Shown one piece after another: positions 1 through 64,000 of a DNA stretch of 64,000 nt. Where the stretch lies: contig JAPHSW010000017.1 in the NCBI GenBank assembly GCA_026196615.1, positions 1 through 64,000 of the forward strand, written 5' to 3'. Position 1 is the stretch's first letter. Each line of letters starts with the position of its first letter. Made by a program: the position numbers and the translations under genes. Origin of the DNA: Gammaproteobacteria bacterium. GTDB taxonomy: Bacteria > Pseudomonadota > Gammaproteobacteria > GRL18. The notes below the pieces were generated by a model. The model saw nothing but the letters and a program-made list of their open reading frames with translations. It was not told where the DNA came from and did no database searches.

Positions 1-1058
1 ATCAACTCAAAAATTCCTTAAAAATACAGGGATTTCAGGTTGATATTGCTGAGGATGGTTTATCTGCATGGGAAAAACTCAATTCAAATCAGTATGATCT
101 CATTATTACTGATTATGATATGCCCTATGTTGATGGCCTTGAACTTTGTTCTCGGATACGCCAATCTAATAAGTTTGACAACCTCCCGATAATTATCGAA
201 ACCAGTAAAGATTCTAAAGCTGATCAAGTTAAGATCCGTTCAATTGGAATTCAAGCCTTTATCACTAAGCCTTTTTCCCCGGATCGTCTAATTGCAGAAG
301 TGGAGCGTGTTTTAGCCGAAACTCGCTTAAAGCAACATCAAAGTGCTATGAGTCATTACCTGCCAGATTCAGCAATTTCACATATTTCTGCGGGCAATCA
401 AAAAAATAGTGAACCAATTGCTGAAGATAAATTTAGGACTTTACTTTTTTCAGATATTGTACAATTCACCCACACTTCAGGTCATTTATCTTCCAGAAAA
501 GTGGTTGACTTTTTGAACAGCTATTTTGATCGCATGGTTGAAGAGCTCATGCGTTTTGATGCTACCATTGATAAATTTATTGGTGATGGTATTTTTGCTT
601 CCTTTGATTTACAGGAAGAGGGTGCTTTTCGAGCTGTTTGTGCCGCCGCCGCCATGCTTAAAGCCTTACCTGAATTACGAAAAACGACAGGTCTCGATAT
701 TCATATGCGTATAGGTATTCACTCAGGTCATGTGATTTCTGGAGATATAGGTAGTCGGCATTCAAGGCGAGACTTCACCCTAATTGGTGAAAATGTCAAT
801 ATTGCTGCACGTTTAGAGCATTTGGCAAAACATGATGGTATTTTGATTAGTCATGCGACTTATAAAATGATTCAGGATAGAGTGACAGTTGTATCAACCC
901 CTCCTCTAAAATTAAAGGGGATAAAAGAACCTATTAAGGCTTATTTAATCAAATCCATTAAATCCTACCATTCCTTTTCTAAAGAAATGGAAAAGAAACA
1001 TACTTCAGGAAAGCGAAAAGAAAATTCAATTGAAAAAATTTTCACTCCACACCTCTGA
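1..1058 (+). CDS. Response regulator receiver-class III nucleotidyl cyclase (5' partial)
   Basis: The reading frame is open from the first complete codon at base 3, so the start lies outside the window. The N-terminal part is a receiver domain: the phospho-acceptor Asp is encoded at 111-113 in the motif LIITDYDMP, and a conserved Lys lies in ITKPFSP. After a short linker comes a class III adenylate/guanylate cyclase domain. Its two metal-binding Asp are in LLFSDIV (codon 453-455) and FIGDGIF (codon 585-587), followed by RIGIHSGHVISGDIG and the IGENVNIAARLE element. It should make cAMP or cGMP under control of a sensor kinase; the substrate cannot be told from sequence alone. The C-terminal tail of about 40 residues is Lys/Ser-rich. 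A weak inverted repeat (GGTCTA/TAGACC, about 1080-1103) follows the stop. Confidence 0.9.
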   Translation, partial: QLKNSLKIQGFQVDIAEDGLSAWEKLNSNQYDLIITDYDMPYVDGLELCSRIRQSNKFDNLPIIIETSKDSKADQVKIRSIGIQAFITKPFSPDRLIAEVERVLAETRLKQHQSAMSHYLPDSAISHISAGNQKNSEPIAEDKFRTLLFSDIVQFTHTSGHLSSRKVVDFLNSYFDRMVEELMRFDATIDKFIGDGIFASFDLQEEGAFRAVCAAAAMLKALPELRKTTGLDIHMRIGIHSGHVISGDIGSRHSRRDFTLIGENVNIAARLEHLAKHDGILISHATYKMIQDRVTVVSTPPLKLKGIKEPIKAYLIKSIKSYHSFSKEMEKKHTSGKRKENSIEKIFTPHL

Positions 1059-1158
1059 CTTTGATTCAGATGGGCTTCTGGTCTAGACTGTATAGAGTAG
1101 ACCTTCACTAGCTCAGTTTTGTTTGAGTCTGAATGGATCGATAACTCTTTAATAAAAG

Positions 1159-2325
1159 ATGATAAAAATAATTAAATATATTTTACTTTGCTTTTGTAGT
1201 GTCCTTTTATTGGCAACGTCAACCTCTTTGGTTGTCGCTGCAAATAAGGATGCTAATTATTACTTGCGGGAAGCGTCTAAGGCTTATAACAAGGAAGATT
1301 ATCCTCAAGCAGAAAAACATTTCCGAAAATTGCTTCAAATGAAAGTGCCTATGCGAGGGGATTTTTATTATTATTATGGAAAAACACTTTATTTTAATGG
1401 TGATTATGAGAAGGCAGCGGATAATTTAAGTGCTTTTACAGAAACGGTGGGGAAAAAAAGTAAATATTATAGTGAAGCGAGCCGCTTATTAATGCGTTCG
1501 AAAAAAAAGATAGCAAAACAAAACCCAGAATCGAAGCAAGAGAAGAAGCAAAAGACGAAGCAAGAACAGCAATCCAAACAAAAAAAACAATCCCAAGCAT
1601 CTAAGAATAAAGCCGTTGGTAATAAACACTCATACATCCCTGAAATGATAACCATTCCAACAGGTTCATTTATTATGGGAAGTAATCATGGATCGCCTGA
1701 TCAAAAACCACCTCATAGAATAAAGATTAAAAAAAGTTTTGCTATGGGAAAATATGAAGTTACTTTTGCTCAGTATGATGTTTTTGCTAAAGCGACGAAA
1801 CGGAAAAAACCAGATGATCATGGGTGGGGGCGTGGTAATCGTCCCGTTATTAATGTTTCGTTACAAAATGCCCATGATTATGCAAACTGGCTCAGTAAAA
1901 AAACAAAGAGACGCTTTCGACTCCCCACAGAAGTGGAATGGGAATATGTGGCTCGTACAGGGTTTAAAAGTCAACTTGGTTTTAATGATTTAGTTGGTTT
2001 GGGAGATGCCAATTGTGATGGTTGCCGATATTTTTGGGAAAGCGCAAAAACAGTTGATGTCGGCAGTTTTGATGCTAATAAATATGAGATTCATGATCTC
2101 TTTGGCAATGTGTGGGAATGGACTTGCTCTTTTTATACTAAACGTTATAACGGTCTGGAAAAAAAATGTGCTGACAAGCATGATTTGGAAGGCAAAACAA
2201 TCGCAGTACGTGGGGGAGGCTGGAACTCATTCAGCGAGATGCTGCGATCTTATGTTAGATTTAATAATTTCCCCACTTATCGTAACAATGATTTAGGGTT
2301 TCGCCTGGTTGAGGAACTTGATTAA
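1159..2325 (+). CDS. Secreted TPR protein with FGE-sulfatase (SUMF1) domain
   Basis: This is a 388-residue protein. Residues 1-28 form a signal peptide ending near VVAANK. Residues about 30-110 look like TPR helices (YYLREASKAYNKEDYPQAEKH). A Lys/Gln-rich linker covers about 113-150. The rest is a formylglycine-generating-enzyme-like domain: PTGSFIMGSN near its start, then RLPTEVEWEYVAR, GNVWEWTCS and RGGGWNS, and ending NNDLGFRLV. This fold includes true sulfatase activators, EgtB-like enzymes and many non-catalytic proteins. The Cys residues seen (GDANCDGC and others) do not establish the activator Cys pair, and no sulfatase gene is nearby, so the substrate is unknown. It is probably periplasmic. 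It lies 100 bp after the cyclase gene on the same strand and may be co-transcribed. Confidence 0.8.
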   Translation: MIKIIKYILLCFCSVLLLATSTSLVVAANKDANYYLREASKAYNKEDYPQAEKHFRKLLQMKVPMRGDFYYYYGKTLYFNGDYEKAADNLSAFTETVGKKSKYYSEASRLLMRSKKKIAKQNPESKQEKKQKTKQEQQSKQKKQSQASKNKAVGNKHSYIPEMITIPTGSFIMGSNHGSPDQKPPHRIKIKKSFAMGKYEVTFAQYDVFAKATKRKKPDDHGWGRGNRPVINVSLQNAHDYANWLSKKTKRRFRLPTEVEWEYVARTGFKSQLGFNDLVGLGDANCDGCRYFWESAKTVDVGSFDANKYEIHDLFGNVWEWTCSFYTKRYNGLEKKCADKHDLEGKTIAVRGGGWNSFSEMLRSYVRFNNFPTYRNNDLGFRLVEELD

Positions 2326-2350
2326 CTACTTAAAATTTGAAAGTAGTTTA

Positions 2351-3865
2351 TCAACGTTTTAACGCCCCAATCCAACTTTCACTTGCACCTTTTGTGATGT
2401 CTAAAATAACATCTGGGAAAATTCCAAATATTATAATGAGCACACAAAAGCTAACGCTCAATAATAATTCTCTTGTACGCAAATCCATTGCAGTTGCTAT
2501 AACATCATTGTGAACAGGCCCTAAAAAGGCACGCTGATAAATTGTCAGGAAGTAAGCTGCTGCCAGAACAATTCCAACCAGAGCAGCAATACCTGCACCC
2601 GTATGACTTTCCAGAACGCTGATTAAAATCAAATTTTCTGCAATAAAGCCATTGGTTCCAGGAACCCCCATTCCTGCAAGACCAAAGATGAAGAAAAAGC
2701 TAGCCAGTAGAGGCATTGTTTTAGCAACTCCACCGAGACTAACGACTTCTGTAGAACCTGTACGATGATGTAAAAAACCGATCAGAATAAAAATACCACC
2801 AGCAACAATTGTGAAATTAAATAATTGAAATAGAGCTCCTTGAAGCCCTTGTGTTGAAAATGAGGCTATGCCTAATATGACGAGGCCAACATGACTAACA
2901 CTGGAAAAGGCCAACATTTTACGTAGATTTGTCTGGCTGATTGCCAATATTGCCCCATAAAGTACACCTGTAATACCAAGTCCTGCTAAGAGCCAGTGGT
3001 AATTTTGAGCGGCATCAGGTGCCAGTGGTACGGTAAAACGAATCAGACCATATGCACCAAGTTTTAGACCCGTCATTATGGCGGCAATGCTTGCTGGCCC
3101 TTCCATTGCAATTGCCGGGAGCCAGGTGTGCAAAGGAAAAATAGGTGCTTTAAATGCAAAGCCAAGTAATAACAAAAAGAAAATAGTCGTTTGCAGCTCT
3201 GCTGGCAAAGGATTATTTAACAAAGTTATGTAGTCAAAAACAAGTTCACCAGATGTGAGCTGAGCATGATCAAATGCGGCCAAAATAAAACCAAAAAGCA
3301 GGGGAACACCACCAGCCATCATAACCATCGTATACTTAACTGCTGCATAGCGACGATTAGGTCCTATGCCCCAATAAATGATTAGAAAATAAATTGGAAT
3401 CAAAGTCATTTCCCAAAAGAGGAAAAAAAGTATGGTATTGAGAGAAATGAATATCCCTAAGGTTGCAGCTTGTAATAATAGTAATAGAATAAAGTATAAA
3501 CGGGGCATACTTCGAATACTGTTCCATGAAGAAAGAATAATACCAATAAATAGTAGACAAGTAAGTGGAAGAAAAAGAACAGATATACCGTCAATACCAA
3601 CAATGTAGTCAATATTTAAACTGGGTATCCAGGAAAAACGTTCGATAAACTGGAAACCAGAAGTAGTTTGATCAAATTGAAATATAACAAAAAGTGATAG
3701 GATTAAACTGCTGGTTGATGCGATTAGTGCAATCCAACGAGCTTTTAATTGATCCGCTGTGAGCAGTATAATGATAGAAGCAATGGGTAATACCATTAAT
3801 AATAGGCTAAGCACAGGAAAGCCTATGGTTGAATCAGTATTTGTAATTGTCGTCTCTGAAATCAT
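2351..3865 (-). CDS. NuoM/MrpD-like proton-pump subunit C of the Dab cluster
   Basis: This 504-residue, strongly hydrophobic protein belongs to the proton-conducting membrane transporter family (NuoM/NuoL/NuoN, MrpA/D), with about 14 predicted membrane spans. The four residues that matter for pumping in E. coli NuoM can be matched: Glu in FLFWEMTLIP (E144), Lys in FAFKAPIFPLHTW (K234), Lys in TGLKLGAYG (K265) and Glu in GFIAENLIL (E407). It is the last gene of the minus-strand cluster, 91 bp after subunit B. No nuoA-K gene lies nearby, so it is probably an accessory ion-translocating module for the DabAB carbon-uptake system and not part of complex I. That assignment comes from context. Confidence 0.85.
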   Translation of the reverse strand: MISETTITNTDSTIGFPVLSLLLMVLPIASIIILLTADQLKARWIALIASTSSLILSLFVIFQFDQTTSGFQFIERFSWIPSLNIDYIVGIDGISVLFLPLTCLLFIGIILSSWNSIRSMPRLYFILLLLLQAATLGIFISLNTILFFLFWEMTLIPIYFLIIYWGIGPNRRYAAVKYTMVMMAGGVPLLFGFILAAFDHAQLTSGELVFDYITLLNNPLPAELQTTIFFLLLLGFAFKAPIFPLHTWLPAIAMEGPASIAAIMTGLKLGAYGLIRFTVPLAPDAAQNYHWLLAGLGITGVLYGAILAISQTNLRKMLAFSSVSHVGLVILGIASFSTQGLQGALFQLFNFTIVAGGIFILIGFLHHRTGSTEVVSLGGVAKTMPLLASFFFIFGLAGMGVPGTNGFIAENLILISVLESHTGAGIAALVGIVLAAAYFLTIYQRAFLGPVHNDVIATAMDLRTRELLLSVSFCVLIIIFGIFPDVILDITKGASESWIGALKR

Positions 3866-3956
3866 CAGGACATCCTTAAAGTTTATTGTTTAAATAAAAT
3901 GTTCTTTATTTGGGGCATGTTACTTCAATAACATTACCCTGCTATCTTATCTTCAC

Positions 3957-5474
3957 TTAGTGAAGATGACTGTAAATCTCACCTAATCCGTGCATTGAAT
4001 TTTCAATTAAACCGAGCCATGGCTCAGTATAAAATCCAGTTGTAACCAGAGTTAGAATAATCGTTGCTGCTAGAATTTCTTCTGAACGAGATGCTGGTTT
4101 TATCGCTTTTTTGTGCCATGTTCCAATTTTTTGAGATAAAAAAGCACGTTGGAAAGCCCAGAGTAGAAAGCCTGCTGCGACAACGTTACCTAATGCCGCA
4201 GCAATTGTAACGAGTGCTCCAAAACGATGAATAGAAGCTTCAAGTATCAGGTGAGCCGCGTCAAATCCAGGAGTTCCTGGCATTCCTACAATACTTAAAC
4301 CTGAAATTAAAAAGGCAATACCAATAAAGGGGATGTGATCAAATAAGCCTCCCAGCTTTTTTAGTAACATGGTGTTTGTACGCCAGAAGACAAAGCCCGT
4401 CATAAATAACAATCCTGAGGTAGCTAGTCCGAAGTTTATTGAAAGTAATATAGCCCCTTCAAAAGCAATTTGGTTTAGACTGAACAAGCCAATAATAAGC
4501 ACACTGGTATGGCTGACCACAGCAAAAGACAAAAGTCGTCGAAGGTTGACTTGCATCATAGCCATAACCGCAGCATAAAAAACGCCAGCGACAGCAAAAG
4601 TAACGATAAACTCATGCCATTGAATTATGGCTTCAGGGAGTAGGGGGAGAACAAAACGTATAATAGCATAAATACCTACTTTTAAGCCCAGTAAAAAAAC
4701 CGGGGCCATAGCAACTGTACCATGTTCTGCTACCAATGGTAGCCAGCCATGTAGAGGAAATAAGGGAATACGAACAGCCAAACCATAAAATAAAAGAAAA
4801 AAGATAATGGAACTGATGTTTTCATTGACGGTTACATCTTTCAGTAACATGAGATCAAATGTCCAGGCATTACCTGTCTCATGCATGTAATTCCAACCCA
4901 GCATTGAAATACCAATTGCTAGAAGTACAATACCCGTTAGCATAAACTGTAGGTATCTTGCCAGAGCCATATCACGTTCAGGAGAAGTTGCCCAACGATG
5001 TAGCATATAGCCGATGAGAGATAGCTCTAAAACTGACATTAGAGCAAACCACATCAAATCAAGAGTTGTAAACAGACTCATTAGAGTTGCTTCGATCATT
5101 AACACGATAAATGGTAGGTGCCTGGGTCTTTCAAGAGGGATGATTGCTCCATAGGCAATCACCATAATACTCAAAATACCTGTCAATAATATAAAGAGAA
5201 CACTCATACCATCTACTGCGGCATGATAAGAGAGCGGTGCTAACAGGCTTAGTTGTTCGCTAAACTGCATAGCAGAGTTTGATGGATCAAATGTTCTGTA
5301 TAAATCAACAATAAAGAGCATTTCAACAGCAGTAACCGCAATAGCTAGATTGAAAAGGTGTTTGGAATTGCGGAAACTGTATAAAACAAAAATACCTACT
5401 ATTGGTATAATTTGTAAAATACTCAATATCGGATAGGCTGATTGAGAAGCCCAATGAATTTCAGTAATTGTCAT
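3957..5474 (-). CDS. NuoM-like subunit B of the Dab cluster, with altered key residues
   Basis: This 505-residue polytopic membrane protein is in the NuoM/MrpD family. The TM5 Glu is kept (SVLELSLIG), as is the TM8 Lys (LLGLKVGIYAIIRF). The TM7 Lys is Arg here (AVRIPLFPLHGW), and the TM12 Glu found in GFIAE of both sister proteins is Ala here (GFDAAHLIL), with an Asp two residues earlier. The proton path is therefore probably changed, or the protein has become structural. It begins 10 bp after the dabB stop on the minus strand, and a short palindrome overlaps its own stop codon (CTTCACT/AGTGAAG near 3951-3965). It was probably produced by duplication within the cluster. Confidence 0.85.
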   Translation of the reverse strand: MTITEIHWASQSAYPILSILQIIPIVGIFVLYSFRNSKHLFNLAIAVTAVEMLFIVDLYRTFDPSNSAMQFSEQLSLLAPLSYHAAVDGMSVLFILLTGILSIMVIAYGAIIPLERPRHLPFIVLMIEATLMSLFTTLDLMWFALMSVLELSLIGYMLHRWATSPERDMALARYLQFMLTGIVLLAIGISMLGWNYMHETGNAWTFDLMLLKDVTVNENISSIIFFLLFYGLAVRIPLFPLHGWLPLVAEHGTVAMAPVFLLGLKVGIYAIIRFVLPLLPEAIIQWHEFIVTFAVAGVFYAAVMAMMQVNLRRLLSFAVVSHTSVLIIGLFSLNQIAFEGAILLSINFGLATSGLLFMTGFVFWRTNTMLLKKLGGLFDHIPFIGIAFLISGLSIVGMPGTPGFDAAHLILEASIHRFGALVTIAAALGNVVAAGFLLWAFQRAFLSQKIGTWHKKAIKPASRSEEILAATIILTLVTTGFYTEPWLGLIENSMHGLGEIYSHLH

Positions 5475-5484
5475 TTAGCTCTCC

Positions 5485-7062
5485 CTAAATAATGACCACA
5501 AAGGTTGCCAGGATTAATAACATCAAATAGCGAGGCTGACTGAGTAATTCTTCAATTTGCAGCAGATAATGACCAATGATATTGAGTAATTTGAGAAGAC
5601 CATCACCACCGCTTTTAAGGACCAAATGTTCTTCAAACCAGAAAAGCATATCAGCAAGACTTTCCAAAATCTTACCTGCAAGACCGTGACCGCGGGAAAC
5701 TTCTTCTTTCTCAGCGGCTTTATGTGAACTGGAACCCTGAATTTCCCAATCAGCGATTGAAGTAATTGCGCTGGTTTGTTCAGGTAGACCGACAAGACGA
5801 TTAATGACTTTTTCATCAAAACGTTCAGTATCATGAGCAATACTTTTTATTGGTTTTACTAATAACCAGTCGGCAATGGGATCAAGCCAAAAACGTTGTA
5901 AGCTGGCTGTGTACAACCAACCCTGACGTTTTAATAATGGATGGACAGGACGTGCCTTGCGATCCATGAGATGCATGATTGCTGGAGCATGAAGAAATTG
6001 ATAAGCGCGCCAGATGGCATGTAAAACCAGATGCCAACTGGCTAACTCAAACCAGCCCATACCGCAACTGAAAAACATGAGACCAACTTGAGAGGTTGTG
6101 GAAAAAATTAAGTTGCTCTTTACATCAGTTTGTACCAGATTGCTAAAGAAACCATATAAAATGGTAAGCAAGCCAATAAATGCAAGTGTACTCATAATAA
6201 TGGGTGAATTTTCCAGAATGGGTTGTAGGCGAATAACAAGATACACACCTGCATGAACCATTAATGAACCGTAAAAAATAGCACTTGATGGAGTTGGTCC
6301 TTCTAAAGCACGTGAAATCCACGGTGCGAAGGGGACTTGAGCTGACTTTGCAATTGCTGCTAATAGAAAACTGGCGGCTAGAATATTGTTACCTAAAGGT
6401 GTTAATGAACTGGAGCCAGCAAGAATTTCTGTCCATTCAAGAGTTGTAAGTAAATGAAATGATAAGAATATGGCAATAATAAAACCTGCGTCACCAATAC
6501 GATTAGTAATAAAAACTCGTGTGGCATTTTTGACGGCAATGGGACGGTCATATACATAAGCAATTAACAGGTAAGAGCAGACTCCTGCTAACTCCCAACC
6601 TGTGAATGTTAATACTACATTACCAGACATGACAATAAGTAACATGGCTCCCATAAACAGGCTCATTATCATGAAAAAGCGCTGATAACCGGCTTCACGA
6701 TGCATATAATTAACTGAAAATCGGATCATTAGTACAGAAATAGTGGCAACTAAAGTCATCATTACCAGGGCAAATTTGTCCAGGTTAAAGCTTAAATTAA
6801 CTTGATAGTCACCACTGCTGAACCATTGAGCTATCTCCATTTGCCCAGGCACACCAATAACTATTGCGTGTAGATCAACAGCCAGCACAATTAATAAAGA
6901 AATCAAAGCGGTTCCATTGGCAATTATCGTTGTTTGCTTTTCACCAGATTCGCCACGATTTTTACCGCTGATAAAACCAATAGCAATTGCTAACGCACCT
7001 AGCATTGGTATGAATGGGATTAACCAGACGAAAGCTTTGAGTGTTGAGTTTAATTCGTTCAT
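5485..7062 (-). CDS. dabB: DabB, NuoL-like membrane subunit of the Dab inorganic-carbon transporter
   Basis: This 525-residue protein resembles the N-terminal two thirds of NuoL/ND5. Family motifs include FTGWELAGVCSYLLI with the TM5 Glu, FITNRIGDAGF, AIAKSAQVPF with the TM7 Lys, and EGPTPSSAIFYGS. The C-terminal region is amphipathic and ends in a last membrane span. In characterised systems DabB carries the cation flux that drives CO2 capture by DabA. The start ATG overlaps the dabA stop by 4 bp (ATGA), so translation is probably coupled and equimolar. The pairing with a DUF2309 protein is what separates this gene from a true nuoL. Confidence 0.93.
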   Translation of the reverse strand: MNELNSTLKAFVWLIPFIPMLGALAIAIGFISGKNRGESGEKQTTIIANGTALISLLIVLAVDLHAIVIGVPGQMEIAQWFSSGDYQVNLSFNLDKFALVMMTLVATISVLMIRFSVNYMHREAGYQRFFMIMSLFMGAMLLIVMSGNVVLTFTGWELAGVCSYLLIAYVYDRPIAVKNATRVFITNRIGDAGFIIAIFLSFHLLTTLEWTEILAGSSSLTPLGNNILAASFLLAAIAKSAQVPFAPWISRALEGPTPSSAIFYGSLMVHAGVYLVIRLQPILENSPIIMSTLAFIGLLTILYGFFSNLVQTDVKSNLIFSTTSQVGLMFFSCGMGWFELASWHLVLHAIWRAYQFLHAPAIMHLMDRKARPVHPLLKRQGWLYTASLQRFWLDPIADWLLVKPIKSIAHDTERFDEKVINRLVGLPEQTSAITSIADWEIQGSSSHKAAEKEEVSRGHGLAGKILESLADMLFWFEEHLVLKSGGDGLLKLLNIIGHYLLQIEELLSQPRYLMLLILATFVVII

Positions 7063-10000
7063 TTGATTGTTCCTCCGGTGGACTGACGGCCTCTCACATC
7101 ATCACCTTCGGGTTGACTGATTAATGCCAGCTTTAATGCTTCATTATGATCGGCATACCACTCAGAAGAAGCTTTAACCTCAGGGGACTTATCTTGCTTT
7201 CCTTCCCATGGAACAAAACCCTTCTCAGGTTTAAAAACGGTAATTTGATTGCTGTCTGGATCTTTTGCACTGAGAAGAATCCAGCCTTTACCAACCAGTT
7301 CTTGAAGAGCGGGTTGAGCGGTATAGATTTTTGTTAAGACTTCGACAGTATGCTCAACAACAATTTGTAAACGCATGGCTTCATGAATTTCAATCATTTG
7401 CCTTGGTAAACCTGTTCTTAAATCACCACTACTACCATCCATAACACCAAATAAACCATTAACATTATGAGTAATTTTTGAACCACTTCCATAACGTTCG
7501 TTGTCTACGGTAGAAAAATAATACTCCAGACTAATACCAGCACCAACAGGGCCATTGGCAAGAAGAAGTCCTTCCAAAATATTTCCCTCTGGATCCGTAC
7601 TGGGATCATAGGATATTAAAAAGATACGGCGATCAAAAAAAGCACCTTGAGTGGCACTGCGACGGCCAATAAAACAGATTGCATTAGTTGCATGTCCTAA
7701 TTCGGGACGAGCCTGACTGAAGTCATAAGAGCGCCCAATAATATGTTTGAGAGCATTTTCTTTGCTTGTTGTTTTAGGATTTGGTGCTGAGGCTAAACGA
7801 CGACAGCGTTCATGGGCAGACCACTGACTAGCTTCATAGACTTCATGTTTCATTTTTTCAAAAGCATTTTGTAATGAATCTGGAATTTGATCGGTATCAT
7901 ACCAGATCATTTTTTCATCACAGGTGTTGTGTTCAGTCCCTAAAAACCAGGTATTAGAAGAAATATCCAGTCCTCGTTCTTTTAGTAAAGCACGGACTTC
8001 AGGTCGATTGGCTATGGTGGCAAAAGTGCGGGCATTAGGACCACTGTGGCGACCACTGCAAGCCCCGCAGTCATAAGCTGCCATATGAGGGTTATTTTGA
8101 CTGATTGAGCCATGCCCGACAATAACAATAAATGGAGCAAAACCATTCACTAAACCAATGTTGCGCAGAAAAGTTTCAATTTTGTCAACTTGCTCAGAGT
8201 CAGTGAAACCAATTTGTTCATCACCTGGTTTGGGCTCATCTTTGGGATGATGACAGTTAACTTCTACTCTTGTTGATATTTCTAAATCAAACTTATCGCG
8301 TAATAATTCAGCGAGTTCTCCCGTTTGTCTTGGGAGAAATACTTTGCCTATTAGAGTTAATAAGGATGCAGGAGCTGACAATGCGATAAGTACAGCTGTA
8401 CTTAATAAGTTACGCCGAGTTTCCTGGTTAATGAGTGCTTTTGCTTTTAAGCGTAAGTTGCGTTTTTGTTTATGTTTTGCCAGTATTGCATCCTGTCCTT
8501 TATGAGCTATTTCCTGAAACTCATATGCAGGTACTGCGACAACGGGGCATAAAGGTTTTGGAATGTCATCATCCAGACCAAGCCAGTTGATATGCATACC
8601 AAAGTGAGCGGCTGCACCAAATGTTTCAATGTTTGGGTTTAATTCTTCAAGATGTCGACGTATGCCTTCTTCGCGATCATCCATACAAAAAACTAGTTGA
8701 GCGTCAGGTAACTCATTGCGTTTTTTCCAACGACCACGACCCTCATTATCGACAAGTGTATTAAAATAGATTTCATGGTAATTGAGTTCATAGGCCTGCA
8801 ACCAGATGAAACCAGTGGTTTCTTCGTCCATACTATTAATTAGACTAAATATTTCATCGATATTTGATTGTTCTAATGCTTCAATGTCCTGGGCACTGTA
8901 TCCTATAAATTGAAAAAGTCGAAATAGTGGCCATGCATGTTGACTGACTCGATAGCCTGGTGTTTTTGTTCCCACAGGGCTTTGTTGCCATGTCCAGATC
9001 ATATTGGCAAGTTTTAGCCAATTATCCTCATTAGAAAAATCGCTTTTAGAGCGTTCAATTTGATGTGCTGAAAGCGTTGCTAAATATTCAGGTAAGCGCT
9101 CATTATAGAGTGTGTAACGCACCAGAAAATCAGAGCTACGATGACGAAAATAATACCGGAGTGTTTCTAAACTGGCTTCAGAACGCCATAATTCACTACA
9201 GACTCTCTGTGCAAAAATACGCTCCAATACTAAGCGTACAGCTAAATAATCCAACATATTCACAGGAGTGGTTTGACCATCATAGCCTGGTTTTGTATGT
9301 CTCCAGAGAAACATTCCTGACCAACCAGGTAATTCCAGAGCAAGACGTTCCAGATAAGCTGTCCAGCGGTTTTGACTGACGCCCTGACGTTGTAGTTCCT
9401 GGATTATGGTATCCATAGGATCATCAGATAAAGCATCCAGATTATCAGTCCAGTCATCCAGATCATCAAAAATCCAGGATAAATCTTCATGGGCACTTTG
9501 TTTCCAGAAAGAATAAAAACCTTGCTCGCGTTCAGTGTGATGCCAGGCAGCCATACCTTGATCAAGATAAGAGGATAAGTATCGTAGTAAAACTGGGCGG
9601 ATATCATCCATTAGATCGATACCAGAAACCGCTTTAATAAAACCACTAAGAGTAACTTTTCTGCCAATACTTTCTAGAAGTTTCCCTAATAATTTTCGAG
9701 ATTCTTTTTGTACCTGCTTGTGAATATGAGAATGATTGGCTTCTTTAGTGTTACCTGCTTTTACTTGCTTATTAAGCATTTCTTCAGCACGATCGGGAGA
9801 CATATCAATCATATCTTCCGGATGTAACAATAAATGATCTAAATCCAGAGTTTTTAAGATGGCTTGCCAAAGACCAGAGATTGCTTCTCGCTCATTTGAT
9901 AAAGAGTCATTTGTTGATGAGTTAATATTGCTATTGGTAAGAAAGGTTTGACACTGCTCGATACTCAGATCGCTTTGACAACGTTCCAGTGCTTCCAGTT

Positions 10001-10457
10001 CTTCAATTTGCCAGGTTAACTGACAATTAGTTACTGGTTTTAGTGAATAAAGTAAGGTGCTGAGAATGATATCTTTATGACATATGGTCTTGCCATTATG
10101 TTTATAGATGACCTTATCCAGGTCTAAATTGTTTTGCTCACTAAGAATGCTTTCCAGATTTTTAAGTGTAATTCGACCCTGAGAAAAATACTGGCGAAAT
10201 TGCTCATCACTTAAATAACCTTTGGCACCTGTAGTGGCTTTTGATTGAGCTAGAGCTTCTGGAAATGATAAGTGCTGATAGCCATGTAACGTGTTATGGT
10301 GCACAAAATCTTTGAGTGATGCCTGAGCAGGTAAAACATGTTCAAGATGTTTGAGTAAATGTAATATGTTTTCACGCATTTCATCCATATTGCCTGTTTT
10401 ACCATGCTTGGATTGAATCGTGTTTTGAACTGTAGATGTTTGACTAGAATCTGACAT
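7059..10457 (-). CDS. dabA: DabA, DUF2309 zinc-binding CO2-hydrating subunit of the Dab transporter
   Basis: This 1132-residue protein belongs to the DUF2309/UPF0753 family. In Halothiobacillus the family is known to have a beta-carbonic-anhydrase-like zinc site of two Cys, an Asp and a His. All four can be placed here: C591 and D593 in LVFCMDDREEG, H782 in VIVGHGSISQ, and C797 in AAYDCGACSG. The 15-residue H-to-C spacing matches my memory of the characterised protein. An N-terminal motif LPAQASLKDFVHHNTLHGY is also typical. DabA sits on the cytoplasmic side of DabB and is thought to hydrate CO2 one way to bicarbonate using ion motive force. The protein is about 300 residues longer than I recall for the Halothiobacillus DabA, as seen in some other family members. 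An alternative Met at residue 24 is possible. Confidence 0.95.
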   Translation of the reverse strand: MSDSSQTSTVQNTIQSKHGKTGNMDEMRENILHLLKHLEHVLPAQASLKDFVHHNTLHGYQHLSFPEALAQSKATTGAKGYLSDEQFRQYFSQGRITLKNLESILSEQNNLDLDKVIYKHNGKTICHKDIILSTLLYSLKPVTNCQLTWQIEELEALERCQSDLSIEQCQTFLTNSNINSSTNDSLSNEREAISGLWQAILKTLDLDHLLLHPEDMIDMSPDRAEEMLNKQVKAGNTKEANHSHIHKQVQKESRKLLGKLLESIGRKVTLSGFIKAVSGIDLMDDIRPVLLRYLSSYLDQGMAAWHHTEREQGFYSFWKQSAHEDLSWIFDDLDDWTDNLDALSDDPMDTIIQELQRQGVSQNRWTAYLERLALELPGWSGMFLWRHTKPGYDGQTTPVNMLDYLAVRLVLERIFAQRVCSELWRSEASLETLRYYFRHRSSDFLVRYTLYNERLPEYLATLSAHQIERSKSDFSNEDNWLKLANMIWTWQQSPVGTKTPGYRVSQHAWPLFRLFQFIGYSAQDIEALEQSNIDEIFSLINSMDEETTGFIWLQAYELNYHEIYFNTLVDNEGRGRWKKRNELPDAQLVFCMDDREEGIRRHLEELNPNIETFGAAAHFGMHINWLGLDDDIPKPLCPVVAVPAYEFQEIAHKGQDAILAKHKQKRNLRLKAKALINQETRRNLLSTAVLIALSAPASLLTLIGKVFLPRQTGELAELLRDKFDLEISTRVEVNCHHPKDEPKPGDEQIGFTDSEQVDKIETFLRNIGLVNGFAPFIVIVGHGSISQNNPHMAAYDCGACSGRHSGPNARTFATIANRPEVRALLKERGLDISSNTWFLGTEHNTCDEKMIWYDTDQIPDSLQNAFEKMKHEVYEASQWSAHERCRRLASAPNPKTTSKENALKHIIGRSYDFSQARPELGHATNAICFIGRRSATQGAFFDRRIFLISYDPSTDPEGNILEGLLLANGPVGAGISLEYYFSTVDNERYGSGSKITHNVNGLFGVMDGSSGDLRTGLPRQMIEIHEAMRLQIVVEHTVEVLTKIYTAQPALQELVGKGWILLSAKDPDSNQITVFKPEKGFVPWEGKQDKSPEVKASSEWYADHNEALKLALISQPEGDDVRGRQSTGGTIK

Positions 10458-10490
10458 TTTGCATAAACTCTTGATTAGCTGATGGCTCTC

Positions 10491-11954
10491 TTATCTTAAA
10501 CTCGTGAATAATTGACTGAAATTATTGGCTGAAGCATCCATTAAATTCAAAGTGAATCCTGGAAAAAAACCAATGTATAAAAAGCCAATGACTAGAATAC
10601 TGGCAGCCAGCAACTCAACGGGTCTTAAATCAGTGATGTCATCCATATTCCCGTGACTGGGACCGGTGAAGAGTCGTCCCATGGTTCTTGCAGCATAAGC
10701 CGCACTGATCATCACACCAATGCTGACAAGTATTACAGTCCATCCCCATTGCTCAAAAGCACCGATAATGACATGTAGTTCAGCAATAAAGCCTGCTGTA
10801 CCAGGCATACCTACAGCAGCAATAAAGGCTAAAGATGTGAATATTGCAAATCGAGGTGTGATTTTGGCCAGAGAGCTATAGTCGGAAATTTCTCGGGTAT
10901 GAGTGCGTTCGTAAAGTAAGCCTATGAGTAGAAATAGAGCACCTGCGACTAGACCATGAGCGACCATTTGCATTAGAGCGCCAGTGATACCTGAAATGTT
11001 CAGTGCTGCAATACCTAATAGTACAACACCCATATGACTAATTGAGGAATAAGCTATCATGCCTTTTAAGTCAGATTGTCTCCAGGCCAATAAACCGCCA
11101 TAAATTAGACTGAATAAAGCCAGTATCATCAAAAATGTTTGTAATGATAAAACGGCTTCGGGCAACATAAATGCCGTACGGATAAGCCCATAGGCACCCA
11201 TCTTTAATAAAATACCTGAGAGTAGAATACTGACAGGGCTGGGAGCTTCAACATGAGCCAGCGGTAACCAGCCATGTATAGGAAATATTGGCATTTTGAC
11301 ACCAAAACCAACCAAAAATCCCAGAAAAATTAAAATTTGAGTATGTTCTGGCAGTGCTCGTGCACCCTCAAGCATGACATCCATAGAAAATGAATGACCA
11401 GGTATCGTATCAAATAAGGCTAGTAAACTGAGCAGCATAAAGACGGAACCGCCCATGGTGTAGAGTACAAAGTTTAGGGATGCCATACTGCGCCGTTTAC
11501 CACCCCAACGGTCAATAAGGAAAAATAATGGTACGAGAGTAAGTTCCCAGAAGACATAAAAAAGTGACCAGTCCTGAGCCATAAACACACCCAACATTGC
11601 AGATTCAAGTAGTAGCATCAGGAAATAATAGCCTTTGGTGCGCTCGGTAATACTATGTGAGGCAAGGATTGAAATAAAACATAATAAGGTGGCAAGTAAA
11701 ACCATTGGAAATGAAATACCATCGATACCCAATGAAAAAGAAGTACCCATTCTGGTATTCCAGGGAACGACTTTACTAAATTGAAGGGCGCTACTTGTCG
11801 TGTCAAATGCGAAAATAAAACTAGCGGCATAGACTAGTGTTAATGTTGCCATGCTGATGGCGGTTTTGCGTATCAATGGTGATTGACTTGGCAATATACT
11901 GATGATTATTGCTCCAATGATCGGCAACAATAATAATAATGTTAGACTATACAT
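10491..11954 (-). CDS. NuoM-like proton-pump subunit A, first gene of the Dab cluster
   Basis: This 487-residue NuoM-family membrane protein keeps all key ionisable residues: Glu in FYVFWELTLVPLFF, Lys in GFGVKMPIFPIHGW, Lys in GILLKMGAYGLIR and Glu in TAGFIAELHVI. It is the sister of the other two NuoM-like genes and looks the most like genuine NuoM. It is first in the minus-strand cluster and lies 33 bp before dabA. Its promoter should be in the 247-bp region shared with divergent parE. No LysR-type regulator gene is adjacent, although such regulators accompany some characterised dab operons. It may have been recruited from complex I or a hydrogenase-type pump; the link to carbon uptake is inferred from position. 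Confidence 0.87.
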   Translation of the reverse strand: MYSLTLLLLLPIIGAIIISILPSQSPLIRKTAISMATLTLVYAASFIFAFDTTSSALQFSKVVPWNTRMGTSFSLGIDGISFPMVLLATLLCFISILASHSITERTKGYYFLMLLLESAMLGVFMAQDWSLFYVFWELTLVPLFFLIDRWGGKRRSMASLNFVLYTMGGSVFMLLSLLALFDTIPGHSFSMDVMLEGARALPEHTQILIFLGFLVGFGVKMPIFPIHGWLPLAHVEAPSPVSILLSGILLKMGAYGLIRTAFMLPEAVLSLQTFLMILALFSLIYGGLLAWRQSDLKGMIAYSSISHMGVVLLGIAALNISGITGALMQMVAHGLVAGALFLLIGLLYERTHTREISDYSSLAKITPRFAIFTSLAFIAAVGMPGTAGFIAELHVIIGAFEQWGWTVILVSIGVMISAAYAARTMGRLFTGPSHGNMDDITDLRPVELLAASILVIGFLYIGFFPGFTLNLMDASANNFSQLFTSLR

Positions 11955-12201
11955 ATAGACTCTGTTTTTGGTAAAAAATGACTTTAGTAAAAATACAGCT
12001 TTGCTTAATTTAGGGTTTGGTCGTAGACTTCCATATGCCGAGAAATATTCGCCAAAATAGAATAGTATGGCATAGGATTTTCTGGAATAATGACGGCGTA
12101 TTATACGTTAAATAGTGATTTTTAGCCAGTGGCTTAGACCCTCTATTTATCACTCGAAGATACAATATTGTCAAATATATTAATGAAGGTTAAAACAATA
12201 A
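11955..12201. promoter_or_regulatory. Divergent promoter region between the Dab cluster and parE
   Basis: This is 247 bp of AT-rich sequence between two divergent genes and must hold promoters for both. I could not fix a convincing -35/-10 pair or operator on either strand. The parE side ends with GAAGG about 12 bases before the start codon, a usable ribosome-binding site. The subunit A side has only a weak AGAGT. Confidence 0.4.
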
Positions 12202-14109
12202 ATGGTAGCAAGTTCTTACGATGCACAGGATATTGAAGTTTTAAATGGTCTTGACCCTGTAAAAAGACGCCCTGGGATGTATACTCAGGTTGAACGACCC
12301 AATCATCTGGCCCAGGAAGTGATTGATAATAGTGTCGATGAAGCTATGGCTGGGTTTGCTCGTCGTCTTGACGTGATTTTATATAAAGATGGTTCATTAT
12401 CAGTTAAAGATGATGGGCGTGGCATGCCTGTTGACTTGCACCCTGAAGAAAAAATTCCTGGCATCGAATTAATTTTAACTCGTCTACATGCAGGGGGAAA
12501 ATTTTCAAATGATAACTATCAGTTTTCAGGTGGTTTGCATGGTGTGGGTGTCTCAGTCGTTAATGCGCTTTCATTAAAACTTGAGATTTGGGTTCGTAGA
12601 AAAGGTGAAGAGTTTCACATGGCCTTTGCCGGTGGTGACAAAACTTCAGATCTGAAAGTCATAGGTGAAGTCGGAAAACGAAATACTGGTACGATGGTTC
12701 GTTTTTGGCCAGATAAGCAATACTTTGACACAACAAAATTTTCAGTGCGCCGTTTAAAACATGGTTTGAAAGCAAAAGCCGTATTGTGCCCAGGTCTGGA
12801 AATTAACTTTAAAGATGAAAATAGCGGTGAAACTGAGAGCTGGCTTTATGAAAATGGCCTGTCTGATTACCTTGTGGATGAGATAGATGGTAGAGAATGC
12901 ATTCCTACGATACCTTTTACTGGACACTTGGAAGGTAACAATGAACAAGCTGAATGGGCTGTACTCTGGTTAGATAAAGAAAGTGAAACATATGATGGCA
13001 CGCTTACCATGGAAAGTTATGCTAACTTAATTCCAACGGCACAAGGCGGAACTCATGTTAATGGATTTCGTACGGGACTAACAGAAGCCATACGAGAATT
13101 TTGTGAGTTTCGTAATCTATTGCCTAGAGGTGTGAAACTGACGCCTGATGATGTTTGGGATAGTTGCTGCTATATCTTATCAGTTAAATTATTAGATCCA
13201 CTTTTTTCAGGTCAGACAAAAGAACGTCTTTCATCTCGTGAGTGTGCTCCTTTTGTGTCTGGTGTGGCAAAAGATGCGTTTAGTCTATGGCTTAATGAAC
13301 ATACTGAAGATGCGGAAAAGCTGGCAGAACAAGTTATTAGTCGTGCTAACCAGCGTATTCGAGCTGGGAAAAAAATAGTACGAAAAAAAGTAACTCAGGG
13401 GCCAGCTTTGCCTGGTAAGTTAGCTGATTGTACTTCTTCCGATTTTAATGAAACTGAACTGTTTTTGGTAGAAGGTGATTCAGCTGGGGGATCGGCCAAG
13501 CAAGCACGAGATAGATACTTTCAAGCGATTATGCCCTTACGCGGTAAAATTCTGAATACCTGGGAAGTTGATTCTGCTCAGGTATTGGCTTCCAATGAGG
13601 TTCACGATATTTCAGTTGCTGTTGGTGTTGAGCCTGGTTCTACTGATTTGAAAGGACTTCGATACGGAAAAATTTGTATTCTGGCTGATGCGGATTCGGA
13701 TGGCTTACATATTGCCACCTTGCTTTGTGCTTTGTTTATTCGACATTTTATGCCGCTAGTGAAGGCTGGTCACATTTATGTTGCCATGCCACCTTTATTT
13801 CGAATTGATATTGGAAAACAAGTCTTTTATGCGCTTGATGAATCTGAGAAAAAAGGAATTTTGGATAGGATTGAGGCTGAAAAAATAAGAGGAAAGGTCA
13901 GTGTTCAGCGTTTTAAAGGATTGGGTGAAATGAACCCTCTTCAATTAAGAGAAACAACCATTGCACCTGATACACGTCGTTTGGTTCGCCTAACGGTAGA
14001 AGAAGGTGATGAGACTTTTAAAGTGATGGATATGCTTCTGGGTAAAAAAAGAGCATCTGATCGTCGTTCCTGGCTTGAAAATAAAGGGGATCTGGCCGAT
14101 ATTAAATAA
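12202..14109 (+). CDS. parE: DNA topoisomerase IV subunit B
   Basis: This 635-residue ATPase subunit of topoisomerase IV decatenates daughter chromosomes together with ParC. The GHKL ATPase domain shows DNSVDEAMAG, DDGRGMPVD and GGLHGVGVSVVNALS. The TOPRIM domain shows LFLVEGDSAGGSAKQARD and the metal-binding ADADSDGLH, followed by the QRFKGLGEMNP element. Its length, and the RLHAGGKF segment followed directly by the glycine loop, indicate ParE and not GyrB; the nearby parC supports this. It is separated from parC by the receiver-GGDEF gene, so the two subunits are split by a signalling gene. Confidence 0.96.
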   Translation: MVASSYDAQDIEVLNGLDPVKRRPGMYTQVERPNHLAQEVIDNSVDEAMAGFARRLDVILYKDGSLSVKDDGRGMPVDLHPEEKIPGIELILTRLHAGGKFSNDNYQFSGGLHGVGVSVVNALSLKLEIWVRRKGEEFHMAFAGGDKTSDLKVIGEVGKRNTGTMVRFWPDKQYFDTTKFSVRRLKHGLKAKAVLCPGLEINFKDENSGETESWLYENGLSDYLVDEIDGRECIPTIPFTGHLEGNNEQAEWAVLWLDKESETYDGTLTMESYANLIPTAQGGTHVNGFRTGLTEAIREFCEFRNLLPRGVKLTPDDVWDSCCYILSVKLLDPLFSGQTKERLSSRECAPFVSGVAKDAFSLWLNEHTEDAEKLAEQVISRANQRIRAGKKIVRKKVTQGPALPGKLADCTSSDFNETELFLVEGDSAGGSAKQARDRYFQAIMPLRGKILNTWEVDSAQVLASNEVHDISVAVGVEPGSTDLKGLRYGKICILADADSDGLHIATLLCALFIRHFMPLVKAGHIYVAMPPLFRIDIGKQVFYALDESEKKGILDRIEAEKIRGKVSVQRFKGLGEMNPLQLRETTIAPDTRRLVRLTVEEGDETFKVMDMLLGKKRASDRRSWLENKGDLADIK

Positions 14110-14157
14110 AGATGATTTTTTCATCTTATTGACACCATTTTTAGCACGAGGGGGACT

Positions 14158-15087
14158 ATGCAAGTTTTAGTGGCAGAAGATAGTGCAGTTCTAAGAGCAA
14201 TTATCATAGAAATTCTAACTGAATTAGGACACTCGATTTGTGCCGTTGAAAATGGACATGAAGCAGTAGAAGTTTTTAAAAAAAATCAGCAACAAGACCA
14301 AAAAATTGATCTCATTATTATGGATGCTGAGATGCCTGTTATGGATGGTATTTCTTCAACCTATGCCATTCGTTCAATGATAGGAGAAGACTGGATTCCA
14401 ATTATTTTTTTAAGTGCTCATTCTGATGATGTTTATATTCAACAAGCATTGGATTCTGGGGCAGATGTCTATCTTCACAAACCTGTTAATAAAGTTGAAT
14501 TAAGCGCTCAAATTAAAGCAATGAGCCGCATTGCTAGTATGAAGCAAAAATTAGATGAGTTAAATGCCCAACTACAAAGTTTAGCTGACCAGGATGGTCT
14601 AACAAAAATTGCAAATCGTAGAGTCTTCAACGAACGGATTAGTTATGAGCTGAAATTATGTACTCGAAATAAAATTCCTTTTACACTTGCATTATGTGAT
14701 ATTGATTTTTTCAAATTATACAATGATACCTATGGGCATTTAGCTGGTGATAATTGCTTAAAAAAAGTGGCCAAAACAATGGAGCGTTCCTTTAAAAGGG
14801 AAACTGATTTAGTTGCACGGTATGGAGGAGAGGAATTTGCTATTTTGCTTCATGGTGTGGGTTCAGAGGAGGCGTTACCTCTACTTGAAAAAATGTTAGT
14901 TAACATTAAATCCCTCGATATACCTCATAGTGCTTCCAAAATTGCTCAAAATATTACAATGAGTATCGGTGTGGTGACAAATAACGGTACTGACAGTGAA
15001 AAAACACCCAATGCTTTTATTCAATTAGCAGATAATGCTTTATATGAAGCAAAAGAAAGGGGGCGTAATCAGATTGTGGTTAATTAA
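14158..15087 (+). CDS. Receiver-GGDEF diguanylate cyclase response regulator
   Basis: This 309-residue protein has a receiver domain at residues about 1-120, with the phospho-acceptor Asp in LIIMDAEMPVMDG and the Lys in YLHKPVNK. A short helical linker leads to a GGDEF domain. The active-site motif is intact (ARYGGEEFAILL), and a canonical inhibitory I-site RETD lies five residues before GGEEF. An active diguanylate cyclase with product inhibition, switched by phosphorylation as in PleD/WspR-type proteins, is therefore expected. A strong Shine-Dalgarno (GAGGGGG) precedes the ATG. It sits between parE and parC, 48 bp after parE. The cognate kinase is not in the window. Confidence 0.93.
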   Translation: MQVLVAEDSAVLRAIIIEILTELGHSICAVENGHEAVEVFKKNQQQDQKIDLIIMDAEMPVMDGISSTYAIRSMIGEDWIPIIFLSAHSDDVYIQQALDSGADVYLHKPVNKVELSAQIKAMSRIASMKQKLDELNAQLQSLADQDGLTKIANRRVFNERISYELKLCTRNKIPFTLALCDIDFFKLYNDTYGHLAGDNCLKKVAKTMERSFKRETDLVARYGGEEFAILLHGVGSEEALPLLEKMLVNIKSLDIPHSASKIAQNITMSIGVVTNNGTDSEKTPNAFIQLADNALYEAKERGRNQIVVN

Positions 15088-15319
15088 GATTAAAGATAGA
15101 AATGAGATATTTTAAGGACTCTCATACCATACTAAGCCATAGCTTTAAAATTAATTTGGAATTTAACCTTATTCTATTGTTCTTTCGTCTTTGTCATGTG
15201 TTTAAATCAACATTTCCGAGTAACACCCCTTGTTTTTATCGTTCTTATTCATTAGTATCAGCTAAATCATTATAAAAACACTATTTTCAATAACTTAAAG
15301 TATAAGAATCTAATATTAT

Positions 15320-17584
15320 ATGTCTGAAACAACTTTCCAGGACGATGGTGCTGAGGCGCAAGCTATTTCAACTTTTACTGAGCAGGCTTACCTGGATTAC
15401 TCCATGTACGTCATTTTGGATCGGGCTCTACCTCATATCGCAGATGGCTTAAAGCCTGTTCAGAGACGAATTATATATGCGATGTCAGAGTTAGGTCTTA
15501 AAGCTGGGGCAAAGCACAAAAAATCAGCTCGAACAGTTGGTGATGTTTTAGGTAAATACCATCCTCATGGTGACAGTGCCTGTTATGAGGCAATGGTATT
15601 GATGGCTCAGCCGTTTACTTATCGCTATCCATTAGTCGATGGGCAGGGAAACTGGGGCTCACTGGATGATCCTAAATCCTTTGCAGCAATGCGTTATACC
15701 GAATCAAAACTATCCTTATTTTCAGAAGTGTTATTAGATGAATTGGGACAGGGAACAGTTGATTGGGAACCTAATTTTGATGGTACTCTTGAAGAACCAC
15801 GATTATTACCTGCACAAGTACCGCATATTTTATTAAATGGTACAACAGGTATTGCGGTTGGTATGGCAACTGACATACCTGCGCATAACCTCAACGAAGT
15901 AGTGAATGCCTGTGTCTTATTATTGGACTCTCCAGGTGCAACACTTGAGCAAGTGTGTGAGGAAATTAAAGGTCCTGATTATCCGACAGATGCTGAAATT
16001 ATTACTCCTTCTGAAGAGATTCTAAAGATTTATCGTACTGGAAATGGTTCTATTCGAATGAGAGCCTGTTATGAAAAAGAAAATAGTGATGTGATTATTA
16101 CCGCTTTACCCCATCAAACCTCTGGTAGCAAAGTTTTAGAACAAATTGCAGCACAGATGCAAGCCAAAAAATTACCAATGGTTTCAGATCTTAGAGATGA
16201 ATCAGACCATGAAAACCCAACTCGACTGGTAATTGTTCCTCGTTCAAATAGAATTGATGTGGAACAACTGATGCAGCATCTATTTGCTACCACTGATCTG
16301 GAAAAGAGCTATCGTGTCAATATGAACATGATTGGTCTTGAAGGTCGTCCACAGGTCAAAGATCTTAAAATGATCTTAGAACAGTGGTTGATGTATCGTT
16401 TTGAAACCGTGAGAAGGCGTCTGCAATATCGTCTGGATAAGGTAAATGAACGATTGCACTTACTAGATGGTTTTTTAATTGCCTTTTTAAATATTGATGA
16501 AGTCATTCACATCATTCGGACAGAAGATAAGCCGAAACCTGTTTTAATGGCTCGTTTTTCATTAAGTGATATTCAGGCTGAAGCGGTATTAAATCTTAAA
16601 TTACGTCATCTTGCTAAATTAGAAGAGATGAAAATTCGTGAAGAGCAAGAGGAGTTACAGACAGAGAAAGATTGGTTAACTAAGACTCTGGGGTCACGTC
16701 AGCGAATGAAAACAGTGATCAAAAAAGAATTAATTGCGGCAGCTAAAAAACATGGTGATGAACGTCGCTCACCATTAGTCTCTCGTGATGCTGCCAAAGC
16801 AATGGAAGAGACGGATTTGGTTGGAGCTGATCCGATTACTGTGGTTCTTTCTGAAAAAGGCTGGATTCGTGCTGCAAAAGGCCATGATACAGATGCCACG
16901 GCTTTAAATTATAAAGCTGGTGACGCTTATAAAACCAGTACTCAAGGAAAAAGTAACCAACAGGTGGCTATTTTAGATAGTGTTGGCCGAAGCTATTCTC
17001 TACCGGGTCATACTCTGCCATCGGCAAGAGGTCAAGGTGAACCTTTAACTGGTCGTATTACTCCTACTGGAAATGTAAACTTTGTTTCTGTTCTAATGAA
17101 TGCGAATGAAGAACAGCTTTATTTGTGTACAACTGATGCGGGTTATGGCTTTGTAACTAAGCTCAGCGATATGTTTAGTAAGAACAAAAAAGGTAAAGCT
17201 TTAATAAAAGTACCAGCAGGAGCCCAGGTGATGGAGCCTGTTTTAGTTAATAACATGGAAACTGATAAAGTGGTTGCTGTGAGCAATGAAGGGCGGCTAT
17301 TGATTCATTCCATATCTGAGCTGCCAATATTGGCAAAGGGAAAAGGAATCAAAATTATTTCTATTCCATCTTCTCGTGTTGCTGAGCGTGAAGAATTTGT
17401 TCAAGCCCTTATTGTCTTACCAGAAGGTGAAAAATTGACTATTATCTCTGGTAAGCGTCATTTGACATTAAAAATGGCTGATCTTGAGCACTATATTCAT
17501 GAGCGTGGTCGTCGTGGTAATAAATTGCCTAGAGGATTACAGAAAGTAGATGCTATTTATGCTGGAGAAAAAGACACAGGGTAA
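15320..17584 (+). CDS. parC: DNA topoisomerase IV subunit A
   Basis: This 754-residue DNA-cleaving subunit of topoisomerase IV has its catalytic tyrosine at Y126 in [12 protein letters not shown]. The quinolone-resistance region reads [16 protein letters not shown] with Ser86 and Glu90, the wild-type-like residues at the positions equal to E. coli S80 and E84. The C-terminal half carries the beta-pinwheel repeats (for example [17 protein letters not shown]). The gene starts 232 bp after the GGDEF gene and so probably has its own promoter; the Shine-Dalgarno is weak. It converges with the FimX-like gene, with only 68 bp between the stops. Confidence 0.96.
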
Positions 17585-17652
17585 TAGGAAAGTAGGTTAT
17601 AAAAGTAGAGCAATAAAACATGATGGGACAGCTTTACTCTGTTAAGCAGTAA

Positions 17653-19767
17653 TTAAGAAAAGCTGGAAAAGTCAAAATCCAACGATTCACTAGCCTCTTG
17701 TAGAAAGATACCTTGAATAAAGTGTGCGCCGGATTGCCAAATAACTGACAGGGAACTTGCTTCTTCGACAAAGGGTACAATTGTCTTCACTTTGAATTCG
17801 TTAGCCTGAGCACAGACTTCATTTAATGCCACCAGTTTATCTGCATTGGTGGATATATCTTTTACTAATTCAATATCAAGCTTAAGAAAGTCTACTTTTA
17901 CGTGTTTTAAAAGTGTAAATGCATTTTCTTCTTTACCAAAATGCTCTAAAGAAAAGTGAGAACCTATTTGTTGTAACTGTTTAGATAATTGTTGTGTTTG
18001 GCGAAGGTTTTCAGCAGCCTGATGAGCTTTGACCTGAAATATTACTGAATCAGCCTTGAGTTCATAACGTTCCAGATTATGTTTAACCCATGCAAGAAAT
18101 TTATCATCAGAAAGTGATGCACTGGTTAGTTTTATAATAAAACGGTTATTATGACCAGCTTTGACTCGTTCTGAAAGTATGCGCATTGCTTCTGCAATTA
18201 TCCAACGATCAATGTGAATTGAATGGTTGGTTGCTTCTGCTGCTGGTAAGAATTCACGTGGAAAAATAATGTCACCTTGCTCATTACGTAGACGAATAAA
18301 GAGTTCGAAATTTTCACTACCTTCGCCGAGCAGATTAACAAAGGGTTGAAAGACAAGGAACATTCTTTGCTGTTTTATTGCATTGTCAATTTCATTTTCC
18401 CAGTATTTTAAAAGTTCTTTATTGCTCATTTCACTGGCGTCTGGGATGTGTTGATAAACTTGATTTCCTCCTTGCTCAATAGCTGTTGCACAGGCTTTTT
18501 GAACATAGGTAAGGCTGCTTTGAGCACCATTACTTGATGAGTTTATCTCTAATACACCAATGCTGCATGTTGTTGTAATACTTTTATCGCTGACATCAGC
18601 AATATAATCATCAATTGTTTTTCGAAGATTTTCTGCTGTCTGTAGGGCTTCCTGTTGCTTATCTGTTTGAAATATTGCAGTAAATCTATAGGATTCATAA
18701 CGGGCCAGAAAAACCTTGTCCCCTGCAGTACTTTTTAATAACCCGGCGAGATTTGCGATAAGTTTATCACTGTTAATATCACCTAGTTTTTCTTTGATTT
18801 CAATAAATTTGTCCAAGGTAATGTAGAACAGGTAAGCCTGTTTATCATTATCAATTGCATCTTCAACTATTTCCTCTAGACGTTCTAGAAAGTAACGGCG
18901 ATTATAAAGGCCAGTTTCCTGGCATTGGTTGTTAAGCGTTGCCAGTTTTGCCTGTAGTTTTTCCTGAGCTTTTTTATTTATGCCATCATTTCTAATAATA
19001 ATTTGAATGCACTCTTCTCCGGACATACTGGCAGGCTGAAACTCCATTTTTATTTGAAATTCAGTTCCATCATCTTTGACCCCATGAACTTTAAGTGTAT
19101 TTTCGCTTGATTCCTCATCTACGGATTTTGTTTTGTTTGACTCTGAATAGCGTCGTAACCAGTCTTTTAATTGTGCGCTATCTTCAGAGGAGACTAAGTC
19201 CATTACAGGCATAGCTTCAATATCATCACGACTTTCATAACCAAACATTTGGTAGTAAGGATCATTTGATAAAATATGCATACCTTCATGAATGTACGCA
19301 ATGGCATCACGAGAACTATCAATCAGCTGTTGGCAACGTGTTTCAGAATCTTCAAGTTGTTTGCTTAGAACCTGTTTACTGCGTAAGCCTTTTAGTGCTT
19401 CAAATTCTTTTTTTATAATCAGTCCGGTAAGTTCTTCTGGATCTTCAGGAATGACACTACTAACTCCCAATGTCATTAGCTCTAAAGTTTCTTCGGCTGT
19501 TTTGTCACCAAGCAAAATAAAGACGGCGTCACTTTGTGCGGTTTTTATGGTATCTAATGCAATGGATACATCTAATTCAGCAATATTATCGGTAAATAAA
19601 ATAATATCGTAGTTTTTTTTATGAATTTCTTTAGCAAAAAGTTCAGCACTGGAAATAATTTTGGGGCGTAAAGTTAAACCACTATTTCTTAGTGCATTAC
19701 TGGTTTCTACAGCATCATTTTCAGAATGATTGACCAATAGTAGTTGAATGATATTATTTTGTTTCAC
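17653..19767 (-). CDS. fimX: FimX-like REC-PAS-GGDEF-EAL c-di-GMP effector with degenerate catalytic motifs
   Basis: This 704-residue protein has a receiver-like domain at about 1-130, PAS at about 140-265, GGDEF-like at about 275-440 and EAL-like at about 455-700. GGDEF is replaced by ESYRF (LARYESYRFTAIF), so cyclase activity is not expected. In the EAL domain the motif is ELF, the NLS Asn is Lys (IIKLTSASL), the LEITE Glu is Gln (VIFQVKA) and DDFGTG is EHFGKE. The metal ligands are therefore lost and phosphodiesterase activity is very unlikely. Domain order, length and degeneracy match Pseudomonas FimX, a c-di-GMP-binding regulator of type IV pilus assembly through PilZ and PilB. Linkage to parC and, more distantly, psd recalls the Pseudomonas fimX region. 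Orthology is likely but not proven. Confidence 0.8.
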   Translation of the reverse strand: MKQNNIIQLLLVNHSENDAVETSNALRNSGLTLRPKIISSAELFAKEIHKKNYDIILFTDNIAELDVSIALDTIKTAQSDAVFILLGDKTAEETLELMTLGVSSVIPEDPEELTGLIIKKEFEALKGLRSKQVLSKQLEDSETRCQQLIDSSRDAIAYIHEGMHILSNDPYYQMFGYESRDDIEAMPVMDLVSSEDSAQLKDWLRRYSESNKTKSVDEESSENTLKVHGVKDDGTEFQIKMEFQPASMSGEECIQIIIRNDGINKKAQEKLQAKLATLNNQCQETGLYNRRYFLERLEEIVEDAIDNDKQAYLFYITLDKFIEIKEKLGDINSDKLIANLAGLLKSTAGDKVFLARYESYRFTAIFQTDKQQEALQTAENLRKTIDDYIADVSDKSITTTCSIGVLEINSSSNGAQSSLTYVQKACATAIEQGGNQVYQHIPDASEMSNKELLKYWENEIDNAIKQQRMFLVFQPFVNLLGEGSENFELFIRLRNEQGDIIFPREFLPAAEATNHSIHIDRWIIAEAMRILSERVKAGHNNRFIIKLTSASLSDDKFLAWVKHNLERYELKADSVIFQVKAHQAAENLRQTQQLSKQLQQIGSHFSLEHFGKEENAFTLLKHVKVDFLKLDIELVKDISTNADKLVALNEVCAQANEFKVKTIVPFVEEASSLSVIWQSGAHFIQGIFLQEASESLDFDFSSFS

Positions 19768-19813
19768 TTATTGTCCTGTCACTATTGAGTTGCAGTATTT
19801 GCCTGATTACTCT

Positions 19814-19857
19814 ATTTGACTCTTTTTTTTCATTAAGTGCTAAAAAGAGAGTCAAAT
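19814..19857 (-). terminator. Strong inverted repeat between the PilZ-like and fimX-like genes
   Basis: ATTTGACTCTTTTTT on the left pairs with a right arm ending GAGAGTCAAAT. The arms are about 16 bp with a single mismatch and enclose a 12-base spacer. It lies 45 bp past the stop of the PilZ-like gene and 47 bp before the start of the fimX-like gene, both transcribed leftward. The stem itself contains runs of A and T. It could terminate the upstream transcript, attenuate read-through, or bind a dimeric regulator. Confidence 0.6.
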
Positions 19858-19901
19858 ATAATGAATGATTATTTAATTCTATATTATATTAAGTGTGAAG
19901 G

Positions 19902-21776
19902 TTACAAATCATCCCAAATTGCATCAAAATCACTATCACTGTCCAGTGATAATGTATCGCTTTCTTTAGCAGAAGCTTTCTTTGTGTTTGTGCCATAAAA
20001 GTCTTCAGCAAGAGTATATTTAAATCGGGAAAAATGAGAGCTGATTTCAAGTGTGTCTAAAAGAACGACTTTTGTTTTCACCGATGTAATGTTTGAATTT
20101 ATCAATCGATATTCATCCAGCATGACCTGGTCTCTTACTCCATATCCCAATGCCGTTGTAATTAATGTTTTAGGCTGCTTTAAAATAGGAATTGCAGGTA
20201 GTATTATCGCTCGAGATTTCATGCCTTCTTGCATGCTGACAAATTTTGCGGTACTGACTGCAATGGCATTTGGAGCGATAATTTGTACACCAATTTGAAC
20301 TTTATTAGTTTTGATACATTTCAACCAGCGAATTGTGCCAACGAACCAATAACCTTCTTTATTACCTGTTTCATGGCTAATTGCAATAAGCTCACCCACT
20401 TTTGCATTTATGGAGTCGTTATGATCCCATAGAAGACAATAGCCACCAATACTTTCGTTGATCATTTCCCAGTCATGAGGTTCTTTAGGATCCAACTTGT
20501 TTTTGGTTGAAGAGTTTGGGGTATCCTTATTTTTTCTTTCTGAATCGGGTGAGAGAGATTTATTCTGAAAGACCTCTCCCCAAATATCACTGACTTTTAC
20601 TGTTGATTCAACCGTCCGAGAACTGAAGTTTCCGGTAGCAGGGATATTTTCACTGAGGACTAGATTATCATCTGTGTCTGTATCATTTGTCTGCATCCAG
20701 TCAGGATCAGAATTTCCATTTAATACATAATGGACATTATTGAGTCCAATTGCGACTTTTAATTGGGCTTTTGCTGGGCGCCTGCTGTGTTGTCTGCTTG
20801 GTGCAATTCCCCATGAAAGTGATAGTTGTTTAAGAAGTTCTACATTGATTTCAGTTGTCTGAGTCTGTGGGCCATGAAAATGCTCAATGAGGTGGGCATA
20901 ATCTAGTTTTGATGTATTTAGTGTCCAGATGTTTTTCTTATTTTCAATGTCTTGAGGGGCAACAAAAGAAGGTTGAGTGTCTTTTGACAGATCAATGACT
21001 AATGCATCTTTATCTTCACTGTCCTGATGGGCATGTATATCTGCAAGGGCAGACCATTCTTCCAGTTGTTTAAAAATGGAATAAGTATGGTGTTGTGCCA
21101 TGCGGTAGGGATCTGCAATAGAGACTAATAATATTTGTAAATAGATATTTTTTATTGTGGTTTCATTGTTTAATTGAAATGATGGATCAGTTATTTTTTT
21201 ATTCAGTAGCTTTTCTTTATGAGCTAACAAGAATAGATGGTGCACCTCGGACCATTGTCCTTTATATGGTGTGTTGTAAAATTGATAATGTGCAATGATA
21301 GATAAACTATCATGCCGAATAATTCTTTCGATAACCTGAGTCATTAACTTGCGTTTACCTGGGCAAAGAAAAAATAGCTTACAATTCATTAAGTTTTTTA
21401 AAACATGCTTGTAGCCAATGCTGACTTGCTTGTGCAATTTTTGTATTAATATGGCGATGCGAGCGTGTTTTTCACCTAGAGGAAGCTCTCGGTTCATATT
21501 CAATTTTTTTAAATTGGATGCCAATTCCACTATAGGTTCATGAATTTTTTCTAAAAAATAGAGGCGCTTTTTATAAGAGACATGCTGACTATTCGTTTCT
21601 TTTAATGTTTTATAAATCGTTTTTGTTGAAACCCTGATATTTGCAAGTGGAAGGGTGTCAAACCATTTATCAATAGCACTTGGTTGGAACTTAAACCCAG
21701 ACTTTTCTGGCTTGGTTAGTTCTGGCAGATTGTCAAATAAAGCTTGCTCTATTGTTTGCAAGTCAGTTCTCCACAA
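19902..21776 (-). CDS. Large protein with C-terminal PilZ-like domain, upstream of fimX-like gene
   Basis: This 624-residue cytoplasmic protein has no signal peptide or membrane span. The N-terminal 270 residues are mainly helical and of no named family that I recognise. The middle part (about 290-430) is low in conserved motifs and Ser/Thr/Asn-rich. Near residues 430-520 the segment WEMINESIGGYCLLW followed by VGELIAIS and GTIRWLK resembles the D/NxSxxG beta-barrel core of a PilZ domain. The upstream Arg motif of PilZ is not clear, so c-di-GMP binding is uncertain. It is transcribed toward the fimX-like gene 134 bp away, which suggests a shared role in pilus or surface signalling. From memory, fimX in Pseudomonas also has a neighbour of this type. 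Confidence 0.65.
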   Translation of the reverse strand: MWRTDLQTIEQALFDNLPELTKPEKSGFKFQPSAIDKWFDTLPLANIRVSTKTIYKTLKETNSQHVSYKKRLYFLEKIHEPIVELASNLKKLNMNRELPLGEKHARIAILIQKLHKQVSIGYKHVLKNLMNCKLFFLCPGKRKLMTQVIERIIRHDSLSIIAHYQFYNTPYKGQWSEVHHLFLLAHKEKLLNKKITDPSFQLNNETTIKNIYLQILLVSIADPYRMAQHHTYSIFKQLEEWSALADIHAHQDSEDKDALVIDLSKDTQPSFVAPQDIENKKNIWTLNTSKLDYAHLIEHFHGPQTQTTEINVELLKQLSLSWGIAPSRQHSRRPAKAQLKVAIGLNNVHYVLNGNSDPDWMQTNDTDTDDNLVLSENIPATGNFSSRTVESTVKVSDIWGEVFQNKSLSPDSERKNKDTPNSSTKNKLDPKEPHDWEMINESIGGYCLLWDHNDSINAKVGELIAISHETGNKEGYWFVGTIRWLKCIKTNKVQIGVQIIAPNAIAVSTAKFVSMQEGMKSRAIILPAIPILKQPKTLITTALGYGVRDQVMLDEYRLINSNITSVKTKVVLLDTLEISSHFSRFKYTLAEDFYGTNTKKASAKESDTLSLDSDSDFDAIWDDL

Positions 21777-22247
21777 AATATAGTCGATAGAATATTCAGC
21801 TGTTTGTCCATAATTTGTTATGAGGCAAAGTATTTTTGCTCAAATAAATTGAATGGGGCAGCAAAATTATTATTGTTGTTTTATTTATTCTTATTGTTGC
21901 TATACATCTAAATTTACGGCTTTTTAATAAGTTTTAACTATAAAGCAAATGTATCTGAATAATTGAGGTCAATTATTCAGATACATGTGATTATGCATTT
22001 TAGATAGAAAAATCCTATTTTATTGATTTTTATGATAATTTTAAGTAGTAACTATTGCTTTAAAAATATAATAGCTCAAAATATGTTCAAATCACTAAAA
22101 GTATAGCATTTTTGATTGTTTTTTAAAGCTACAACGACTTAATATATTAATTAAATCAAAAGGATAAATAGTTGAGTTAATAACGCTCCTAAACCAGTCT
22201 TTGATTAAACTTAATTGTTTGATTTTTAGCCTTAAATGAGGTTAATT
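21777..22247. other. 471-bp non-coding gap with a long palindrome
   Basis: This very AT-rich stretch between two leftward genes holds no credible open reading frame on either strand. It must include the promoter of the PilZ-like gene at its left end and the 3' end of the epmB transcript at its right end. Its one striking element is the 38-bp palindrome listed separately. Confidence 0.6.
21949..21986. repeat. 38-bp perfect inverted repeat
   Basis: The 18-base arm ATGTATCTGAATAATTGA is followed by GG and then its exact reverse complement. Neither flank carries a strong T-tract, so a simple intrinsic terminator is not obvious. It lies 262 bp beyond the epmB stop and 173 bp upstream of the PilZ-like start. 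It may be an operator, a cruciform or an RNA-stability hairpin. Confidence 0.85.
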
Positions 22248-23288
22248 TTAATGACTGAGAATAGCGTAAGATAACCCCGAATAAATGGGTGTTTTACTTT
22301 TTTCTCCTGCAATTTCTCTAACCAGTTGAGGCAGCATGTAACCTGATAATACACCTCTTAGTTGCTGGTGAATATGGATGGCATCCTTCTCACTGACTTC
22401 AAAGTGAGCACTGCCATGTACATGATCAAGCATATGTAAATAATAGGGGATAATATGATTTTCAATCAGTGTCTCACTTAATTGTTGTAGTGTGCTGACA
22501 TTATCATTAACACCTTTTAGCAGAACGGATTGATTTAATAAAATAATGTTTTGATTATATAGTTTTAATATACTTGCCTGGTTATCAGGTCCAATTTCCC
22601 TGGCGTGGTTTATATGTAGCACCATAATAAATTGTAGCCGAGAATCTGCCAATATTTTGAGAAAGTAATTGTTGATACGCTCAGGTTCAACGATGGGAAA
22701 ACGACTGTGAATTCGGATACGTTTTAAGTGGGGGACAGAGTCTAACAGAGTAATGAGTTCAGAAAAGCGGCTATCAGATAAAGAGAGGGGGTCACCTCCA
22801 CTTAAAATAACCTCATTGATAGAGAGGTCTTGTTTGATTAGATTAATATTCGTTTTGATTTGTTTCCAGAAATGCCCTTTATCATCATAAGGGTAATGTC
22901 TGCGAAAACAATAGCGACAATTAATTGTGCACACAGGTGTGATGAGTAACAAGGCTCTACTATCATATTTTTGTAATAGACCGGGTTGAAATAGACTGTC
23001 TGCTTCTGCCAGAGGATCTTTTGTGTATCCTGATACTGTGTTTAATTCATCCTGGACAGGAAAAATTTGTAATAACAACGGATCTTGAGGATTTTCAGCC
23101 TGAATTTTATCGACATAAGATCTGGGAACTTTGAAATGAAAGTCTTGAGCTGCTTCTGGAGAGTAAAACATTTGTTGAGGTGTTAAATTTAATAGCTCCA
23201 ATAATTTAAGTGGATCGGTAAAATGAGTACTCAACTGTTTTTTACTCTTCTTTCCTGTCTGGTTTTCAATAGGTTTTCGGGGTATCAT
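22248..23288 (-). CDS. epmB: EF-P--(R)-beta-lysine ligase partner EpmB (lysine 2,3-aminomutase-like radical SAM)
   Basis: This 346-residue radical-SAM, PLP-dependent aminomutase turns (S)-alpha-lysine into (R)-beta-lysine, the substrate for EF-P modification. The iron-sulfur cysteines are C120, C124 and C127 in TPVCTINCRYCFRR. EVILSGGDPL follows, and the C-terminal KTPIYSGL should hold the PLP Lys. Length suits EpmB; catabolic lysine aminomutases are longer (about 415 residues). It is divergent from efp-epmA across 187 bp, so the complete EF-P modification set is clustered. EpmC, the hydroxylase, was not seen in the window. Confidence 0.93.
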   Translation of the reverse strand: MIPRKPIENQTGKKSKKQLSTHFTDPLKLLELLNLTPQQMFYSPEAAQDFHFKVPRSYVDKIQAENPQDPLLLQIFPVQDELNTVSGYTKDPLAEADSLFQPGLLQKYDSRALLLITPVCTINCRYCFRRHYPYDDKGHFWKQIKTNINLIKQDLSINEVILSGGDPLSLSDSRFSELITLLDSVPHLKRIRIHSRFPIVEPERINNYFLKILADSRLQFIMVLHINHAREIGPDNQASILKLYNQNIILLNQSVLLKGVNDNVSTLQQLSETLIENHIIPYYLHMLDHVHGSAHFEVSEKDAIHIHQQLRGVLSGYMLPQLVREIAGEKSKTPIYSGLSYAILSH

Positions 23289-23475
23289 ATCGGATTATTT
23301 TTATCGTATATTTTGTAGAAGGCAACTTATTCTAACGATTTTCTTCTAAAGAAGGAAAAAGAAATCTGATAAGTTGAGGTTTTTATTGGCTTAAATAGCT
23401 CAAATATTCTTTTTTCTATTGTTTCTACAGATGTTCAAGATTAATAGTTTTTAATGATTACTAAAAGAGTAACTT

Positions 23476-24045
23476 ATGGCGACCTACAGCACTAATGAAT
23501 TTCGTTCCGGCTTAAAATTGATGATTGATGGTGATCCTTGTGCCATTTTAGATAATGAAGTGGTTAAACCTGGTAAAGGTCAGGCATTCAATCGTATAAA
23601 AATCCGTAACTTAAAGACTGGGCGTGTTGTTGAAAGAACGTATAAATCAGGTGAATCCGTAGAAGCTGCAGATGTGATGGATACTGATTTACAGTATTTA
23701 TATAATGATGGTGAACAGTGGCACTTTATGCACCCGGAAACATTTGAGCAAATGGCTGCTGATAAAACGGCAGTAGGTGAGGCTCATTTATGGTTAAAAG
23801 AGCAGGATATGTGTACTGTGACTTTATGGAATGGCAACCCTCTGGCTGTCACGCCACCGAACTTTGTTGTTCTTTCTGTTTCTGATACCGACCCTGGACT
23901 TAAAGGGGATACTTCAGGAGGTGGCGGTAAACCAGCAACGCTTGAAACTGGTGCGGTTGTGCAAGTACCTTTGTTTATTGCAATAGGGGAAGATTTAAAA
24001 ATTGATACACGTACTGGAAAATATGTTTCCCGCGCAAAGGATTAA
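23476..24045 (+). CDS. efp: Elongation factor P
   Basis: This 189-residue factor is the normal length for EF-P. It rescues ribosomes stalled at polyproline stretches. The modification site is Lys34 in [14 protein letters not shown], the same number as in E. coli, which fits beta-lysylation by the neighbouring EpmA. The C-terminal OB domain ends [13 protein letters not shown]. The start codon is preceded by AGAGTAA, a weak ribosome site. epmA follows 11 bp after the stop, so the two form an operon. Confidence 0.97.
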
Positions 24046-24056
24046 GGAATAACACA

Positions 24057-25115
24057 ATGGGTACGGGCAAGGATGCCAGTAAAGGCGATGGTTATGATGC
24101 CTTTAGAATTGATTTATGGAAACCCTCAGCATCATTTGAAATAATAAAGCTCAGAGCTGAAACTCTCAGACAAATTCGAGCTTTTTTTGATAAAAATGAA
24201 GTTTTAGAAGTAGATACTCCGGTCCTTTCCTGTGCAACGGTGCCAGATCCCTTCATTGAAAGTTTTCAAACTCGTTATCTTCCTCTGACTCAAACCATGC
24301 AGACAGAAGAATATTATCTTCACACATCTCCAGAGTTTCCGATGAAGCGCTTACTGGCTTCAGGCAGTGGTTCTATTTATCAGATATCCAAAGTTTTTCG
24401 TCAGGGGGAATCTGGGCGCAAACATAATCCAGAGTTTACTTTGCTTGAGTGGTATCGGGATGGTTGGGATCATCACCGCTTGATGAGTGAAATAAATCAT
24501 TTATTATTAACTGTTTTATCACCCTATATTGAGTTATCGGAAACTCAATTTGTGAGTTATGCAGATGTGTTCCAGAGCTTTTGTGGAATTAACCCTCATA
24601 CTGTCAGTAAAACAGAATTATTGGCTTGTGTTGAAAAGTTGGGACTAGCAGATGTTCTTGAAGAGCATGAGCATCGTGATAGATTTTTAGAGTTATTATT
24701 TTCTCACAATATTGAACCTTCTTTAGGGATAGAGCAGAACCAAACAGGTAAAAAGCCCTGTATTTGTTTTCTCTATAATTACCCCGCAAGTCAGGCTTCT
24801 TTGGCAAAAACAGTAATGCATAATGATCAGTTGATTGCAGAACGTTTTGAGATTTTTATTAATGGTATGGAATTAGGCAATGGCTTTCATGAATTAAATG
24901 ATGAGTCTGAGCAAAGAAATCGTTTTGCGAATGATAATCAGGATAGAAAAGTGATGGGACTCAATGAAATTCCCATGGATGAAAATTTTCTTCAAGCTGT
25001 TGATCACTTACCTGAATGTGCTGGCGTTGCAATTGGTATCGAACGTTTGTTGATGATTATGAGCCAATCTAAACACATTAATGAGGTCATTGCTTTTCCC
25101 TTTGAACGAGCATAA
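24057..25115 (+). CDS. epmA: EF-P beta-lysine ligase (class II LysRS-like)
   Basis: This 352-residue homologue of the lysyl-tRNA synthetase catalytic core lacks the N-terminal anticodon-binding domain. Class II motif 2 is seen in KVFRQGESGRKHNPEFTLLE and motif 3 in GVAIGIERLLMIMSQ. It attaches (R)-beta-lysine to Lys34 of EF-P. AAGGA precedes the ATG at a good distance. It has about 25 more residues than the E. coli protein, mainly at the N-terminus (GTGKDASKGDGYDAFRID). It lies directly after efp and is followed 4 bp later by the zinc-ribbon gene. Confidence 0.95.
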   Translation: MGTGKDASKGDGYDAFRIDLWKPSASFEIIKLRAETLRQIRAFFDKNEVLEVDTPVLSCATVPDPFIESFQTRYLPLTQTMQTEEYYLHTSPEFPMKRLLASGSGSIYQISKVFRQGESGRKHNPEFTLLEWYRDGWDHHRLMSEINHLLLTVLSPYIELSETQFVSYADVFQSFCGINPHTVSKTELLACVEKLGLADVLEEHEHRDRFLELLFSHNIEPSLGIEQNQTGKKPCICFLYNYPASQASLAKTVMHNDQLIAERFEIFINGMELGNGFHELNDESEQRNRFANDNQDRKVMGLNEIPMDENFLQAVDHLPECAGVAIGIERLLMIMSQSKHINEVIAFPFERA

Positions 25116-25119
25116 AAAT

Positions 25120-25731
25120 ATGAAAAGTCACTATGCAATGATTCTCTACCCATTGAAAAAATCTGCTCAGAAGTTTTCTGCAGAAAATGAGGTAATAAAG
25201 AGTAAAGAATCAATGATTGCTCAATTGACGGAAGAAGGTTTTTTAGGGGACTACTTTTCAGTGATCTTGGAGGGACAAGAAGAGAAGCAAACAGGGTACT
25301 TGGTTGGTGATAATTTTTTAAAGCTGGTGACTTTTTTAGGGTGTTCTCCCCATCTATCCCTGACTCTTCCAGAAGATAATTCTGATTGGCATCACTTTTG
25401 TCATGTTGAAATACAAGAACATTCAAGCCCTGTGTTTATGAAGGGGCTTAATACTCTCAAATGCAGTTGTCCGCAATGCAAGTCCCGATTATCAATACCT
25501 TTATCAAAAATGCAACAGTGGACACCTGATTCTATGGAAATTCTCTGTCCAAAGTGTCAGCATCTTTCTCTTGTTGAAGACTTAAAATGGCGCCATAGTG
25601 CTGGTTTTGGTTCGTTTTTTATTGTAATTCACAGTGTATATCCTTCTGAAGCAGTACCTACTGAAAAACTCATGAATTTACTCAGTCTTGATTATTCAAT
25701 GGATTGGGACTATTTTTACTATGAGCAATAA
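25120..25731 (+). CDS. Zinc-ribbon protein of unknown function downstream of epmA
   Basis: This 203-residue protein is counted from the ATG at 25120, four bases after the epmA stop; an in-frame ATG at 25081 would overlap epmA by 35 bases and is less likely. Two cysteine pairs, CSCPQC near residue 112 and CPKC near residue 145, make a four-Cys zinc ribbon. The N-terminal half has no motif I know. There is no signal peptide or membrane span. Tight linkage to efp-epmA suggests co-expression, and a role in translation or protein quality control is conceivable, but nothing in the sequence proves it. Confidence 0.75.
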   Translation: MKSHYAMILYPLKKSAQKFSAENEVIKSKESMIAQLTEEGFLGDYFSVILEGQEEKQTGYLVGDNFLKLVTFLGCSPHLSLTLPEDNSDWHHFCHVEIQEHSSPVFMKGLNTLKCSCPQCKSRLSIPLSKMQQWTPDSMEILCPKCQHLSLVEDLKWRHSAGFGSFFIVIHSVYPSEAVPTEKLMNLLSLDYSMDWDYFYYEQ

Positions 25732-25903
25732 TTCAAGCTTTTTCAAACAAGACCGATAACTTAAAATTATATTAGATGTTAATTAGTAGGCGGTATTGTG
25801 CTTAAAATCTGTAATTATGATTAATATTGTTGATACATTGTTATCAATTAATCTGAACTTGTAGAGCTAATTGCCCAACTTTTGACGTTGTCTGGGGATA
25901 CAC

Positions 25904-28333
25904 ATGTTTGAATTCATAAGAAAAAAATTGTCCAACTATAAATTATGGCATCGCTTGATCGTGTTGAGCATGCTTCCTCTTTTAGGCTTAACTTATTATT
26001 CCATTGAGTTAGTTTTATCTGCTATGGATTTGGCAGCTGATAAACAAATTAATGTTAATTTATCAGTAGATGCATTGGATAATGCTGGCAACTTACTTAA
26101 AGAAAGAAGAAGTTTCCTTTCTCAGGTTGAACAAAGTATAAAAAGTCGGCAAAAGTTTGTTGAAGGTGTTGATAAAAATCTTCAGGATAAAAAACAATTT
26201 TTAGAAGTTGTTGATCGTATGATCAGTGATGCTGAAAACAGTAACAAGGAATTAAACTCCTTTCAATCATCATTACAGACTTATAAGATTTTTACTGATT
26301 TTCTACGGGCTCTACAATTAGAAAGGGATCTTTCTTTGGTGTATTTGGGAAGTAAGGGGCGCTTCTTTAAAACAGAATTAACAACTGCAAGCCAACAAAC
26401 TGATAAATATCTGGCGGCAATTGAGTCATTGGATCTATCTTTACTTAATCAAATTAATGACAAACTTGTTTCTAAAACAAAGCGGCTAATTAAATTAGCA
26501 AAGCGCTTAAAGGCAAAGCGAACTAGAACTTTAGCACTAAAAAATTTACCATTACCTACGATGGATTATTATCTCCATATTTCGGAATCCACACTATTTG
26601 TAGTTGAAGGTCTTGCTGCTCATGTGACGGATAATAAATTACAAAATGTTTTGGCTAGTTATACGAATATGCTGAGAATCATTGATTTGGTTTCTCAAGA
26701 GCGAGCATATATTAGTTATACACTAGGACAGGGGGATTTTAACTCAAGTGTTTTTCAACGTTTTATTGCATTATTAGCTAGAATGGATGTATACAAAAAA
26801 CTTTTTGAAACCTGGAGTTCAGCAGAGTTAAAGACGTTATTTATTAGCTATATGAATGATGCAATAGGCAAAAAAGCCTTAGTACAGCGTTCATCTATCG
26901 AGACCTATGATGCTGAAATGGGCTTTGACGCTCAACCTAATATCTATTTTGATCTTTGGAGTCAATGGTTAAAGAATATGGATGTTATAAAGTTACAGGC
27001 CTTTAATTCACTTGAAAATTGGACTGAAGCACTTATTGAACAAAATATTCAGCTTATTGGGAAAAACCAACTTAAAAAGAAAGAGACTATCGATAGCCAA
27101 AAAGAATTATTGAATAAGAAAGAAACTAATAAACAAGAAATCAAAAATATTTTGGCGAAAAAACAACTGACTCTTGACTCTATTCACTCAACTGAACAAA
27201 AAATTGAATTAGTGAGTAAGCAAAAAGCAGAAACAGAAGTTGCTTTAGAACAGGCAAAGTTCAAGCAGCAAGTTGTTATTGTGACATCAACAATAGGTAT
27301 TATCATAATTGCTTTTTTAACCTATCTGGTTTTCACCAGCATCTGTATGCCATTGAATGAATTACTTAAAGGTTTTAATCGTTTAACTCAGGATGATGCT
27401 GATTTAACTCATCGAATACCAGTTCATGGTAAAGATGAATTAGCTGAGGTGGCTCATGGTTATAATTTTTTTGCGAACAGAGTTGGGAAAATGGTTGCTC
27501 AAGTACAAACAGTCGTTCTCTCTTTGAGTGAAGCCATAGAGCAATTAAATAGAGTTAATAGTGAAAATATGTCCAGCACACAAAAACAACAAGATAATAC
27601 CCTGAGCATTACCAGTGCTATTGAAGAGGTCAATCAGCATGTAAATTTAGTTGCCAGTAGTGCATCAGATGCCACAACATCTGCTGAAGCGGCTAACCAA
27701 CAGGCTGATGAAGGTAAGACTATTGTTGCGGGCACAGTGGATTCAATTAAAAAACTGGTGGTTGATATTGAGCAAGCATCATTGGCGATTAATGAATTGA
27801 GCAAAGATAGTGAGAGCATTAGTTTAGTTTTGGATGTGATTGGTGGAATTGCAGAGCAGACTAACTTATTAGCTTTAAATGCGGCTATTGAAGCGGCCAG
27901 AGCAGGTGAGCAGGGTCGGGGGTTTGCAGTTGTCGCAGACGAAGTTCGTTCCCTGGCTGCACGGACTCAAGAGTCAACTCGTGAAATCAGAACAATGATT
28001 GAAAAATTGCAAAAAGCCTCTAGAGAAGCTGTATCGACAATGAATCAGGGAAGTGAACAAGTCGATAATAGTGTGACTCAAGCACTCAAAGCAGATGAAG
28101 CACTCGCTGAAATTAATCATTCAGTCTTATCTATTCGAAATAAGAATAATGACATTGATCTAGCCTCACAAAAACAGTTGAGTGGTGTAGAGCAAATTAA
28201 TGGAGATATAGAAGAGATCAAAGTGCTGTCTGCTGAAGCTCAGGATAGGACAATAGAATTACAACAGGTAAATTCCACACTTTCATCACAGGTGACAGAG
28301 CTTAAGCATCTAGTGGGACAGTTCCACACATAA
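25904..28333 (+). CDS. Methyl-accepting chemotaxis protein with NIT-like sensor domain
   Basis: This 809-residue chemoreceptor has TM1 at about 17-37 and a large periplasmic part in which [19 protein letters not shown] and later [12 protein letters not shown] resemble nitrate/nitrite-sensing NIT domains. A Lys/Glu-rich coiled coil covers about 395-450 and TM2 about 455-477. A HAMP domain with an [14 protein letters not shown] element follows, then a long cytoplasmic signalling domain whose hairpin tip reads [20 protein letters not shown]. The ligand is not known; the NIT resemblance is by eye. No che genes are nearby. The only neighbours are the EF-P group and convergent psd, 24 bp away. Confidence 0.9.
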
Positions 28334-28357
28334 GAATTATAGTCATTTAGAATGAAT

Positions 28358-29254
28358 CTATGGAGAGATTTTACCGAGTAATTGCCCCATTTGTACGGGT
28401 AGATTTGGTTGTAACTCTTCATTCCATTCAATCCGGTCTTTTGCAAACAATAACACAACGGTTGAACCCATATTAAAACGACCCATTTCCTGAGCTTTCA
28501 ATAGTTTCGATTGCTCTTCATATTTCCAACGTTGTACTTCTTTTCGTCGTGGTGGTGTCACAACACCTTGCCAAACCGTTTCAATACTGGAAACAAAAAT
28601 TGCCCCGACTTGTATTAATGCCATAGGACCTGCTGGTGTTTCAAATAATGAAATGACACGCTCATTACGGGCAAAAAGCCGTGGAATCGTCTTTACAGAT
28701 GCGTTGTTTACGCCAAAAAGCTGTCCTGGAACATGCAGCATCTCTTGTAAGGAACCTTCAATAGGCATATGAATACGGTGATAATCTCGTGGGGAGAGAT
28801 AAATGGTTGCAAACTTACCATTACGAAAAATATCCGTAAGAGATTGATCACCTGCGAGCAGATCACTTAAACCAAAGTGGTGACCTTTTGCTTGAATGAG
28901 CTGGTCGTCATTGATACTACCCAACTCACTAATAGCGCCATCGACGGGGCAGCAGAGCTCATTATCATGAGTTTTATCCATTCTGGCATCTGCTTTTAAC
29001 TGGCGAGTGAAAAAATGATTAAAATCCACAAAGTCAGAATGACTTTCCTTTTCTGCTTCACTCATGTTGACCTTAAATAGCTTTATAAATTGACTGATTT
29101 GCAGATTTTTAAAACCTGTATGTTTTATGCGCATAAAACGATGGATTAACGATGATAAAAAATGCTGAGGCAATAAAAATAATGGCCAGGTTTTTAAATA
29201 ATCAACTAAAGATGGTTTATCTGACGTATTTTTTTGTGTTTGTGGTGAATTCAT
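28358..29254 (-). CDS. psd: Phosphatidylserine decarboxylase proenzyme
   Basis: This 298-residue membrane-associated enzyme makes phosphatidylethanolamine. The self-cleavage site is in GRFNMGSTVVLLF (Ser264 becomes the pyruvoyl group); the usual LGST is MGST here. Other family motifs are VDFNHFFTRQLK, CPVDGAISELG and YLSPRDYHRIHMP. Length and order match the gammaproteobacterial short form. It converges with the chemoreceptor gene. The 267-bp region upstream, shared with divergent glyA, should hold its promoter. Confidence 0.95.
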   Translation of the reverse strand: MNSPQTQKNTSDKPSLVDYLKTWPLFLLPQHFLSSLIHRFMRIKHTGFKNLQISQFIKLFKVNMSEAEKESHSDFVDFNHFFTRQLKADARMDKTHDNELCCPVDGAISELGSINDDQLIQAKGHHFGLSDLLAGDQSLTDIFRNGKFATIYLSPRDYHRIHMPIEGSLQEMLHVPGQLFGVNNASVKTIPRLFARNERVISLFETPAGPMALIQVGAIFVSSIETVWQGVVTPPRRKEVQRWKYEEQSKLLKAQEMGRFNMGSTVVLLFAKDRIEWNEELQPNLPVQMGQLLGKISP

Positions 29255-29521
29255 GGAGGATTCAATGCTCTCTATATACCCAGGATATAATATTTATCTC
29301 TATTTTAAGTTGCTATTGTAATATTAGAAAAGCACGAGTAGCAATTTTTATTTAACGTTAGGCTTTTATTACACTGAAGTCTTTTATTAAGCTGACAACT
29401 ATTGCTAAGCTGAAGACGTTCAGGACGTGAATTTTTATTTAATTTAAGGTATGATCCCGTGGCTCAGCGTTGAGCAGTGTGTTTAATGCAGTATTTAAAT
29501 CTAATTTTATAAGGAATCCTC
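29255..29521. promoter_or_regulatory. Divergent psd/glyA promoter region
   Basis: This is 267 bp without a gene. TATGAT at about 29451-29456, with TTTATT 17 bases before it, could be a glyA promoter. A small hairpin CTCA/TGAG follows in the leader, and AAGGA precedes the glyA start. I looked for and did not find glycine-riboswitch features. Confidence 0.35.
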
Positions 29522-30814
29522 ATGTTTACGAAAGATATGACAATTGCCGGTTACGATGATGAACTTTGGAATGCAATGCAGCATGAGGAAACGCGCCAGG
29601 AAGAACATATTGAGCTGATTGCTTCAGAGAATTATACCAGCCCGAGAGTGATGCAGGCCCAAGGTTCTGTATTGACTAATAAATATGCTGAAGGCTATCC
29701 ATCTAAGCGCTATTATGGCGGTTGTGAAAATGTTGATGTTGCTGAACAATTGGCTATTGATCGTGCTAAGGAACTGTTTGCTGCTGATTATGCAAATGTC
29801 CAACCTCATTCTGGGTCTCAGGCTAATGCTGCTGTTTATTTTGCTTTGCTTAATGCGGGCGATACGGTTTTAGGAATGAGCCTGGCTCATGGTGGCCATT
29901 TAACTCATGGTTCAAAAGTTAGCTTTTCAGGAAAACTATTTAATGCGGTTCAGTATGGTCTTAATGAAGAAACGGGTGAAGTTGACTATGATGAAGTCGA
30001 ACGTTTAGCCAAAGAACATAAGCCCAAGATGATTATTGCAGGTTTCAGTGCTTATTCTCGTGTGATGGATTGGCAGCGTTTTCGTGATATTGCGGATTCA
30101 GTTGGTGCTTATTTACTGGTTGATATGGCGCACGTTGCAGGCCTGGTTGCTGCAGGCGTTTATCCAAGCCCAGTACAAATTGCTGATGTAACCACCTCTA
30201 CAACTCATAAAACCTTGCGCGGACCACGTGGTGGTATCATTCTGGCCAAATCGAATCCAGAAATTGAAAAGAAACTTAATTCCATGATCTTTCCTGGAAC
30301 CCAGGGTGGGCCATTAATGCATGTTATTGCAGGTAAAGCCGTCGCATTTAAAGAAGCAATGGAAGATGATTATAAAGCTTATCAGAAGCAAGTGGTTGAA
30401 AATGCCAGAGCGATGGCAACCGTTGTTTTAGATCGTGGTTATGATGTTGTTTCTGGCGGTACTGATAACCATCTTTTTCTTGTCAGTCTGATTAGTCGTG
30501 AATTAACGGGTAAAGCTGCTGATGCAGCTTTAGGTTTAGCCAATATTACTGTGAACAAAAACTCTGTTCCTAATGATCCTCAGTCACCATTTGTTACCAG
30601 TGGTTTACGTATTGGTTCACCTGCTATTACAACACGTGGTTTTAAAGAACAGGAAAGCTCAGAGTTAGCTGGCTGGATTTGCGATATTCTGGATGAATTA
30701 TGTCAGATGGATGAAGCCGATCGAGTGGTTGAAAACATGACAAAACTTGATAGTGTGAATCAAGTGAAGCAAAAAGTGTTGGATTTATGTAAACGTTTTC
30801 CTGTTTATGCGTAA
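29522..30814 (+). CDS. glyA: Serine hydroxymethyltransferase
   Basis: This 430-residue PLP enzyme interconverts serine and glycine with tetrahydrofolate and is the main one-carbon source. The PLP Lys is K230 in [15 protein letters not shown]. Other motifs are [24 protein letters not shown] and [12 protein letters not shown]. It is about 13 residues longer than the E. coli enzyme. It starts the run glyA-nrdR-ribD-ribE, with a gap of only 42 bp to nrdR, a gene order common in gammaproteobacteria. Confidence 0.97.
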
Positions 30815-30856
30815 TACAAGTATGTACCAATTTAACACTCAGACTAAATAACGATA

Positions 30857-31309
30857 ATGCGTTGTCCATTCTGTAATGCGCCTGAGACGAAAGTCATTGA
30901 TTCTCGTTTGGCTAATGAAGGAGACTCAGTTCGTCGCAGACGTGAATGTTTAACTTGTTCAGAGCGTTTCACAACCTTTGAAACAGCAGAATTAGTCATG
31001 CCCAGAATTGTGAAAAGTGATGGCTCAAGAGTACCCTTTGATGAGCAAAAATTACTTAATGGTATGTCAAAAGCTTTGGAAAAACGTCCGGTTTCAATGG
31101 AAACTATTGAGCAAGCGGTCAATCACATAAAATACAACCTACGAGCCACTGGTGATAGAGAAGTGGCAGCTGAGCGTTTGGGTGAATGGGTTATGGATGA
31201 ACTAAAGAAGCTGGATCAAGTGGCTTATGTCCGTTTTGCTTCAGTGTATCGCAGCTTTCAGGATCTGGATGAATTCCGTCAGGAAATAGAACGTCTGGAA
31301 TCTCCTTAG
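30857..31309 (+). CDS. nrdR: NrdR transcriptional repressor of ribonucleotide reductase genes
   Basis: This 150-residue regulator has an N-terminal zinc ribbon formed by C3, C6, C31 and C34 ([12 protein letters not shown] and [10 protein letters not shown]), followed by the ATP-cone domain that senses ATP/dATP. It represses nrd operons by binding NrdR boxes; no such operon lies in the window. Its stop is followed almost at once by ribD, so it belongs to the riboflavin transcript. Confidence 0.97.
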
Positions 31310-31312
31310 TTG

Positions 31313-32497
31313 ATGTTAGACGAATATTACATGGCAAAAGCCATCTCTTTGGCCAAAAAGGGATGGTATAGCACTCATCCTAACCCTAGAGTCGGTTGTG
31401 TCCTGGTTCGTGACGATGAAATCATTGCAGAAGGTTGGCATCAATATGCTGGACAAGGTCATGCTGAAGTTAATGCACTGGCAGTTTTGGCGAAAAAAAA
31501 CATCCATGCTAAAGGTGCCACGGCTTATGTGACATTAGAGCCGTGCAGTCATTTTGGTAAAACACCACCCTGTAGTAATGCCCTGATTGAAGTGGGTATA
31601 ACACGTGTTGTCATCGCAATGGTTGATCCCAACCCATTGGTTTCAGGAAATGGTGTGCAACGGTTGCAGGAAAGTGGCGTCAAAGTGAAGACTGGGGTTT
31701 TGGAAGCTGAAGCCAGAACGTTAAACTCTGGTTTTATTCAACGTATGGAAAGTAAACGCCCAAGAGTACGTTGTAAAATGGCAATGAGTTTAGATGGTCG
31801 CACAGCGATGGCCAATGGTGAGAGCAAATGGATCACTTCAGCCGATGCCAGAGAAGACGTTCAACGCTTAAGAGCTGAAAGTTCAGTCATACTGACAGGT
31901 ATTGGAACGATAATTGCCGATGACCCATCAATGAATGTACGTTCACACAAATATACTGATGTGAAAGATGGCGTACAAGAGAGGGGTATGAGACAGCCAG
32001 ATAGATTTATTCTGGATACTCAACTTAGAACTCCAACTCAGGCAAAAATATTGTCTCTGCCAGGAAAAACAGTGATCGCCACAGCTAAGGCTCGCCAAGT
32101 TCTGATGCAACAGAAAATACAGGACCTGGAGTCTAAAGGTGCTAATGTGCTCTTTTTACCCATCCAGAAACGGCCATCAACCAGCTCTTTGTCGTTACAG
32201 GCAACAATGTCATTGATGGCACAGCAACAATATAATGATGTGCTTTTAGAGGCAGGTGCGACACTGACAGGGGCTATGCTACAGGCTGGTTTTGTGGATG
32301 AACTGATTATTTATATGGCGCCTCATTTGATGGGAAGTGAAGCAAGAGGCCTATTTAATCTGACTGGTCTGGAGTCAATGAAACAGCGGATTAATTTAAA
32401 TATTCAGGATATCCGTGCTGTAGGAGAAGACTTTCGAATTACAGCAAAACCTGTTCTCGTTTCTGAAAGCGCAGACAAGCATAGGGATACAAGATAA
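31313..32497 (+). CDS. ribD: Bifunctional riboflavin deaminase/reductase
   Basis: This 394-residue protein performs the second and third steps of riboflavin synthesis. The N-terminal deaminase zinc site is H50-A-E52 in GHAEVNAL with C78 and C87 in LEPCSHFGKTPPC. The C-terminal reductase domain begins near residue 155 (RVRCKMAMSLDGRTAMANG). I chose the ATG at 31313 because MLDEYYMAKA aligns with the E. coli N-terminus; a TTG at 31310 directly after the nrdR stop is the alternative. It is followed 2 bp later by ribE. Confidence 0.96.
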   Translation: MLDEYYMAKAISLAKKGWYSTHPNPRVGCVLVRDDEIIAEGWHQYAGQGHAEVNALAVLAKKNIHAKGATAYVTLEPCSHFGKTPPCSNALIEVGITRVVIAMVDPNPLVSGNGVQRLQESGVKVKTGVLEAEARTLNSGFIQRMESKRPRVRCKMAMSLDGRTAMANGESKWITSADAREDVQRLRAESSVILTGIGTIIADDPSMNVRSHKYTDVKDGVQERGMRQPDRFILDTQLRTPTQAKILSLPGKTVIATAKARQVLMQQKIQDLESKGANVLFLPIQKRPSTSSLSLQATMSLMAQQQYNDVLLEAGATLTGAMLQAGFVDELIIYMAPHLMGSEARGLFNLTGLESMKQRINLNIQDIRAVGEDFRITAKPVLVSESADKHRDTR

Positions 32498-32499
32498 AT

Positions 32500-33165
32500 A
32501 TGTTTACCGGTATTATTCAGGCGATAGGGAAAATTGCAGCCATTGAACCTAAGGGGTTTGATAGTCGTTTTTATATAAAGACTGGTAACTTGGATCTTTC
32601 TGATGTGGTGATTGGTGACAGTATTGCCACTAATGGTATTTGCTTAACTGCAGTCAAACTGCCTGGAGATGGTTTTTGGGCTGATGTTTCAGGAGAGACA
32701 TCAGCAAAAACCAGTTTTAAGCACATTAAAGTGGGCAGTCGTGTCAATCTTGAAAAAGCACTTTTACCCACGACACATCTGGGTGGACACATTGTCAGTG
32801 GTCATGTTGATGGTCTGGGAGAAATTATTGAACGCAGCCATGCGGGACGTTCAATTCATTTCAAAATTAAGGCTCCAGATGAGCTTGCAAAATATATTGC
32901 AGCCAAAGGTTCGATTTGTATTAATGGCATTAGTTTGACTATTAATGCACTTAATGGAACTGTTTTTGAACTGAATATCGTTCCCCATACTTTGGATGAA
33001 ACGACTTTGTCTGCCGCTCAGGCTGGTGATGAAGTGAATCTTGAGGTGGATATTATTGCCCGTTATCTGGAGCGACTACTATTAGGTGATAAAGCGGCAG
33101 AGGTGTCACCACAACAAGGAGTTACGATGGCTTTATTAGCAGAAAATGGTTTTTTAAACAGATAA
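32500..33165 (+). CDS. ribE: Riboflavin synthase alpha subunit
   Basis: This 221-residue trimeric enzyme dismutates two lumazines into riboflavin (ribC in E. coli naming). The two lumazine-binding repeats are visible: MFTGIIQAIG with NGICLTAV in the first half, and HIVSGHVDGLGEI with NGISLTIN in the second. It ends the tight run nrdR-ribD-ribE; a 168-bp gap then separates it from ribBX. Confidence 0.96.
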   Translation: MFTGIIQAIGKIAAIEPKGFDSRFYIKTGNLDLSDVVIGDSIATNGICLTAVKLPGDGFWADVSGETSAKTSFKHIKVGSRVNLEKALLPTTHLGGHIVSGHVDGLGEIIERSHAGRSIHFKIKAPDELAKYIAAKGSICINGISLTINALNGTVFELNIVPHTLDETTLSAAQAGDEVNLEVDIIARYLERLLLGDKAAEVSPQQGVTMALLAENGFLNR

Positions 33166-33252
33166 AAGTTTTTAATAAGCTGATTATGTGACTACAACTA
33201 TTTGAATGTAGCTTGGAATTTTCTTTATTCAGCCCAAACTACAAGATTTAAT

Positions 33253-33272
33253 GAATTATTATATAATAATTC
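33253..33272. repeat. 20-bp AT palindrome upstream of ribBX
   Basis: GAATTATTAT is followed directly by its reverse complement. It lies 61 bp before the ribBX start. It could be an operator, but a palindrome this short and AT-rich may arise by chance in this genome. Confidence 0.4.
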
Positions 33273-33333
33273 TAATTTACAAAACTCATTTTTTACAAGA
33301 ACTTATTTTACAAAAAAATACAAGATAAAAACT

Positions 33334-34449
33334 ATGGCAAATTTTAATTCAATTGAAGAAATACTGGAAGATATCCGTCAGGGAAAGATGGTCATCATTG
33401 TTGATGATGAGGATCGTGAAAATGAGGGTGATCTCTTAATGGCTGCCAGCAAAGTCACACCTGAAGATATTAACTTTATGGCAACCAATGGCCGTGGTTT
33501 AATTTGTCTGACATTAACACAACAACGTTGTAAGCAATTACAAATCCCTTTAATGGTTGATAGTAATAATGCTGAATATGGCACTAATTTTACTGTTTCA
33601 ATTGAAGCGGCAAAGGGGGTTACAACCGGGATTTCAGCAGGTGACCGAGCGGTAACCATTCTAGCCGCAGTTGCTACAGATGCAAAACCAACAGATATTG
33701 TTCAACCTGGACATATTTTTCCACTATCAGCTCAAGCTGGAGGTGTTTTAACTCGTGCTGGTCATACTGAAGCTGGTTGTGATTTATCCAGAATTGCTGG
33801 CCTGGATCCTTCCGCAGTAATCGTTGAGATTCTAAATGAAGATGGTACTATGGCAAGACGCCCAGACTTGGAAGCTTTTGCTGAAAAATTTGACCTTAAA
33901 ATTGGTACTATTGCCGATCTTATTGAATATCGTTTAAAAAATGAGCATTCGGTTGAAAAAGTCAGCGAATGCAATTTGCCTACGAAGTCGGGAGACTTTC
34001 GCTTAGAAGCCTACCATGATGCGATTTCAGGTCAGGTGCATCTGGCCATGATAAAAGGTAATATTAATCCAGATGAACCTGTATTAGTTCGAGTGCATAT
34101 GGAAAACTCCTTTTGTGATATGTTAGGCGCACAGATGGATGATTGTGGTTGGCCTCTTAATGATGTGATGCAACGAATGGAAGCTGAGGGTAGTGGTGTT
34201 ATTGTTATCTTACGTAGCCACGAAACCAGTAGCGAATTGACTCATCGAATTGAACATTATCAAAAAACCCAGCAGGGTAAATTGTCTTCTCATCCAGGTC
34301 AAACCAAGGATTTACGTACTTATGGTTTAGGTGCTCAAATATTAAAATCTATTGGTGTTAAGCAAATGAAAGTGATGTCTGCACCAAAGAAAATACATGG
34401 TTTATCTGGCTTTGGCCTGGAAGTGATCGAATATTATTCAGGAGAATGA
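33334..34449 (+). CDS. ribB: 3,4-dihydroxy-2-butanone-4-phosphate synthase fused to degenerate RibA domain (RibBX)
   Basis: This 371-residue protein is counted from the ATG at 33334 (MANFNSIEEIL). An ATG-less extension of 44 residues upstream has no family similarity and was rejected. Residues about 1-205 are an intact RibB domain: IVDDEDRENEGDL, GLICLTLT and RAGHTEAGCDLSRIAG. The remainder resembles GTP cyclohydrolase II but has lost two of the three zinc cysteines (HMENSFCDMLGAQMDDCG, where true enzymes have an EC..RCDCG pattern). GTP cyclohydrolase activity is not expected. This matches the RibBX type described in proteobacteria. A separate ribA must exist elsewhere. Confidence 0.93.
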   Translation: MANFNSIEEILEDIRQGKMVIIVDDEDRENEGDLLMAASKVTPEDINFMATNGRGLICLTLTQQRCKQLQIPLMVDSNNAEYGTNFTVSIEAAKGVTTGISAGDRAVTILAAVATDAKPTDIVQPGHIFPLSAQAGGVLTRAGHTEAGCDLSRIAGLDPSAVIVEILNEDGTMARRPDLEAFAEKFDLKIGTIADLIEYRLKNEHSVEKVSECNLPTKSGDFRLEAYHDAISGQVHLAMIKGNINPDEPVLVRVHMENSFCDMLGAQMDDCGWPLNDVMQRMEAEGSGVIVILRSHETSSELTHRIEHYQKTQQGKLSSHPGQTKDLRTYGLGAQILKSIGVKQMKVMSAPKKIHGLSGFGLEVIEYYSGE

Positions 34450-34510
34450 GTTACAGTCTCGACTCAATCTACGTAAAAAAACAAATATTGAATTAGATTT
34501 AGGATAAAGA

Positions 34511-34981
34511 ATGAATATAAAAACATTTGAAGGTGAAATGGTTGTTGATAATGCTAAATTTGGCATCGTAATCAGTCGTTTTAATAGTTTTCTTGTTGAG
34601 TCTTTACTCAGTGGTGCTGTAGATACAATTTTAAGACATGGTGGTAAAGAAGAGGATATTGAAATTATTCGAGTTCCGGGTGCTGTCGAAATTCCTCTGG
34701 CGGCTAAACGTATGGCTGCAAGTAAAAAATATGATGCCATTATTGCTTTGGGAGCTGTGATTCGTGGTGGTACTCCTCACTTCGAATTTGTTGCCAATGA
34801 GAACTCAAAGGGCTTGGCTCAGGTTTGTATGGATTATGATTTACCCGTTGCGTTTGGTGTTTTAACTGTTGATACTATTGAGCAGGCAATTGAACGTTCT
34901 GGTACCAAAGCTGGTAATAAAGGTACTGAAGCTGCATTATCAGCCATAGAAATGGTAAACCTTCTGAAAAACTTTGCTTAG
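34511..34981 (+). CDS. ribH: 6,7-dimethyl-8-ribityllumazine synthase
   Basis: This 156-residue enzyme condenses the RibB product with the pyrimidine intermediate. The catalytic His is H90 in [23 protein letters not shown] and [13 protein letters not shown] are typical. AGGAT precedes the start at 34511. The order ribBX-ribH-nusB-thiL-pgpA is the standard gammaproteobacterial arrangement. Confidence 0.97.
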
Positions 34982-35018
34982 GCTTTTGCTTAAGTGCTGA
35001 AGATAGTGATACCGTTTT

Positions 35019-35486
35019 ATGACAAATAAGGGAAGAACAGTGAAAAATCGATCTAAATCACGACAGTTTGCTGTGCAGGCACTTTATTCGTGGTTACTGA
35101 CTGAACAGAATGTCTCTGAAATAGAAGTTCACTTTATTAGTGAGCACGATATGGAAGATGCAGATGTGACTTATTTTCAGGAAATTTTGCACTTTGTTGC
35201 AAGTCATAAAATGGCTTTGGTCGATCATATGGAAGGTTTTTTAAGCCGTGCTTTTTCGGAAGTCGATCCGGTTGAACAAGCCATTTTATTAGTTGGTGTA
35301 TTTGAACTTGAGCAGCGTAAGGATATACCTTACCGAGTTTCAATCAATGAATCTGTTGAAAGCGCAAAGATCTTTGGTGCTGAGGATGGTCATAAATTCA
35401 TTAATGGAATAATGGATAAAGTGGCTGGAAAATTACGTGAAGCTGAAGTAAAAGCACCGCGTAAAAAGAAAGCCCGAAAAAAATAA
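35019..35486 (+). CDS. nusB: Transcription antitermination factor NusB
   Basis: This 155-residue all-helical protein binds boxA RNA with NusE and is needed for rRNA antitermination. Motifs: SRQFAVQALYSW, VDPVEQAILLVGVFEL and PYRVSINESVESAKIFG. The C-terminus is very basic (PRKKKARKK). An in-frame GTG at 35040 is an alternative start. It lies 37 bp after ribH. Confidence 0.95.
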   Translation: MTNKGRTVKNRSKSRQFAVQALYSWLLTEQNVSEIEVHFISEHDMEDADVTYFQEILHFVASHKMALVDHMEGFLSRAFSEVDPVEQAILLVGVFELEQRKDIPYRVSINESVESAKIFGAEDGHKFINGIMDKVAGKLREAEVKAPRKKKARKK

Positions 35487-35552
35487 TCCATTCAGACATA
35501 TATCTTTTTTAAGTTTTTACTTATCTTATTGTCTGTTTTCTAAAGCTTATTC

Positions 35553-35582
35553 ATGGGAATTTTGTAAAGAAGTTCCCATTTT
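35553..35582 (+). terminator. Hairpin with short T-run between nusB and thiL
   Basis: ATGGGAA pairs with TTCCCAT across a 13-base loop, and TTT follows. It ends 11 bp before the thiL start. It could terminate or attenuate transcription at the nusB/thiL boundary, or mask the thiL ribosome site, which is weak. Confidence 0.5.
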
Positions 35583-35593
35583 AGACAAACAAT

Positions 35594-36625
35594 ATGTCAA
35601 TATCAGAGTTTCAGTTAATTCAATCTTATTTTTCTGAACCAGAGCAAGTTTCACGTCCTGATCTTGTTTTGGGTATTGGTGATGACTGTGCCATCACTGC
35701 CCCTAAAGAAGAAGCTTATCTGGCTTTTTCAATTGATACTCTTATTAGTGGCGTACATTTTCCTGATAACACACCTCCAGAGGCTATTGCATATAAAGCT
35801 CTTGCTGTTAATTTGAGTGATTTAGCTGCTATGGGAGCCGAACCAGCATGGTTTACACTGAGTTTAACTCTACCTGAAGATGAACAGAATATTCCTCGGG
35901 AAGACTGGTTAGAGCAATTTTCTCAATCACTTTTTTCTCTTGCAAAAGAGCATAATATTCAACTCATTGGTGGTGATACCACTTGTGGACCACTTTCAGT
36001 GACGATACAGGTATGTGGTTATGTAGATAAACAAGGTGGTATGAAACGTTCAGGTGCAAAATCAGGTGATCTGATTGTTGTCACTGGTTCATTAGGTGCT
36101 GCTGCTATTGGACTTGATATTGCTTTGCAACAAAATGAAGAAAATTTTTTATGTCTTTCAAGTCAAATAAAACAACTGGCCTTAGATGCACTTAATTATC
36201 CAAAAGCAAGGATAAAAGAAGGGTTGAGTCTTAAGAATATTGCTCATTCTGCATTGGACTTATCTGATGGTTTATTATCTGATCTGGGACATATATTAAA
36301 AGCGAGTAATGTTGGTGCGGAATTGATTTTAGAAAAATTACCTCTATCAACTTCTCTGGCTTGTTTAGATAAAAAATCAGCCTGGGAAAAAGCCTTGACC
36401 GGTGGGGATGATTACGAGCTTTGTTTTACTCTTGCAGAAAAAGACTGGCCTGATATTAAGGCGCAATTCCCTCAGTTTGTTGCTGTTGGCACCATTACAG
36501 AGCAAAATGGATTACGTCTTTTAGAAGAGGTAGAACAAAACTCTGCTTCACAATATTCTGACTTACATGATGTTGAGATGAAAGAGTATAAAATTGATAA
36601 ACGAGGTTATGATCATTTTGGATAA
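35594..36625 (+). CDS. thiL: Thiamine-monophosphate kinase
   Basis: This 343-residue enzyme makes thiamine pyrophosphate from thiamine phosphate. The N-terminal glycine/Asp motif is LGIGDDCAIT, with SIDTLISGVHFP, LGGDTT-like IGGDTTCGPL and the C-terminal ALTGGDDYELCFT. No TPP riboswitch was recognised upstream. Its end overlaps the pgpA start by about 17 bases, which indicates translational coupling. Confidence 0.95.
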   Translation: MSISEFQLIQSYFSEPEQVSRPDLVLGIGDDCAITAPKEEAYLAFSIDTLISGVHFPDNTPPEAIAYKALAVNLSDLAAMGAEPAWFTLSLTLPEDEQNIPREDWLEQFSQSLFSLAKEHNIQLIGGDTTCGPLSVTIQVCGYVDKQGGMKRSGAKSGDLIVVTGSLGAAAIGLDIALQQNEENFLCLSSQIKQLALDALNYPKARIKEGLSLKNIAHSALDLSDGLLSDLGHILKASNVGAELILEKLPLSTSLACLDKKSAWEKALTGGDDYELCFTLAEKDWPDIKAQFPQFVAVGTITEQNGLRLLEEVEQNSASQYSDLHDVEMKEYKIDKRGYDHFG

Positions 36626-37103
36626 AGATAACATTCGGACTCGTCACCAAGTTTGGAAAAATCCCTGGCATTTTCTGGCTTTTGGCTTTGGTTCTGGACT
36701 GGCCAAGTTTGCTCCAGGTACATTTGGTACATTAGCAGCAATTCCTCTTTATTTGTTATTAGTACAATTACCCTGGCTTGCCTATGGTATTATCACTTTG
36801 CTGGCTTTTGTAGTAGGTGTTAAAATTTGTCAGATTACCTCGGATGATTTAAAAGTGCATGATTTTTCTGGAATTGTCTGGGATGAGTTTGTGGGTTTTT
36901 GGATAACAATGTTTTTAATACCTTTTGACTGGAAATGGGTACTAGTCGGTTTTATTTTATTCCGCTTTTTTGATATTGTAAAACCTTGGCCTATTCGCTA
37001 TCTGGATAAACATGTGGAAGGTGGTTTTGGAATAATGATTGATGATGTTCTGGCTGGTGTTTATGCCTGGACTTGTTTATTCCTAATTGTTAAATTTTCT
37101 TAG
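36609..37103 (+). CDS. pgpA: Phosphatidylglycerophosphatase A
   Basis: This 164-residue membrane enzyme makes phosphatidylglycerol from its phosphate. Motifs: NPWHFLAFGFGSGLAKFAPGT, IVWDEFVGFWIT, KPWPIRYLD and GGFGIMIDDVLAGVYA, with about four membrane spans. I prefer the ATG at 36609, preceded by GAGG, over a TTG at 36594 that lies deeper inside thiL. It follows thiL as in E. coli. Confidence 0.94.
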   Translation: MIILDKDNIRTRHQVWKNPWHFLAFGFGSGLAKFAPGTFGTLAAIPLYLLLVQLPWLAYGIITLLAFVVGVKICQITSDDLKVHDFSGIVWDEFVGFWITMFLIPFDWKWVLVGFILFRFFDIVKPWPIRYLDKHVEGGFGIMIDDVLAGVYAWTCLFLIVKFS

Positions 37104-37179
37104 TGTTTCCGAAGTGATGGATTTGTAATAATACAAACTCTTTACCAAGCACTTACCCTAATTTATAAATGGATCTTTT

Positions 37180-37857
37180 ATGAACTTTTTACTTCAGCGA
37201 CAAAATACTAAAATATTGGCTCGACTTTTTGTACTTATGTTTGTTGTTGTATTATGTACAACTAATTCTTATGCGAGTCATAAAATAAAAGTCATGGCTT
37301 TATTTACAGATAAAGCCATGGTGATGATTGATGGTCAGCAGAAAATACTAAAAAAAGGAAAACCTTACAATGGTGTCACGTTAATTAGTTCTAATAGTGA
37401 TGAAGCAATTTTGGAGTTACATGGTCAAAAGAAGAAATTTAAATTAGGCTCAGAAATTGCCACCAGTTTCAAAAAAGCTGATCCAGGTAAAGAGCTGGTT
37501 GTTTGGAAAGATGAGTATGACATGTTTCGAGTCTATGGAAGCATTAATAATTTTTCCGTTCACTTCTTAATTGATACAGGTGCTACCTCTATTGCATTAA
37601 GTTCTAAGGCCGCTAAGAGGATTGGTTTGAGGTATAAAAAAGGAAGCCCAATGCAGGCATCTACTGCATCAGGTATTGCTAAAGGCTATCGTCTTACTCT
37701 TGATAAAGTAAAAATTGGACACATTCAACTTTATAATGTTCAGGCAGCCGTTCTTGAAGGTTCTTTCCCAACAGAAGTATTATTAGGCCAGTCATTTTTA
37801 AGTCGGATTCATATGGTTCGTGATGGTGATAAAATGAAGTTGAGAAAGAAATTTTAG
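37180..37857 (+). CDS. Retropepsin-like aspartic protease (clan AA, TIGR02281 type)
   Basis: This 225-residue protein has an N-terminal signal or anchor segment (about 10-30, FVLMFVVVLCTTNSYA). The catalytic motif is FLIDTGATSIALSS near residue 130, and the second conserved element is LLGQSFLSRI. The single Asp-Thr-Gly means two chains must pair, as in retroviral proteases. The N-terminal half (residues 40-100) has an extra beta-rich segment. The substrate is unknown; such proteins are common in proteobacteria. It stands alone, 76 bp after pgpA. Confidence 0.85.
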   Translation: MNFLLQRQNTKILARLFVLMFVVVLCTTNSYASHKIKVMALFTDKAMVMIDGQQKILKKGKPYNGVTLISSNSDEAILELHGQKKKFKLGSEIATSFKKADPGKELVVWKDEYDMFRVYGSINNFSVHFLIDTGATSIALSSKAAKRIGLRYKKGSPMQASTASGIAKGYRLTLDKVKIGHIQLYNVQAAVLEGSFPTEVLLGQSFLSRIHMVRDGDKMKLRKKF

Positions 37858-37883
37858 GCTTCTTTCTCATCAATTTATATGAG

Positions 37884-38660
37884 TTATGCTTTGTCTCTAC
37901 AAAATACCCAGTCTGTCTCGCTGGATAATTCAGCGTTAAAGGCATAACCCGCTTCAGTAAATTTTTTTATTTGTTCAATTTTTTTCAGTTTATTTTTTAG
38001 AATATAAGCACTCATCATTCCACGTGCTTTTTTTGCATAGATTCCAATGATTTTATAACTGCCATCTTCTCTTTTTTCTTTAAAGACGGGGGTTATTATT
38101 TGTCCTTGAACTAATTTGGGGTTGACCGACTTGTAATATTCATTAGATGCTAAATTCACTAATGTTTTTGAGCCTGTTTCCTTAAGTTGTTTATTAAGTA
38201 AATCAGTGATTTGATTTCCCCAAAATTCATATAAGTTTTTACCTCGTTGGTTTTCAAGACGTGTACCCATCTCCAGGCGATATGGTTGCATGAGATCCAG
38301 TGGTCGTAGTAAACCATAGAGCCCAGATAAGATCCGTAAATGATCTTGAGTAAAACTTAAGTCTTCATCTGAAAAACTCTCTATATTCATTCCTGCATAA
38401 ACATCACCTTTAAATGTCAGAATGGCCTGCTTTGCATTTTGAGGATTAAAAGGCAAATGCCAGTCTTGGTATCGATCATAATTTAACTGTGCCAGATTTG
38501 TACTCAGATGCATGAGTTTTTCTAATTGTTTGGCTGAATATTCTCTTAAAGTATCAATTAACTCACTGGAATCATCGAGGCTAACTGGAATGGTGAAGTC
38601 ATCTGTTTGTGGCAAACTATCAAAATCCAGCTTTTTAGCAGGTGAAATAACGATTAGCAT
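37884..38660 (-). CDS. yaaA: Peroxide stress protein YaaA
   Basis: This 258-residue DUF328/UPF0246 protein begins MLIVISPAKKLDF and has the family motifs ILSGLYGLLRPLDLMQPYRLEMG and NLASNEYYKSV. In E. coli YaaA limits free iron during peroxide stress and has a DNA-binding fold. Gene length is normal. It converges with the protease gene, with 26 bp between stops. Confidence 0.95.
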   Translation of the reverse strand: MLIVISPAKKLDFDSLPQTDDFTIPVSLDDSSELIDTLREYSAKQLEKLMHLSTNLAQLNYDRYQDWHLPFNPQNAKQAILTFKGDVYAGMNIESFSDEDLSFTQDHLRILSGLYGLLRPLDLMQPYRLEMGTRLENQRGKNLYEFWGNQITDLLNKQLKETGSKTLVNLASNEYYKSVNPKLVQGQIITPVFKEKREDGSYKIIGIYAKKARGMMSAYILKNKLKKIEQIKKFTEAGYAFNAELSSETDWVFCRDKA

Positions 38661-38820
38661 AAATTAATTCCTTAAAATAATAGTATTTATTGCTAGTGAA
38701 TGTAAATTCAAAAGAAGATACCTTAAAAATATTTTTTGTGAAAATTGAAGTCAGAAAAAATGTGTTTGATTCTACCATTATTATATTCCCTGACTTAATT
38801 TATTACTTTAGAGCTTATAT

Positions 38821-41613
38821 TTAACCTGTGTTTCTCATGCCACCAGCGATAGCATTAATAGAACGTAACAATGGACTTAACCAAATATCTTGTTCTTCAT
38901 TTGTTAAGCTTTCATCTCGATAACGTTTTAGCAAGGTCAATTGCACATGAACCAGGGAGTCAAGATAAGGTTGTCGCCTACCTAAAGATAAATTAAGAGT
39001 TGGATCGTGCTCTAATAATTCACTGATTTGGGCTACATCAAAGATGCTTTTAATTGTGAGTTTATATTCATCTTTGATTAATGGATAGATTGTGTCTCGT
39101 GTACTATCTTCAAGACATAGCTCTGAATATTCTTTAGCAATATCCATGTCAGCTTTGTAAAGCGCCATTTGGGTATTATCAAGTAATGTTTTAAAATAGG
39201 GCCAGTTCTTATACATATCTCTGAGACGTAAGAGGTTATTTTTATCTTGCTGAATAAATTGATTCAGTGCTGAGCCAATACCATACCAGGCAGGCAGTGT
39301 ATGACGAGATTGTGCCCACCCAAAAACCCAGCCAATAGCACGTACTGAATTTTTTGAACGATCACCTGTTTTTCTATGAGAAGGGCGAGAACCAATATTC
39401 ATGAGCCCAATTTCAGTAACAGGTGTTGCTTCATAAAAATAATCTAAGAAACCCGGTGTATCATCGGTTAATGTTCGATACTGATGTTCACCAATTTGTG
39501 TTAATTGATCCATTGTTTTTAAATAGTTGAGATTGTCATCTCTTTCGGACTTAACCAAACAACTACTGGACTTCATTAATCCACTGATACCCATAATAAG
39601 TTCGAACACTGCTGTTTCACTATTGCTGTACTTGTTAGAAAGCACTTCACCTTGTTCGGTAAACTTTATTTGACCATGAACCGAGCCAAAAGGTTGGGCT
39701 AAAATAGCTTCATGAGTAGGACCTCCGCCACGTCCGATGGTACCACCACGACCATGGAACAGACGAATATCAATTTCATTTTCTTTGGCTAACTCTGTAA
39801 TGCGTCTTTGGGCGCCATAGAGATTCCAACTGGAAGCTAAAATACCACCATCTTTACATGAATCAGAGTAACCCAGCATAACTTCCTGTAAATTACCCGC
39901 GGACTTAAGGTATTTATTATAAATTTTATTTTTAAACAGTACTGACATTACAGGCTCGATATGCTCCAAATCTTCAACTGTTTCAAATAGTGGAGATACT
40001 GTAATGAAGCAATAAGGTTCATTTGCTTCATCTTTACCAACTAATCCAGATAGTTTTGAAAGAAACATGACTTCCATTACATGACTGGCAGTGTGTGTCA
40101 TCGAAATTACATACTGGTTAAATAACTTGGGGCTAATTTCTTTACGTAAGCGTAAGACAACATCAAAAACCTGAGTGATATTTAATGTTGATTCTGATAG
40201 TTCTCCTTGATTGAATCGAGGTAATTCATCTTGCTCAATCAGTTCAGATAATAATGTCATCCTTTCATCGTCATTGAGTTGATGATAATCGGCTTCGATA
40301 TCCATGCACTGTAATAAATCTGCTACAGCTTCAGTATGTAGGGTAGACTCTTGACGAATATCCAGATGCTCAAGGAAAAAACCAAATGTTTCAGCAAGGC
40401 GTAATAAGTTTTTTAGTGGTCCACTTGCCAGTTCACAATCATTGTGTGAACAGAGAGAGTTATGTATTAATTTGAGATCATCATAAAAATCATCTTCATC
40501 TTTATAACCTCTATAATTTGATAGAGGTTGATTGCCTTTAATTTTTGCCTGCACCTGTTCCATGCGATAAACTAATTTATGACGCATAATAAATAGTTTT
40601 CTACGGTAGGGTTCTGTTGAAAAAAGATCAGGGCGCTCTTTGAATAAGTGTTTGTATATTTTATTATCGATAGCTAGCGAGTCCATAAAGGCCTCATTAG
40701 GAGTGCATAATGCGATGGAGTGAGTGAGTTGGTGTGATAATTCATTGACATCACTTATGTAACGTTTAATCACCTCACGACTTTGATAACGAGCTGTTTT
40801 TGCCGTGATATCTGCAGTAACAAATGGGTTACCATCTCGGTCACCACCAATCCATGAACCAAAATGTAAGAATGCAGGAATTTTAAATTGACTGGCTTCT
40901 TCAGGGTAGGCACGTTGAATGGCTCTTTCAAGATATTGATATATGACTGGAATTGCATCGAAAAGTGATTCACGAAAGTAATATAAGCCATTTTTAACTT
41001 CATCAATGACTTCAGGTTTTTCTGCTCTAACTTCGTCAGTTTTCCATAATACTTGAATTTCATTATTCAAATTTTGAGTCAGACTTTCTTTTTGAACTTG
41101 TCCTAACCGAGGGTCGTCAAGATTTTGTATGGCAGTAAAAATACGGCTTAGGCATTCTAAAATAGTTCTGCGTTTAGCTTCTGTTGGATGGGCTGTAAAA
41201 ACAGGCATATAAGACAGTTTGTTTAATAGCTTTTGAAACTGTTGTGCTGATATATTTTGTTCTTTAAACTGATTCAATGTTTCACTAAAAGAACCTTCCC
41301 AAAGATTTTGATCATTGTTAACAAGTCTTCTACGTTCTTTGTGCTGTTGTGTTTCTTCAACAACACTGACCAGGTTGAAATAGGTGCTAAAAGCACGTAT
41401 AACTTGTTCCATAGTTTGCGAATCAAGTCCTTCAATAAGCTGTACCAGTTGTTGGCGTTTATTTTCGTCAAATTCTTTTCGTAATTCAATATGACCTGTT
41501 CTAAGCTCCTCAACCATATCGAAAACTGTTTCCCGTGAGTGGTTTTTAAGAATTTCTCCCAGGGCAGAGCCAATCAATTTGACTTGTGAGCGTAGTTCTT
41601 TGTCGCCGTGCAT
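38821..41613 (-). CDS. ppc: Phosphoenolpyruvate carboxylase
   Basis: This 930-residue enzyme carboxylates PEP with bicarbonate to oxaloacetate. The catalytic His is in VFTAHPTEAKRRT, and other active-site segments are IGGDRDGNPFVT, GYSDSCKDGGILAS, FHGRGGTIGRGGGP and the C-terminal RNTG. It is the bacterial length. Because its substrate is bicarbonate, it is a natural consumer of the pool built by the Dab transporter near the window start. It is monocistronic, with a 584-bp non-coding region upstream. Confidence 0.97.
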   Translation of the reverse strand: MHGDKELRSQVKLIGSALGEILKNHSRETVFDMVEELRTGHIELRKEFDENKRQQLVQLIEGLDSQTMEQVIRAFSTYFNLVSVVEETQQHKERRRLVNNDQNLWEGSFSETLNQFKEQNISAQQFQKLLNKLSYMPVFTAHPTEAKRRTILECLSRIFTAIQNLDDPRLGQVQKESLTQNLNNEIQVLWKTDEVRAEKPEVIDEVKNGLYYFRESLFDAIPVIYQYLERAIQRAYPEEASQFKIPAFLHFGSWIGGDRDGNPFVTADITAKTARYQSREVIKRYISDVNELSHQLTHSIALCTPNEAFMDSLAIDNKIYKHLFKERPDLFSTEPYRRKLFIMRHKLVYRMEQVQAKIKGNQPLSNYRGYKDEDDFYDDLKLIHNSLCSHNDCELASGPLKNLLRLAETFGFFLEHLDIRQESTLHTEAVADLLQCMDIEADYHQLNDDERMTLLSELIEQDELPRFNQGELSESTLNITQVFDVVLRLRKEISPKLFNQYVISMTHTASHVMEVMFLSKLSGLVGKDEANEPYCFITVSPLFETVEDLEHIEPVMSVLFKNKIYNKYLKSAGNLQEVMLGYSDSCKDGGILASSWNLYGAQRRITELAKENEIDIRLFHGRGGTIGRGGGPTHEAILAQPFGSVHGQIKFTEQGEVLSNKYSNSETAVFELIMGISGLMKSSSCLVKSERDDNLNYLKTMDQLTQIGEHQYRTLTDDTPGFLDYFYEATPVTEIGLMNIGSRPSHRKTGDRSKNSVRAIGWVFGWAQSRHTLPAWYGIGSALNQFIQQDKNNLLRLRDMYKNWPYFKTLLDNTQMALYKADMDIAKEYSELCLEDSTRDTIYPLIKDEYKLTIKSIFDVAQISELLEHDPTLNLSLGRRQPYLDSLVHVQLTLLKRYRDESLTNEEQDIWLSPLLRSINAIAGGMRNTG

Positions 41614-42197
41614 AAATAATACCTTTAAAAATCTATTTTCTTAAGTAAGCTATTGTCTATTTAATTATTGTTCGTCAAAGAATGTTATAAAATCGTGGAA
41701 TGTTTTTGGGAAAATAATGAAAGTGGATGGATTAAACGATAATAAAATAAACTGAAACTCTTTTTAAGTTTTTTAACTCTATTTTGAGTAAAATTGAAAT
41801 GTTCCGAACATTATACTCTATTTTATTAAAAGAGTTAATTGGTGTCATACAATTAGGGAAAAAATACAGGGTATTTATAATATATCCATTTGTTTTATAA
41901 GGAATTTAGGAAGGGCTGCTCTAATTAATTCTCCACAATGGAGAAGTTACCTGATAATAATAAGGTAATTGGAAAACTTCATATGAGGTAAATTTCAAAG
42001 GCAGTGTAGGGGGGAGGGTTTTGGTCTTCAAGCAAGTTCTATTTTTTAGGTTATTCAAAAAAACTTGATGTCAGAAGGTGGGATATCTTTACTCTTTGTT
42101 TAAGAGGCATTAATGCCTTAAATCAAAAATGCCCCAGAAAAAAAGAATTTTCTGAGGCATTGAATAAAATGACTAATTTAATATATTAACTTAAAAA
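41614..42197. other. 584-bp intergenic region with several hairpins upstream of ppc
   Basis: I see no credible gene. It contains two adjacent small hairpins (TTCTCCA/TGGAGAA at 41928-41944 and TTACC/GGTAA at 41946-41967), a G-rich run (GGGGGGAGGG near 42010), the palindrome AGGCATTAATGCCT at 42105-42118 and the terminator listed below. The ppc promoter should lie near its left end. A small RNA is possible but not shown. Confidence 0.45.
42128..42161 (-). terminator. Intrinsic terminator of the secreted-protein gene
   Basis: On the minus strand AATGCC-T-CAGAAAA pairs with TTTTCTG-G-GGCATT, and the RNA continues with a run of T. It is 37 bp beyond the stop of the leftward gene ending at 42198. 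Confidence 0.8.
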
Positions 42198-43160
42198 CTA
42201 ATCAATAAAGCCATTACTAGCTTCAACTTGTGTCACTTTACCACCAGATACTTTTGTGAATGCTTTATTGTAAGCAGTTGGAGTTGAGAATAGTTTGCCA
42301 AAACCATGCTTACCAAACATTTTTAAATCATAGAAATAAGCGGCAATTCTAAAGCGGGCATGTAATGCAATGATTTTATTGCCATCAACCATAATTTCAT
42401 AAGGGAGGTAAGCTGTTCTTTTTAAAGGTAAATGGTCAATAATGCTCATTGTTTTTTTAGTGTTTAATGCTTCATCTCCAGTGTCTTTTTCATTCATTGC
42501 AACACCAAAAACAACCTGTTCTTTGCCAGGAATTTTAAGTTCATAAACCTTTGTTATGCCGCTGTCTTTTTTATTGAAGCCTTCGATTAATGCTGCAATG
42601 GCTTTAACGTGATCATCGTACTCTGGTAATTCATAAAATGAATTAAAGCCTTCAAGACCAAAACTGTATTTGTATCGTTTCAACTTTCGAGCAGTTAAGC
42701 CATCACCACCAAAGAATTTCTCAAAACCAAAGGCTTGAGTCATTTGGTCGAGAATTGGTTGCAAATCGACATTTTTCATACGATAAGCATGTTTCATGAA
42801 GACCGGGTTTGTGTATGCTATTTGTATTTGATTATTTACTTTTGTCAGACTGACTCGCTGTGGTGCAGCAAATCCACCATATTCAGCTTCAGATGCCAGT
42901 GATTTTAATTCATCGCTGGTGATAACGTAGATATGTGCATCATCATAAGGTGTGTATTCAGCAATAATTGAAAAGGGTGATTGTTTAACCAGTTTTTCTA
43001 TTTTTGCTTTTGCTTCATCCATTTTTATATTGGTTTGTTCGGCTAAAACAAAAGGTTTGAATGTCTCTTTATCAGCAGCATATAAAGTTAGGCTTGTTAA
43101 ACTTAAAAATAGTAAAATGAGGATGTGTGCATAATGAGAAATGTTGCGCAAAAAAAACAT
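42198..43160 (-). CDS. Secreted protein of unknown function
   Basis: This 320-residue protein has an N-terminal signal peptide (hydrophobic stretch about 11-28, cleavage after LYAADK). The mature part is mixed alpha/beta with no motif I can name; a segment around residues 55-110 (SIIAEYTPYDDAHIYVITS) and the conserved-looking FFGGDGLTARKLKRYKYSFG are the most distinctive. It is probably periplasmic. It has its own terminator and a long upstream region, so it is likely monocistronic. Any function would be a guess. Confidence 0.75.
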   Translation of the reverse strand: MFFLRNISHYAHILILLFLSLTSLTLYAADKETFKPFVLAEQTNIKMDEAKAKIEKLVKQSPFSIIAEYTPYDDAHIYVITSDELKSLASEAEYGGFAAPQRVSLTKVNNQIQIAYTNPVFMKHAYRMKNVDLQPILDQMTQAFGFEKFFGGDGLTARKLKRYKYSFGLEGFNSFYELPEYDDHVKAIAALIEGFNKKDSGITKVYELKIPGKEQVVFGVAMNEKDTGDEALNTKKTMSIIDHLPLKRTAYLPYEIMVDGNKIIALHARFRIAAYFYDLKMFGKHGFGKLFSTPTAYNKAFTKVSGGKVTQVEASNGFID

Positions 43161-43583
43161 AAAATAAACTCCAGCTTGCTCGATTGTCGGTTTTATTATT
43201 ATTTAAAATGAATTGCCTAATTGTCATTAAGCAATTTTAAGACGAGAATGACTTCTGGGTTGTAAGCAACTCTAAATCTGTTTACTGAGCGCTATTTATC
43301 ATCAGGCTTGTAAACAATAAGTACTTCAACTTCATTTGATATCAATGCTAGATAAGTACTTGGTTATAGAAGTGTTTTCTAATCTATTTCACTTTTTATT
43401 TATATTAACAATTTACCTTAAGTATGAAAATATTCCTAGCTTATTTCACTCTTTTTTAGAAAAAAAGAGTGTTTTGTACTATAAATTGTAAAATAATATG
43501 CAGTTGTTTGTTTATTTATAGTATAAAGTTTAAATAAATGACACTCAGATGATTGATTTAGCTTATAAAATTATAGGAATTGA
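43161..43583. other. 423-bp divergent intergenic region with a terminator-like hairpin
   Basis: There is no gene. It should contain promoters for the leftward secreted-protein gene and the rightward gene at 43584. The only clear element is the hairpin at 43447-43471. Confidence 0.5.
43447..43471 (+). terminator. Perfect 11-bp hairpin in the leader of the 43584 gene
   Basis: CACTCTTTTTT pairs with AAAAAAGAGTG across AGA, followed by TTTTG. It resembles an intrinsic terminator but lies 113 bp upstream of a gene, so it may act as an attenuator or close a short leader transcript. Confidence 0.5.
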
Positions 43584-44123
43584 ATGGGGAATTTGACAAA
43601 ACAACATCAATTTTTAGAGAAATTGATTAACCTTCAAATAAAAGGACATCTTAACAAGGAACAGGCAGAGATTCTTTATAAAGCCATCAGTTCTTTTTTG
43701 AAAGAACCGGATGCATCTGATTATACACTTGAACTAATTGCGGTACGAATTGTTAAAATGGGCGTTGATTATGAAGCTTATGTCTCTGCTTTGATTTTTA
43801 AAACACTGCCCGATGAATTTACCAAAAAGGAATTAGTTAAACTAGAAGAAGAGTTCTATAGTTATATTGAGAAAGAAATATATGGTAAAGGTCTGGATCA
43901 GAGAATTACTGAAAAGCTCATTGAACAAATTAGTAAACAAAATCCTAAACTTAATGACAGCATGGCAGAAAAAAAAGCAATGGGTAATTGGGGATGGTTA
44001 TTGCCGCATGCATTGACACAATTAGTGATTGACAGAATTATAGAAGCAATTGACAATGCAAAAGTAGAAGCAAATAGAGGAAAGAAAAAAGGACGAACCA
44101 TTCGAATAAAAAAAATGGATTGA
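43584..44123 (+). CDS. Hypothetical cytoplasmic helical protein
   Basis: This 179-residue protein has no signal peptide or membrane span. It is rich in Lys, Glu and Ile and looks all-helical. The C-terminus is strongly basic (RGKKKGRTIRIKKMD). The only distinctive internal segment is MGNWGWLLPHALTQLVIDRI. TAGGA lies 7-8 bases before the start. I do not recognise a family. Confidence 0.65.
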   Translation: MGNLTKQHQFLEKLINLQIKGHLNKEQAEILYKAISSFLKEPDASDYTLELIAVRIVKMGVDYEAYVSALIFKTLPDEFTKKELVKLEEEFYSYIEKEIYGKGLDQRITEKLIEQISKQNPKLNDSMAEKKAMGNWGWLLPHALTQLVIDRIIEAIDNAKVEANRGKKKGRTIRIKKMD

Positions 44124-44237
44124 AATGATATTTGGATAATTGAACTTTTTGTTTGGTCATTAAATTTTATGTTAATTAAAACTTAATGATGCAGTGGTGT
44201 AATTATCAGCACCATGCCCAAAATATGAGACTAGGCA

Positions 44238-44618
44238 ATGAAGAAAAAAAATCTCAAAAAACTTACTTTCTTTATTTATTTTCTATCCGCCTTGATTCTT
44301 TTGGTGAGTTTATCCCTGAGTTACATTACCCAGGATTGGCAATGGTTTTCGCGTGCAGGTTCTTTGATTGTCATTTTAGGTATTTACTTAACTTCCAGTC
44401 AAATCATTGAAAATAGTCATAGGCTAGGGGAACGCCGTGCGGCTAGTAATGATGGTAATTTTCAGAGAGACTGGGCGAGCGATAAGCAAAAGAAAATTCT
44501 TCATCCTTTAAGGCATCATGAAGAAGAAACCTGGGTTATGGGAAAATGTGGCTTTAATTTATTGATCATGGGAACTTTTATTTGGGGATTTGGAGATTTA
44601 CTTTCATTTTTTGTCTAA
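44238..44618 (+). CDS. Small membrane protein of unknown function
   Basis: This 126-residue protein has two membrane spans near the N-terminus (about 10-30 and 40-55) and a third hydrophobic stretch at the C-terminus (LLIMGTFIWGFGDLLSFF). The loop between them is charged and includes HPLRHHEEETWVMGKCGF. The start ATG is weakly supported by a ribosome site. No known domain was recognised. Confidence 0.65.
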   Translation: MKKKNLKKLTFFIYFLSALILLVSLSLSYITQDWQWFSRAGSLIVILGIYLTSSQIIENSHRLGERRAASNDGNFQRDWASDKQKKILHPLRHHEEETWVMGKCGFNLLIMGTFIWGFGDLLSFFV

Positions 44619-44787
44619 TTTATGTCAGATTATTCTTTCATCCCTCTTCTCTTTTTATTAAATGATGTATTCTGGGTAAAATAAGAACCGTCTTTTGCTA
44701 TAATATTTCAGCAAATATTATATCTCTAATATATTTGACACAACAACCTTTTGTAACACCAGTCTCTATTTAAAACTTGGAATTCCT

Positions 44788-45621
44788 ATGATTAAAAAAT
44801 GCTTATTTCCTGCGGCAGGTTATGGTACACGCTTCCTGCCAGCAACAAAATCAATGCCTAAAGAAATGCTTCCAGTGGTGAATAAACCATTGATTCAATA
44901 TGGTGTTGAAGAGGCTATTGAAGCAGGTTTGAGCAATATGGCCATTGTCACAGGACGTGGCAAACGTGCTATGGAAGATCACTTTGATGTTAGTTATGAA
45001 CTTGAACATCAAATTGAAGGTAGTGACAAAGAACTGCATTTGGAAGGTATCCGAAATATTATGGAATCCTGTACTTTTTCTTATACTCGTCAAATTGAAA
45101 TGAAGGGGTTGGGACATGCAATTTTAACGGGTGAACCTTTAATAGGTGATGAAGCCTTTGCTGTTGTTCTTGCGGATGACCTGTGTTTAGCAGATGAAGA
45201 TGATGGTGATGGTGATGGTGTCCTGGCGCAAATGGTTAAATTGTATAAACAATTTCGATGTAGTATTGTTGCTGTGGAAGAAGTACCCATGGAAGAAGTG
45301 CATAAATATGGTGTAATTAAAGGGGAGATGATTCGTGATGATATCTTTCAAGTCAGTGAAATGGTTGAAAAACCGGCGACGGAAGATGCACCTAGCAATT
45401 TGGCAATTATTGGTCGCTATATTCTTACCCCTGACATCTTTGATATTTTAAGAGAGACAACACCTGGAGTAGGGGGAGAAATTCAAATTACTGATGCCCT
45501 TATGAAACAAGCTAAAGAAGGTTGTGTTTTAGGCTATAAGTTTAAAGGTAAGCGGTTTGATTGTGGTAGTATTGCTGGTTTTATTGATGCTACAAACTAT
45601 TGTTTTAAAAAGTTTTATTAA
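44788..45621 (+). CDS. galU: UTP--glucose-1-phosphate uridylyltransferase
   Basis: This 277-residue nucleotidyltransferase makes UDP-glucose for envelope polysaccharides. The signature is FPAAGYGTRFLPATKSMPKE, with GLGHAIL, VVLADDLC and GYKFKGKRFDCGS. Length is typical of the shorter bacterial GalU type. It stands alone between the small membrane protein and the copper group. Confidence 0.96.
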   Translation: MIKKCLFPAAGYGTRFLPATKSMPKEMLPVVNKPLIQYGVEEAIEAGLSNMAIVTGRGKRAMEDHFDVSYELEHQIEGSDKELHLEGIRNIMESCTFSYTRQIEMKGLGHAILTGEPLIGDEAFAVVLADDLCLADEDDGDGDGVLAQMVKLYKQFRCSIVAVEEVPMEEVHKYGVIKGEMIRDDIFQVSEMVEKPATEDAPSNLAIIGRYILTPDIFDILRETTPGVGGEIQITDALMKQAKEGCVLGYKFKGKRFDCGSIAGFIDATNYCFKKFY

Positions 45622-45632
45622 TTCTTAATTGA

Positions 45633-45668
45633 TGTTTGCTCAAAATGTAAGTGTTTTTAGAGCAAACA
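45633..45668 (+). terminator. Inverted repeat just after galU
   Basis: TGTTTGCTC pairs exactly with GAGCAAACA across an 18-base loop, 12 bp past the galU stop. The T-run after it is poor (ATTTCTAAATTT). Confidence 0.4.
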
Positions 45669-45722
45669 ATTTCTAAATTTGTTAATAAATAAAGGCTCCA
45701 AGGAAAAATCTCCAGGAGTCTC

Positions 45723-45746
45723 AATTGATTCTATTCGGAATCAATT
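45723..45746 (+). terminator. Probable galU terminator
   Basis: AATTGATTC pairs with GAATCAATT across TATTCG, then TCATTTTTATG. This is a 9-bp stem with a T-rich tail about 100 bp after galU. Confidence 0.55.
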
Positions 45747-45861
45747 TCATTTTTATGCCTTCAAAACAAAGATATAATTCATAAACAAAACGAAAGTGTG
45801 TCATTTCACACATCTACTCAGGGATAGATGATCAGCTATCTAAATGGATTAGAATTTACTA

Positions 45862-46332
45862 ATGGAAAGACGTACTCTCTTAATGGTTATTTCAAGTTTT
45901 TTGATAGCGATGTTGCTTTTTGCTGGCTATTACAAAATAGAATTGGCTAAAAAAAATAATATTATTGCTCAAATAGAGCCTGATAAATCTTGTGACCTTC
46001 AGAAAACAGCCTGCACCTTAAAAATACCTAATGGTGGAGATGTGACTCTATCTATTGAGCCAAGACCTATTCCTGTCGTGAAAAATTTTAAAATCAACGT
46101 CAATACAAATGAAGTTGAAGCTCAGGCTATTTCTATTGACTTTAAAGGCACGACAATGAATATGGGCCCTAATAGTGTCAAGCTTAAAGCTCAATCTCAG
46201 TCAGGTCATTTTTTGGGGAAAGGCATGTTGCCAGTTTGTGTACGCAATAGTATGGAATGGCAGGCCGATGTTTATATTCAAACTAATGAGGGTATTTTAG
46301 TTGCTCCCTTTATTTTTGTGACTACACATTAA
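45862..46332 (+). CDS. Membrane-anchored periplasmic protein of the SCO/PCuAC group
   Basis: This 156-residue protein has one N-terminal membrane span (about 6-25) and a periplasmic beta-rich domain. Potential copper ligands are seen in CDLQKTACTL, TTMNMGPNSV and GMLPVCVRNSMEW. It lies 34 bp before the SCO gene and probably shares its transcript. It could be a further copper carrier or assembly factor for cytochrome oxidase, but this is inferred from position and Met/Cys residues. I recognise no named domain. Confidence 0.7.
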   Translation: MERRTLLMVISSFLIAMLLFAGYYKIELAKKNNIIAQIEPDKSCDLQKTACTLKIPNGGDVTLSIEPRPIPVVKNFKINVNTNEVEAQAISIDFKGTTMNMGPNSVKLKAQSQSGHFLGKGMLPVCVRNSMEWQADVYIQTNEGILVAPFIFVTTH

Positions 46333-46366
46333 TGTATCTGTTTTGTAAATATGGCAATTAAATAAT

Positions 46367-46963
46367 ATGAATAAGTACTTATCCCTGTTAATTGTAATTT
46401 TGAGCGTAGCCTGTCTCTATGTCTTGTTTTTCTGGCAGCCAGCCATTGATTCACACAGTAAATTGCCTGAGTTGTCTAAGCCAATGGGAGGAGACTTTAC
46501 TCTGAAAACAGTATCAGGCCCTGTTTCTTTAAAAGATTATAGAGGTAAAGTCGTTTTGATTTACTTTGGTTATACGATGTGCCCTGATATTTGCCCAACC
46601 AATTTAGCGATGATGTCAAATGCATTTAACCAAATGAATGATGATGAATTAGGCAAGGTGCAAGGCATGTTTGTTAGTGTTGATCCACAGAGAGATACCT
46701 TAGAAAGATTACAGGAATATACACAATATTTTCACCCATCAATTATGGGGATGAGCAGTACACCTGAAATTATTAGAGAGTTGGCTGATCGCTATGGTGC
46801 TGCATACCAAAAGGCCGAGCAGAAAACAGCAACAAATTATTCGGTTGATCATTCATCTGAAACTTATGTCATTGATCCCAAAGGCAACCTGGTTGAACGA
46901 TTACCACATGCCGCACCCCCGGCAGAAATATTAGCGGCAATAAAAAAATATTCTGTTCAATAG
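46367..46963 (+). CDS. SCO1/SenC/PrrC copper chaperone
   Basis: This 198-residue protein has an N-terminal membrane anchor (about 5-23) and a periplasmic thioredoxin-like domain. Copper ligands are C72 and C76 in GYTMCPDICPTN and H162 in SVDHSSETYVID. SCO proteins deliver copper to, or reduce, the CuA site of cytochrome c oxidase subunit II. The gene is flanked by the unknown anchored protein and a PCuAC protein, which together form a complete copper-relay set. Confidence 0.94.
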   Translation: MNKYLSLLIVILSVACLYVLFFWQPAIDSHSKLPELSKPMGGDFTLKTVSGPVSLKDYRGKVVLIYFGYTMCPDICPTNLAMMSNAFNQMNDDELGKVQGMFVSVDPQRDTLERLQEYTQYFHPSIMGMSSTPEIIRELADRYGAAYQKAEQKTATNYSVDHSSETYVIDPKGNLVERLPHAAPPAEILAAIKKYSVQ

Positions 46964-47005
46964 AAATTAAATTTATCACAATAATTTATATAAAGAGAGG
47001 TTTTT

Positions 47006-47482
47006 ATGAAGTCAAGTATATCCCGTTCGTTAGTAATGCTGAGTCTGTCCTTTTTTTTCACGTCTCTTTTTACAATGAGTCAAGCGATAGCCAGTGATGT
47101 TTCAATTATTGATCCGTATGTCAGAGCTGTCCCCCCTGGTCAGACAGTGAGCGCTGCTTTTTTACAACTTGAAAACAGTTCTGGAAATACTCACTATATT
47201 GTAAATGCCAGCAGTCCAGTTTCCAAAGTGGTTGAATTGCATTCTCATGTACATGAAAATGGCATGATGAAAATGCGCCAGGTTGAATCAATTGAAATTC
47301 CAGCTAATGGTAAAACGGTTCTAGAGCCAGGTGGGTTGCATATTATGTTGATTGGTTTACATGATACTCTAAAAATCGATCAAAAAGTGGCTATAACCTT
47401 AGAGTTTAAAGATGGTAGTTCTCAGGTTATAGAAGCACCAGTACGTAAAATCATGATGAAAGGCATGATGATGAAAAAATAA
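47006..47482 (+). CDS. Periplasmic copper chaperone PCu(A)C
   Basis: This 158-residue protein has a signal peptide ending near AIAS (residue 30). The copper motif H-x10-M-x21-H-x-M is exact: H79, M90, H112, M114. The C-terminus is Met-rich (IMMKGMMMKK) and may bind more copper. A good AGAGG ribosome site precedes the start. PCuAC passes Cu(I) to SCO or directly to the CuA site. It is the last gene of this group. Confidence 0.95.
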   Translation: MKSSISRSLVMLSLSFFFTSLFTMSQAIASDVSIIDPYVRAVPPGQTVSAAFLQLENSSGNTHYIVNASSPVSKVVELHSHVHENGMMKMRQVESIEIPANGKTVLEPGGLHIMLIGLHDTLKIDQKVAITLEFKDGSSQVIEAPVRKIMMKGMMMKK

Positions 47483-47521
47483 TCTCTTTATATTTTTTCT
47501 GGAGTACTTTTTTTGATCTAA

Positions 47522-47559
47522 GAGTTTAGCTGAATCTACAAGAGGGTTTGGCTAAACTC
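47522..47559. repeat. Inverted repeat between convergent genes
   Basis: GAGTTTAGC pairs exactly with GCTAAACTC across a 20-base loop. It lies between the PCuAC stop and the end of the 52-residue microprotein gene. Neither strand has a T-run after it, so a terminator role is uncertain. Confidence 0.45.
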
Positions 47560-47574
47560 ATAGATTATAGCAAA

Positions 47575-47733
47575 TTAATCTCTTCTGATATTTTTCACTG
47601 CATAGTAAAATACATTATCTTCACGCTCTTCGTAATCACGCTTTTCGTTTCTTTTTTTTGCGAATATTTTATACCCTAAAAAAAAGAATACGACGATTAT
47701 TATTGCCAAATAGAAATAAAGACCATTTATCAT
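47575..47733 (-). CDS. 52-residue single-span membrane microprotein
   Basis: This short frame begins MINGLYFYLAIIIVVFFFLG, a single membrane span. It continues with a strongly charged Lys/Arg/Glu tail of about 30 residues and ends NIRRD. It starts 12 bp after the stop of the CBS-domain gene on the same strand, so it is likely co-transcribed. The ribosome site is weak (GAGTGAG). The clean split into a hydrophobic span and a charged tail is what suggests a real gene. Confidence 0.6.
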   Translation of the reverse strand: MINGLYFYLAIIIVVFFFLGYKIFAKKRNEKRDYEEREDNVFYYAVKNIRRD

Positions 47734-47745
47734 TTTATGACTCAC

Positions 47746-48174
47746 TCAATCAATTTCAGTTTGTTCCATTTGCTCTAAAAGATTAATAGCAATACCAACA
47801 AAATCAGAATCTGTGATAATACCGACGAGCTTGTTATTATCCATTACAGGTAAACAGCCGTATTTATTTTTCTGTAATTTGAGACCTGCAATTCTTAATG
47901 GATCAGTTTTTAGAACATAAGATATTTTGCGGGACATAATTTGCTCCAGCATTATCTCTGTATCATCAACAATATGGCTCTCATGATTGAGTTCAGAGTC
48001 TTGAGCTCTGAGAATATCTCTTTGAGTGATAATTCCTACAGGAAAGTTATTATCATCCACAATGGGAATATGACGTATATTTTTTTGCCCCATTAATTCT
48101 CTGGCTGAATCAATAGTATCAGTTGGCTTAAGTGTGATAACCGTTTCAGACATCACCTCATTTACAGTAATCAT
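47746..48174 (-). CDS. Tandem CBS-domain protein
   Basis: This 142-residue protein is formed by two CBS domains (about 8-60 and 77-130) with the repeated patterns IRHIPIVDDNNFPVGIITQRD and GCLPVMDNNKLVGIITDSD. CBS pairs bind adenine nucleotides and regulate partner proteins. There is no fused effector domain, so it acts in trans. A clear AAGGAG ribosome site precedes the ATG. The 52-residue microprotein follows it. Confidence 0.93.
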   Translation of the reverse strand: MITVNEVMSETVITLKPTDTIDSARELMGQKNIRHIPIVDDNNFPVGIITQRDILRAQDSELNHESHIVDDTEIMLEQIMSRKISYVLKTDPLRIAGLKLQKNKYGCLPVMDNNKLVGIITDSDFVGIAINLLEQMEQTEID

Positions 48175-48297
48175 AAAAATCTCCTTGTTCCATAGAATAA
48201 GAGGGTATTCTTCGGGTGTAAAAAAACTCTTATGATCTTAGTATAAGCTAAAACGAGACAAATATATTGTAAATAAATAATAGATTTTATTTTTGAT

Positions 48298-48672
48298 TTA
48301 TTGTGAGTTTAACCATATGATTTCTCTTTCAAGAAGAGTCGGATCGGCCAGGTTGCTTGCGACCAATTGCCTTAAATGAGTGATACTATCAAGATCAATA
48401 GTTTGGCAGGCGATACCTATTCGATTCTCTTTTTTATGGGCAATATGACCTTTCATGATGATTTGAATTTCTCCCAAATCATCCAGGGTTAAAATAAGCT
48501 TACAAGGTGCTCCAACATCAAGAGTTGCACCAGTACAATTATGAATGAGTGCACCGCGAAGTGAAATATCAATAAGTTCACAATCGAGTCTGGAGTCACC
48601 CACTTCAAATTTTAGTAAACAATCAAAATGGATGCGTTGAAAGTGACGCTCCTTTTTATTCGTATCTGTCAT
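48298..48672 (-). CDS. PilZ-domain c-di-GMP-binding protein
   Basis: This 124-residue single PilZ domain has both binding motifs: RxxxR in KERHFQRIHFD near the N-terminus and DxSxxG in LIDISLRGALI about 30 residues later. c-di-GMP binding is therefore expected. It is too short for a fused output, so it should act on a partner. It is one of four probable c-di-GMP-related genes in the window. The C-terminus ends REIIWLNSQ. Confidence 0.92.
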   Translation of the reverse strand: MTDTNKKERHFQRIHFDCLLKFEVGDSRLDCELIDISLRGALIHNCTGATLDVGAPCKLILTLDDLGEIQIIMKGHIAHKKENRIGIACQTIDLDSITHLRQLVASNLADPTLLEREIIWLNSQ

Positions 48673-48727
48673 ATGTATTAGAGTAAGAAATCATTGGTAA
48701 AATTAAAAGCATTACTCCACTTTGATG

Positions 48728-48922
48728 TTATGTGTGGTTTTTATTTTCAGGTGTTTTTTTTACAGGATTTTTATTAATGTCTAAAGAAACAAAAACTAAA
48801 ATTGCAGGAAGATATAATATAACGAAAAGAAATAGGAACGAATAGACACTCCCTCCACCTAGTAAGGTTAATATGATGGATATTACAGCATCTAGTATGA
48901 AGGATTTAACTGCAAGGTTCAC
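48728..48922 (-). CDS. Small two-span membrane protein, GTG start
   Basis: This 64-residue protein starts with GTG; the AGGAG Shine-Dalgarno six bases before it decides the start. Two hydrophobic spans (about 5-22 and 27-47) are followed by a short Lys/Asn tail. The segment LDAVISIILTLLGGGSVYSF has a Gly-rich turn. No family is recognised; the ribosome site makes it likely to be real. Confidence 0.65.
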   Translation of the reverse strand: MNLAVKSFILDAVISIILTLLGGGSVYSFLFLFVILYLPAILVFVSLDINKNPVKKTPENKNHT

Positions 48923-48990
48923 ATTATTCTCCTGTTGAATTTATCAATATTATTTATAAGGTTGTTACAATAACGAATTGTTTAATTCTT

Positions 48991-49368
48991 TCAATCACCG
49001 CCACCGCCATCACATCCTCCAAAATCACCGAATGAATCACCTCCATGTCCACCACCATTTCCGCCATGGTATAAATTAAACGGAAGCTCAGCCAAACGAT
49101 AACCCAGAACTATGATAATAACAGGGATAATTAGAAAAAGATTAAACGTGGTAAAAAGAGTGAGTAATACACAGCCAGAAAGAATAAATCCCCAACCTAC
49201 CCAGTTTCTCAAATCTGGTTTGTAAGCCTGGTATAGTGAGGTAAGACAGAGAGCAAATATGACTATTGCAATACTGCCAGCAATGCTAAACCCTAGAGGC
49301 TCATTAATATAGTGATATCCCACAAGGATAAGTAAAAAAAAACCAAAGATTTTTATAATGCTTATCAT
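48991..49368 (-). CDS. Membrane protein with Gly/His/Asp/Cys-rich C-terminus
   Basis: This 125-residue protein has about four membrane spans within residues 1-95. A tail then begins at YHGGNGGGHGGDSFGDFGG and ends with a Cys, Asp and Gly-rich segment. The tail could bind metal or be a flexible linker. Its small membrane neighbours lie on the same strand. Function is unknown. Confidence 0.7.
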   Translation of the reverse strand: MISIIKIFGFFLLILVGYHYINEPLGFSIAGSIAIVIFALCLTSLYQAYKPDLRNWVGWGFILSGCVLLTLFTTFNLFLIIPVIIIVLGYRLAELPFNLYHGGNGGGHGGDSFGDFGGCDGGGGD

Positions 49369-49671
49369 TATGTCTTATTCCAACTATGAATAGAAAACAT
49401 GTCCGAAGAAATAACTTCATTTAACATATTTATAAATGATATCAAAAATTTGATTATGTGGGGGTAATAAATAGTAATAGTTAAGAATATATTGTTGAAA
49501 AGGCAATATTATTGAATATTAGTGGTTCTGATAGACAAACCCCACCGTCGTCACAGTATTTCTAGTGACGGAAACTGAGCTTTGTCCTATAAATTCTCAA
49601 TATAACCTGAATATTTACCATTTAAAGGTAACAATTTAGCAGATATCCTGGTCAGTTTGAGGAAATTTAAG
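49369..49671. other. 303-bp gap without a recognised gene
   Basis: No credible frame is seen. A hairpin CGTCAC/GTGACG (about 49548-49569) is the only clear structure; it lacks a T-run on either side. Confidence 0.4.
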
Positions 49672-49770
49672 TTACACAGGAGTATATACAATTAGCATCA
49701 AAACAAGTATTAGAGCAACATCAAAATAAAAACTATAGTCTTTGTATAATTTTTTGAATTTAATGTTCAT
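49672..49770 (-). CDS. 32-residue membrane microprotein
   Basis: The frame starts MNIKFKKLYKDYSFYFDVAL, with a basic N-terminus, and continues into a single span ending LMLIVYTPV. A Shine-Dalgarno AGAGGTG lies 4 bases before the ATG. It is far below usual annotation limits and has no recognised family. The ribosome site, the positive N-terminus and the hydrophobic span together support it. Confidence 0.6.
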   Translation of the reverse strand: MNIKFKKLYKDYSFYFDVALILVLMLIVYTPV

Positions 49771-50062
49771 ATCACACCTCTTTCATATGAAAAGATAGAA
49801 AGGAATCCAAATATTTTCGCTTACATAATATCAATAGGGTAAGTAATTACAATACGTAAGGGTAAACCCTTTATGCTGAACTTTGGTTTACATGATATAT
49901 GTCAATTGTTATGAGAAAGGATATGAAAATTTGGTAGTTATTCAGCTTTATATAACTCAATTATAGATATAGCCTTTATGAGTCATAATCACCAAAGGTG
50001 GACTTTGAATGATGTCCTGTTTTAATGATTTTCTTAAGATTGTAGAAATTTAAGATGACATA
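49771..50062. other. Intergenic region between microprotein genes
   Basis: These 292 bp hold no frame with a ribosome site on either strand. A short palindrome AAGGGT/ACCCTT lies near 49858-49871. The promoter for the 32-residue microprotein may lie here. Confidence 0.35.
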
Positions 50063-50191
50063 TTACAAGAAAAACAAGACATATAAACCGGATACAATAA
50101 TTAAAGTCAGCACTAATGCCATTGGCAATATAATTGCCAGGCCATATAACGTAGAAATCAGTAATTCATTATTGCTAGCTGAGTCATTCAT
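50063..50191 (-). CDS. 42-residue membrane microprotein
   Basis: The frame begins MNDSASNNELLISTLYGLAI and is hydrophobic from residue 10 to the end, which fits one long or two short spans. The AAGGA ribosome site lies 7 bases before the ATG, ideal spacing. It starts 33 bp after the stop of the next microprotein upstream. The polar N-terminus is probably on one membrane face. No family is recognised. Confidence 0.65.
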   Translation of the reverse strand: MNDSASNNELLISTLYGLAIILPMALVLTLIIVSGLYVLFFL

Positions 50192-50224
50192 GATATGTTC
50201 CTTGTTAAAATTTAACTTTCAGAA

Positions 50225-50326
50225 TTAATTCCAGGCAGGCATAGATACTGCCACACCCAATACTACTGAAAATAAAACACCAAGGCCTAATGCCATAATA
50301 GATAAAAAATCTTTATTATTTTCCAT
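50225..50326 (-). CDS. 33-residue membrane microprotein
   Basis: The frame begins MENNKDFLSIMALGLGVLFS, continues as one span and ends VSMPAWN. An AAGGAG Shine-Dalgarno sits 7 bases before the ATG. It is the first of three similar short frames on the minus strand. Such short hydrophobic proteins are often extra subunits of larger membrane complexes; the partner is unknown. Confidence 0.65.
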   Translation of the reverse strand: MENNKDFLSIMALGLGVLFSVVLGVAVSMPAWN

Positions 50327-50644
50327 CACAACTCTCCTTCAAAGTAATAAAAACAGTGGATCAATGTTCATGTCAGTGAAACAGTGATTACTATCTGCTG
50401 TATGGTTACTACTATACGAGGAACTTTTGTTTGCTTCTGTGGTTTAGTGACATTAATTTTGTGAAATATGCACATTTTTGTTAACAAGGGAAACTTCAGT
50501 TTCGTTTAAAAATGAAAAGAGGGGAAGTCTATCAAAGTGAAGGTAGTGAGCTTAAATGATAAAAAGAGGGATAGTGTGAGAATGGTTGAAATCGGAGTGT
50601 TTTAAGTTAAGAAATTCTTAACAATAGATCAAGAATTATTGATA
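50327..50644. other. 318-bp gap upstream of the microprotein genes
   Basis: No gene was found. It contains the inverted repeat GAAACT/AGTTTC near 50490-50503 and the palindrome TTAAGAAATTCTTAA at 50607-50621, 24 bp past the stop of the 55-residue gene. The microprotein promoter should be here. Confidence 0.4.
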
Positions 50645-50812
50645 TTAAGCGATTAAACCACTTTTCAATTTAAAACAATCCATTGCAGCCCTGAACTCTT
50701 CCATTGAGGAACACACTGATGCAAGTTTTTCTTCATCAATCATGTCAGATTCTGCTAAATAGTCATTGATGATAAATTGTGCAAACTCATCATCTTCTAA
50801 AGAATTGTCCAT
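50645..50812 (-). CDS. 55-residue acidic cytoplasmic microprotein
   Basis: I take the ATG at 50810-50812 as the start, because GGAGGA lies 7 bases before it; an in-frame TTG five codons upstream would overlap the ribosome site. The protein begins MDNSLEDDEFAQFIINDYLA and is acidic and helical, with two Cys (SVCSSMEEFRAAMDCFKLK). No family is recognised. It heads the run of short minus-strand genes. Confidence 0.65.
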   Translation of the reverse strand: MDNSLEDDEFAQFIINDYLAESDMIDEEKLASVCSSMEEFRAAMDCFKLKSGLIA

Positions 50813-50997
50813 GATTTTATCCTCCAATATTTTTAATGTCTGAGAATAAATGATATCAGGAATTTTGTTTAGAGCATGTAGGAATTATGGAAGTTTGACG
50901 ATATATTTTCTCTGAAACGAAAAAAATGATGTACTACAGAGTGGAATGAACTTTTTTAAAGACTGTTTTTTAGAAGTGTAACTACTTGAAATATAAA

Positions 50998-51084
50998 TGG
51001 TACCGATGGGCGGACTCGAACCGCCACGCTGTTGCCAGCGGGGGATTTTGAATCCCCTATGTCTACCAATTTCATCACATCGGC
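50998..51084 (-). tRNA. tRNA-Leu (CAA anticodon)
   Basis: This 87-base class II tRNA on the minus strand begins GCCGATG and ends CATCGGTACCA, with the CCA encoded. The anticodon stem is GGGGA/TCCCC with loop TTCAAAA, giving anticodon CAA, which reads UUG. The long variable arm (GCTGGCAACAGC) and the T arm GGCGGTTCGAGTCCGCC are clear. It lies 124 bp upstream of queA, on the other strand. Confidence 0.97.
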
Positions 51085-51207
51085 ACTGAATTTGAAGCAC
51101 TATTATAGGGAATTTTATAAATCTGACAAGTTTTATCTTCTGTTTTTTCACAAAGTTTTCCTTAATATGAATGCTCTTGGTGACTATCTTTGTTAAAATG
51201 CCCGGCT

Positions 51208-52275
51208 ATGAATTTATCTGAATTTAATTTTGAATTACCTGAAGAACTGATTGCCCAGTATCCATTAGCAGAAAGGACTGATAGTCGTTTATTGTGCCTG
51301 GATGGAAAAACAGGAGAATTAAGTGATCGTGTTTTTAAAGCTCTTCCTGAGTTATTACAGGCAGGAGATTTATTGGTCTTTAATAATACCAAAGTGATAC
51401 CAGCGCGTTTATTTGGAAAAAAAAGCACAGGTGGTAAGTTAGAAGTTCTGGTTGAACGAGTTTTGGATGAACAGTCCTTTCTTGCCCAAATCAGGGCGAG
51501 TAAATCTCCTAAAGAAGGCGCAATTTTAGAACTTGGAACTGATTTAGATGATATTGGTTTTCAGGTTAAGATGGTGGGACGTCAGGGTGATCTGTTTCAA
51601 TTGCAATTAGTACAAGAAAAACAGCAAACCGTTTTCAGTCTACTCGAACAATTTGGCCATATGCCGCTACCTCCCTATGTTGAAAGAGCAGATGATGACA
51701 CCGATTTACAGCGCTATCAAACCGTTTATGCAAAAGAGAAAGGAGCGGTTGCTGCTCCCACTGCAGGTTTACACTTTGATGAGACACTCTTAGAAACAAT
51801 TTCTAAAATGGGCGTTAATACTGCATGGGTGACATTACATGTTGGTGCGGGCACCTTTCAACCTGTCAGAGTTGAGAACATTTTGGATCATAAAATGCAC
51901 TCTGAGTATGTGGATGTTTCTGCAGAAACTGTGGATATAATTAAACAAACTCATGCTCAAGGAGGTCGAGTCATCGCTGTTGGTACAACTGCCATGAGAA
52001 GTCTGGAAAGCGCATCTGTTTTTGGAGAAAAGACAGATATTATTGAAGAATTTCATGGTGATACTGATATTTTTATCTACCCCGGATACCAGTTTAAAAC
52101 AGTAGATGCAATGGTCACCAACTTTCATTTGCCCGAAAGTACATTAATTATGCTTATTAGTGCTTTTGCTGGGCTCGATAATGTGAAAAAAGCTTATCAG
52201 CATGCCATTAATGAGAAATATCGTTTCTTTAGTTATGGGGATGCAATGTTTATAACTCCACAATCTCAATCGTAA
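51208..52275 (+). CDS. queA: S-adenosylmethionine:tRNA ribosyltransferase-isomerase
   Basis: This 355-residue enzyme adds the epoxy-cyclopentane ring in queuosine synthesis. I chose the ATG at 51208 because [19 protein letters not shown] aligns with the E. coli N-terminus; an in-frame TTG at 51190 would add six residues. Motifs: [32 protein letters not shown] and [13 protein letters not shown]. It is followed by tgt, the preceding enzyme of the pathway. Confidence 0.96.
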
Positions 52276-52337
52276 ATTTATATTTAGCTAATCTTTTTCA
52301 ACTTTATCTTCAATTAGAAGATTGAGTAGAAATATAA

Positions 52338-53474
<1,137 letters not shown>

Positions 53475-53585
53475 CAAACCCTATGCCCCTTGAATTTGTG
53501 GCATAATACCGCCACCTAATCTTGAAGGTAAGTTTGTCTATAACGTGACAATAAATAAAATTTTTAAAGCAATTGAGGATACAAA

Positions 53586-53927
53586 ATGAGTTTTTTTATA
53601 GAAGATGCCATGGCTGAAGGTGCTGCAACAGCTGCAGGTGCTCCTGATCTTATTTCACAATTAATGGTCTTTGGTGGAATTTTTCTAATTTTCTATTTGC
53701 TATTTATCCGTCCACAGAACAAAAAAATGAAAGAGCATAAAGAAATGGTTGATGCTCTGGCAAAAGGTGACGAAGTGGTGACTAATGGTGGTCTTTTAGG
53801 AAAAGTCGTTGGTTTGCATGATAGTTTTGTAACAATTGAAGTGTCTAAAGATATCAACGTGAATGTCCAACGCTCTGCTGTTGGTGCTATTCAGCCTAAA
53901 GGAACTATCAAAGCGATCAAAGAGTGA
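53586..53927 (+). CDS. yajC: Sec translocon accessory subunit YajC
   Basis: This 113-residue protein has one membrane span (about 25-45, MVFGGIFLIFYLLFIRPQNKK), the typical RPQ motif and a small cytoplasmic domain with GDEVVTNGGLLGKV. It associates with SecDF and SecYEG. GAGG lies before the ATG. It is part of the yajC-secD-secF operon. Confidence 0.96.
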   Translation: MSFFIEDAMAEGAATAAGAPDLISQLMVFGGIFLIFYLLFIRPQNKKMKEHKEMVDALAKGDEVVTNGGLLGKVVGLHDSFVTIEVSKDINVNVQRSAVGAIQPKGTIKAIKE

Positions 53928-54016
53928 TCATTTTTGCAAAACTTCTCGTGTTATTTAAGTAATTTTAATAACACGGCTATAGTGACTTAAAGAAAAAAAT
54001 ACAAAGAAAATAAAAT

Positions 54017-55936
54017 ATGCTTAATCATTATCCTCTCTGGAAATATATTCTGATTGCTCTTGTTATTATGGTTGCTGCATTTTATGCGTTGCCTAATCTT
54101 TATGGTGAAGATCCTGCATTACAAGTTGCAGGTTCAGCCCGTGGTGTCGAAGTGGATGACAAGACCCTGAGTCGCATCTCCAAAAAATTTGAAGGTGAAG
54201 GAGTGCAATATCGTAGTGCCAAACTTTCATCAACGGGTTTACTATTTCGCTTTAAAACAGAAGAAGACAGAGAAAAAGCTAAAAAAATAGCTGAAACGGA
54301 ATTAGGTGATGATTATGCCGTTGCTTTGAACAGAGCTACTGCTACCCCTCAATGGTTATTAGACATGAATGCCCAACCTATGTATTTAGGGCTGGATTTA
54401 CGGGGAGGTATTTATTTCTTAATGCAAGTTGATATGGAAGCAGCAGTGCTTAAATCCGTTAATACTTATGTCAGTGATTCACGTACGATTTTACGTAAGG
54501 CAAAAACTCGCTACCTGGGTAGTAAACGGGTTGATAATGATGTGGTGATTCGTTTTAAAACCGCTGAATTACGGGATAAAGGCCTGGAGATCCTTAAACG
54601 TGAAATGCGTGACATCAGCTTCAATGAAAAAGAAGACGGTAAAACCTTCATGTTGCAAGGGCGTTTAAGCGAAGCGAAGCTGAAAGAATTAAAATTATTT
54701 GCACTAAAACAAAACATTACTACTTTAAGAAAACGTATTGATGAAAAGTTTCATGGCTTAGTTGAGCCCATTATTCAACAGCAAGGTGAAGATCGAATTG
54801 TTATCCAGTTGCCTGGAATTCAGGATACTGCAGGTGCTAAAGATATTTTGGGGGCAACAGCGACTCTTGAATATCGTGCCGTAGATGAAGAACATACCGT
54901 GGAACAGGCTTTGAGTGGTCGAGTCCCAGCAGGGTCAAGAATATATTATACTCGTGAACGAAAAGAGGGTAGTCGTACTATTCCTTCAGTACCCGTATTA
55001 TTAAAAAAACGTGTCATTGTAACGGGTGAACATGTTACCAATGCTCAAGCGGGTATTGACCCTGATTCCGGTGGTGCAAAGGTTAATGTGTCACTCGATG
55101 GCTATGGTGGAAAACGCATGGGTGCTTTTACTAAAGAAAATGTCGGTAAGCGTATGGCTGTTGTCTATCTGGAAACCAAGCAAACCACAGTGCTTGATGA
55201 TAAGGGCAATACTCTAAAAGATGAGAAAGGTAATACAGTCTTTAAACGTCATACGACGGAAGAAGTGATCAGTAATGCCGTTATTCGTGGTCATTTCTCA
55301 AATCGTTTTGAAACCACTGGTCTGGATAGTGTTCAGGAAGCCAATGAGCTTTCTCTACTCTTAAGAGCTGGTGCATTAGCTGCACCTGTTTATATTATTG
55401 AAGAACGTACGATTGGCCCAAGCCTGGGTCAAGATAGTATTGATCGAGGATTTCGTTCTGTCATCATTGGTTTTGTAGCAGTGTTATTCTTCATGGCTTT
55501 CTGGTATCGCAAGTTTGGCATGATTGCTAATCTGGCATTAGGTCTGAATCTGGTGATTATTGTTGCCGTTTTATCTCTTTTGCAGGCTACCCTGACTTTA
55601 CCTGGTATTGCTGGTATTGTTTTGACCGTTGGTATGGCCGTTGATGCCAATGTTTTGATTTTTGAACGTATCCGTGAAGAGTTGCGAAATGGTAATTCAC
55701 CTCAAAATAGTATCCATTCAGGATATGAAAAAGCATTAATGACTATTGCTGATGCCAATATTACGACATTGATTGCTGCATTTGTTCTTTTTGTTGTTGG
55801 TACGGGGGCAATTAAAGGTTTTGCAGTGACTTTATCCATAGGTATTGTCACTTCAATGTTCACTGCCATTATGGTAAGTCGAGCTGTGGTGAATTTGATT
55901 TATGGCGGAAAACGTATTAAGGATATCACTATTTAG
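54017..55936 (+). CDS. secD: Protein translocase subunit SecD
   Basis: This 639-residue protein, with SecF, uses proton motive force to finish export. TM1 is at about 9-27, the LGLDLRGGIYFL motif follows near residue 122, then a large periplasmic domain, and five C-terminal spans from about residue 480 with GMAVDANVLIFERIREEL. Length is close to E. coli SecD. It starts 89 bp after yajC. Confidence 0.97.
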   Translation: MLNHYPLWKYILIALVIMVAAFYALPNLYGEDPALQVAGSARGVEVDDKTLSRISKKFEGEGVQYRSAKLSSTGLLFRFKTEEDREKAKKIAETELGDDYAVALNRATATPQWLLDMNAQPMYLGLDLRGGIYFLMQVDMEAAVLKSVNTYVSDSRTILRKAKTRYLGSKRVDNDVVIRFKTAELRDKGLEILKREMRDISFNEKEDGKTFMLQGRLSEAKLKELKLFALKQNITTLRKRIDEKFHGLVEPIIQQQGEDRIVIQLPGIQDTAGAKDILGATATLEYRAVDEEHTVEQALSGRVPAGSRIYYTRERKEGSRTIPSVPVLLKKRVIVTGEHVTNAQAGIDPDSGGAKVNVSLDGYGGKRMGAFTKENVGKRMAVVYLETKQTTVLDDKGNTLKDEKGNTVFKRHTTEEVISNAVIRGHFSNRFETTGLDSVQEANELSLLLRAGALAAPVYIIEERTIGPSLGQDSIDRGFRSVIIGFVAVLFFMAFWYRKFGMIANLALGLNLVIIVAVLSLLQATLTLPGIAGIVLTVGMAVDANVLIFERIREELRNGNSPQNSIHSGYEKALMTIADANITTLIAAFVLFVVGTGAIKGFAVTLSIGIVTSMFTAIMVSRAVVNLIYGGKRIKDITI

Positions 55937-56024
55937 TCTTTGACTTGAGAGCTAGCCTAATATAGTTAGTTGAATATACCTTTAATTTATAAACAGCCTA
56001 AAGCTGAACTAAAAGATAGAAATT

Positions 56025-56966
56025 ATGCAAATATTGACCAATACAAAAATTAAATTTATGTCTCATCGTAGAATTGCGATGATGGTTTCAATGATCCTGA
56101 TTATTATTTCACTGGCCTCATTGGCGTTCCGTGGTTTACAGTTAGGACTGGATTTTACCGGTGGAACCTTACTGGAAGTTGCTTATCCAACAGAAGTTGA
56201 ATTGTCGCCCATCAGAGATAAATTGCAAAGCAATGGTTTTGATGATGCAATTGTTCAACACTTTGGATCAACCAGTGAAGTTCTGGTTCGTATTGCACCC
56301 AGAGAAGGGATCTCCAATGCTGATATTTCAACACAACTTTTTGAGCTGTTAAGAGCACAAAATTCAGCTGTTGAAAGTCGTCGTGTTGAATTTGTTGGTC
56401 CTCAAGTGGGTGAAGAATTAACTGAATCGGGTGGTATTGCCATGTTGGCAGCACTGGTCTGTATTTTGATTTATGTTGCCCTACGTTTTGAATACCGTTT
56501 TGCTTTAGGTTCAGTAGCTGCTTTGGCACATGATGTTATCCTGGTTATGGGGATGTTTGCACTGTTTGGAATTGAATTTGATTTAACGGTCTTAGCGGCT
56601 ATTTTAGCGGTAATTGGTTATTCGCTTAACGATACGATTGTTGTTTTTGATCGCATTCGTGAAAATTTTCGTAAGATCCGTAAAGGTAATGCAACTGAAG
56701 TCATTGATACATCACTCAATCAGACCTTGTCCAGAACATTAATTACTTCATTGACCACACTATTGGTGTTAGTTGCACTGTTTGTCTTTGGTGGTGAATT
56801 GATTCATGGTTTTGCTACTGCTTTGTTGGCAGGTGTTCTTGTCGGTACATATTCTTCTGTTTATGTTGCAAGCTCAGTTCTTGTTTCAATGGGAATAAGT
56901 AAAGAAGATTTAGCGCCAGTTAAAAAGGAAGGAGAGCAAGAAGAAGAGGTGTACGAGGAAGTTTAG
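56025..56966 (+). CDS. secF: Protein translocase subunit SecF
   Basis: This 313-residue partner of SecD has TM1 at about 20-38, then LGLDFTGGTLLEV, a periplasmic domain, and five spans with GYSLNDTIVVFDRIREN. The C-terminus is acidic (EGEQEEEVYEEV). It ends the operon and is followed by a terminator. Confidence 0.97.
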   Translation: MQILTNTKIKFMSHRRIAMMVSMILIIISLASLAFRGLQLGLDFTGGTLLEVAYPTEVELSPIRDKLQSNGFDDAIVQHFGSTSEVLVRIAPREGISNADISTQLFELLRAQNSAVESRRVEFVGPQVGEELTESGGIAMLAALVCILIYVALRFEYRFALGSVAALAHDVILVMGMFALFGIEFDLTVLAAILAVIGYSLNDTIVVFDRIRENFRKIRKGNATEVIDTSLNQTLSRTLITSLTTLLVLVALFVFGGELIHGFATALLAGVLVGTYSSVYVASSVLVSMGISKEDLAPVKKEGEQEEEVYEEV

Positions 56967-56974
56967 TTGTTTAG

Positions 56975-56995
56975 CTCCCATGGGTTGCATGGGAG
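56975..56995 (+). terminator. secF terminator
   Basis: CTCCCATG pairs with CATGGGAG across GGTTG, followed by TTTAT, nine bases after the secF stop. It closes the yajC-secDF operon. Confidence 0.8.
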
Positions 56996-57051
56996 TTTAT
57001 CATTTGACTCAAGTTTTTTTAATTATTAGTGAACTGATAAGAGTTATTTTT

Positions 57052-57121
57052 TTAGCTCAGGGCTATTTACTTAGTTCAGGACTATGTACTTAGCTAAGGG
57101 CTACTTACTTAGCTCAGGGCT
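57052..57121. repeat. 19-bp tandem repeat, about 3.7 copies, at the 3' end of suhB
   Basis: Units start at 57052, 57071, 57090 and 57109; the first reads TTAGCTCAGGGCTATTTAC, and the others differ from it at two to four positions. The last unit encodes the final codons of suhB (LSPELSK, in reverse), so the end of the gene seems to have been copied into the gap between secF and suhB. Confidence 0.85.
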
Positions 57122-57901
57122 GAGATGTGGCTTAATTGTTTGCAGTATTTCTTTAAAGACTTTTGGGGTACCGGCGACAACATTACCTGTTTCAAGAAAG
57201 TCTTCACCACCTGAGAAGTCACTGATTAAGCCGCCTGCTTCAGAGACTAATAAAGCACCTGCAGCCATATCCCAGTCGTTTAGTGCAATTTCCCAAAAAC
57301 CATCCATACGTCCAGCAGCAACATAAGCAAGATCCAAAGCGGCTGAACCAGGTCTTCTTATTCCTGCAGTCATGGGGAATAAAGCTTTAAAAGTCGCTAA
57401 ATAAGAATCTAAATGTTGTTGATCTTTAAATGGGAAACCAGTACCTAATAAAGCACCTTCTAAGCCTTTTTGTTTGCTGACGCGAATTCGGCGGTCATTT
57501 AACATGGCTCCTTCACCACGACTGGCGGTAAAAAGTTCCTGATTGACAGGGTTAAAAACAACTGCCTGAGAGAGACGTCCATTTTGCTTAAAGGCTATAG
57601 ACACTGCAAATTGTGGAAACCCGTGGAGAAAATTGGTTGTACCGTCTAAAGGATCGATAATCCATTGAAAATTTTCGTTGCCATCAAGTGAACCATTTTC
57701 TTCAGCCTTGATTGCATGATCAGGATAGGCCTTCCTAATAATTTCAATGATTGCCATCTCAGCTTGACGGTCAACATCACTGACAAAATCATTAGCACCT
57801 TTGGTCGTGATTTTTAAACTATCAACCTTGTCCATAGAACGGTAAATAACCGTACCCGCAGCACGAGCCGCACGAGTAGCAATATTGAGCATAGGATGCA
57901 T
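57101..57901 (-). CDS. suhB: Inositol monophosphatase family protein SuhB
   Basis: This 266-residue protein is counted from the ATG at 57901, because MHPMLNIATRAARAAG matches the E. coli SuhB start; an in-frame ATG at 57985 would add 28 unrelated residues. Metal ligands are in KAEENGS, IDPLDGTTNFLHG and LNDWDMAAGA. SuhB is both a phosphatase and, in E. coli, an rRNA antitermination factor, which fits with nusB in the window. The C-terminus lies in the tandem repeat. Confidence 0.95.
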   Translation of the reverse strand: MHPMLNIATRAARAAGTVIYRSMDKVDSLKITTKGANDFVSDVDRQAEMAIIEIIRKAYPDHAIKAEENGSLDGNENFQWIIDPLDGTTNFLHGFPQFAVSIAFKQNGRLSQAVVFNPVNQELFTASRGEGAMLNDRRIRVSKQKGLEGALLGTGFPFKDQQHLDSYLATFKALFPMTAGIRRPGSAALDLAYVAAGRMDGFWEIALNDWDMAAGALLVSEAGGLISDFSGGEDFLETGNVVAGTPKVFKEILQTIKPHLSPELSK

Positions 57902-58172
57902 ATGGAAGTCCCCGTAAAAATATTGAAGTCTGCCATGGATTATATTGATAGCAGACAAAATAAAATATGTGTTTTGAAAGAGCAAGTAAACGAAACATTA
58001 TAACATCAATATATATTAAAACTCACTTTCTAGTCCCATAAAGTTGATAATTTTTCCTATGAAGTAGTTTTTTTGGCATTTCCAACTACTATAGAAAGTA
58101 TAACTTTTTTGTAAGAATTGATTTCTATCTCAAAGTGAAAAAATATTTCGCCTAACGTAGATGATTTCCATT

Positions 58173-58185
58173 CCTGAAATTCAGG
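58173..58185 (+). repeat. Short palindrome in the leader of the TonB-receptor gene
   Basis: CCTGAA-A-TTCAGG, followed by TTTTA, ends 12 bp before the start codon. It may affect translation of the receptor, or be chance. Confidence 0.35.
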
Positions 58186-58197
58186 TTTTATTATTAT

Positions 58198-60156
58198 ATG
58201 TTTGTTAAGTCAATAAATTTTGTATTTTCACTCTTTTTCTTAAGTCTCATATTGACAACAAATAGTTTTGGAAAAGAAGCAAGTAAGGACGACTATTTTA
58301 ATCTTAGCTTACAAGAATTGGCCAACTTATCAGTCATCAGCGGTATCTCAAGAAAAGAGCAAAGCAATTTTCATTCAACTTCTGCCAGTTATGTTATTAC
58401 CCAGGAAGCCATTAAACGTTCAGGAATGATGACAATTCCTGATTTACTTCGAATGGTCCCAGGTATGCATGTCTCTCAGCTTAATGGCAATATGTGGGCA
58501 ATCAATACTCGTTCACCCAATAATCGCTTTTCTGATGAATTACTGGTTATGATAGATGGTCGAAGTGTCTTTAATACACTTTTTAATGGTGTTTATTGGA
58601 GTCGTGTGGATACCATGTTAGAAGATATCGAACGCATTGAAGTGATAAGAGGGCCTGGTTCCTCTTTATGGGGGTCTAATGCCTCTAATGGTATTGTCAA
58701 TATTGTCACTAAAACAGCAGATAAAACTCAGGGACTTTTGTTTAATGTTAGTGCTGGTACGGAGCAGTTTGACAATGAGGAAAGCCTCCGTTTGGGGTTT
58801 TCTGGAGAACATCATGATTCTCGAGTCTATGTTAAGAGAACACGTCTGGTGCCAAGTACATATCCACCTCATGATGAACAGGCACGTGATGTTTTTGAAC
58901 CAGGTAAGACGGATTATGATGGCCGTAAATGGTCGCAAGCTGGATTTCGTAGTGACCTGTTTTTATCCTCCAGACAATCATTGACTGTTCAGGGGGATTA
59001 TTACAAGGGTTATGAAGATGAAATGCGTGTACCTGAACTCAAAAATACAATTGATGTGACTGGGCACAATGTGCTGGCTCGATATCAACATGAGCTTGAA
59101 AATAACTCGACGGCAGTCTTGCAGGTTTATGTGGACTATACGGAATCAGAAGATGATTTTTTTAAAGATATTCGTGAAACTTATGATATTGATTTTTCAC
59201 ACAATTTCATGCTCACTCGACAACAATTTTTGTGGGGAATGAGTTATCGACAGGTGAATAATCGTACAGATCATTATGGGAATGTTGGGCGTTTTGCTTT
59301 ATCTCCCGAAAAAAGGACAGATGAAACAAGTACTTTTTTTATACAGGATGAAATTTCTTTGGTGGAAGATATTTTGTTTTTAACGATTGGTTCTAAATTT
59401 GAAAATAATGATTATACGGATCAAGAATCTCAGCCTAATATTAAATTAGCTTATCACTATAATGAAGATGTTTTTTTCTGGGGTTCTCTTTCAAAAGCTA
59501 TTTCAATACCTTCACGTACACAATCGGATGCCTATCTGGATTTTAATGCCTTTAATAATTTTTGTTCGCCTGCCTTTGGTTTGACTAATGATCCTGAATT
59601 AGGTTGTATTATTCCAATTGGTTCTACGGATCTGGAAGCCAACACTCTGTATGCCAAAGAATTGGGGTATCGTCATAAATTTGATAATAATATCACTATT
59701 GATAATACATTGTTTATGCATGACTATCGCCAAAATCCAGGAGGGAATCATCGTACAGACTATATCTGGGGATATGAGGGAGTAATTAACTATAAAGTGA
59801 ATAGTGACTGGGCACTTGAAGCTTCCTGGACCTATCATCGAGGTAAAGATAGCATTACGGAAAAAGAAATTGAAGATGTTCCAAGAAATTCAGGTTTTCT
59901 AAGCTCTTATTATACTTTGCGAGATAATATTGATTTGGATCTTAGTTATTACTATACGAGCCATACAGACACCCACGAACGCATTCAACGAGTTGATTTA
60001 AGATTAGGCTATCGCCCAACAAAAACAATTGAGCTGAGTCTGATTGGTAGTAATCTTTTCGACTCAAAACATACGGAAGGAAAATCCGAATCAACAAGAG
60101 CTAATACAAATATAAAACGAGCTGTTATTGGTAAAATAAGCTATAAATTTAATTAG
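58198..60156 (+). CDS. TonB-dependent outer-membrane receptor
   Basis: This 652-residue protein has a signal peptide (about 1-25, ending NSFGKEA). The plug domain (about 50-175) has AIKRSGMMTIPDLLRMVPGM, VMIDGRSVFN and IERIEVIRGPGSSLWGSNAS. A 22-strand barrel follows and ends ISYKFN. Two Cys (FCSPAF and LGCIIP) may pair in an outer loop. The ligand cannot be told; it could be a siderophore, vitamin B12 or another chelate. No tonB/exbB, transport or heme genes are nearby, and no Fur box was recognised. Confidence 0.92.
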   Translation: MFVKSINFVFSLFFLSLILTTNSFGKEASKDDYFNLSLQELANLSVISGISRKEQSNFHSTSASYVITQEAIKRSGMMTIPDLLRMVPGMHVSQLNGNMWAINTRSPNNRFSDELLVMIDGRSVFNTLFNGVYWSRVDTMLEDIERIEVIRGPGSSLWGSNASNGIVNIVTKTADKTQGLLFNVSAGTEQFDNEESLRLGFSGEHHDSRVYVKRTRLVPSTYPPHDEQARDVFEPGKTDYDGRKWSQAGFRSDLFLSSRQSLTVQGDYYKGYEDEMRVPELKNTIDVTGHNVLARYQHELENNSTAVLQVYVDYTESEDDFFKDIRETYDIDFSHNFMLTRQQFLWGMSYRQVNNRTDHYGNVGRFALSPEKRTDETSTFFIQDEISLVEDILFLTIGSKFENNDYTDQESQPNIKLAYHYNEDVFFWGSLSKAISIPSRTQSDAYLDFNAFNNFCSPAFGLTNDPELGCIIPIGSTDLEANTLYAKELGYRHKFDNNITIDNTLFMHDYRQNPGGNHRTDYIWGYEGVINYKVNSDWALEASWTYHRGKDSITEKEIEDVPRNSGFLSSYYTLRDNIDLDLSYYYTSHTDTHERIQRVDLRLGYRPTKTIELSLIGSNLFDSKHTEGKSESTRANTNIKRAVIGKISYKFN

Positions 60157-60285
60157 TTTCTAGTGGTTATTTTTAAATGCTCGTCGTTATTACTTTTGAA
60201 TTGGCAATTAATAATAAGTCAAAAATCAATATATGCTAAAATTCGATTTTGATTTTTAAAATTTATTTCTGTGAATGGTTTTTAG

Positions 60286-61047
60286 ATGACTTATTTGGGC
60301 AAGAATAGTAATAACATTCGTATTGTTATGATCAATACATCCCACCCTGGCAACATCGGTGCAGCGGCAAGAGTAATGAAAAATATGGGCCTAACCCGGC
60401 TCTATCTTGTTAATCCAAAGCAATTTCCTAACTATGAAGCAACAGCAATGGCTTCAGGAGCTGATGATTTATTGTCTCAGGCGAAAGTTTGTACTTCGTT
60501 TGAAGAAGCCCTTGAAGGGTGTCACTTGGTTTTAGGAACAACTGCTCGAGAACGAAAAATTCAACATGAATTTATTGGTGCTCGTGAAGCGGGTGAATTG
60601 TCTGTAGATGAATCAGCGAGTCATGAAGTTGCATTAGTTTTTGGTCGGGAAAGAACGGGGTTGACCAATGATGAAATAGGTTTGTGCCATAAATTGATTA
60701 ATATTCCAACTAATCCAGACTATAGCTCATTGAATGTGGCTTCTGCAGTGCAAATTGTAACGTATGAAGTGATGATGGCGTTTCAAGCTCTAACAATTGA
60801 TGATCATCAGAAGGTGCAGTCTAGTGAAGTTGAGGCAGAAGTTGAAAAGTTTGCATCCAGTGAAAACATGGAACGTTTTTATGAACACCTCCAGGAAACA
60901 CTTATTGACATTGATTTTTTGCGAGTAAAACAGTCGCCACAGCTTATGCCCAAATTACGCCATATCTATAATAGAGTTCGTTTAAAGCAGGAAGAAGTCA
61001 ATATATTACGTGGAATTTTAAACAAAACTCAAAGGCTAAAAAAATAA
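60286..61047 (+). CDS. trmJ: tRNA (cytidine/uridine-2'-O-)-methyltransferase TrmJ
   Basis: This 253-residue SPOUT methyltransferase modifies position 32 of tRNA. N-terminal motif: NTSHPGNIGAAARVMKNMG; the knot region: VALVFGRERTGLTNDE and NIPTNPDYSSLNVASAVQ. The C-terminal helical extension is typical of TrmJ. The order suhB-trmJ-cysE-iscR-iscS is common in gammaproteobacteria, here interrupted by the TonB receptor. Confidence 0.95.
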   Translation: MTYLGKNSNNIRIVMINTSHPGNIGAAARVMKNMGLTRLYLVNPKQFPNYEATAMASGADDLLSQAKVCTSFEEALEGCHLVLGTTARERKIQHEFIGAREAGELSVDESASHEVALVFGRERTGLTNDEIGLCHKLINIPTNPDYSSLNVASAVQIVTYEVMMAFQALTIDDHQKVQSSEVEAEVEKFASSENMERFYEHLQETLIDIDFLRVKQSPQLMPKLRHIYNRVRLKQEEVNILRGILNKTQRLKK

Positions 61048-61248
61048 AGTCAATTCTTTTTATGTTTAAATTTTAACCATTTTTTTGATATTTGTCGGGT
61101 TTGCCCCAATGTTAGAGATTGAGTGTTTTGCTATTTCCTAGTAAAATGCGCAGTCTTTGTCTTAGTGGCTTTATTTTTTTCTGTCACAGGCATTCAAGTG
61201 ATTTTTCTGAGCTGAATTAAATGAAAAAATTAATTGAGAATTTATTAA

Positions 61249-62190
61249 ATGTTTGAGCGTTTAAAAGAAGACATCCAATGTGTATTTGAACGTGATCCTG
61301 CTGCACGAAATTACTTTGAAGTGTTGACGACATACCCAGGTGTTCATGCAATGCTATTTTATCGCATGAATAATCGTCTTTGGAATTGGAATCTCCGCTG
61401 GTTGGCCCGTTTTTTCTCATCTCTGGCAAGACTTTTTACGGGTATTGAGATTCATCCCGGAGCAACAATAGGACGTCGTTTTTTTATTGATCACGGAATG
61501 GGCGTTGTTATTGGTGAAACAACAACTATTGGTGACGATTGTACTTTATATCATGGGGTTACATTAGGTGGAACATCCTGGGATAAAGGGAAACGCCACC
61601 CTACTTTATGTAACGATGTTGTTGTGGGGGCTGGAGCTAAAGTGCTAGGGCCTATTACATTAGAAGATGGCTCTCGTGTTGGTTCGAATGCTGTTGTAGT
61701 AAAGGATGTGCCTGAATCTTGTACCGTGGTTGGTATTCCTGGGCGGGTTATTACAAATCCAGGTAGTAACAAGCGCGATAAAGGGGAAGAAGACTCTAAG
61801 CAAGCTCAAGATATTCATCCAAATGATGAAAAACGAGAGCATATGGCTAAAAAAATTGGTTTTGATGCTTATGGCACTTCCAGTGAAATGCCCGATCCTG
61901 TTGCCCATGCGATTAATTGTATGTTAGATCATATGCATTCAGTCGATGACAAACTTGAAAAAATGTGCACAGCAATTCGTTCTATTGATGCGGAGTTTCC
62001 AGATATTTCTATACCGGATGTTCATATCTGTGAAATAACTCCAATTGATGAACACCCAGAGGCTTGTCCTGCACAAGATATTTGTGCTGTCTCTAATAAA
62101 TCAGATGAAAATGTTCATATTGTGCACTTAGACGCTAAAATTCCAGTTCGAAAAAATTTGGATTCAAGTATTGATAAAGGTGGTTCTTAA
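61249..62190 (+). CDS. cysE: Serine O-acetyltransferase with long C-terminal extension
   Basis: This 313-residue enzyme supplies O-acetylserine for cysteine synthesis. The core (about 1-170) has left-handed beta-helix repeats with [37 protein letters not shown] and [21 protein letters not shown]. The short N-terminal form resembles the EpsC/NifP type. About 140 further residues follow: a charged linker, a conserved-looking segment [20 protein letters not shown] and an acidic tail with several Cys. The role of the tail is unknown. It sits before iscR/iscS, which consume cysteine. Confidence 0.93.
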
Positions 62191-62226
62191 ATATATTAGA
62201 CAGAAAAACATCTGAAAGCCATGAAA

Positions 62227-62251
62227 ATACTTGACTAAAACAGTTGGTTTT
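62227..62251 (+). promoter_or_regulatory. Type 1 IscR-binding site in the iscR promoter
   Basis: The 25-base site starts ATACTTGACTAAAACAGT and matches the E. coli type 1 consensus at 22 of 25 positions by my count. It overlaps a promoter with TTGACT at 62231 and TAAGAT at 62254, spaced 17 bp. Fe-S-loaded IscR should repress its own operon here. Confidence 0.85.
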
Positions 62252-62293
62252 CTTAAGATGGAAGCATAATCTTTTAAAAACAGGAATAAACCA

Positions 62294-62803
62294 ATGAGAT
62301 TGACCACAAAAGGGCGCTACGCAGTAACCGCAATGTTAGATTTAGCACTCCATTATGAAAATGGTCCTATAACGCTAGCTGATATTTCTCAGCGTCAGGA
62401 AATCTCTCTTTCTTATCTGGAACAGCTATTTTCCAAGTTAAGAAAAAATTCTTTAGTTGATAGTGCTAGAGGTCCAGGGGGAGGCTATCGTTTGAGTCGA
62501 CCGGCTGATGAGGTAGTCGTTGCTGAAATTATTGCTGCTGTTGATGAAACAGTTGATGCGACTCGTTGTAAGCGAAAAGGGAATTGTCAGCATGAAGAAA
62601 GATGTTTAACTCACGAACTCTGGTGTGATTTAAGCGATCAAATTTTTGACTTTTTGGCTAATATATCTTTAGGAAATCTGGTTGAAAAACAGGAAGTTCG
62701 TGAAGTTGCCAGACGACAAGATAAAGCCGTTCAAATTAATGGCGATAGCATTGGCTTAAAAGAAAGCCTGAAAGAGAGTTTGGAAGAATCTAACGTGGCA
62801 TAA
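62294..62803 (+). CDS. iscR: Fe-S cluster regulator IscR
   Basis: This 169-residue Rrf2-family regulator has an N-terminal winged helix ([20 protein letters not shown]) and [2Fe-2S] ligands C92, C98, C104 and H107 in [20 protein letters not shown], the same numbers as in E. coli. A repetitive C-terminus ([12 protein letters not shown]) follows. It is the first gene of the isc operon and should sense cluster supply and repress itself and iscS. Confidence 0.97.
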
Positions 62804-62860
62804 GTTTGCCTTTTTTATACATAAAGAATATTTGTTACCAACAGTTTACAGGAATTATTA

Positions 62861-64000
62861 ATGAGTTCACCGATATATCTGGACTATTCAGCAACCACAC
62901 CAGTTGATAAGCGTGTTGCCGAGAAAATGTGCCATTACTTGACAATGGAAGGGAATTTCGGAAATCCAGCTTCTCGCTCTCACAAATATGGTTGGGATGC
63001 AGAAACTGCTGTTGAAGAAGCACGAGCAAATGTTGCTGCTTTAATTAATGCTGATGCAAAAGAAATTGTCTGGACTTCGGGAGCAACAGAATCAGATAAT
63101 CTGGCTATTAAAGGTGCTGCGCATTTTTATGCTAAACGCGGCAAGCATATTATTACCTCTAAAACAGAGCATAAAGCAGTTCTTGATACCTGTCGTCAAT
63201 TAGAACGTGAAGGTTATGAAGTGACTTATCTTGACCCAGAAGAAGATGGACTCATAGATATTTCCAAGCTTGAAGCGGCAATGCGAGATGATACGATTAT
63301 CGTGTCGATTATGCATGTTAATAATGAAATTGGTGTGATTCAGGATATTGAAGCAATTGGAGAATTGTGTCGTTCAAGAAAAATTGTTTTTCATGTAGAT
63401 GCGGCGCAAAGTGCAGGTAAAACTGAAATAGATCTGCAAAAGTTAAAAGTTGATTTGTTATCTATTTCAGCACATAAAGTCTATGGTCCCAAAGGAATTG
63501 GTGCCTTATATGTACGCCGAAAGCCAAGAATTCGCATTGAAGCTCAAATGCATGGTGGTGGACATGAGCGTGGTATGCGTTCTGGAACACTTGCAACACA
63601 TCAAATTGTGGGAATGGGTGAAGCATTTAAAATTGCTAAAGAAGAAATGAACGATGAAAATAAACGCATTACTGCTTTACGCGATCGTTTATTAAATGGT
63701 TTTAATGATATGGAAGAACTTTATGTCAATGGTAATCTGGAACACAGAGTACCACACAACTTGAATTTAAGTTTCAACTTTGTGGAAGGTGAATCCTTAT
63801 TGATGGCAATTGATTCATTAGCGGTTTCTTCAGGCTCAGCTTGTACATCTGCGAGTTTGGAACCTTCTTATGTTCTAAGAGCTATTGGTCGCAACGATGA
63901 GCTTGCTCATAGTTCGATTCGTTTCAGTCTTGGACGTTTTACCACTGAAGAAGATGTTGATTACACCATCAAATTACTTAAAGAAAAAGTAGATAAATTA
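62861..64000 (+). CDS. iscS: Cysteine desulfurase IscS (3' partial)
   Basis: The frame is open from the ATG at 62861 to the window end, 380 codons, so the stop lies outside; the full protein should be about 404 residues. The PLP Lys is K206 in [11 protein letters not shown] and the catalytic Cys is C328 in [14 protein letters not shown], both with E. coli numbering. It starts [19 protein letters not shown], with AGGA ahead of it. IscS supplies sulfur for Fe-S clusters and tRNA thiolation. iscU and others are expected just past the window. Confidence 0.97.

Follow-up and report, generated by a model that had tools for sequence, protein, structure and literature searches.

The window, the whole 64,000-nucleotide stretch of DNA that was analysed, carries five open reading frames (ORFs) between positions 2351 and 11954, all on the reverse strand. 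In the order of transcription they encode NuoM-A, DabA, DabB, NuoM-B and NuoM-C (Table 1), and the dabB and dabA ORFs overlap by 4 bp. The ORF list, together with the PF10070 match of DabA and the PF00361 matches of four of the five proteins (NuoM-A, DabB, NuoM-B and NuoM-C), bears out the five same-strand genes at the coordinates given in a preliminary description of this DNA. The ORF list agrees with that description on a second point, that no further complex I gene is present: the interval 2351-11954 has no redox-arm gene (NuoCD, NuoG etc.) and, among ORFs of at least 100 amino acids, none for the small Mrp subunits MrpC, MrpE, MrpF or MrpG. Promoter and terminator scans gave signals at or below the shuffle level.

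Table 1. Genes of the cluster and selected residues or segments of their products, by position in the window
Feature	Position	Strand	Remarks
NuoM-A	10491..11954	-	487 aa; first gene; TIGR01972 489.7 bits
DabA	7059..10457	-	1132 aa; beta-carbonic-anhydrase-like subunit; PF10070 E=1.4e-233
DabB	5485..7062	-	525 aa; NuoL-type TM1-11 without TM12-14
NuoM-B	3957..5474	-	505 aa; non-canonical channel residues
NuoM-C	2351..3865	-	504 aa; last gene; TIGR01972 459.9 bits
DabA Cys591, zinc ligand	8685..8687	-	DabA2 Cys351; followed by Asp593/Arg595
DabA His782 to Cys797, other two zinc ligands	8067..8114	-	DabA2 His524 and Cys539
DabA membrane 'finger' helices, residues 656-723	8289..8492	-	AlphaFold2 and hydropathy
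DabA His922	7692..7694	-	replaces DabA2 Leu658; alignment
DabB Glu157	6592..6594	-	NuoL Glu144 / DabB2 Ile151; interface ion pair
DabB C-terminus, residues 388-525	5485..5901	-	amphipathic stretch, then one TM helix

DabA matches the DabA2 subunit of DAB2, the DabA2-DabB2 system of Halothiobacillus neapolitanus (PDB 9rd0, PMC13144422), with E=4.8e-65 (chain 9rd0_A). A Foldseek search of its AlphaFold2 model against the PDB returned nothing significant, so the assignment rests on sequence. The Cys2His zinc site and the Asp-Arg dyad are those of DAB2, and they are invariant in all 71 five-gene DabAs and all 50 comparison DabAs. The finger differs. AlphaFold2 places its helices at residues 656-682, 684-707 and 709-723, with a hydrophobic stretch at 684-709, and Ala692 occupies the position of DabA2 Glu444, a residue whose removal abolishes DAB2 (PMC13144422). 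No acidic residue is found there in the 71 five-gene DabAs (A, L, T, V, M, C, G or I instead), whereas nearly all two-gene DabAs are acidic at this position. The deepest members (L034, L041 and L042) have Asp, so by this alignment the loss of the finger acid is not universal at the base. His922 is likewise characteristic: His stands at this position in 71/71 five-gene DabAs and Leu in 44 of the 50 others. Leu658 is strictly conserved among 150 DabA2 homologues, and canonical beta-carbonic anhydrases have Gln or His at the equivalent position (PMC13144422).

DabB is sister to other DabBs in the tree (support 0.999), apart from the host NuoL. It shares the NuoL-type TM1-11 with DAB2 and is without TM12-14, which together with the finger Glu444 of DabA2 form the periplasmic half-channel of DAB2 (PMC13144422). 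Several observations agree on this. The NuoL-model match is confined to residues 10-368; hydropathy gives a single transmembrane helix past residue 311, at 506-525; the AlphaFold2 model (mean pLDDT 81; all structure predictions are of monomers) has amphipathic helices in the region after residue 311; and Foldseek aligns the first ~370 residues with NuoL/NdhF at about 2-3 A, with cyanobacterial NdhF (6khj_F) aligned over the whole length at a TMq of 0.73. The equivalent of NuoL Glu144 is kept in 81 of 82 five-gene DabBs and absent from 16 of the 18 two-gene DabBs compared. The other two belong to a sister lineage (L078 and L082) that shares the DabA and DabB residue changes and is without the five-gene set. 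Two further replacements, His260 by Tyr and Lys347 by Arg, occur in all 82 five-gene DabBs. The Glu is part of the ion pair at the subunit interface in complex I and in NDH-1MS. On NdhF3 of NDH-1MS the conserved ion pairs lie where it meets NdhD3 (PMC6981117), and because they face that subunit the retained Glu, by analogy, fits a DabB with a NuoM-type neighbour.

The C-terminal amphipathic stretch of DabB is 122 residues long, compared with 60 in the host NuoL, and residues 390-510 are modelled with low confidence (pLDDT 41-71). This C-terminus is a candidate lateral element that may form a clamp of the NuoL kind. Extra antiporter-like subunits, together with a tip subunit whose lateral helix is longer than usual, are also found in the 2M complex I of Nitrospira and in Complex_I_3 of Manganitrophaceae (PMC9040806), which differ in being complete redox complexes; the insertion there is about 26 residues, and in 2M-type complex I such a lengthening was postulated to span one extra subunit (PMC9040806).

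The preliminary description placed the three extra proteins in the NuoM/MrpD family and drew no distinction among them. All three pass the 264-bit cut-off of TIGR01972, the NuoM model, with about 490 (NuoM-A), 280 (NuoM-B) and 460 bits (NuoM-C), so by this profile they are NuoM-type rather than MrpD-type. Nor are they equivalent. NuoM-A keeps the TM5 Glu, TM7 Lys, TM8 Lys and TM12 Glu of the channel in 67/67 relatives, and NuoM-C keeps the same four residues in 77/77. Across 89 sequences of NuoM-B the only canonical channel residue kept is the TM8 Lys: the TM5 and TM12 Glu are lost, the TM7 Lys is replaced by Arg in every one (Arg235 here), and two residues close to where the TM12 Glu was, Asp405 and His408, are invariant. 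With three of four channel residues lost, NuoM-B is probably not a standard proton pump. Loss of the TM5 Glu in DabB2 has been linked to having no neighbour, so by analogy the array may terminate with NuoM-B. The up to four ion-translocating modules that had been proposed for this cluster are therefore unlikely, since NuoM-B has lost these residues and DabB is without one half-channel; the residue pattern points to two complete channels and one half-channel. In the tree each of the three proteins forms its own clade, NuoM-A beside complex I NuoM (support 0.98), NuoM-B with support 1.0 and NuoM-C with 0.997. A recent duplication of, or borrowing from, complex I is ruled out by these three ancient clades.

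DabA occurs in 68 of 274 genomes of a class-wide sample. Neighbourhoods taken from the genus and from distant members are of two kinds: a two-gene dabA/dabB locus, and the exact series NuoM-A, DabA, DabB, NuoM-B, NuoM-C. A genome-wide scan with the NuoM-B alignment gave 389 relatives, of which 80 were kept for locus analysis. The five-gene order, which the preliminary description had suggested searching for and comparing with two-gene loci, recurs exactly and on one strand at all 48 kept loci uncut by contig ends, a figure conditional on the presence of NuoM-B, which served as bait; an independent test comes from the DabA-based sample. The rest of the 80 are consistent pieces, one with a disrupted dabB, and the exact order is also present in six non-congeneric genomes. 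Two five-gene loci cut by contig ends (L071 and L074) and one five-gene genome (L034) were not counted as two-gene. In the DabA-based sample, with NuoM-B counted as present above 500 bits, 13 of the 68 DabA genomes carry it versus 1 of the 206 others (Fisher p=6e-8, related genomes not being independent), and the lone genome with NuoM-B and no DabA is a 77%-complete assembly. A phylum-wide sample has NuoM-B in 35/398 genomes. Carriers include Ca. Thiodiazotropha, tubeworm and Solemya symbionts, Sedimenticola and Ca. Venteria, as well as Magnetococcales, Sulfuricella and Sulfurimicrobium. Median intergenic gaps are at most 10 bp; at 19 of 52 loci the gene immediately upstream, on the same strand, is of the SulP family, and two host RuBisCO queries found no RuBisCO genes beside five-gene loci. 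Judged from these comparisons the set is ancient and widespread as a unit, and it is not a chance arrangement, because the same order is seen in every complete relative. Co-regulation and common ancestry could also account for the strict gene order.

In two species of one genus (G068 and G199) the set is scattered and all five parts are kept. NuoM-A and NuoM-C stand apart (L209-L212), and these solo genes fall within the NuoM-A and NuoM-C clades of the tree. Next after DabA comes one ORF of 1045 aa, with DabB making up its N-terminal half and NuoM-B its C-terminal half; since this ORF has the same length in both species, the fusion is taken from the sequences as real. Another apparent DabB-NuoM-B fusion, in Ca. 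Sedimenticola (L161), is a dabB frameshift. A further genome (G074) has DabA on a different contig from NuoM-A, DabB, NuoM-B and NuoM-C. That the five are kept when unlinked, and that two of them are fused, argues for a functional and physical unit over simple co-regulation.

The host genome is 99% complete and has its own NuoL, NuoM and NuoN on one contig (C50) and NuoD on another (C251). The cluster genes are therefore not missing complex I subunits, and the case named in the preliminary description as fatal to its proposal, a complex I split across the genome, is excluded. That they are misplaced or duplicated subunits of the host complex I can be dismissed: they belong to the same family as complex I NuoM, but each forms an ancient clade separate from it. 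Two genes for the RuBisCO large subunit, one of them truncated by a contig end, are also present and were judged by sequence to be form II and form I; by this gene content the host is a RuBisCO autotroph. No microcompartment or carboxysome shell gene was found in the genome, which makes the benefit of a bicarbonate build-up harder to see.

We consider it reasonably likely, at a probability of roughly 0.65, that the products of the five genes form a single obligate complex of five subunits, of the DAC/DAB kind and with no redox part, in which the membrane potential drives CO2 hydration. The assignment to this kind follows from a PF10070 DabA with an intact zinc site and an adjacent NuoL-type DabB. 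TM12-14, the finger Glu444 and Leu658 are all missing, which sets the cluster apart from the two-subunit DAB2 type; no redox arm is encoded with the set, as it would be for respiratory complex I or NDH-1MS; and the MrpD-type large and small MrpC/E/F/G subunits of an Mrp antiporter are lacking. What the sequences show directly is which parts there are, that their order is conserved, which residues have been lost or gained, and that the parts are co-retained and two of them fused in one genus. The RuBisCO autotrophy of the host and the upstream SulP-family genes also favour the complex, and the sister lineage with the residue changes but no five-gene set (L078 and L082) weighs against it, as does the host genome without a carboxysome shell gene. 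Because DabA and DabB have lost parts that DAB2 needs, the three extra NuoM subunits are probably obligatory rather than optional. The enlarged complex of the preliminary description accordingly keeps its footing in synteny, co-retention, fusion and the losses from DabA and DabB, and gives up its four pumping modules.

The architecture of such a complex would be that of a complex I distal arm with the redox part absent, and the zinc-bearing, beta-carbonic-anhydrase-like DabA would sit on DabB at the tip. DabB would be a NuoL-type half-channel whose TM1-11 retain the cytoplasmic half-channel together with the ion pair of the interface, the periplasmic half-channel staying incomplete, DabB being without TM12-14 and the DabA finger without its essential Glu. 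Because these parts are lost, protons would reach DabB sideways via neighbouring NuoM-type subunits (NuoM-A/NuoM-C), both predicted to be complete channels, and NuoM-B would be a non-conducting or modified adaptor adjoining the DabB C-terminus. We infer here the physical assembly, the order of subunits, protons as the ion, the direction from CO2 to HCO3- and the stoichiometry. The fuller picture seems to us evenly balanced: a redox-free vectorial carbonic anhydrase in which DabA-DabB would be unable to conduct protons alone, complex I-type neighbours would deliver them and NuoM-B would cap the end or serve as a coupling adaptor, making it an electron-free, independent counterpart of the NDH-1MS tip. 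In NDH-1MS (CupA/CupS-NdhF3-NdhD3, PMC6981117) a CO2-hydrating zinc protein likewise sits on a NuoL-type tip with ion pairs to NuoM-type neighbours, but CupA is unrelated to DabA, and a redox arm is needed there whereas none is encoded in the five-gene set.

Alternatively, DabA and DabB could hydrate CO2 by themselves, as the DAB2 pair does, and the three NuoM-like proteins would be an Mrp-like antiporter of their own, co-expressed to manage pH or sodium. DAB2 does work with two subunits (PMC13144422), linkage alone is no proof of binding, and in another genome (L099) one Mrp-type operon adjoins dabA, its NuoL-type protein belonging to that operon. Mrp antiporters resemble the cluster in being NuoL/NuoM-type arrays without redox parts; they differ in their small subunits, which the five-gene set lacks, and its three extras are NuoM-type. 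Both TM12-14 and the finger Glu are needed in DAB2 and missing here, the interface Glu is retained in DabB, and one genus has DabB and NuoM-B as a single protein. We regard this alternative as unlikely.

Reverse running is distinctly unlikely. Exergonic CO2 hydration at high CO2, or another DabA reaction, would drive ion export, as the COGNAT paper of 2017 proposed, or bicarbonate dehydration would feed a non-carboxysomal RuBisCO. The host without a shell gene, the many five-gene members that are symbionts at high CO2, and the canonical carbonic anhydrase residue His922 would suit this. Against it, several protons per CO2 would, on established energetics, cost more than CO2 hydration yields, and DAB2 is driven by the proton motive force, with features in its structure that are considered to keep it from running backwards as a dehydratase (PMC13144422).

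It is very unlikely that the five proteins serve as a substitute distal arm docked on the complex I core for redox-driven CO2 hydration. The model would be NDH-1MS, where CupA stands on NdhF3 next to NdhD3 (PMC6981117), and NuoD was present in 14 of 15 five-gene genomes tested. However, the L, M and N subunits of the host complex I are already encoded elsewhere in its genome, and a 99%-complete genome (G051) has divergent cluster pieces on two contigs, with the break at NuoM-B, and no detectable NuoD or complex I NuoM; docking is disfavoured because this genome has cluster pieces and no detectable complex I.

The preliminary description held that an enlarged complex of this type had not been described biochemically. 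We found no structure or biochemistry for any five-gene member in the literature, and to that extent the statement stands. The gene association itself, with the idea that the number of membrane genes reflects ion number, was published in 2017 (COGNAT, PMC5700660). The 'clade C' COG3002/YbcC operons of that paper, with ybcC/dabA upstream of a nuoL homologue, extra COG1008 (NuoM) and sometimes SulP, are almost certainly the same gene clusters, and NuoM and SulP were reported as frequent neighbours when ybcC precedes the nuoL homologue. The COGNAT paper did not separate three NuoM families or bring out the residue losses and the fusion, and what it proposed was exergonic ion export, not CO2 uptake. 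In the open-access literature searched we found no account of the division at residue level, of DabB as a half-channel, of the finger without its Glu, of the fusion or of the three NuoM families, and nothing on the five-gene cluster in symbionts.

If the five-subunit complex is real, the same enzyme family would exist in two-part and five-part versions, the latter with a core minus half its channel, and would offer a clean natural test of proton passing between complex I-type subunits without electron transfer. One prediction is that dabAB from these organisms, expressed alone, would give a false negative. The cluster would be a putative module for dissolved inorganic carbon uptake in major chemosynthetic symbionts (of lucinid, tubeworm and Solemya hosts), in Magnetococcales and in sulfur oxidisers. 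Some of these carriers, the present host included, are without a carboxysome shell gene, so the module is relevant to the way these cells acquire inorganic carbon.

DabB and NuoM-B are joined in a single fusion ORF in two species of one genus, and in both genomes NuoM-A and NuoM-C are located elsewhere. At one locus with a solo NuoM-C gene (L209), the gene immediately downstream is apparently a beta-carbonic anhydrase, as judged by eye from the sequence. In Ca. Sedimenticola endophacoides dabB is broken by a frameshift and NuoM-C is likewise split, possibly through decay or assembly error. The NuoM-B matches of two genomes of one genus (G094, contig C62; G215, contig C101) each contain one TAA within the matched stretch.

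DabA at the two loci of a sister lineage (L078 and L082) is missing the finger Glu, and its position 658 is His; DabB at these loci carries the Glu/Tyr/Arg residues, yet retains TM12-14. L078 has one additional, distant NuoM-like ORF.

Genome G051 (99% complete) carries a divergent dab set (L074, L199), and neither NuoD nor a complex I NuoM was found in it; a SulP-family ORF lies immediately upstream of its NuoM-A. Contig C223 of the host genome (L086) encodes a second NuoD-like protein together with a NuoM-like ORF, perhaps a membrane hydrogenase-like complex, and some congeners of the host carry similar NuoD-like genes.

At L099, which represents the same genomic place as L025, dabA adjoins a SulP gene as well as what looks like an Mrp-type operon, made up of small membrane ORFs, one NuoL-type and two NuoM-type proteins. 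This locus may represent a second, distinct enlarged DabA system.

Coordinates of the loci and ORFs described
Feature	Locus	Position	Length (aa)
DabB-NuoM-B fusion ORF, first species	L188	11799-14936	1045
DabB-NuoM-B fusion ORF, second species	L189	3853-6990	1045
Solo NuoM-C and following gene	L209	7126-9408	
Frameshifted dabB	L161	4962-8045	
Distant NuoM-like ORF	L078	2747-4261	
dabA, SulP and apparent Mrp-type genes	L099	874-12781
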